Of a stretch of 25,898 nt of DNA, positions 1 to 25,898 are shown in pieces. The notes under the pieces are model-generated. The model saw only the letters and a program-made list of their open reading frames with translations, had not been told where the DNA came from and did not search any database. Position numbers and translations under genes: made by a program. The DNA is taken from IMG/VR virus record IMGVR_UViG_3300048928_000261, positions 1-25,898 of that record, one strand, 5' to 3'. The stretch is from a virus. Each line of letters begins with the position of its first letter. Position 1 is the first letter of the stretch.

Positions 1-1097
1 AAAACAATAACGGTACACCCGCGAGGATTTACAGACGCCCGAATGCGTTTCAGAACCGGATGCAGTTTTTCGAGTGCTGGCTCAACTCGAAGCTTTGCCA
101 CGGGAATACGGTTGTCCTGAAGATCCGGAACACCCGCGGGGATATAACCGAACTGCGCATCCTTGACTGGAACAAAGTGACGCCGCTGGTGGCGGATGAC
201 GGGTCTGTTTTCTACCAGATTAACCCCGACAACATGACGGGCGTCGATGCTTCTGTAACGGTCCCCGCCCGCGAGGTGATCCACGATCGCTTCAACTGCC
301 TGTTTCATCCGCTAATCGGGCTCTCACCGATTTATGCGGCTGGCCTGGCTGCGATGCAGGGCCACCATATTCAGGAAAACTCAGCACACTTTTTCCGCAA
401 CGGCAGTAAGCCGAGCGGTGTCATTGAAGTGCCCGGTAACATCACTGATGAAAATGCCCGGAAACTGAAAGCGAACTGGGACACGGGCTATACAGGCGAA
501 AATGCGGGCAAAACGGGGCTGCTGAGCAACGGCGCAAAATACAGTCCCATTTCTATGTCTGCTGACGATGCGAAGGTCGTTGAGCAGTTGCAGATGTCAG
601 AAAAAATTGTCTGCTCAACGTTTCACGTCCCGGCCTATAAAGCCGGTGTCGGTGATCTTCCTTCCTACGACAACATCGAGGCGCTGGAGCAGCAGTATTA
701 CTCACAGTGTCTCCAGACGCTGATTGAGTCGATCGAGCTGCTTCTCGATGAGGCGTTTGAACTGGAAGACGACGCCGGTACCGAGTTTGACGTCAGCGCG
801 CTCCTGCGTATGGACAGCGAACGCCGTATCAAAACGCTGGGTGAAGGTGTCAAAAACACAATCCTAACGCCGAATGAGGCGCGGCGCAGTGAAAACCTGC
901 CGCCGGTGACGGGCGGTGATGAACTGTATCTGCAGCAGCAGAATTTCAGCCTGGGTGCGCTGGCGCGCCGCGATGCCTCTGACGATCCGTTCGGCAAAAA
1001 GAGCGCAACGCCGCAGTCAGTCAGTGATGAGGGAAAGGCGTTGTCTGACGCAGAGCAGGCGGCGGCAAAAGCCATGCTCAGAGGATTGCTTAAATGA
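1..1097 (+). CDS. HK97-family phage portal protein (5' end outside window)
   Basis: The portal forms the dodecameric ring at the phage capsid vertex through which DNA is packaged and to which the tail attaches. The reading frame is open to the left edge of the window, so the N-terminus is missing; the first in-frame ATG at 60 is internal. Recognisable HK97-portal features are a segment beginning FECWLNSKLCHGN, the stretch GLSPIYAAG, the FFRNGSKPSGV region, and the C-terminal MDSERRIKTLGEGVKN followed by LTPNEARRSENLPPVTGGDE. The C-terminal Ala/Asp-rich tail is typical. The stop overlaps the next start (ATGA at 1094-1097), indicating translational coupling. Neither terminase nor major capsid gene is visible, so both must lie to the left. 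Family assignment is strong. Confidence 0.93.
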   Translation, partial: NNNGTPARIYRRPNAFQNRMQFFECWLNSKLCHGNTVVLKIRNTRGDITELRILDWNKVTPLVADDGSVFYQINPDNMTGVDASVTVPAREVIHDRFNCLFHPLIGLSPIYAAGLAAMQGHHIQENSAHFFRNGSKPSGVIEVPGNITDENARKLKANWDTGYTGENAGKTGLLSNGAKYSPISMSADDAKVVEQLQMSEKIVCSTFHVPAYKAGVGDLPSYDNIEALEQQYYSQCLQTLIESIELLLDEAFELEDDAGTEFDVSALLRMDSERRIKTLGEGVKNTILTPNEARRSENLPPVTGGDELYLQQQNFSLGALARRDASDDPFGKKSATPQSVSDEGKALSDAEQAAAKAMLRGLLK

Positions 1098-2137
1098 ATG
1101 AACGTGAATTAACTCTCATCAAAGTGCTGGGCGAGGAGTTCGGGCTTGTTCTTGATGGCATGCGAGAAGGGTTCAGTAAAAGCCTCGAGGAGCAGCGCCA
1201 GGCCTTCGAAGTAAAGCTAACCCACCTCGAAGAACTCATCGCAGATATAAAAAGCGCAGAACCGCCGGATCTGTCGGCGATGGTAAGGGACGCCGTCTCT
1301 CAGTTGCCTGAGCCAGAACTGCCGCAGCTGCCGGATATCGCTTCTATGGTCAGCAATGCGGTTGCCGCCATACCACCTGCGCAGGACGGCAAAAGCCTGA
1401 CACCAGAGGATGTTGCGCCTCTGCTTCAGCAGATGGTGGATCGGGCGGTCAGCGCGATGCCTGTACCACGCGATGGCAAGGATTACGATCCTGACATGTT
1501 GCAACAGGCGGTGAAAGCGGCAGTGGATGACGCCGTAGCGGCAATCCCGGTACCGCAGGACGGCAGGAGCCTCACGCCTGACGATGTGCAGCCGATGCTC
1601 CAGGCGCTTGTTACGGAATCAATGCCGGTTCTGCCTGATGTCAAAGCACTGGTCAGCGAAGCCGTTGCAGCTCTACCCGCACCCGAACCGGTCAGAGATG
1701 GCGTGGACGGTCGCGACGCGCTGGCGCTGGAACTGCTTCCCTTTATTGATGAGGGGAAAAGTTACCCGCGCGGATCTTACGCTACCCACAACGGCGGCCT
1801 GTGGCGCGCCTATGAAAAAACGCATGGCATGCGCGGCTGGGAATGTGTGGTGGATGGCGTGGCGGGCGTTGACATCGAACGTTCAGATCAGCGGCGTTTC
1901 ACCCTGACGGTTAACCGCGCGAGCGGTGGCAGCGAAACCAAATCGTTTGACGTTCCGGTCATGATTTACCAGGGCGTTTTCAAATCCGGTCAGGACTATC
2001 TGCCCGGCGATACGGTGACATGGGGCGGTTCGCTCTGGCACTGCGACGAACCGACGCAGGATAAACCCGGCGAAACGGGCTCAAAAGGCTGGACACTTGC
2101 CACCAAGCGCGGGCGTGACGGGAGGGATAAAACGTGA
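1094..2137 (+). CDS. Repeat-rich head-region protein with C-terminal carbohydrate-binding-like modules
   Basis: The function is not established. The N-terminal ~60 residues are charged and look helical (MREGFSKSLEEQRQAFEVKLTHLEELI starts around residue 16). Residues ~60-200 contain imperfect ~28-residue repeats marked by P-x-x-DG motifs (PPAQDGKS, PVPRDGKD, PVPQDGRS) alternating with MVxxAVxxxP helices. The C-terminus has two Trp/Gly-rich segments, one around residues 218-243 (GGLWRAYEKTHG) and one around 298-335 (YLPGDTVTWGGSLWHCDEP). Both resemble the CBM5/12 (chitin-binding type 3) fold. It lies between the portal and head-tail connector genes, overlapping both by 4 bases, so it is co-translated with head genes. 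It could be a virion decoration or a portal-associated accessory protein; the sugar-binding reading is inference. Confidence 0.75.
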   Translation: MNERELTLIKVLGEEFGLVLDGMREGFSKSLEEQRQAFEVKLTHLEELIADIKSAEPPDLSAMVRDAVSQLPEPELPQLPDIASMVSNAVAAIPPAQDGKSLTPEDVAPLLQQMVDRAVSAMPVPRDGKDYDPDMLQQAVKAAVDDAVAAIPVPQDGRSLTPDDVQPMLQALVTESMPVLPDVKALVSEAVAALPAPEPVRDGVDGRDALALELLPFIDEGKSYPRGSYATHNGGLWRAYEKTHGMRGWECVVDGVAGVDIERSDQRRFTLTVNRASGGSETKSFDVPVMIYQGVFKSGQDYLPGDTVTWGGSLWHCDEPTQDKPGETGSKGWTLATKRGRDGRDKT

Positions 2138-2460
2138 TTGAGCTCGTGACTCTCGAACAGGCAAAGGAACACCTGCGCATAGATGCTGATGCCGGTGATG
2201 ACGATCTGAAACTGAAAATTCAGGCCGGTAGCGCTGCCATTCTTGCTTATGTCCAGGGCAGCCGGGACCGAATCGTTGCCGGTAATGGCGATCTCATTGA
2301 GGGCGAGCCGCTGCTGCGAACACAGACGGCGCTGCTTATGCTGCTGGGCTGGCTCGACCGCAATCGCGGCGGTGAAGAGGAAGAGAAGCTTCAACAGGGG
2401 GAACTGCCGTTCTCGGTAACAATGCTTATCTACGATCTTCGCTGCCCCACCATTCTCTGA
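2134..2460 (+). CDS. gp6-like head-tail connector protein
   Basis: This is a 108-residue protein of the HK97 gp6-like connector type (phage DNA-packaging/connector family). It joins the portal ring and extends the DNA exit channel before tail docking. It has the family signature: an N-terminal LVTLEQAKEHLRID followed by acidic residues (DAGDDDLKLKIQAGSAAILAYV) and an all-helical middle ending in LLMLLGWLDRNRGG. The start is GTG at 2134, chosen because GGGAGGG lies 6-7 bases upstream and because the GTGA overlaps the previous stop. No in-frame ATG gives a comparable family length. Position between portal-region genes and the adaptor gene fits. Confidence is high for family, lower for exact biochemical role. 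Confidence 0.85.
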   Translation: MIELVTLEQAKEHLRIDADAGDDDLKLKIQAGSAAILAYVQGSRDRIVAGNGDLIEGEPLLRTQTALLMLLGWLDRNRGGEEEEKLQQGELPFSVTMLIYDLRCPTIL

Positions 2461-2471
2461 CCGGAGGCGTT

Positions 2472-2810
2472 ATGCATGCTGGGCGCTTGCGCGACCAAAT
2501 CACCGTTATGAATTCTGTTCCCGTCCGCACCCCCTCCGGTGATGTTAAACCGGAATGGCAGGAGGGAAAGACTGTCTGGGCCGAGGTGAAAGGCATCAGT
2601 GGCCGGGAAATCATCTCTGCCGGCGCTGAAAAAGCCGAAGCGACTGTCCGTGTGTGGGTCCGGTATCGCAGTGACATTTCAGCCGCATCACGTCTGGACG
2701 TTAAAAGTGGTGCCTTTAAAGGGCTGACGCTGGAAGTGACGGGGCCGCCCATCCCGGACGCCGGGTGCACTCAGCTCGAAATTCTCTGTAAACAGGGGGT
2801 AAAACCATGA
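2472..2810 (+). CDS. Phage head closure / head-tail adaptor protein
   Basis: This 112-residue protein belongs to the head-tail adaptor group (SPP1 gp16 / HK97 gp7-like), which closes the portal channel after DNA packaging and gives the tail its docking surface. The N-terminus MHAGRLRDQITVMNSV is the hallmark 'AGxLRxxIxi' opening of the family. It is followed by the beta-rich WAEVKGISGREIISAG segment and the C-terminal LEVTGPPIPDAGCTQLEILCKQG. The start at 2472 is preceded by GGAGG with ideal spacing. The stop overlaps the start of the next gene by 4 bases (ATGA at 2807-2810). It sits in the canonical order connector, adaptor, tail completion, tail terminator. Confidence 0.88.
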   Translation: MHAGRLRDQITVMNSVPVRTPSGDVKPEWQEGKTVWAEVKGISGREIISAGAEKAEATVRVWVRYRSDISAASRLDVKSGAFKGLTLEVTGPPIPDAGCTQLEILCKQGVKP

Positions 2811-3253
2811 TAGGTACCAGTCTCGATTTCTCCGGCCTGCTCGATTTGTCGGAGGATCTCGCCACGCTCAGCAAAGCAGAAAACCGCAAGGTGATGCGCG
2901 ATGCCACGCGTGCCGGGGCAACCATTTTCAAAGATGAAGCGGTAAGCCGCGCACCGGTGAAAACGGGGAAACTCAAAAAGAATATCGTCGTGCTGACGCA
3001 GCGTGAGCGCAACGGGGCGATCTCTTCCGGTGTTCATATCCGCGGTACCAACCCGCGCACCGGCGCCAGCGACAAGACGATGAAAGCCAGAGATCCGCGT
3101 AATGCCTACTACTGGCGCTTTATCGAAATGGGTACCTCGACCATGCCGCCCGTGCCGTTCGTCAGACCTGCCTATGAGGCGCGTGAAGAGGATGCGGTAA
3201 ACGCCGCGTTCGCAGAAGCCAATGCGGCGATCGACAGGGTGCTTTCAAAATGA
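2807..3253 (+). CDS. HK97 gp10-family tail completion protein
   Basis: This is a 148-residue member of the HK97 gp10 / minor tail Z-like group, which helps complete the tail end that joins the head. Supporting features are the central TRAGATIFKDEAVSRAPVKTGKLKKNI motif region (residues ~45-72), where APVKTG(K/R)L is the family signature, and YYWRFIEMGTSTMPPVPFVRPAYE near residues 101-125, which is the second conserved block. The length matches the family. The start ATG overlaps the upstream adaptor stop, and its own stop overlaps the next ATG (3250-3253), placing it in a coupled translation chain. It is cytosolic during assembly and a minor component of the virion at most. Confidence 0.9.
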   Translation: MIGTSLDFSGLLDLSEDLATLSKAENRKVMRDATRAGATIFKDEAVSRAPVKTGKLKKNIVVLTQRERNGAISSGVHIRGTNPRTGASDKTMKARDPRNAYYWRFIEMGTSTMPPVPFVRPAYEAREEDAVNAAFAEANAAIDRVLSK

Positions 3254-3597
3254 CCGAGGCCGATGCTTACGCGCTGCTTGGCGCGCTGGCCGACGGGCAG
3301 GTTTACCCTGACGTGGTACCGCTTAACAGCCAGGGAGAACCCGCAATCGCGCCGCCATGGGTAATCTTTACGCTAGTGGTTCAGACCTATGGCGACACTT
3401 TCTGCGGTCCGGCGGAGGAAAACACATCTCTCCAGATTGACGTATACGCGTCCTCTGTGGATGAGGCCCGTGCGCTGCGAGAAGAGGCGATCGCTGCGCT
3501 GACGCCGATGGGATTCACCCGCCTTAGTAAAACTGGCGGTTACGAGCCCGAAACAGGCCTGCGCCGTGCAACGTTTGAAGTTCATATCCTTCAGTAA
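3250..3597 (+). CDS. Tail terminator (DUF3168, gpU-like)
   Basis: This 115-residue protein is of the DUF3168 type, structurally related to lambda gpU, which caps the growing tail tube and sets the interface with the head. Visible features are the N-terminal YALLGALADGQVYPDVVPLNSQGEPAIAPPWVIFT and the central beta strand LQIDVYASSVDEARALREEAIAAL, a hallmark of gpU-like folds, ending in LRRATFEVHIL. It overlaps the upstream gene by 4 bases. Downstream, a hairpin with a T-run (3621-3642) separates it from the tail tube gene. Family confidence is good; the terminator role is from the family. Confidence 0.87.
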   Translation: MTEADAYALLGALADGQVYPDVVPLNSQGEPAIAPPWVIFTLVVQTYGDTFCGPAEENTSLQIDVYASSVDEARALREEAIAALTPMGFTRLSKTGGYEPETGLRRATFEVHILQ

Positions 3598-3620
3598 CCT
3601 TTCCCCAATCAACCATCCTG

Positions 3621-3642
3621 ACCGCCGCGAGGCGGTTTTTTT
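3621..3642 (+). terminator. Intrinsic terminator-like hairpin between tail terminator and tail tube genes
   Basis: ACCGCC and GGCGGT form a perfect 6-bp stem closed by a GCGA (GNRA) tetraloop, followed by seven T residues. It lies just upstream of the tail tube ribosome-binding site. In a phage late operon it may be read through by an antitermination complex, or may reduce or process the transcript between head and tail modules. Confidence 0.7.
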
Positions 3643-3657
3643 ATGCCTGGAGCAAAA

Positions 3658-4131
3658 ATGACCAGCAAATATGACAAAACAATTGGCCTCACCATCGGCA
3701 TTTCATCCGCGCCGGTGACGGCCGATGATTTCAATTCCGCCAGCTTTCCCGGCCCCGGCATCACCTTCCTTGAAGCGTCGTGCGCCTCGAAGGAGATCAC
3801 GTATACCGGCGGTCAGAAGAGCGACATTGATGTGACCACCTTCTGCTCTGAAGAGCAGGAACAGACTAACGGTCTCGCCGCCCCTGGCGAAATGACGCTC
3901 AACCGTAACTGGGTAGGTGATGAAGAAGCGCAGATGGCGCTTCAGACTGCTTACGAGAAGGATGAATTACGCGTGTTTAAGGTGGTGTTTGCGTCGGGTA
4001 ATGGTTTCTACATTCTCGCTGAGGTACGCCAGAGTTCGTGGTCTGCTGCGACTGCCGGCGTGGTCAATGCGACGTATTCGCTCCGTGTGCGCGGTAAACC
4101 GAAACGCATCATCGCCAACCAGGGCTCCTGA
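3658..4131 (+). CDS. Major tail tube protein
   Basis: This protein polymerises as stacked hexameric rings around the tape measure to form the non-contractile tail tube. An upstream ATG at 3643 exists, but 3658 is preferred: GGAG at 3648-3651 gives a 6-base spacing to ATG 3658, and the resulting N-terminus MTSKYDKTIGLTIGIS is family-like. The 157-residue product contains the typical tail-tube core, including the strand-rich TYTGGQKSDIDVTTFCSEEQEQTNGLAAPGEMTLNRNW region and AALQ/AYEKDELRVFKVVFASGNGFYILAEVRQ, ending in a Ser/Arg-rich VRGKPKRI strand. It is flanked on both sides by hairpins, consistent with independent tuning of this high-copy protein. Confidence 0.85.
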   Translation: MTSKYDKTIGLTIGISSAPVTADDFNSASFPGPGITFLEASCASKEITYTGGQKSDIDVTTFCSEEQEQTNGLAAPGEMTLNRNWVGDEEAQMALQTAYEKDELRVFKVVFASGNGFYILAEVRQSSWSAATAGVVNATYSLRVRGKPKRIIANQGS

Positions 4132-4136
4132 TCCGC

Positions 4137-4160
4137 AGCGGCTCCGGCCGCTTTTCTTTT
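4137..4160 (+). terminator. Intrinsic terminator-like hairpin after the tail tube gene
   Basis: AGCGGC and GCCGCT pair perfectly around a TCCG (UNCG-type) tetraloop, then TTTTCTTTT follows. It lies in the short gap between the tail tube and tail chaperone genes. It probably lowers expression of downstream genes relative to the abundant tube protein, or stabilises the upstream mRNA 3' end. Confidence 0.7.
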
Positions 4161-4184
4161 CTGTCTGTCCATCTGAGAAAAATA

Positions 4185-4574
4185 ATGGCTAATCCTAAAC
4201 CAGAACTGCGCGCGCTGGCGCTCACTGCCGCCTCTGCATACCGCACCAAAACCGTTACCGTGCCCGAATGGAGCAATGCCACTGTCACACTGCGCGAGCC
4301 ATCGGGCGAGGCGTGGCTGCGCTTTCGGGAATACATCGACGAGAAGCCGGAGAACGAGGAGGAGGCAAAGTTAACGGTTTCTCAGCAGTTCCTGCGTAAC
4401 AAACGCGCAGATGTGATCCTGTTTGTCGACGTGCTGGGTGATGAACACGGCCACCGTGTTTTCGGTGATGAAGATCGTGGCATCGTTGAAGAGATTTATG
4501 GCCCGGTGCACGCCCGCCTTCTGCGGCAGGCCATCGAGCTTGGCATCTCCCAGGATGACGCCGAAAAAAAGTAA
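4185..4574 (+). CDS. G: Tail assembly chaperone, G-like
   Basis: This is a 129-residue tail assembly chaperone equivalent to lambda gpG, which binds the tape measure during tail assembly and is absent from the finished virion. The sequence opens MANPKPELRALALTAAS. It has a beta-rich VTVPEWSNATVTLREPSGEAWLRFREYI segment and an acidic helical C-terminus ending DDAEKK. Although sequence identity to lambda G cannot be judged here, position (directly between tail tube and tape measure), size, and a canonical slippery heptamer A AAA AAG in the last codons all support the role. A fraction of ribosomes should shift -1 at 4565-4571 and continue into the T frame to 4861. Confidence 0.88.
   Translation: MANPKPELRALALTAASAYRTKTVTVPEWSNATVTLREPSGEAWLRFREYIDEKPENEEEAKLTVSQQFLRNKRADVILFVDVLGDEHGHRVFGDEDRGIVEEIYGPVHARLLRQAIELGISQDDAEKK
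4565..4571 (+). promoter_or_regulatory. Programmed -1 ribosomal frameshift site (A AAA AAG)
   Basis: The G frame reads A AAA AAG immediately before its TAA stop at 4572-4574, a classic bacterial slippery heptamer (the same one used in dnaX). After slipping back one base, translation continues GTA AAA GAG CCG in the frame that contains the T-like ORF, with no stop until 4859-4861. A purine-rich AGGA (4552-4555) lies about 9 bases upstream, as stimulatory Shine-Dalgarno-like elements do. A weak hairpin GACAT...ATGTC (4585-4602) lies downstream. Confidence 0.87.
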
Positions 4575-4861
4575 AAGAGCCGCTGACATTTTTCCTGATG
4601 TCGCTGGCACTCAGGCTGGGGCGCACTCTTCATGAACTGCGCCAGACGCTGACTGCCAGTGAACTGAAAATGTGGATCGCGTTTGACCGGGTCAGCCCGA
4701 TTGGAGACTGGCGCGGCGACGTGCAGGCCGCACAGATAGCTGTGGCCACCCTTAATGCGCAGGGCGGGAAGTACGGTATCGAGGATGTGATTCTGAAATT
4801 TGGGCCACAGGATGAGGCTGACGGAACCAGCGATCTCGAACAGTGGTTAGAAAATCTTTAA
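4571..4861 (+). CDS. T: T domain of the G-T tail chaperone (reached by frameshift)
   Basis: This frame extends the G chaperone into a G-T fusion, as in lambda, where G and GT act together to load the tape measure with tail tube subunits. The frame is open upstream of its first ATG (4598), reading VKEPLTFFLMSLALRLGRTLHELRQ, so it does not need its own start. No convincing Shine-Dalgarno precedes ATG 4598. The LALRLGRTLHEL(R)xTLTASELKMWIAFDRVSPIGDWR motif is typical of tail assembly chaperone T-like proteins. The end, GTSDLEQWLENL, is followed at once by a hairpin with T-run. The fusion protein would be about 225 residues. Confidence 0.85.
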   Translation, partial: VKEPLTFFLMSLALRLGRTLHELRQTLTASELKMWIAFDRVSPIGDWRGDVQAAQIAVATLNAQGGKYGIEDVILKFGPQDEADGTSDLEQWLENL

Positions 4862-4862
4862 T

Positions 4863-4884
4863 GCCCGCCGCGCGCGGGCTTTTT
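4863..4884 (+). terminator. Intrinsic terminator-like hairpin before the tape measure gene
   Basis: GCCCGC and GCGGGC pair around CGCGC, followed by five T residues. The hairpin sits directly after the T-domain stop and about 12 bases before the tape measure start, so it may also affect ribosome access there. Confidence 0.68.
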
Positions 4885-4896
4885 CATGGGTGAAAT

Positions 4897-7800
4897 ATGG
4901 CTACGCTGCGCGAACTCATCATCAAGATCTCGGCTAATTCCCAGTCATTTCAGACCGAGATTGCCCGTGCATCGCGGATGGGCCAGGACTATTACCGTGT
5001 CATGCAAAACGGTGGACGCCAGGCTGCCGCTGCTGCGCGTGAAAGCGAGAGAGCGCTGTCAGATTTAACCAGTGGTTTTGCGTCCGCCGGCAGGGCTGCT
5101 GCGGCGGCTACTGCCGCTTTTGCCACCGGGAAAATTGTTCAGATCGCTGATGAATGGACGTCAGTGAATGCGCGGTTACGTCAGGCTTCCGCATCGTCTG
5201 ACGACTTCGCCAATTCTCAGCGGCGGCTGATGTCTATCAGCCAGGCTACCGGTACCGCTTTTACCGATAATGCCAACCTGTTTTCGCGCGCTGCAGCTTC
5301 TATGCGTGAATTCGGTTACAGCTCTGATGAAGTCCTCAAAGTCACGGAAGCCGTCAGTACGGGGCTTAAGCTGTCCGGTGCCAGCACCGCTGAAGCCGGA
5401 TCGGTGATCACCCAGTTCAGTCAGGCACTGGCCCAGGGCGTTCTGAGGGGGGAGGAGTTCAACGCGGTCAACGAATCCGGCGATCGCGTTATCAGGGCGC
5501 TGGCGGCTGGCATGGGCGTTGCGCGTAAAGATCTCAAATCAATGGCAGATCAGGGAAAACTGACCATCGATGTTGTTGTTCCTGCCATCATCAGTCAGCT
5601 CGGCACGCTCCAGGGCGAGTTCGCCGCGATGCCGCAGACGGTTTCCGGATCTGTGGAAAAAGTTGCAAACTCCTTTATGGCCTGGGTGGGCGGTATCAGC
5701 CAGGCCACCGGCGCCACCGATATGTTATCCGGCGGTCTTGATGGTCTTGCTGCCACGCTCGACAGCCTGACCTCCTCCGCTGTTACCGGTGCGCTGAACG
5801 ATGTCGCCGACAATATGGCGACGATCACCACCGTTGCCGGGGCACTGGTCGGTGTGGGGCTTGCTAAATACCTTGGCGGTATTGTTACCAGTGCCACCGG
5901 TGCCACAACCTCTCTTATCGCAGCAGCAAAATCAGAAGTTGCACTGGCCGTGGCACAGGACAGAGCGGCACAGTCTTCTGTGGCCGCGGCACGCGCCGAC
6001 GTGTATCGCGCGCAGCAGGCACTTCAGCGCGCAAAAAGCGCTGATGTTCAGGCGGCCCAGCAGGAGCGTGTCGCCGCGGCAGAAGCGAAAGTGACAGCGG
6101 CACAGGCCCGGCTGACGGCAGCACAGGCCAGCGGCACCGCAACGGAGAAAGTTAAGGCGCGTTCTGCACTGGAGCGTGCGCAGGCTGCACTTGTTGCCGC
6201 TAAAAGTACTGATGCCCAGGCAGTGGCTGAACGACGTCTGGCCGCTGCGCAGACAGGACTCAACAACAACATCGCAAACCGTGTGACCGCCCAGAATAAC
6301 CTGAACGGCGTGACCAGCGTCGGCACCCGACTTCTTGGCGGCGCCATGGGGCTGATTGGTGGCATTCCCGGACTGGTAATGCTTGGTGCCGGGGCATGGT
6401 ACGCGATGTACCAGAATCAGGAGCAGGCCAGACAATCCGCCCAGGAATACGCAAAAACCATTGATGAGGTCAGCCAGAAAACACGGGCGATGACTCTGCC
6501 TGAAGCGGAGGATAACCGAGGTAAAACAGTCCAGGCGCTCGTGGAGCAGAACCGGCTCATTGAAGAGCAGGAAAAAGCCATTGCTGCTGTTAAAAGGCAG
6601 CTTGATGACCTCAACAAAACGCGCGGGCAGCCGGGGATGACCGGTGATAACGATCTCAACATCGTTAAAGCGATGGGGATTCTTACCGATCAGCTGACCG
6701 TTGAAGAAGACAAACTCAACCAGATGCGCGAGAAATCGCGCGGTATTCAGCAGGCTCTCGAAGCGATTGAGCGTCGCAGAAATGATTTAATTCGTGAGCA
6801 TGCCTGGCGGCAGAATGCGCAATACCAGTCTCTGCTGATGATGAACGGTCAATATGAGGACTTTAACAGGCTGCTGGGGCTTGGAAATCAGTTACTGGCT
6901 TCGCGCAGCCAGTTGATTAAAGCGCCTTTTGCCATCCCGCAGGCACCGGTATCGGATAATGATAAACAGGCGCTGCTACAAAAACAGCAGGCGGCGGAGC
7001 TGGCCGGGTTAACCGGTCTGGACAAAATTAACCGTCAGGTCGATTTTGAACTCCAGAAAATGGGCAAGACCGGCCCTGAGAACTCGAAATTCGCCGCGGG
7101 ATGGCGGCAGGCTGCAATTGATGAGTACAACAAATCCCAGAACCTTGCTGCTGCACAAAAGGCGCAGGCCGAGGCCACACGCGACGCCGGTAAGGCACAG
7201 CGGGAAGCAGCACAAACTGCTGAGCAGTACAGCCGTAAAATCGCCGATCTCAGTGTCGCAATCGAAGTGCAGAAAGTCCGGGCTAAAGAGGGTGTACAGG
7301 CAGCAGAACTCTACGCAGCCGCTAACCAGACCGGGGCAAAATGGACGGAAGAGCAGCGCACCGCGATACGCGCGCAGTCTGCTGAACTGGCCAGGCTGAC
7401 TCAGCTTGCAGACGATCATGTCAGGAAGATCCGTGAACAGGCTGATGCGCTGAAAGACCTTCGGGAGGCGAGCCGTAAATTCAGTGACGAGGCTGAGTTT
7501 GCAGTAAAAACGGCCGGAATGGGGGATCGTCAAAAGCAACGGTATGAAGAAACCCAGCAGGTTGAGCGCGTTTTTTCTAAAACCGATCAGAGTACTCAGG
7601 CTATCCATGAAAAAGAAATGGCGCTGGCCAGCCTTGATAAAAAATACCGGGAAATTGCGGCATCTGAATCGAACTGGCGAAACGGTGTATCGCGCGGCTA
7701 TAACAGTTGGTTCGATGAGATGACGAACATCGCGGGAACCGTCTCTGATGGTGTGAAATCGTCGCTCGATGGCGCATTCAGTAACGTCACAGCCATGCTT

Positions 7801-8412
7801 GAGGGAAACAAAGTCTCCTGGAAGTCATGGGGCATTTCAGTTCTGCAAATTATCGAAAAAATTGCTCTGCAGATGGCTGCTGTAAGCGCCGTGGGTAGCG
7901 TTTCCTCATCTTCCGGCCTCATCGGCTCTCTGGTTGGTGGCGTTACCAGTTTTTTCACTGGCGGGGGCTCCGGCGCTTCACCTGCAGGTCAGTCATTTGC
8001 AGTACCTTCCTTCACCCCAAATGCGCTGGGTGGCGTATATGATTCGCCCTCCCTGAGTACCTACAGTAATGGCATCTATAACTCCCCACAGTTTTTCGCT
8101 TTTGCTCAGGGGGCAGGGGTGTTTGCTGAAGCCGGGCCGGAGGCCATCATGCCGCTCACGCGTGCATCTGATGGTTCTCTGGGTGTTCGCGCCGTCGGTT
8201 CAGGCGTGAATAACGTGTCGACCGCTGCCGGTGCTGCGCCCCAGGTAAATGTCTATATCACGGACAGCGGGAACAAGAGCACGGCGACGCCGGGTTATGA
8301 ACAGCTTGGGCGGGAAGCGGGTGCGTTTATCGATCGCCGCTACCGGGAGCTTATCGGTCGTGATCTGGCACCTGGCGGCAATATCTGGAATCTGGCTAAA
8401 GGTAATCGCTGA
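4897..8412 (+). CDS. Tape measure protein
   Basis: This 1171-residue protein spans the tail lumen and sets tail length. The N-terminus (MATLRELIIKISANSQSFQTEIARASRMGQ) and residues ~70-260 match the tape-measure N-terminal domain, including ASMREFGYSSDEVLKVTEAVSTGL and QFSQALAQGVLRGEEFNAV. A long Ala/Gln/Arg-rich coiled-coil region follows (residues ~345-460), then a hydrophobic segment (GAMGLIGGIPGLVMLGAGAW, ~482-502). The C-terminal part is Gly/Ser-rich with AEAGPEAIMPL near residue 1078, a motif conserved in lambdoid tape measures. At about 0.15 nm per residue the tail would be roughly 170-180 nm (inference). GGGTG upstream supports the 4897 start. The stop overlaps the M start. Confidence 0.95.
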   Translation: MATLRELIIKISANSQSFQTEIARASRMGQDYYRVMQNGGRQAAAAARESERALSDLTSGFASAGRAAAAATAAFATGKIVQIADEWTSVNARLRQASASSDDFANSQRRLMSISQATGTAFTDNANLFSRAAASMREFGYSSDEVLKVTEAVSTGLKLSGASTAEAGSVITQFSQALAQGVLRGEEFNAVNESGDRVIRALAAGMGVARKDLKSMADQGKLTIDVVVPAIISQLGTLQGEFAAMPQTVSGSVEKVANSFMAWVGGISQATGATDMLSGGLDGLAATLDSLTSSAVTGALNDVADNMATITTVAGALVGVGLAKYLGGIVTSATGATTSLIAAAKSEVALAVAQDRAAQSSVAAARADVYRAQQALQRAKSADVQAAQQERVAAAEAKVTAAQARLTAAQASGTATEKVKARSALERAQAALVAAKSTDAQAVAERRLAAAQTGLNNNIANRVTAQNNLNGVTSVGTRLLGGAMGLIGGIPGLVMLGAGAWYAMYQNQEQARQSAQEYAKTIDEVSQKTRAMTLPEAEDNRGKTVQALVEQNRLIEEQEKAIAAVKRQLDDLNKTRGQPGMTGDNDLNIVKAMGILTDQLTVEEDKLNQMREKSRGIQQALEAIERRRNDLIREHAWRQNAQYQSLLMMNGQYEDFNRLLGLGNQLLASRSQLIKAPFAIPQAPVSDNDKQALLQKQQAAELAGLTGLDKINRQVDFELQKMGKTGPENSKFAAGWRQAAIDEYNKSQNLAAAQKAQAEATRDAGKAQREAAQTAEQYSRKIADLSVAIEVQKVRAKEGVQAAELYAAANQTGAKWTEEQRTAIRAQSAELARLTQLADDHVRKIREQADALKDLREASRKFSDEAEFAVKTAGMGDRQKQRYEETQQVERVFSKTDQSTQAIHEKEMALASLDKKYREIAASESNWRNGVSRGYNSWFDEMTNIAGTVSDGVKSSLDGAFSNVTAMLEGNKVSWKSWGISVLQIIEKIALQMAAVSAVGSVSSSSGLIGSLVGGVTSFFTGGGSGASPAGQSFAVPSFTPNALGGVYDSPSLSTYSNGIYNSPQFFAFAQGAGVFAEAGPEAIMPLTRASDGSLGVRAVGSGVNNVSTAAGAAPQVNVYITDSGNKSTATPGYEQLGREAGAFIDRRYRELIGRDLAPGGNIWNLAKGNR

Positions 8413-8750
8413 TGGCAATTGAGGAATTTACATGGTGTCCGCGCATTAATGCGCAGCAGGAGGTGACATTCCGGACGCGCACCGCGCAGTTTGGCGACAG
8501 CTATAAGCAGGTGTCAGGGGACGGACTCAATCCCAGATCGCAGAAATGGACGATGGAGTTTACCGGCGATGAAGCCTATATCGCAGCTATCAAAGCGTTT
8601 CTGGATCGCCACGGCGGCACCCGGTCATTTTCGTGGCGCCCGCCGCTTGAGCCGCTGGGGCTCTACCGTTGCAACACCTACACGCCGACGCCGCTTGGCG
8701 CCAGAAAATATAACCTCTCCGCAACTTTTGAACAGGCGTTTGCACCATGA
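8412..8750 (+). CDS. M: Minor tail protein M-like
   Basis: This 112-residue protein is equivalent to lambda gpM, part of the tail-tip complex between the tape measure and gpL. Features of the family are the N-terminal FTWCPRINAQQEVTFRTRTAQFGDSYKQ, the central WTMEFTGDEAYIAAIKAFLDRHGGTRSFSWRPP, and the C-terminal YNLSATFEQAFAP. Start and preceding stop share one base (TGATG at 8410-8414), and its stop overlaps the gpL start by 4 bases, indicating strict coupling in the tail-tip block. Confidence 0.92.
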   Translation: MAIEEFTWCPRINAQQEVTFRTRTAQFGDSYKQVSGDGLNPRSQKWTMEFTGDEAYIAAIKAFLDRHGGTRSFSWRPPLEPLGLYRCNTYTPTPLGARKYNLSATFEQAFAP

Positions 8751-9502
8751 GTTTAAACAGTGATTACCAGAAACTTGAACCGGGTGATGAGGTCAGGCTT
8801 TTTGAGGTCGACGGAACGGCCTTTGGTACAGGTGAGGTCCTGCGTTTTCATAGCTACAGCCTCGCGCATACCGAGGCTGAAATTGCCGCTGCCGGCGGGA
8901 ATGAAAATAAGCTGCCGGCAAAATCAATCTGGTGGCAGGGAGAAGAGTATAAAGCGTGGCCCTGCAAGATTGAGGGCATTGAGGCATCTACCAGCGGGAG
9001 CAGCGCGCAGCCTAAATTATCAGTAGCGAACCTCGACAGTTCCATCACAGCCCTTTGTCTCGCCTATGACGATCTGTTGCAGGCGAAAGTGACTATCCAC
9101 GATACGCTGGGCAAGTACCTTGATGCGAAAAACTTCGCTTACGGTAACCCTTCAGCCGATCCGACACAGGAAAAAATTAAGGTTTTCTATATCGATGCCA
9201 AGTCCAGCGAAACCAATGAGGTGGTCGAGTTTACGCTCTCCAGCCCGATGGATCTGCAGGGGCTGATGATACCGACGCGCCAGCTCCATTCTTTGTGCAC
9301 CTGGTGCATCCGGAATAAGTACCGCACCGGCGACGGATGTGACTATGCAGGTACGCGCTATTTCGACAAAAACAACAATCCCGTCAGCGATCCGTCGCTG
9401 GATGAGTGCAACGGTACACTGACGGCCTGCAAACTCCGGTTCGGCGAAAATAACGAACTCTCGTTTGGTGGCTTCCCGGGCACGTCTTTGATCAGGAGTT
9501 GA
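8747..9502 (+). CDS. L: Minor tail protein L-like, probable Fe-S tail-tip protein
   Basis: This 251-residue tail-tip protein corresponds to lambda gpL. The C-terminal third carries cysteines at residues 184, 187, 198, 221 and 228. The 23- and 7-residue gaps between the last three match those of the lambda gpL [4Fe-4S] ligands, so a metal cluster is likely here, with C184 or C187 as the fourth ligand. The N-terminus (MSLNSDYQKLEPGDEVRLFEVD) is typical of the family. It lies between M and K in the lambda order and overlaps M by 4 bases. The protein joins the tail tube to the hub and the J receptor-binding protein. Confidence 0.92.
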   Translation: MSLNSDYQKLEPGDEVRLFEVDGTAFGTGEVLRFHSYSLAHTEAEIAAAGGNENKLPAKSIWWQGEEYKAWPCKIEGIEASTSGSSAQPKLSVANLDSSITALCLAYDDLLQAKVTIHDTLGKYLDAKNFAYGNPSADPTQEKIKVFYIDAKSSETNEVVEFTLSSPMDLQGLMIPTRQLHSLCTWCIRNKYRTGDGCDYAGTRYFDKNNNPVSDPSLDECNGTLTACKLRFGENNELSFGGFPGTSLIRS

Positions 9503-9503
9503 T

Positions 9504-10214
9504 ATGCGTCAGAAAACCCTCGATGCGATTATGACGCATGCTGCAGCTGAATACCCTCGTGAGTGCTGCGGCGTGGTGGCGCAGAAGAGCCGTGTTGAAC
9601 GTTATTTTCCTTGCCGGAATCTTGCCGCGGCGCCGGAGGACAATTTTGTCCTTTGCCCCGAAGACTATGCAACTGCTGAGGACTGGGGAACGGTGATCGC
9701 CATCGTTCACAGTCACCCTGACGCCACGACGCAACCGAGCGAACTGGATAAAGCGCAATGCGACGCAACGCTTTTACCCTGGCATATTGTGAGCTGGCCG
9801 GAGGGGGATTTACGCACCATTCAGCCGCGCGGAGAACTGCCGCTGCTTGAGCGTCCGTTTGTGCTTGGTCACTTCGACTGCTGGGGGCTGGTGATGAGTT
9901 ATTTCCGGCAAACGCATAGTATCGAGCTCCACGATTACCGGGTGGATTATCCCTGGTGGGAGAACGAATATCCGGACAACTTCTATCAGGATTGCTGGTA
10001 TGAGTGCGGTTTCCGTGAATTCGACGGGCCACCAAAACCCGGTGATATGGTGATCATGCAGGTCCAGGCTGATAAGTGGAATCACGCGGGAATTCTGCTG
10101 GAGGGCAATATGCTGCTACATCACCTGTACGGTCACCTGAGCCAGAGAGTGCCCTATGGCGGATACTGGCAGGAAAGAACGATGAAGATTCTACGTTATA
10201 AATCTCTGTGCTAA
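9504..10214 (+). CDS. K: Tail tip assembly protein K-like (JAMM + NlpC/P60 domains)
   Basis: The 236-residue protein has two enzymatic domains. The N-terminal JAB/MPN metalloprotease-like domain shows E20 and the JAMM motif H69-x-H71-P-x6-S79-x-x-D82. The C-terminal NlpC/P60 peptidase domain shows the catalytic Cys in FDCWGL (C126) and His in NHAGILLEGN (H194), with H206/H207 downstream. In lambda, gpK acts in tail-tip assembly, and the peptidoglycan-cleaving domain is thought to help at DNA entry. Length matches lambda K without a long extension. The gene starts one base after the gpL stop (9500-9502). All catalytic residues seem present. Confidence 0.93.
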   Translation: MRQKTLDAIMTHAAAEYPRECCGVVAQKSRVERYFPCRNLAAAPEDNFVLCPEDYATAEDWGTVIAIVHSHPDATTQPSELDKAQCDATLLPWHIVSWPEGDLRTIQPRGELPLLERPFVLGHFDCWGLVMSYFRQTHSIELHDYRVDYPWWENEYPDNFYQDCWYECGFREFDGPPKPGDMVIMQVQADKWNHAGILLEGNMLLHHLYGHLSQRVPYGGYWQERTMKILRYKSLC

Positions 10215-10244
10215 CCTTCCTCTTACTTCTGAAGGGGAATTGTT

Positions 10245-10580
10245 ATGAAAAAAATATTGTTCGCTTTAGCTATTTTCGGCATAGCTGGTTGTGCAAATAT
10301 GCAAGATATGCGAGAAACTAAGCCTATACTGGCTGCTTCAAGTGATAAGTCACCTACTTTATTAGCGCAATGTATTTTACAAAAATGGCAGCAACAAACT
10401 GTCTTCAACGTTTATATGCAACCGCGTGGCAATGGTTTTACTGTTTATCTTGACGGCCAATGGGAACTTGCTGATATAGATATGGTTGGCAGTGGGTCAA
10501 AAGTTTCATTGTATAAAAAAAGTTCAATGTTCGACGCTCCATATAAAAAGTATTCTGATTGGGTGAGTGATTGTCTCTAA
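10245..10580 (+). CDS. Small phage lipoprotein (probable moron)
   Basis: A 111-residue protein with a lipoprotein signal peptide: MKKILFALAIFGIAGCANMQ, lipobox GIAG-C with acceptor Cys16. Asn18 rather than Asp follows at +2, so outer-membrane sorting is expected. The mature part is polar with strands (NVYMQPRGNGFTVYLDGQWELADIDM) and no family I recognise. It is clearly AT-richer than its neighbours K and J, has its own strong Shine-Dalgarno (GAAGGGGAATT), and is followed by a terminator-like hairpin at 10598-10620. These are typical marks of a moron gene expressed from the lysogen. Role in superinfection exclusion or host-surface change is speculation. Confidence 0.7.
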   Translation: MKKILFALAIFGIAGCANMQDMRETKPILAASSDKSPTLLAQCILQKWQQQTVFNVYMQPRGNGFTVYLDGQWELADIDMVGSGSKVSLYKKSSMFDAPYKKYSDWVSDCL

Positions 10581-10597
10581 ATAAATGATTGCAAATA

Positions 10598-10620
10598 AGC
10601 CGCTTGTATAGTGGCTTTTT
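10598..10620 (+). terminator. Terminator-like hairpin after the lipoprotein gene
   Basis: AGCCGC pairs with GTGGCT (one G-U pair) around TTGTATA, followed by five T residues. It separates the lipoprotein moron from the gpI-like gene. Confidence 0.6.
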
Positions 10621-10635
10621 ATTGTTGGAGATAAA

Positions 10636-11238
10636 ATGAAAGAAATAATGACTCAAATTGAATTGAGTGGAGTATTAGGAAAAACCTTTGGAAAAAAACA
10701 TCAACGTTCGATTTCTACCCCACTTGAAGCCGGAAAAGCCTTAGCTGCAACCCTTAAAGGTTTTGAACAATATATGATAAGCAGCAAGAGTAGAGGTTTG
10801 ACGTATGCGATATTTAAAGGCAAGAAAAATATAGGAATAGATGATCTAGGCTACCCTGTTACCGGGGAGATAATTAGAATTGTCCCTGTTATTATTGGCA
10901 GCAAAAAGGCAGGATTATTGCAAACAATTCTTGGTGTTGTGATTGTGGCCGCTGCTGTTATTTCCGGTCCGGTGGGTTTTGCTGCATTATCAGGAGCCCA
11001 AGCGTTTAGCATTGGAGCTATTGGTGCTTCTATGGCCTTAGGTGGAGTTATCCAAATGCTTTCTCCTCAGCCCACTGGACTAGCCAGTAAACAAAGCGCA
11101 GATAACCGCGCATCCTACGCTTTCGGTGGAGTTACAAACACTGCAGCGCAGGGCTATCCGGTACCGCTCCTTTATGGACGGCGGCGGATAGGCGGGGCGA
11201 TTATTTCCGCCGGAATTTACGTCGAAGACCAGCAGTAA
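10636..11238 (+). CDS. I: Tail assembly protein I-like
   Basis: This 200-residue protein corresponds to lambda gpI, which works with K, L and J in building the tail tip. The C-terminus (ASYAFGGVTNTAAQGYPVPLLYGRRRIGGAIISAGIYVED) is the family signature, and a hydrophobic Gly/Ala segment (residues ~95-140) precedes it. The start at 10636 has GGAG at a 6-base spacing. The first ~150 codons are AT-rich, like the lipoprotein gene upstream, whereas the last ~45 are GC-rich like gpJ. This suggests a recombination joint near 11095 inside the gene. Product is intact. Confidence 0.87.
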   Translation: MKEIMTQIELSGVLGKTFGKKHQRSISTPLEAGKALAATLKGFEQYMISSKSRGLTYAIFKGKKNIGIDDLGYPVTGEIIRIVPVIIGSKKAGLLQTILGVVIVAAAVISGPVGFAALSGAQAFSIGAIGASMALGGVIQMLSPQPTGLASKQSADNRASYAFGGVTNTAAQGYPVPLLYGRRRIGGAIISAGIYVEDQQ

Positions 11239-11257
11239 AAATAAACCTTTCATCATG

Positions 11258-11280
11258 GCCACCCTACGGTGGCTTTTTTT
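11258..11280 (+). terminator. Intrinsic terminator-like hairpin before gpJ
   Basis: GCCACC and GGTGGC form a perfect stem around CTAC, followed by seven T residues, immediately upstream of the J ribosome-binding region. Confidence 0.7.
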
Positions 11281-11291
11281 ATGGGCGCTAT

Positions 11292-14200
11292 ATGGCACAT
11301 GCTACGGTAATCAGAGGAAGCAAGGGCGGCGGTTCAAAATCCCGCACACCTACCGAACAGCCTGACGATCTTCAGTCTGTTGCAAAGGCCAAAATTTTGA
11401 TCGCGCTGGGGGAGGGTGAGTTCTCAGGCCAGTTAACTGGCAGGGACATTTACCTTGATGGCACCGCGATTGAAAATGCTGACGGCTCTCAGAACTTCAG
11501 CGGTGTCATGTGGGAGTTTCGTCCGGGTACCCAGGCGCAGAATTACATTCAGGGAATTCCCGGTACCGAAAACGAAATCAACGTCGGTACCGAAGTCTCC
11601 AGCGCAGTAGCCTGGACTCGCACGTTTACCAATACTCAGTTGTCAGCCGTTCGCCTGCGCCTGAAGTGGCCCTCGCTTTTTAAACAGGAGGACGACGGCG
11701 ATCTGGTCGGTTACTCAGTTAATTATGCGATTGACCTGCAGACCGACGGCGGCACATGGCAGACAGTACTTAATACCAGCGTGACCGGTAAAACCACGTC
11801 CGGTTACGAGCGCAGCCACCGCATCGATTTACCTCAGGCAGGTAGTACCTGGACAATTCGCCTCCGCAAAATTACCCCTGATGCGAACAGTGCCAAGATC
11901 GGCGATACGATGACGCTGCAGAGCTTTACTGAGGTGATTGACGCAAAGCTGCGTTATCCAAATACCGCGCTGCTGTACATCGAATTTGACTCCAGCCAGT
12001 TCAACGGCTCTATCCCGCAGATTTCCTGCGAGCCGCGCGGGCGAGTGATCCGAGTGCCTGATACCTATGACCCGGAAACACGCGCCTATAACGGCATCTG
12101 GCAGGGTGCTTTCAAATGGGCATGGACAGATAACCCCGCGTGGATTTTTTATGATCTGGTTGTGACAGATCGCTTTGGCCTGGGTCAACGGCTTACTGCG
12201 GCGAACATCGATAAATGGACGCTCTACCAGATTGCCCAGTATTGCGATCAGCAGGTCCCCGACGGAAAGGGCGGGAGTGGTACTGAGCCCCGTTATACCT
12301 GTAATGTTTACATCCAGGACCGTAATGAGGCCTATACGGTTCTGCGTGACTTTGCTGCCATATTCAGAGGTATGACCTACTGGGGCGGTGATCAGATCGT
12401 TGCGCTGGCTGACATGCCGCGTGATGTGGATTACAGCTATACCCGAGCCAACGTGGTGGACGGACGGTTTGCGTATTCGAGCAGCACAACCAAAAGCCGC
12501 TACACCACAGCGCTGGTTTCATGGTCAGATCCTGGCAACGCCTACGCAGACGCGATGGAGCCGGTATTTGAGCAGGCGCTGGTTGCGCGGTACGGCTTCA
12601 ATCAGCTGGAAATGACAGCCATCGGTTGCACCCGGCAATCAGAAGCGAACCGAAAGGGGCGCTGGGGTATCCTCACCAATAACAAAGATCGCGTGGTTTC
12701 CTTTGACGTTGGTCTCGACGGTAACATCCCGCAACCTGGCTACATCATCGCCGTGGCTGACGAAATGCTGTCTGGCAAGGTTATGGGTGGGCGCATCAGC
12801 ACCGTTAACGGCAGGGTTATCACTCTGGATCGTAAACCAGATGCCGTCGCTGGCGGCCGTCTTATCCTGAATTTACCTTCCGGAGCTTCTCAGATCCGTA
12901 CCATTCAGTCGGTCAACGGAAATTCAGTTACAGTCACGACGGCTTATAGCGAAACGCCAGAACCTGAGGCTGTCTGGGTTGTTGAGTCTGACGAACTTTA
13001 CGCGCAGCAGTATCGTGTTGTCAGTGTCTCCGATAACGATGATGGCACTTTCTCTATTTCTGGTGCCTGGCACGATCCGGATAAATATGCCCGCATCGAT
13101 ACCGGAGCGGTCATTGACCAGCGACCAGTGAGCGTCATCCCTCCGGGTAACCAGGCACCGCCGGCTAACATCGTCATCAGCTCCTTCTCAGTGGTTCAGC
13201 AAAATATCAGCGTTGAAACGATGCGCGTGAGCTGGGATCAGGCGCAGAACGCTATCGCCTATGAAGCGCAATGGCGACGTAATGACGGTAACTGGGTTAA
13301 CGTGCCGCGCAACTCCACTACTTCCTTCGACGTACCGGGTATCTATGCCGGTCGCTATCTGGTGCGTGTGCGGGCAATCAATGCAGCCGAGATTTCATCC
13401 GGGTGGGGCTATTCAGAAGAGAAAACGCTCACCGGGAAAGTGGGGAATCCCCCGAAACCGGTAGGCTTCACCGCCTCCGAAACTATTGTGTTTGGTGTCG
13501 AGCTGAACTGGGGATTCCCGGCGAACACGGACGACACGCTGAAAACGGAGATCCAGTACAGCCTGACCGGCAGCGATGACGATGCCATGCTGCTGGCCGA
13601 CGTGCCTTACCCGCTGCGCAAGTATCAGCAGATGGGGCTCAAGGCAGGTCAGGTTTTCTGGTACCGCGCGCAGCTGGTGGACAGGACAGGTAACGAGTCG
13701 GGATTTACCGACTGGGTACGCGGCCAGTCCAGCTCCGATGTGACCGATATTACAGAGGCCGTGCTCGAGCAGATCAAGGATACCGACCTGTTCAAAGACC
13801 TCATCGAGAACGCCGTGGAGAGCAGCCAGGCGGTCGCGGATCTGGCTGAGGCAGTGAAGCAGAACGCCGACGGCCTGGCTGCGGCAGCAGGCGCAACACG
13901 CCAGACGGCAGAGGCCATTATCGGCAATGCGCTGGCGATCGCGGATGTTGTTGTCCGGCAGTCTGCCCAGCAGGGTGCAAACTCCGCGAAATTTGAGCAG
14001 CTGCGCGAAGTTATCGCCACCGAAACCGAGGCGCGCGTTACTGATGTGATCCGCCTGGAAGCAAAGACAGATCAGAACGCCGCCGGCATCACCGAAGTGC
14101 GCCAGGCGCTGGCAAACGAAACCGAGGCACGCGCGACAGCTGTCGATCAGCTTACCGCGCAGACGGAAGAGAACAAGGCCAGTGTCACGGAGCTGACGCA

Positions 14201-15050
14201 GACCGTGACGGATCTGGATTCCTCGACCGCCTCGCGCTTTGAGGAGATTTCAGCAGAGATAGCGGGCATCGATGGCAGTGACATCAGAGGGGGAATACAG
14301 AGCAATTCCATCGCGCTTATCACCAATACGCTGGCGCAGGTCAGTCAGTCCACCCGAATGAGCGTGCAGTACGGCGCTAACGCCGCAGGTATCCAGCGCG
14401 TTGACAACGTGATGGCGGACGCCAGCCAGGCCGTTGCCGAGTCGCTCAGGGTGCTGGATGCCAGCGCGGGCGGCGGCACGGCAAATGCCACTGATTTTGC
14501 GAAGACAATGGCGGATTTTACGCAGGTCTCCGCGACAAAAATCAACTCCCTGTCAGTGACGGTAAACGGTCAGCAGGCGGCAATCGTCCAGAATTCGCAG
14601 GCAGTTGCAGATATCAGCGGTAACCTTAATGCGATGTACAGCATCAAGGTGGGTGTGGATGCCAATGGCCGCCAGTACGCTGCGGGTATGGGTATCGGCG
14701 TGCAGAACTCGCCTTCAGGCATGCAGTCGCAGGTGCTCTTTCTGGCCGACCGTTTCGCCGTGATGTCGCAGGCAGGCGGAACGGTAAGCCTCCCGTTCGT
14801 GGTGGAGAACGGGCAGGCGATTATCAACGAAGCATTTATGAATTATGCGTCGCTCACCCTCGCCCGGGTCGGTTCGTGGTATTCCGCTAATTATGTGGCC
14901 GGGCAGACCGGGACCATCATGAAGGCGGACGGAACGTTTGAGGTCAACGGCGCGGTATCGGGCCAGGGGCGCATGCAGATAACGAACAACCGTATCATCT
15001 CTTTTGACGCACAAAACCGTCCGGCAGCCGTTATGGGGCAACGCTTATAA
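11292..15050 (+). CDS. J: Host specificity / tip attachment protein J
   Basis: The 1252-residue central tail fibre contacts the host receptor and triggers DNA ejection. The N-terminal half (GSKGGGSKSRTPTEQPDDLQS, then AKILIALGEGEFSG) is the conserved tail-tip hub part. Two fibronectin type III-like domains lie at about residues 620-712 and 717-812 (the second starting at NPPKPVGFTA). Residues ~815-1050 are Ala/Glu/Gln-rich and probably coiled coil. The C-terminal ~140 residues (from AMYSIKVGVDANGRQYAAG) form the variable receptor-binding end. Lambda J is 1132 residues, so this one is somewhat longer. Its stop overlaps the next start by one base (TAATG at 15048-15052). The start follows the preceding hairpin closely. 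Confidence 0.95.
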   Translation: MAHATVIRGSKGGGSKSRTPTEQPDDLQSVAKAKILIALGEGEFSGQLTGRDIYLDGTAIENADGSQNFSGVMWEFRPGTQAQNYIQGIPGTENEINVGTEVSSAVAWTRTFTNTQLSAVRLRLKWPSLFKQEDDGDLVGYSVNYAIDLQTDGGTWQTVLNTSVTGKTTSGYERSHRIDLPQAGSTWTIRLRKITPDANSAKIGDTMTLQSFTEVIDAKLRYPNTALLYIEFDSSQFNGSIPQISCEPRGRVIRVPDTYDPETRAYNGIWQGAFKWAWTDNPAWIFYDLVVTDRFGLGQRLTAANIDKWTLYQIAQYCDQQVPDGKGGSGTEPRYTCNVYIQDRNEAYTVLRDFAAIFRGMTYWGGDQIVALADMPRDVDYSYTRANVVDGRFAYSSSTTKSRYTTALVSWSDPGNAYADAMEPVFEQALVARYGFNQLEMTAIGCTRQSEANRKGRWGILTNNKDRVVSFDVGLDGNIPQPGYIIAVADEMLSGKVMGGRISTVNGRVITLDRKPDAVAGGRLILNLPSGASQIRTIQSVNGNSVTVTTAYSETPEPEAVWVVESDELYAQQYRVVSVSDNDDGTFSISGAWHDPDKYARIDTGAVIDQRPVSVIPPGNQAPPANIVISSFSVVQQNISVETMRVSWDQAQNAIAYEAQWRRNDGNWVNVPRNSTTSFDVPGIYAGRYLVRVRAINAAEISSGWGYSEEKTLTGKVGNPPKPVGFTASETIVFGVELNWGFPANTDDTLKTEIQYSLTGSDDDAMLLADVPYPLRKYQQMGLKAGQVFWYRAQLVDRTGNESGFTDWVRGQSSSDVTDITEAVLEQIKDTDLFKDLIENAVESSQAVADLAEAVKQNADGLAAAAGATRQTAEAIIGNALAIADVVVRQSAQQGANSAKFEQLREVIATETEARVTDVIRLEAKTDQNAAGITEVRQALANETEARATAVDQLTAQTEENKASVTELTQTVTDLDSSTASRFEEISAEIAGIDGSDIRGGIQSNSIALITNTLAQVSQSTRMSVQYGANAAGIQRVDNVMADASQAVAESLRVLDASAGGGTANATDFAKTMADFTQVSATKINSLSVTVNGQQAAIVQNSQAVADISGNLNAMYSIKVGVDANGRQYAAGMGIGVQNSPSGMQSQVLFLADRFAVMSQAGGTVSLPFVVENGQAIINEAFMNYASLTLARVGSWYSANYVAGQTGTIMKADGTFEVNGAVSGQGRMQITNNRIISFDAQNRPAAVMGQRL

Positions 15051-16003
15051 TGCAGATGTTTATAGCAGGTACCAGCTTTGACGCCATCAACGCCATGGCG
15101 GCCAGTTATGTTCTGGATGTCATTACCATCACCGGTGCCGGGAGTAAGACCTACTCCCTTGCCGGGGTGGAACTGACGTATGCCATCGTGAATGACTTTA
15201 TGGGAGGGCAGTTTACCGGGGCAACCTACAGCGTCAGTGTCAGCGGCTTGACGGTATCATGGAACGTCAATAACGCCGTCACCCTGATTGTGTACGGCAG
15301 CCCGGTGGCGGGCACACAGAGCGACTACTTTGGCTTTCAGCTCTTTCAGTACCTGAACGGGGTGAGGACGGTCAAACTGGCACCTAATTATGTCCCGTTT
15401 TGTCTGCGGGAAATCATCGATGTGCCTGCCGGCGCGCGAACGGTGCAGACGCAGGTTGCGGCGGGTAACCCGGTCATGTGTTTTCACCGGCACACCGGGG
15501 CGGCAATGGACATCAGCTGGTGGAAGCCCGCCACGGCCAACGGGTATCACTCGCTGCAGTTTCCTACGGATGGCAGCAATCAGACCGGGTGCAGGGTGTA
15601 TGTGTTTTCGAATATTCTCGCGAACATTCCTGATTACGGGTTCTACCTCTACCGCGACGGGCAGATGGTCTGGCACAGTAACTGTCTTCCCCTTCAGGTT
15701 ATACCGCTGACGAACGGGGATATCACCAGCGACACGCCGCTGGCGGTATCTTCCAGCGTCACGGCGCACATCTTCGTTCCGCAGGACCCGGCTTATCCGA
15801 CGGGGTACAGCAATTTTATGTGTGCATCAGCGGGAAATGACGGGACCCGGTATAAGGTGCAGGTGGGAAAAGTATTCCAGAGCACCTTTATCAGCAGTCC
15901 CGACGAGGGCAGGCGAATGCGGGGGTGGGCATGTGGTGGTGTGGGGTATATCGAAACGCAGTTCTATGACCAGTACTACAAATATGCACTTGGCCTGTCC
16001 TGA
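15050..16003 (+). CDS. J-associated phage protein of unknown function
   Basis: A 317-residue protein translated directly after J with a one-base overlap (TAATG), so coupled to it. It looks beta-rich throughout, with many short Ser/Thr/Val strands (DVITITGAGSKTYSLAGVELTY; GGQFTGATYSVSVSGLTVSW) and an aromatic-rich C-terminus (YIETQFYDQYYKYALGLS). No signal peptide or membrane segment is visible. Proteins of this kind follow J in many enterobacterial lambdoid prophages; from memory it may be of the DUF6453 type, which I cannot verify. A structural tail-tip or accessory receptor-binding role is inferred from position only. Its stop is 5 bases from the converging end of the cor-like gene. Confidence 0.7.
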   Translation: MQMFIAGTSFDAINAMAASYVLDVITITGAGSKTYSLAGVELTYAIVNDFMGGQFTGATYSVSVSGLTVSWNVNNAVTLIVYGSPVAGTQSDYFGFQLFQYLNGVRTVKLAPNYVPFCLREIIDVPAGARTVQTQVAAGNPVMCFHRHTGAAMDISWWKPATANGYHSLQFPTDGSNQTGCRVYVFSNILANIPDYGFYLYRDGQMVWHSNCLPLQVIPLTNGDITSDTPLAVSSSVTAHIFVPQDPAYPTGYSNFMCASAGNDGTRYKVQVGKVFQSTFISSPDEGRRMRGWACGGVGYIETQFYDQYYKYALGLS

Positions 16004-16008
16004 TGTTA

Positions 16009-16104
16009 TCACTCCGTCAGCGGCAGCCTGTCGCAGGACGATGTATCAGTAAACGCACTCCGTTCAACCCACTGATAACCAAAGCTGCCGCCGGAGAGAT
16101 ATTC
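16009..16104 (-). pseudogene. cor: 3' fragment of the cor-like lipoprotein gene, cut off by IS66
   Basis: The minus strand here reads EYLSGGSFGYQWVERSAF, then TDTSSCDRLPLTE and stop. The fragment has no start, and it is separated from its 5' part (18311-18474) by the IS. If the IS and one copy of the 8-bp duplication are removed, the two parts join in frame without any change, giving an 83-residue lipoprotein. This supports both the gene call and the insertion. The fragment includes the left copy of the target duplication at 16097-16104. Confidence 0.8.
16097..16104. repeat. Left 8-bp target-site duplication of the IS66 element
   Basis: AGATATTC here is identical to 18311-18318 on the other side of the IS. 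An 8-bp duplication is characteristic of the IS66 family. Confidence 0.92.
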
Positions 16105-16129
16105 GTAAGCGTTACATAGTGACCGTCTT
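16105..16129 (+). repeat. Left terminal inverted repeat of the IS66 element
   Basis: It begins GTAAGCGTTACAT and ends ACCGTCTT. It matches the reverse complement of 18286-18310 at 20 of 25 positions; GTAAGCG is the usual IS66-family tip. It overlaps a TTGACA hexamer at 16128-16133, which could act as a -35 for the passenger gene, though I see no good -10. Confidence 0.9.
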
Positions 16130-16269
16130 GACACTGCAAGATTAAAAATCTGTCAGACCCTGGTTGCCAATCGGTACGAATAAAGCTTAACAGGCGCTTT
16201 GTTTTCGCCATTGATCTGACGGCGGGAGGTATATCGTTGGCTTACCGGCAAACTGGAAGGAACAGGTTC

Positions 16270-17112
16270 ATGAAACTCGCTTTAATTGGAAACTGTCAGT
16301 TAGAAGTTTTAGGCGATTTGATAAAAAATCATGCCGCTCTTCATGAAGATAAGTTTACTTACGTATACAATACCCCTGTCTACAAGCTTGATGAAAAGAG
16401 AGACCTGGTAAATTTTTATCATGAAATTGAGCAGTGTGATGCGATTTTTATGCAGTACCATTCTGAAAGATGGAGGGGGTTTTCTACGGCAACGCTCAGC
16501 AAATATTTTGATCTGACTGTCTTGCCTACTCTGGAGTCCAGAGTTTCATGCTCCCAGCTAGGGTATTATGATTTACCTTTGCCCGACATGATGGTTTATG
16601 TAGATTACCGTTTTCTGCATCTTTATCTGAGCGGTCACGATGTCACCCATGCTGTCAAACGCTACCATCAGGCAGAGTTCTCTGAAAAGAAGCAACTGTC
16701 TATGCTTGAACAGGATGCCAAAAAATACAAAAATCTTTTCAAGCAGGGCAAAGTGTATTTTGATTATTCGGGTGATTATTTTCGCAGCCTGAGTGAAAAT
16801 ACGGGAAGCTATTCAACTATAAGTCATCCTAATAACGAAAATCTTGCTGTACTGCTGAGTGCCATATATCTTAAAACCTATAATATTACTGAAAAATTTT
16901 CTCTGCAGGGTAACGACATGTTACTCAACTACGTCGCACCGACTCTGGGTTCAGGTGATACATCTTATTTTATGATGCGTCAGAGTGGCCTTGCTCTTGC
17001 AGCTAAAATTAATTATGTTTTTTTTGAAAGCCAGGAAAAGAACAATCTTACAAGTAATTTATTGAAATCAGCGTATTATCAATCCCTCAAAGATGGCTTC
17101 ACTAATATATGA
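16270..17112 (+). CDS. WcbI-like putative polysaccharide acetyltransferase (IS passenger)
   Basis: The product (280 residues from this start) begins MKLALIGNCQLEVLGDLI. IGNCQ near the N-terminus is the signature of the WcbI family, SGNH-like CoA-binding proteins implicated in capsule polysaccharide acetylation. The later TISHPNNENLAVLLSAIYLKTYN resembles the family's conserved HP block. No signal peptide or membrane segment is seen, so it should act in the cytosol. ATG 16270 has GGAAGGA 8 bases upstream; a TTG at 16237 with GGGAGG is an alternative, adding 11 residues. It is clearly AT-richer than the flanking IS and phage genes, lies wholly inside the IS ends, and is oriented opposite to tnp genes. 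Function by homology only; altering host surface sugars is inference. Confidence 0.68.
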   Translation: MKLALIGNCQLEVLGDLIKNHAALHEDKFTYVYNTPVYKLDEKRDLVNFYHEIEQCDAIFMQYHSERWRGFSTATLSKYFDLTVLPTLESRVSCSQLGYYDLPLPDMMVYVDYRFLHLYLSGHDVTHAVKRYHQAEFSEKKQLSMLEQDAKKYKNLFKQGKVYFDYSGDYFRSLSENTGSYSTISHPNNENLAVLLSAIYLKTYNITEKFSLQGNDMLLNYVAPTLGSGDTSYFMMRQSGLALAAKINYVFFESQEKNNLTSNLLKSAYYQSLKDGFTNI

Positions 17113-17162
17113 CTCCATTCTCATTTATATCCTTAAGCTTCATATACAGACCGTATAGATGA

Positions 17163-17361
17163 TTATGCAGATGCGAGGTCGGCTTTCCAGGGCAGCAGGT
17201 CTCGTACCCTGTTTGCCGGCCAGTCCTGGATATGGCCGATGACGTAACGCAGCCACGCCTCCGGATCCACGCCGTTCAGCCGGCAGGTTCCGATCAGTGA
17301 GTACAGAACAGCAGCACGTTCTCCGCCCCTGTCTGAACCGGCAAACAGCCAGTTCTTCCGG
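17163..17361 (-). pseudogene. tnpC: C-terminal remnant of IS66 transposase TnpC
   Basis: About 66 codons read RKNWLFAGSDRGGERAAVLY, then SLIGTCRLNGVDPEAW and a stop after LPWKADLASA. This is the well-known end of the IS66 DDE transposase. Everything upstream in the gene (about 450 residues in intact relatives) is gone, and the frame is fused out of register to tnpB near 17358-17363, where GGCC is a likely deletion micro-homology. The remnant cannot be catalytic. Confidence 0.85.
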
Positions 17362-17632
17362 CCTGCGTGAGGTGCACCCTGCCGTCCCGGTTCACCGGCC
17401 AGACAAAGCGCCCCCGCTCCAGGCGTTTGGTGAACAGGCACAGGCCGTCCGCATCGGCCCAGAGGATTTTCACCATATCGCCGCGCCTGCCCCTGAAGAT
17501 AAACAGATGGCCACCAAACGGGTCTGCCCGCAGCGTGTTCTGCACCTTCGCCGCCAGCCCGTTGAAGCTGCAGCGCATGTCTGTCACGCCGGCAACCAGC
17601 CAGATGCGCGTGCCTGACGGAAAGCTAATCAT
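17294..17632 (-). pseudogene. tnpB: Truncated IS66 accessory protein TnpB
   Basis: Residues 1-90 (MISFPSGTRIWLVAGVTDMR to NRDGRVHLTQA) match IS66 TnpB (IS66 Orf2), including GGHLFIFRGRRGDMVKILWAD and LCLFTKRLERGRFVWPV. From about residue 91 the sequence is out-of-frame tnpC DNA, ending after 112 residues. The usual C-terminal ~25 residues are lost. The start overlaps the tnpA stop (ATGA), the normal coupling in this family. TnpB is required for transposition in studied IS66 members, so function is doubtful. Confidence 0.85.
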
Positions 17633-18273
17633 ATCTCACTCTCACGGAGCTCACTGACCAGCGCCCGCAGCAACTCCGGTGTCACGGGGCCGGTCAGGCT
17701 CAGGGTGCCGCCGGGCAGCGTCAGCTTACAGCTGATAACGGGGGGCGAATCCGGAACCCCACTGCTCTGCCTGACCGGAACGGGAAAGGGCTCAACCATG
17801 ACGGGTATCATCCCGGCGCGCGTGGCGGGGTCCAGCAGGCCCTGACGGTGCAGGTTGCGCCAGTTAAACACCAGGTTATCGTTGACCCCGTGCTCCCGGG
17901 CCAGCTGTGCCACACAGGCGTCCGGCTGCAGGCTCAGCTCCGCCATGTGGATTTTGAACTCCAGCGGCCAGTCCGGGCGCCGCTTTTTTACGGGCAGATT
18001 CGTTTCCAGATTGAAAGCGTAAAGCTCCTCATCAAGCCGTTCCGGCGTGTAGTCTTCGGGCAGCGGCCAGTTAATACCCGTACGGCGAAAACGCTTGAAC
18101 ATTTTATGCGTAGCGGAAGTGCTGATATTCAGTTGCTCAGCGATTTCACGGTAGGTCAGGGCGTCGTTAAACCGCAGGCTGAGTGCTGTAGTGATCCAGG
18201 GTCTGCTGATGTAAGGCGTGTTTCTGTCCACGGTAGTGTCCATGTTCGTAAAAGTGTCCATGGTAGGAAACAC
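17629..18273 (-). CDS. tnpA: IS66 accessory protein TnpA with an N-terminal HTH extension
   Basis: The C-terminal ~115 residues are IS66 TnpA-like: WPLEFKIHMAELSLQPDACV, then AQLAREHGVNDNLVFNWRNL, a helix-turn-helix of the IS3/IS66 Orf1 type, and a beta-rich end. The first ~100 residues are an added HTH (FNDALTYREIAEQLNISTSA) followed by FRRTGINWPLPEDYTPERLDEELY, which resembles the N-terminus of IS21-type IstA transposases. At 214 residues it is longer than the ~100-150 of common IS66 TnpA proteins. The start is uncertain: GTG at 18273, or ATG at 18261 or 18243. The frame is intact. Confidence 0.75.
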   Translation of the reverse strand: MFPTMDTFTNMDTTVDRNTPYISRPWITTALSLRFNDALTYREIAEQLNISTSATHKMFKRFRRTGINWPLPEDYTPERLDEELYAFNLETNLPVKKRRPDWPLEFKIHMAELSLQPDACVAQLAREHGVNDNLVFNWRNLHRQGLLDPATRAGMIPVMVEPFPVPVRQSSGVPDSPPVISCKLTLPGGTLSLTGPVTPELLRALVSELRESEI

Positions 18274-18285
18274 GGGCAGAAATGG

Positions 18286-18310
18286 AAGACGGTGTGGATG
18301 TGACGCTTAC
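18286..18310 (-). repeat. Right terminal inverted repeat of the IS66 element
   Basis: Reverse complement begins GTAAGCGTCACAT and ends ACCGTCTT, the partner of 16105-16129. Its tip supplies the TAA that prematurely ends the cor-like reading frame. Confidence 0.9.
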
Positions 18311-18474
18311 AGATATTCGGTGGTGCTGACCGGTTTTCTTATGCCGAATACCGGTACCGCCACCCGGCTTTTCATCACTACCGCACCGTTATAGCACAGC
18401 GGCGGCGTGTTGCTTGCGCAGCCTGATGCCATTAACGAAACCAGCACAACCGCCGCAGCGTTAATCATTTTCAT
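18307..18474 (-). pseudogene. cor: 5' part of a Cor-like phage exclusion lipoprotein gene, disrupted by IS66
   Basis: The minus strand encodes MKMINAAAVVLVSLMASGCA, a lipoprotein signal with lipobox MASG-C (Cys19), followed by SNTPPLCYNGAVVMKSRV and AVPVFGIRKPVSTTEYL. A stop created by the IS tip follows. A small opposite-strand lipoprotein gene just after J is the place of cor in phages such as N15, phi80 and HK022, where it blocks FhuA-dependent superinfection. The Cor identity is from memory of family and position, so moderate. CAGGGA precedes the ATG. With the IS removed the gene continues in frame to 16009. The truncated 55-residue product lacks the conserved GGSFGYQW end and is probably inactive. 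Confidence 0.75.
18311..18318. repeat. Right 8-bp target-site duplication of the IS66 element
   Basis: AGATATTC, identical to 16097-16104 on the other side of the element. Confidence 0.92.
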
Positions 18475-18547
18475 CTTTATTCCCTGAACCGTATGGATGT
18501 GAATCCATTCTATTGGCCGCCTGGTCAGGCGCTAAATAGATTAAACA

Positions 18548-18582
18548 GATCAATATTTCCTGATTGATCGACTTTATCGATC
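18548..18582. promoter_or_regulatory. GATC-rich palindromes between the cor-like gene and the tail fibre gene
   Basis: GATCAAT (18548-18554) pairs with ATTGATC (18563-18569), and GATCGA (18566-18571) pairs with TCGATC (18577-18582). The 35-bp stretch contains three Dam sites. It lies in the ~150-bp gap between divergent genes, so it could hold operator or methylation-sensitive sites. No promoter is assigned with confidence. Confidence 0.4.
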
Positions 18583-18625
18583 GTTTATACGCGCGCCGTA
18601 TTCTGGCGTCATGCCCGGAGAAAAC

Positions 18626-20041
18626 ATGATTTACACAACTGGCTCAATTGCTGTCAGCGGCAACACGCTGACCGGCACCGGCACGAATTTCACACAGGCA
18701 GGCTCTCTTATACGTACCGGCTGCACGGTGCTGGCGCTGACCAGCCCGGCGCAGGCCTTCCAGATCACCGCCATCGAAAGCGCGACCAGCCTCACGGTGA
18801 CGCCGGCGGCCAGCCCGGCGATTCCCGCCGGCACGAAGTTCGCCATTCTGCTTAGCGACAGCCTCAGCGTTGACGGCCTGGCGCAGGATATCGCCGAGAC
18901 GTTTACCATGTACCAGCGTTATATGGGGGGCTTTGCTGACGTGATGAACGGGGCCGGCGACGTGACAATCACCATCAACGGGCAGCCGGTCACCGTACCC
19001 GGCCAGAAATCGCTGGCGAAGAAGGGGGCCAACTCAGATATCACCTCGCTCAGCGGGATGACTACAGCACTGAGTATTGAGCAGGGCGGTACCGGAGCAA
19101 AGACGAAAGCGGATGCACGCCTGTCTTTGTCAGCCGCCTCATCCGGAGCTAACAGCGACATCACCTCTCTTGGCGGGCTGACCACAGCGCTGAGTATCAC
19201 GCAGGGCGGCACCGGGGCGAAAACGGCGTCAGATGCCCGCAGCAGTCTCGGGCTCGGTAGCGCATCAACGAAAAACGCCGGAACAAATCCGGGTGAGGTG
19301 ATGGAGGTTGGCGCTTTTTCACTCGGAACTGACCTTTCATCAGCACCATCGAATTCGGGGCTTTACCCGGTTAACCGGTTTATCCAGATCCCCTCTGCTG
19401 GTGGTAATAACCCCGTACCCGGTACCGGAGGCGTAGGGCTCAACTTCGCCCTCAGCGCCAACTATGGTTTCCATCTTCTCGCATCCATTGGAGGAACAGC
19501 GAGGCTGTTTGGGCAAAGCGTCAACACGCAGTCCGGTTTTGGCGCGCGGGTGGAGTTTTACAGCACAGGTAACACTACCCGGGCTGCAGACGGTTCAGTC
19601 AAGGCAGCGTCGCCCATCGTTCGTATTGTGAAAAGCAAAGAGGACTGTACGCGGCCAGACATCGACGAGGCAGACTTCGAGTGGTGCGGCGCAGGCGTGG
19701 CGAATGCCGAGGCTGAGGGCGTTACTCTGACGCGTGAAGCGACGGGTGTGTACCTTCTGAACGGCTCTGCTGGCCTGGCTAAGTCCGGGTGGCAAATGTC
19801 GCCACCGCGTGACCCGCAGGGATCCGGAGATATGGGCATCGTGGAAGCAGAGCAGGCGGAGGATGGCTCGCTAACCATTCGGCTCTATAAGCGTCGTTAT
19901 GTCCTTTCCGAGGACGGTGACATCGAACTGCAAAAAGGCGTAGCCATAGACGTACCGCCGACAAGCTGGATCGATGTCCGCCTGGATATGCCGGAAAACA
20001 GCATCTGGAATCAGCGCGCCGAGAGCGCAAAGGAAGAATAA
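18626..20041 (+). CDS. Side tail fibre protein with tandem repeats
   Basis: A 471-residue tail fibre. The start ATG 18626 is preferred over 18611 because GGAG at 18617-18620 sits just upstream and the N-terminus MIYTTGSIAVSGNTLTGTGT is the standard opening of lambdoid side fibres. Residues 1-100 form the tail-attachment domain (ending DGLAQDIAETFTMYQRYM). Residues 134-213 are two 40-residue repeats, each containing GANSDITSL and TQGGTGAKT-type motifs, a common fibre shaft unit. The C-terminus (from ~360, VTLTREATGVYLLNGSAGL) resembles a fibre head found in several enterobacterial prophages. No separate fibre assembly chaperone gene follows. It probably gives secondary host attachment. Confidence 0.88.
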   Translation: MIYTTGSIAVSGNTLTGTGTNFTQAGSLIRTGCTVLALTSPAQAFQITAIESATSLTVTPAASPAIPAGTKFAILLSDSLSVDGLAQDIAETFTMYQRYMGGFADVMNGAGDVTITINGQPVTVPGQKSLAKKGANSDITSLSGMTTALSIEQGGTGAKTKADARLSLSAASSGANSDITSLGGLTTALSITQGGTGAKTASDARSSLGLGSASTKNAGTNPGEVMEVGAFSLGTDLSSAPSNSGLYPVNRFIQIPSAGGNNPVPGTGGVGLNFALSANYGFHLLASIGGTARLFGQSVNTQSGFGARVEFYSTGNTTRAADGSVKAASPIVRIVKSKEDCTRPDIDEADFEWCGAGVANAEAEGVTLTREATGVYLLNGSAGLAKSGWQMSPPRDPQGSGDMGIVEAEQAEDGSLTIRLYKRRYVLSEDGDIELQKGVAIDVPPTSWIDVRLDMPENSIWNQRAESAKEE

Positions 20042-20061
20042 AAAAGCCCCGGCGACGGGGC
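20040..20061 (-). terminator. Hairpin after the tail fibre gene, best as a minus-strand terminator
   Basis: GCCCC (20046-20050) pairs with GGGGC (20057-20061). The A-run just left of it becomes a U-tract only when read on the minus strand; on the + strand there is a hairpin without U-tract. It may block antisense reading into the late operon. Confidence 0.5.
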
Positions 20062-20187
20062 AGTTACATTCCGCGCCTGTCTGTTGCAGGCTACGGGTCT
20101 GTATTGATTTTAGACGATTTTTAAATTTCACTTTAGTAAATTCGATTATGGTTCAATGAATTGACAATTCTCTTTGCCGCTTCGCCT

Positions 20188-20229
20188 TGATAACGCTCTC
20201 GCTTATGAATACTGTATATTTAAACAGTA
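20188..20229 (+). promoter_or_regulatory. SOS promoter with LexA box
   Basis: The 20-bp TACTGTATATTTAAACAGTA at 20210-20229 fits the LexA operator CTG-N10-CAG with an AT-rich centre, close to the ideal consensus. TTGATA at 20188-20193 and TACTGT at 20210-20215, 16 bases apart, could be the promoter hexamers, so LexA binding would occlude the -10. GAGG and an ATG at 20246 follow within 20 bases. Confidence 0.9.
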
Positions 20230-20245
20230 ATTAAGCGAGGCTAAT

Positions 20246-20530
20246 ATGACACATCCTCTTTTTTCCATCAGCGGCCTGAATCCGGCGGCGCAGTACATAG
20301 AAATCGGCTCGGACGTTCTGGCTGTGGAGCAACGTTCCGAAGCCGACGCTGGCTGTATGCTGTTGATAGCTTTCATGGGCCGCCGTCAGATCGCGCGGTT
20401 ATGCGGAACGTCGTTGATCACGGAAGAGGGGGAGGCGATTGAGGGCGACGCCCTGGATGACGTGGAAATGCTTGGCGTGGTTACGCACATCATTCGTCCC
20501 GCGGCGTTCGACGACTATCCGGTGATGTGA
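20246..20530 (+). CDS. Short UmuD/S24-like protein lacking catalytic residues
   Basis: A 94-residue protein upstream of umuC and directly behind the LexA box. Alignment by eye to the UmuD C-terminal half: SDVLAVEQRSEADAGCMLLI and AFMGRRQIARLCG fit DLLIVDSAITASHGDIVI and AAVDGEFTVKKLQ of UmuD, and LDDVEMLGVVTHIIRP fits LDVFGVVIHVVK. The segment bearing the catalytic Ser is absent and the position of the catalytic Lys (VKKL) is Ala-Arg (IARL), so it cannot self-cleave. It may act as a ready-made UmuD'-like partner. The stop is one base before the polymerase ATG, so the two are coupled. Homology is inferred from fold pattern; family not proven. Confidence 0.6.
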   Translation: MTHPLFSISGLNPAAQYIEIGSDVLAVEQRSEADAGCMLLIAFMGRRQIARLCGTSLITEEGEAIEGDALDDVEMLGVVTHIIRPAAFDDYPVM

Positions 20531-20531
20531 G

Positions 20532-21797
20532 ATGTTTGCCCTCGTCGATGCCAACTCATTTTATGCGTCGTGCGAACAGGCGTTCAGGCCAGAGCTTGAC
20601 CTCGTGCCTGTAGTTGTGGCTTCGAACAATGACGGCTGCGTAATCGCCCGGTCGGCGCTTGCCAAAAAGCTGGGCATCAAAACTGGCGATCCGATCTTCA
20701 AGAATGCCGAGCTTTTTCGCCGGAACGGGGTGGTTTACTTCAGCTCGAATTATGAGTTGTACGGGGATATGAGCCACCGGCTTATGTCTACACTGGAAGA
20801 AATATGCCCGCGCGTATCGGTTTACAGCATTGACGAGGCTTTCTGCGATCTGACAGGGGTGCGTAACTGTCGTGATCTTACGGATTTCGGGCGGGAGATT
20901 AAGCAAACAGTTTACCAGCGCACGCTGCTGCATGTAGGCGTTGGTATCGCCCCCACAAAGACGCTGGCCAAACTGGCGAACCACGCAGCAAAGACATGGA
21001 AGGCTACTGGCGGTGTTGTGGATTTATCGAACGTTGACCGCCAACGGAAGCTGATGGCACTGCTGCCCTGCAACGAAGTATGGGGAATCGGGTCGCGGAT
21101 CAGCAAGAAGCTGGAGGCCATGGGAATAAAAACGGCGCTGCAGCTGGCAGATGCCGATATACGCTTTATCCGTAAACACTTCAGCGTGGTGATGGAAAGA
21201 ACGGTGCGCGAGCTGCGCGGCGAATCTTGCCTGGAGTTTGATGAGTTTCAGCCGGCGAAGCAGGAGATCTGCTGCAGCCGGTCTTTTGGTCAACGCGTCA
21301 CCGACTATACGGAAATGCGCCAGGCCATAGTGAGTTATGCCACGCGCGCGGCAGAGAAGCTACGCGGAGAACATCAGTTCTGCCGTTACGTCTCTGCCTT
21401 CGTTAAAACCTCGCCTTTTGCTCTTGATGAACCCTATTACGGCAAGCATGCCGGAACAAAGCTCCTGACCCCTACGCAGGACACACGCGACATTGTGGCC
21501 GCTGCTGTGCGTTGCCTTGATGCGGTCTGGAAAGATGGTCACCGGTACCAGAAAGGCGGGATCCTTCTGGGAGACTTTTTTAGCCAGGGCGTGGCGCAGC
21601 TAAACCTCTTTGACGACACCGCTCCAAGGGCAAACGCCACGGCGCTGATGGATATCCTGGACTCAGTGAATCAGCGGAACGGTCGGGGCACGCTGTTTTT
21701 TGCGGGGCAGGGGATCGAGAAGAAATGGCAGATGAAACGGGAGATGCTGTCGCCCCGCTGGACCACCCACCTGCAGGACGTACCAAAGGTGTTATAG
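20532..21797 (+). CDS. umuC: UmuC-like Y-family translesion DNA polymerase
   Basis: A full-length 421-residue Y-family polymerase, the catalytic subunit of a Pol V-type enzyme that copies damaged DNA at the cost of mutations. Catalytic acidic residues are visible: D6 in MFALVDANSFYASCE, and D101/E102 in VYSIDEAFCDL. The steric-gate/finger region (NNDGCVIARSALAKKLGIKTGDP) and the HhH segment near LLPCNEVWGIGSRISKKLEAMGI are intact. A beta-clamp binding motif QLNLF occurs at residues 356-360, followed by a ~60-residue tail (SPRWTTHLQDVP). It is expressed from the LexA-controlled promoter at 20188-20229 with the small upstream protein. Prophage-carried SOS mutagenesis genes are known. Confidence 0.95.
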   Translation: MFALVDANSFYASCEQAFRPELDLVPVVVASNNDGCVIARSALAKKLGIKTGDPIFKNAELFRRNGVVYFSSNYELYGDMSHRLMSTLEEICPRVSVYSIDEAFCDLTGVRNCRDLTDFGREIKQTVYQRTLLHVGVGIAPTKTLAKLANHAAKTWKATGGVVDLSNVDRQRKLMALLPCNEVWGIGSRISKKLEAMGIKTALQLADADIRFIRKHFSVVMERTVRELRGESCLEFDEFQPAKQEICCSRSFGQRVTDYTEMRQAIVSYATRAAEKLRGEHQFCRYVSAFVKTSPFALDEPYYGKHAGTKLLTPTQDTRDIVAAAVRCLDAVWKDGHRYQKGGILLGDFFSQGVAQLNLFDDTAPRANATALMDILDSVNQRNGRGTLFFAGQGIEKKWQMKREMLSPRWTTHLQDVPKVL

Positions 21798-21839
21798 CAG
21801 GTGAAATCGCTGCTGAAATGAGGGTAATCAGGACAGGGG

Positions 21840-21872
21840 TTTTACCTTCATTTTACCTTAGTTTTACCTTAG
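21840..21872 (+). repeat. Three 11-bp direct repeats beside the tRNA-Pro fragment
   Basis: TTTTACCTTCA is followed by two copies of TTTTACCTTAG, head to tail. They lie 57 bases from the att-like core. Arm-type integrase binding sites near attP cores look like this, but that role is inferred. Confidence 0.75.
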
Positions 21873-21891
21873 ACGAATTTAAGGCATAAAA

Positions 21892-21915
21892 AAACCAGCC
21901 GTAAGAGGCTGGTTT
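21892..21915. terminator. Bidirectional terminator after umuC
   Basis: AAACCAGCC pairs with GGCTGGTTT around GTAAGA. The T-run is short on the + strand (TTTAATT) and strong on the minus strand (TTTTTTT). It isolates the umu operon from the accessory block. Confidence 0.7.
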
Positions 21916-21928
21916 AATTGGGGAATTT

Positions 21929-21976
21929 TGGTCGGCACGAGAGGATTTGAACCTCCGACCCCTGACACCCCATGAC
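21929..21976 (-). other. 3' fragment of proL-type tRNA-Pro(GGG), probable attachment-site relic
   Basis: On the minus strand this reads from GTCATGGGGTGTCAGGGG through GGTTCAAATCC to GTGCCGACCA, the anticodon loop (GGG) to CCA end of proL. From memory it differs from E. coli proL by one base. The 5' half of the tRNA is missing, so it is not a functional tRNA. Such 3' pieces mark tRNA-integrated elements. Its CCA end points left, towards umuC, so the matching element would lie to its right. Confidence 0.85.
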
Positions 21977-22256
21977 AGAGGCTTATATCTAAGGGCCGCT
22001 TAGTGCCAGAAGCAGAAGTTGCTGGCATCATTATGTGTTAATTAACCGGGAATAGCTCATTCATATAGTAGTGGGCGAGTTATCAAAAGTTCTCACCCAC
22101 CGGTTCCGCCAGTAGGGATTCTTGAATGCACGTGCTCTAAATCACAGTCGCGTCACTAAGACTTTTATATAAACTTAAGTCAAAAAACCGTTACCATCGT
22201 CTAATTAGTTAACTATTCTTCGCTTTGCAAATTATCAACATGATGGCTTAAAGTGT

Positions 22257-22285
22257 TTGAGTTAAGCATTTAAATTCCATACACT
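22257..22285 (+). promoter_or_regulatory. Possible promoter of the P-loop ATPase gene
   Basis: TTGAGT (22257-22262) and TACACT (22280-22285) are 17 bases apart, each matching 4 of 6 consensus bases. The predicted leader is about 60 bases. Confidence 0.35.
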
Positions 22286-22353
22286 AAAGATGTATGAAAC
22301 TCAGTCATGTTTAAGCGTAGTTTTCAAATATTGCTCTATATTAAAGGATTGTT

Positions 22354-23961
22354 ATGAAAAAAGTCATTAATATGCAATACTCATTCCCTGATGCTGAAAA
22401 TTATCGACGCAGAGAATTCAAAGAAACATTTAATAAAACATTTCTCACAGATGATTATATCGATGAACTGTTAAAACCAGAAAAATGTTTTTTAATGGGG
22501 GAGAAAGGAACAGGCAAAACCGCCTATGCAGTTTATCTTAGCAATGGTAAATATAAAAACAACGACTCTGAGCTTAGATTTATAAGAGAAACAGAATACC
22601 AAAAATTTGTATCTTTAAAAAAAGACAAGCATTTGGATTTATCAGATTATACCAATATTTGGCGGGTGATACTTTTATTACTTCTTGCTAAGCAGATAGC
22701 GACCAACGAGTCGGCGATTATACCAAGGTTTATAAAGTTTCGCTCACTAAATGCAGCAATAGACCATTATTACATGAATGCCTTTAGTCCGGAAATTATT
22801 CATGCTTTGAATTTTGTACAAGAAGCCAAAGTCGCGGCTGAAATAATGAGCGAATTTGCTAAAGCCGGCGGGGAGTCTAAAGAAAGCTTTTCTTTTACAG
22901 AAAGCAGATTTCAAACCAATTTACTTTATATACAAAAAAAATTCGAAAATGCTTTTGAAGAAATAAAATTATCAGACAATCACATATTGTTTATTGATGG
23001 TATCGACATCAGACCTCATGGGATTGATTATGAAGAATATCTTGATTGCGTTAAAGGCCTAGCCAATGCAGTTTGGCAGTTAAATAACGATTTTTTCCCT
23101 TCAATTCGCGATTCTAAAGGGAGAATGAAAGTTGTGCTTTTAATAAGGCCAGACATTTTCTCTTCAACAGGATTACAAAACCAAAACACAAAATTACGAA
23201 CTAACACAGTAATGCTTGATTGGCGAACTACATATGAAAATTATGAAAGTTCGAAGTTATATAAACTTGCAGGCAAGCTGTTACATTCGCAACAAGAACC
23301 ATCAATAGTTAAGTCGAAAACATTTGGTGAGGTATGGGAATATTATTTCCCATATCAACTTGAATCGAATAGAGAGTATAAGGATAAGGCATTCATAGGT
23401 TTCCTTAAAAACTCTTTCTATCGACCTCGCGACATCGTTATGATGCTTTTTTTCTTACAGGAAAACTGCAAGGAAAAGGAACTTTTTGATAAAGATTCAT
23501 TTACTCTTGCTGATTTTGAAAATAGTGACTTTAAAAGAAAGCTTGCGGATTATCTGCTATCTGAAATAAAGGATCAAATTTCATTTTATTACGATGAAAA
23601 AGATTATGAACTCTTCTTGAAATTTTTCGAGTATTTGAAGGGGGCTGTCTCATTTGATTATAAAAAATATTTAAAATCTTATGGAGAGTTCATGGATCAC
23701 GCGAAGGTATCTGAATATGCTGTTCCTCAGTTCATGGATACTGCAAATAAATTCCTTCAATTTTTGTATGAGTTAAACATCATATGTTTTATTGAGGATG
23801 TTGAAGAGCATAAACCAATGATTCATTGGTGCTTTAGGGAACGCAGTTTTTCTAATATAGCCCCAAAAGTTAAGACAAATGTTCGATATGAAGTTTTTTA
23901 TGGTTTGGCAAGAGCCGTTAACACTGGAAAGAAACGTATTGACAGACGTAAAATAAATTAA
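22354..23961 (+). CDS. P-loop ATPase (Sll1717/FunZ-like), candidate defence protein
   Basis: A 535-residue cytosolic protein. Walker A is GEKGTGKT at residues 49-56, preceded by the opening SFPDAENYRRREFKETFNKT. Walker B is ILFIDGID at 211-218, and VVLLIRPDIFSS downstream could carry a sensor residue. This layout resembles P-loop ATPases annotated as Sll1717 family or FunZ, which often occur alone in mobile elements and are suspected in phage defence; I name these from memory without a search. No nuclease motif is evident; the C-terminal ~200 residues are helical and rich in Phe/Tyr/Lys. The gene is AT-rich, stands alone, and lies in the accessory block, a typical place for defence cargo. AGGA lies just upstream of ATG 22354. 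Function unproven. Confidence 0.72.
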   Translation: MKKVINMQYSFPDAENYRRREFKETFNKTFLTDDYIDELLKPEKCFLMGEKGTGKTAYAVYLSNGKYKNNDSELRFIRETEYQKFVSLKKDKHLDLSDYTNIWRVILLLLLAKQIATNESAIIPRFIKFRSLNAAIDHYYMNAFSPEIIHALNFVQEAKVAAEIMSEFAKAGGESKESFSFTESRFQTNLLYIQKKFENAFEEIKLSDNHILFIDGIDIRPHGIDYEEYLDCVKGLANAVWQLNNDFFPSIRDSKGRMKVVLLIRPDIFSSTGLQNQNTKLRTNTVMLDWRTTYENYESSKLYKLAGKLLHSQQEPSIVKSKTFGEVWEYYFPYQLESNREYKDKAFIGFLKNSFYRPRDIVMMLFFLQENCKEKELFDKDSFTLADFENSDFKRKLADYLLSEIKDQISFYYDEKDYELFLKFFEYLKGAVSFDYKKYLKSYGEFMDHAKVSEYAVPQFMDTANKFLQFLYELNIICFIEDVEEHKPMIHWCFRERSFSNIAPKVKTNVRYEVFYGLARAVNTGKKRIDRRKIN

Positions 23962-23981
23962 GATGGTTTAGGTTTTCATTA

Positions 23982-24030
23982 ATGTAAAACAATGCGGTAT
24001 GTTATTAAAGGCAATTGCATTGTTTTACAT
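23982..24030. repeat. 14-bp perfect inverted repeat after the ATPase gene
   Basis: ATGTAAAACAATGC (23982-23995) and GCATTGTTTTACAT (24017-24030) can pair completely, with a 21-base loop. There is no T-run, so it is not a classic terminator. It might stabilise the mRNA end, be a protein site, or mark ends of a lost element. Confidence 0.8.
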
Positions 24031-24298
24031 GATTATGGTTCGCGATTGTCATGATGAAATTTAGATTTGCATATAAAAGTTTTAATTAAGTCGAATTACA
24101 TTCACTCCATCAAATACAAGGTGTTGTAGTTAATATTACCAATGGCCAGCTTGGCTTTTTCACCATTAATTATGGTGCTGGTTTAGCTTAGCGGTTCGAT
24201 ATTAAGCTAGCATTATTAACCAAGGAGTGCCTTTAAAAATCTGTTTTGTGATTAAACTGTAGTGGGCAACGAAATTTAACCACTTTAACAGATGTATC

Positions 24299-24317
24299 AA
24301 TGTCCGCTCTTCGCTCA
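24299..24317 (+). repeat. 19-nt direct repeat, copy 1
   Basis: AATGTCCGCTCTTCGCTCA is identical to 25270-25288. In this copy GTCCGC (24302-24307) also pairs with GCGGAC (24320-24325). The two copies enclose the membrane protein gene. Confidence 0.85.
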
Positions 24318-24425
24318 CTGCGGACCTTCAACTGAGCAAACTCGTCCGATCAGTGCCAAAATCAGACTCTCATACCCATAATAGATCACTGTTTTTTATC
24401 ATTAGCATTTATGCCGTTATCAAAA

Positions 24426-25169
24426 TTATTTAGATAAATCTTTAGGTAAATCTGAAATTGTTTTTATAGCGAACCATAACACTACCATACTCACGCATAT
24501 AAATAATATATTGAGTAATTCGAAAGTGATCCAATGATAATTAATCGGGAGTGCTAGTAACCCCAATGAACACCAAGTAGTTGAAATGACGAGGTTAAGC
24601 ATCACCATTCCAGCAGCTCTAGATAATGCGGAAAAAAGATCCCAATCTTTCTTTAACATTACTTCCGCTTGTGTTATTTCAAATTTTCTTGAACCGTTGG
24701 TGGTGCAAGAAATTATTTTTATATCATGTAAGGATTTTGAAACCCATTGCTCAGTTATCATTTTCCATGCCCCCCAAACATTAAAGATATGATAAACCTT
24801 TAGAAGATTAAATATTGGGTGGAATAATGATAGTGTTTGACCACTGAATTTGATGTCTACCATTGGTTCGCTTGCAGTGAATCTCTTTAAACAATAAAAA
24901 GGCATGTGTTTATTTTTTAGGTAATTATTAATTGATAATGAACCAACTCCATTCTTATTATTCTTTTTTATCGATACGTATGCACGACCTTCGGTACGAG
25001 TTATAAATTGTTTATCATTGAAGATTTTTTTGGCAGAAATCAAAGAGCAATTATGATAAAAAAAATTGATTTCTCTTTTTTTTCGGCTTTTCAAGGTTGC
25101 AATCAAAATCAGCAGAATATAACTTAAAGGGAAAAATAAAAATATAAAATTTAACATTATCTTCTCCAT
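24426..25169 (-). CDS. Predicted membrane protein of unknown function
   Basis: I do not recognise this 247-residue protein. It has an N-terminal hydrophobic segment (LNFIFLFFPLSYILLILIAT, residues ~6-25), a positively charged stretch (KSRKKREINFF), a ~150-residue soluble part, and two C-terminal hydrophobic segments (MVMLNLVISTTWCSLGLLAL and LLNILFICVSMVVLWFA). It is probably an inner-membrane protein with a middle domain of unknown fold. A start at the second Met (25157) is likelier, since GGAG lies 6 bases before it, giving 243 residues. The gene is AT-rich, oriented opposite to the ATPase, and enclosed by 19-nt direct repeats, suggesting a separate cassette. An effector role is conceivable but not shown. 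Confidence 0.65.
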   Translation of the reverse strand: MEKIMLNFIFLFFPLSYILLILIATLKSRKKREINFFYHNCSLISAKKIFNDKQFITRTEGRAYVSIKKNNKNGVGSLSINNYLKNKHMPFYCLKRFTASEPMVDIKFSGQTLSLFHPIFNLLKVYHIFNVWGAWKMITEQWVSKSLHDIKIISCTTNGSRKFEITQAEVMLKKDWDLFSALSRAAGMVMLNLVISTTWCSLGLLALPINYHWITFELLNILFICVSMVVLWFAIKTISDLPKDLSK

Positions 25170-25439
25170 TTCCTATTTCGCCGCGCTAATGTAACACAAA
25201 CCCTACCTTGATCATTATGAAAAAGATCTGTTAATTGAGATAGATTATAAAATTTTAAGGAAAGATGGTAATGTCCGCTCTTCGCTCATACCAGACGTTC
25301 GAAAGCATCTTTAGGGAATTGGAATTTTCGTAATATCGCTCAAGCAATCACGGTAACACTTTGAAGAAAAACACTTATAATCTCAGTAAATGTTATGAAA
25401 AATCACGCTAACCTTATGTTTTTGCATAACTACACAACT
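25170..25439. other. AT-rich leader and junction to the right attachment site
   Basis: No gene is seen. It contains the second 19-nt repeat and presumably the promoter of the minus-strand membrane protein gene. It ends at the tRNA-Leu fragment. Confidence 0.5.
25270..25288 (+). repeat. 19-nt direct repeat, copy 2
   Basis: Identical to 24299-24317, 971 bases away. The flanking hairpin partner seen at copy 1 is degenerate here. Confidence 0.85.
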
Positions 25440-25496
25440 GATTTAAAATCCCTCGGCGTTCGCGCTGTGCGGGTTCAAGTCCCGCTCCGGGTACCA
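25440..25496 (+). other. 3' fragment of leuZ-type tRNA-Leu(UAA), probable attR
   Basis: The sequence from GATTTAAAATCCCTCGG through GCGGGTTCAAGTCCCGC to GGGTACCA is the anticodon-to-CCA part of leuZ tRNA-Leu(UAA). The 5' half, with acceptor strand and D-arm, is missing and replaced by AT-rich DNA, so it is a 3' duplicate left by integration into leuZ. Orientation (CCA end towards tyrP) fits an element to the left and chromosome to the right. The intact leuZ is expected at the other end of the element, outside the window. Confidence 0.9.
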
Positions 25497-25538
25497 TGGG
25501 GAAAAAGGAGAATAATCAAAGCAATAAGCAGTGTCGTG

Positions 25539-25562
25539 AAACCACCGAAAGGTGGTTTTTTT
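25539..25562 (+). terminator. Terminator after the leuZ sequence
   Basis: ACCACC pairs with GGTGGT around a GAAA tetraloop, extended by AA/TT, then a seven-T run. It is probably the native end of the leuZ tRNA transcript and therefore chromosomal. Confidence 0.85.
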
Positions 25563-25610
25563 GTGCCTGAAATCTGGCTTCATCAGGGTTTCGCCATTCG
25601 GCACCGCCAT

Positions 25611-25634
25611 AAAAAAGGCCGCCAGCTGGCGACC
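25611..25634 (-). terminator. Terminator of the tyrP-like gene
   Basis: On the minus strand GGTCGCC pairs with GGCGGCC (one G-U) around AGCT and is followed by six T residues. It lies ~40 bases after the tyrP-like stop, with its T-run in the right orientation. Confidence 0.75.
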
Positions 25635-25674
25635 TCTTTCAATAAAGGGATTGAACCCCCGTACGCTTTCGCAG

Positions 25675-25898
25675 TTAACCCACTTCCGGCAACCATCCTG
25701 CCACAATCAAAAACTGAATAGTAATAATGGCGATGCCGCAGGCAAAGATCAGGCAGAGCGCCGGTTTCCCACCCAGCACGCGATAGCCACTTTGCGGATG
25801 GTGTTTGCGGCTCTGCCACGCCAGCATCGATGGCAGCAGCAGGGCTAATACCGCAAGCGCAACGCCTGCATAACCGAGTGCCATCACAAAACCGCGCG
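25675..25898 (-). CDS. tyrP: Tyrosine permease TyrP, C-terminal part (runs off the window)
   Basis: The last ~74 residues of a membrane transporter: [20 protein letters not shown], then [20 protein letters not shown], and the end [12 protein letters not shown]. The charged loop between two hydrophobic helices and the LPEVG ending match my memory of TyrP, an inner-membrane, proton-driven tyrosine transporter of the HAAAP family. The frame is open to the right edge, so the start lies outside. In E. coli tyrP lies close to leuZ and converges on it, matching the orientation here. This is host chromosome, not phage. Confidence 0.85.

Follow-up and report, generated by a model that had tools for sequence, protein, structure and literature searches.

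A prophage-end gene of the Fun(Z) family that probably encodes a single-protein anti-phage ATPase

The fun gene and the cargo site at the prophage end

The window, that is, the whole 25,898-nt stretch of DNA analysed here, is a virus record that begins with structural genes, including HK022/lambda-type tail genes, and ends in chromosomal DNA. Its right-hand part carries a gene of the fun(Z) family together with the following features:

20532-21797, plus strand: umuC-like Y-family polymerase gene, with which the conserved phage body ends (Pfam IMS, 1e-39; 95-97% identical in sister prophages)
21877-21977, minus strand: 3' fragment of tRNA-Pro with its terminator, which is what remains of an attachment core and bounds the variable cargo site on the left (phage and sister comparison)
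22343-22348, plus strand: AAAGGA, a ribosome-binding-like site 5 nt before the fun ATG (read from the sequence)
22354-23961, plus strand: fun(Z)-family gene, 535 aa, ATG start (ORF listing)
23982-24030, no strand assigned: perfect 14-bp inverted repeat, a possible end-of-transcript hairpin (fold z-score -3.9)
24426-25169, minus strand: 247-aa ORF of 31% GC whose product starts with a hydrophobic N-terminal stretch, a second cargo candidate beside fun (ORF listing)
25432-25497, plus strand: leuZ (tRNA-Leu) 3' fragment, the right attachment end (matches tRNA-Leu of E. coli and other Enterobacteriaceae)

The fun ORF has a GC content of 33.1%, well below the values of the phage body (54.9%, positions 1-21797) and the host flank (53.4%), bearing out the AT-rich composition reported in the first-pass annotation. 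The same annotation credited the gene with a promoter region of its own. The intergenic DNA 5' of the ORF measures 556 nt, yet the 17 promoter-like sites found there correspond to chance level (14.8 +/- 4.0 in shuffled sequences) and lend that claim no support. An open frame as long as fun has a probability of about 1e-18 at the local base composition, and the fun homologues are full length. In the pairwise comparison with a 91%-identical copy on contig L002, pN is 0.053 and pS 0.776, with synonymous sites near saturation, and the same pattern of low pN and high pS is seen in comparisons with L008, L009 and P2. These values indicate strong purifying selection on the window gene and, judged by its sequence, the ORF is intact.

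The tRNA-Pro core at the left border is common to phages Eeyore, Phi06_2987 and Gifsy-2, and is located between the tail end and the integrase in Eeyore. The window contains no intact tRNA. The tRNA-Pro fragment was considered as the present prophage end and ruled out by the missing tRNA 5' half and by the leuZ fragment at 25432-25497. For the same reasons the element is taken to end now at leuZ, with the tRNA-Pro piece representing a core remnant. The sequence following the leuZ fragment is host DNA found near leuZ in other enteric genomes. The fun gene is enclosed by the remnant of the attachment core and the true prophage end, with umuC and the tRNA-Pro core (to ~21977) on one side and the leuZ fragment followed by the chromosome on the other, confirming the terminal position first assigned to it.

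The 247-aa ORF yielded no significant family match and no relative among viral contigs. It is flanked by 31-nt direct repeats at 24299-24329 and 25270-25300 that are 84% identical (AATGTCCGCTCTTCGCTCA...) and 971 nt apart. Within the tail-fibre region, an ORF at 16237-17112 (plus strand, 39% GC) encodes a domain of the WcbI type for polysaccharide biosynthesis (Pfam 5.3e-10) and is possibly surface-modifying cargo. An IS66-type remnant at 17163-18273 (minus strand), consisting of TnpB_IS66 (2.3e-32) and an HTH transposase ORF, is located between the WcbI-like and tail-fibre genes.

Sister prophages were defined as fetched contigs with a umuC in the identity range given above. Those contigs extending far enough contain the tRNA-Pro core 134-135 nt past umuC and are 91-94% identical to the window through the end of the core and 26-46% identical beyond it, where their cargo differs from that of the window and is of lower GC. 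This cargo includes a NACHT protein (L113; Pfam 3.9e-10), a TIR protein (L114; TIR_2 4.3e-26, ThsB-like by PADLOC), a DUF4145 protein (L115 and L116) and proteins of 276 aa (L108) and 283 aa (L110) without a known family, while L112 has no long ORF past the core. In E. coli AR_0128, the same core is followed by an annotated HEPN protein. Collinearity up to the core followed by different cargo indicates that the site exchanges cargo, much of it defence-type, within a small sample lacking a control set. With slightly less than even confidence, we propose that, in lambda/HK-like prophages ending in umuC, the stretch past the tRNA-Pro core serves as a defence-cargo site that has so far not been recognised in these terms and in which Fun, NACHT, TIR, DUF4145 and proteins without a known family take one another's place. 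The loci assigned to it are window positions 21877-25432, L104, L108, L110 and L112-L116. An exchangeable defence-type cargo site at a prophage end is the less expected result of this analysis and points to further candidate defence genes: if the proposal is true, these would be the genes for the 283-aa protein of L110, the 276-aa protein of L108 and the 247-aa protein of the window.

Relation to P2 Fun(Z) and distribution of the family

The first-pass annotation had called for an HMM comparison of the window protein with Sll1717/FunZ-type ATPases. The NCBIfam model NF047389 (ATPase_Sll1717) matches the protein at full length (residues 12-520, 8.8e-56) with 189.9 bits against a curated cut-off of 75 bits. 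P2 Fun(Z) scores 209.3 bits with the same model, placing both proteins in one NCBIfam family. PHROGs assigns the window protein to phrog_13260 (1.7e-119), and a tblastn search against phage records aligns it with P2 Fun(Z) over residues 1-526 (98% of its length) at 53.5% identity (E=0). Identity is 52% in the C-terminal residues 401-535 and lowest, at 35%, in the lid (residues 297-400). Given this moderate overall identity and the low value in the lid, the target range of the window copy may differ from that of P2 Fun. By these sequence criteria, the 535-aa protein is a Fun(Z) homologue and a P-loop ATPase of the Sll1717 family, and its gene is a new copy within the known Fun family, not a new system. 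PADLOC models gave no good match to the window fun (best E 0.0083), the PDB contains no sequence relative of the protein and no near DNA match to the gene was found in complete E. coli genomes.

Alignments of the family and the structural model described below highlight the following elements of the coding sequence, all on the plus strand:

22498-22521: Walker A (residues 49-56, GEKGTGKT), with little or no variation in the alignments
22978-23007: Walker B region, ILFIDGIDIR, with D215 and D218 invariant in the alignments
23146-23154: invariant R265-P-D (residues 265-267), located where the strand following Walker B ends, a putative sensor-like position (alignment and model)
23422-23433: invariant R357-P-R-D (residues 357-360) in the lid, a putative sensor-2 or GxP-like position (alignment and model)
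23242-23928: second half, a predicted AAA+ lid plus winged-helix-like domain (modelled separately, pLDDT 91.5; Sso1545 Z 6.8 over 143 residues)

The Walker A and B motifs are as clear as initially described, with D215 and D218 of ILFIDGID invariant in a 39-member alignment, and both are kept, together with RPD265-267 and RPRD357-360, in bacterial and archaeal relatives. As GEKGTGK formed part of the search pattern for relatives, the fetched loci were in part bound to show an invariant Walker A, a bias that does not extend to the later motifs. Walker A is also kept in homologues found without the pattern, namely those of P2, a Lactococcus plasmid, L004 and L007. Further invariant residues in the 39-member alignment are N276, N284, W290, Y400, Y412, Q469, N475, P504 and Y512. 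The second half, in which no motif had been recognised at first, therefore contains R357-P-R-D and the last six of these residues.

Pattern searches returned 12 viral and 61 genome loci, the latter spanning many bacterial phyla and including Methanosarcina relatives. Lactococcus plasmids carry fun homologues as well (42%). A homologue on a Lactococcus lactis plasmid (L006, 3974-5548) is annotated as two adjacent ORFs and is for this reason probably broken. In a quick tree, the window copy groups with those of L002 (91%), L008 (78%) and L009 (67%) with an SH-aLRT of 100, apart from the P2 branch. The tree mixes phyla, which fits fun being a mobile gene. A full-length homologue of comparable identity is present in one of 392 Enterobacteriaceae genomes.

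The genomic contexts of the homologues vary. In two clostridial loci (L056, L057), a fun homologue is located between hsdS and hsdR of a type I restriction operon (hsdM-hsdS-fun-hsdR), and a third (L058) shows hsdM-hsdS-fun before the contig ends ahead of hsdR. In Nitrincola (L028), the genes preceding the homologue are hsdS, an Abi_2 gene and hsdR. Four P2-like contigs (L002, L008, L009 and L018) have fun directly 3' of a repressor gene, with CI domains confirmed in L002, an order suited to expression in the lysogen. An all-against-all BLASTP across the fetched loci found no neighbour in more than five loci, and no conserved chromosomal context was seen among them. The lack of a constant partner gene supports single-gene action of fun. 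PADLOC and Pfam neighbour counts at these loci are descriptive only, having no random-region control.

Predicted fold of the window protein

The AlphaFold2 model of the 535-aa protein has a mean pLDDT of 83 and a pTM of 0.83, with residues 145-183 poorly modelled. Among PDB folds, the whole model is closest to Sso1545 (2FNA, Z 12.8 over 318 residues), Cdc6/Orc1 (2QBY, Z 12.2) and ORC2 (1W5T, Z 12.1), with TnsC and NLR-type ATPases ranking next. NB-ARC/STAND proteins are also matched, with Dark at Z 11.2, RPP1 at Z 11.1 and CED-4 at Z 10.7. A search of the BFVD library gave no match below E 0.001; since P2 Fun exists and yet did not come up, this library is uninformative for the window protein. 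The model predicts an ORC/Cdc6/STAND-type AAA+ ATPase.

When the second half was modelled alone, ORC and NB-ARC winged helices scored below the Z 6.8 of Sso1545. Values of Z < 8 are unconvincing by themselves, and 6.8 is not clearly above what common arrangements would give, while the second-half values agree with the full-length result. The second half is best read, on the basis of the model, as an AAA+ lid together with a winged helix. It had earlier been suggested to be a new effector or sensing domain; its family-wide conservation and its resemblance to an ORC/Cdc6/STAND lid and winged helix lend no support to a new effector domain. ATPase, lid and winged helix account for nearly the whole protein. 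It showed no sign of a nuclease, TIR, protease or membrane part, and neither Pfam nor the fold search revealed a repeat sensor (LRR, TPR, WD40) or an effector domain. In the comparison with STAND ATPases that had been called for, the AAA+ core, lid and winged helix are found in the model, and no curated STAND, NACHT or NB-ARC model scores above its cut-off. The best STAND-type Pfam match is nSTAND3 (1.9e-4) with 21.6 bits, below the cut-off of 27.2, and no NACHT or NB-ARC model matches.

The likeness to Cdc6/Orc1 would suit a housekeeping ORC/Cdc6-like ATPase acquired by chance. Such an origin is very improbable given that the gene is rare, is carried on phages and plasmids and occurs in distant phyla and archaea with a tree that does not follow species. 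To our knowledge, bacterial replication does without ORC/Cdc6, which also counts against a housekeeping role.

As match scores are close, the fold does not decide between an ORC/Cdc6-like and an NLR-like mode of action. The main rival to the DNA-bound mechanism proposed below is a STAND/NLR-like sensor whose ligand would be a protein of the phage instead of DNA, its lid and winged helix serving as a nucleotide switch and the cell being stopped by an as yet unrecognised activity. The matches to Dark, RPP1 and CED-4 and the weak nSTAND3 hit point in this direction, as does the consideration that unrelated large phages have few common DNA features and might have a common protein. With neither sensor repeats nor an effector domain detected, we regard protein sensing as rather unlikely.

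Anti-phage role and comparison with known systems

The record of P2 states that the cloned fun(Z) gene blocks T5 growth, that it is nonessential, acts in lysogenic conversion and confers FUdR sensitivity. P2 Fun inhibits all tested Tevenvirinae, Vequintavirinae and Markadamsvirinae as well as a Felixounavirus (PMC8594841) and targets most phages with genomes above ~60 kb, its molecular basis being described as still unknown (PMC11990801). The E. coli phages of the BASEL screens are the set in which this breadth was seen. In P2-like phages, fun is the previously known defence gene of a second defence-enriched locus (PMC9519451), and a review treats it as T5 immunity (PMC8987985). The same review cites Nilsson et al. 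2004 for inverted repeats flanking P2-type fun. An exact 12-mer inverted repeat spanning the gene within 600 bp was found neither at the window fun nor, by the same test, at P2 fun.

Homology to the tested P2 gene and the defence-type cargo of sister prophages uphold the original proposal of a stand-alone Sll1717/FunZ-type P-loop ATPase acting as anti-phage cargo at a prophage end. We consider it highly probable that the window gene has an anti-phage role, and we are equally confident that it belongs, as prophage cargo, to the Fun(Z) family of anti-phage ATPases acting as single proteins. A lysogenic-conversion gene with a mainly non-defence function, for example in replication or nucleotide-pool control, and with phage exclusion as a side effect would agree with the FUdR note in the P2 record and with a fold family that takes in replication initiators. 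Such a function is improbable in view of the broad inhibition of phages by P2 Fun, the placement of fun among restriction, NACHT and TIR genes and an occurrence too patchy to fit a housekeeping role (the one in 392 Enterobacteriaceae genomes noted above).

For the anti-phage function, we tentatively favour a DNA-bound AAA+ mechanism suggested by the model, although at clearly less than even confidence. Fun would idle as a closed ORC/Cdc6/STAND-type AAA+ switch until DNA synthesis or nucleotide pools come under the control of a large phage. The triggered protein would then switch and assemble in an ATP-driven manner via its ATPase domain, with the C-terminal winged helix probably holding it on DNA, and would halt replication of phage DNA or stop the cell. 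Among events common to large phages, one in DNA synthesis or nucleotide metabolism is the likeliest trigger because P2 fun alters FUdR sensitivity, an effect that fits thymidylate or replication stress. DNA binding by Fun is inferred from fold similarity.

P2 Fun is among the broadest known single-gene barriers to large E. coli phages. A homologue in a different phage type and only 54% identical is a ready counterpart for comparing residues and target range, and the family alignment gives a short list of invariant residues.

Overall, the closest known system is P2 Fun(Z) (NP_046777.1), likewise a single gene, of 528 aa compared with 535 aa in the window, that aligns end to end, has the same motifs and NF047389 match and is carried by a temperate phage, in which it is dispensable cargo. 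The two differ in sequence (53.5% identity) and in position: the window copy branches separately, together with three copies from metagenomic phages, and is located after umuC at the prophage end, whereas P2 fun sits between tail genes G and FI. The Sll1717 family model is broader than Fun, and we know of no member with a tested function beyond P2 Fun. Sso1545-type archaeal AAA+ ATPases and ORC/Cdc6 initiators have the same order of ATPase, lid and winged helix (Z 12.8 and 12.2) but are only 12-13% identical to the window protein. STAND/NLR-like ATPases (bNACHT, Avs, NB-ARC) represent a related AAA+ subtype with a winged-helix part and differ from Fun in their sensor and effector parts, of which none was detected in Fun; one of them, the NACHT protein of L113, fills the same cargo site in a sister prophage.
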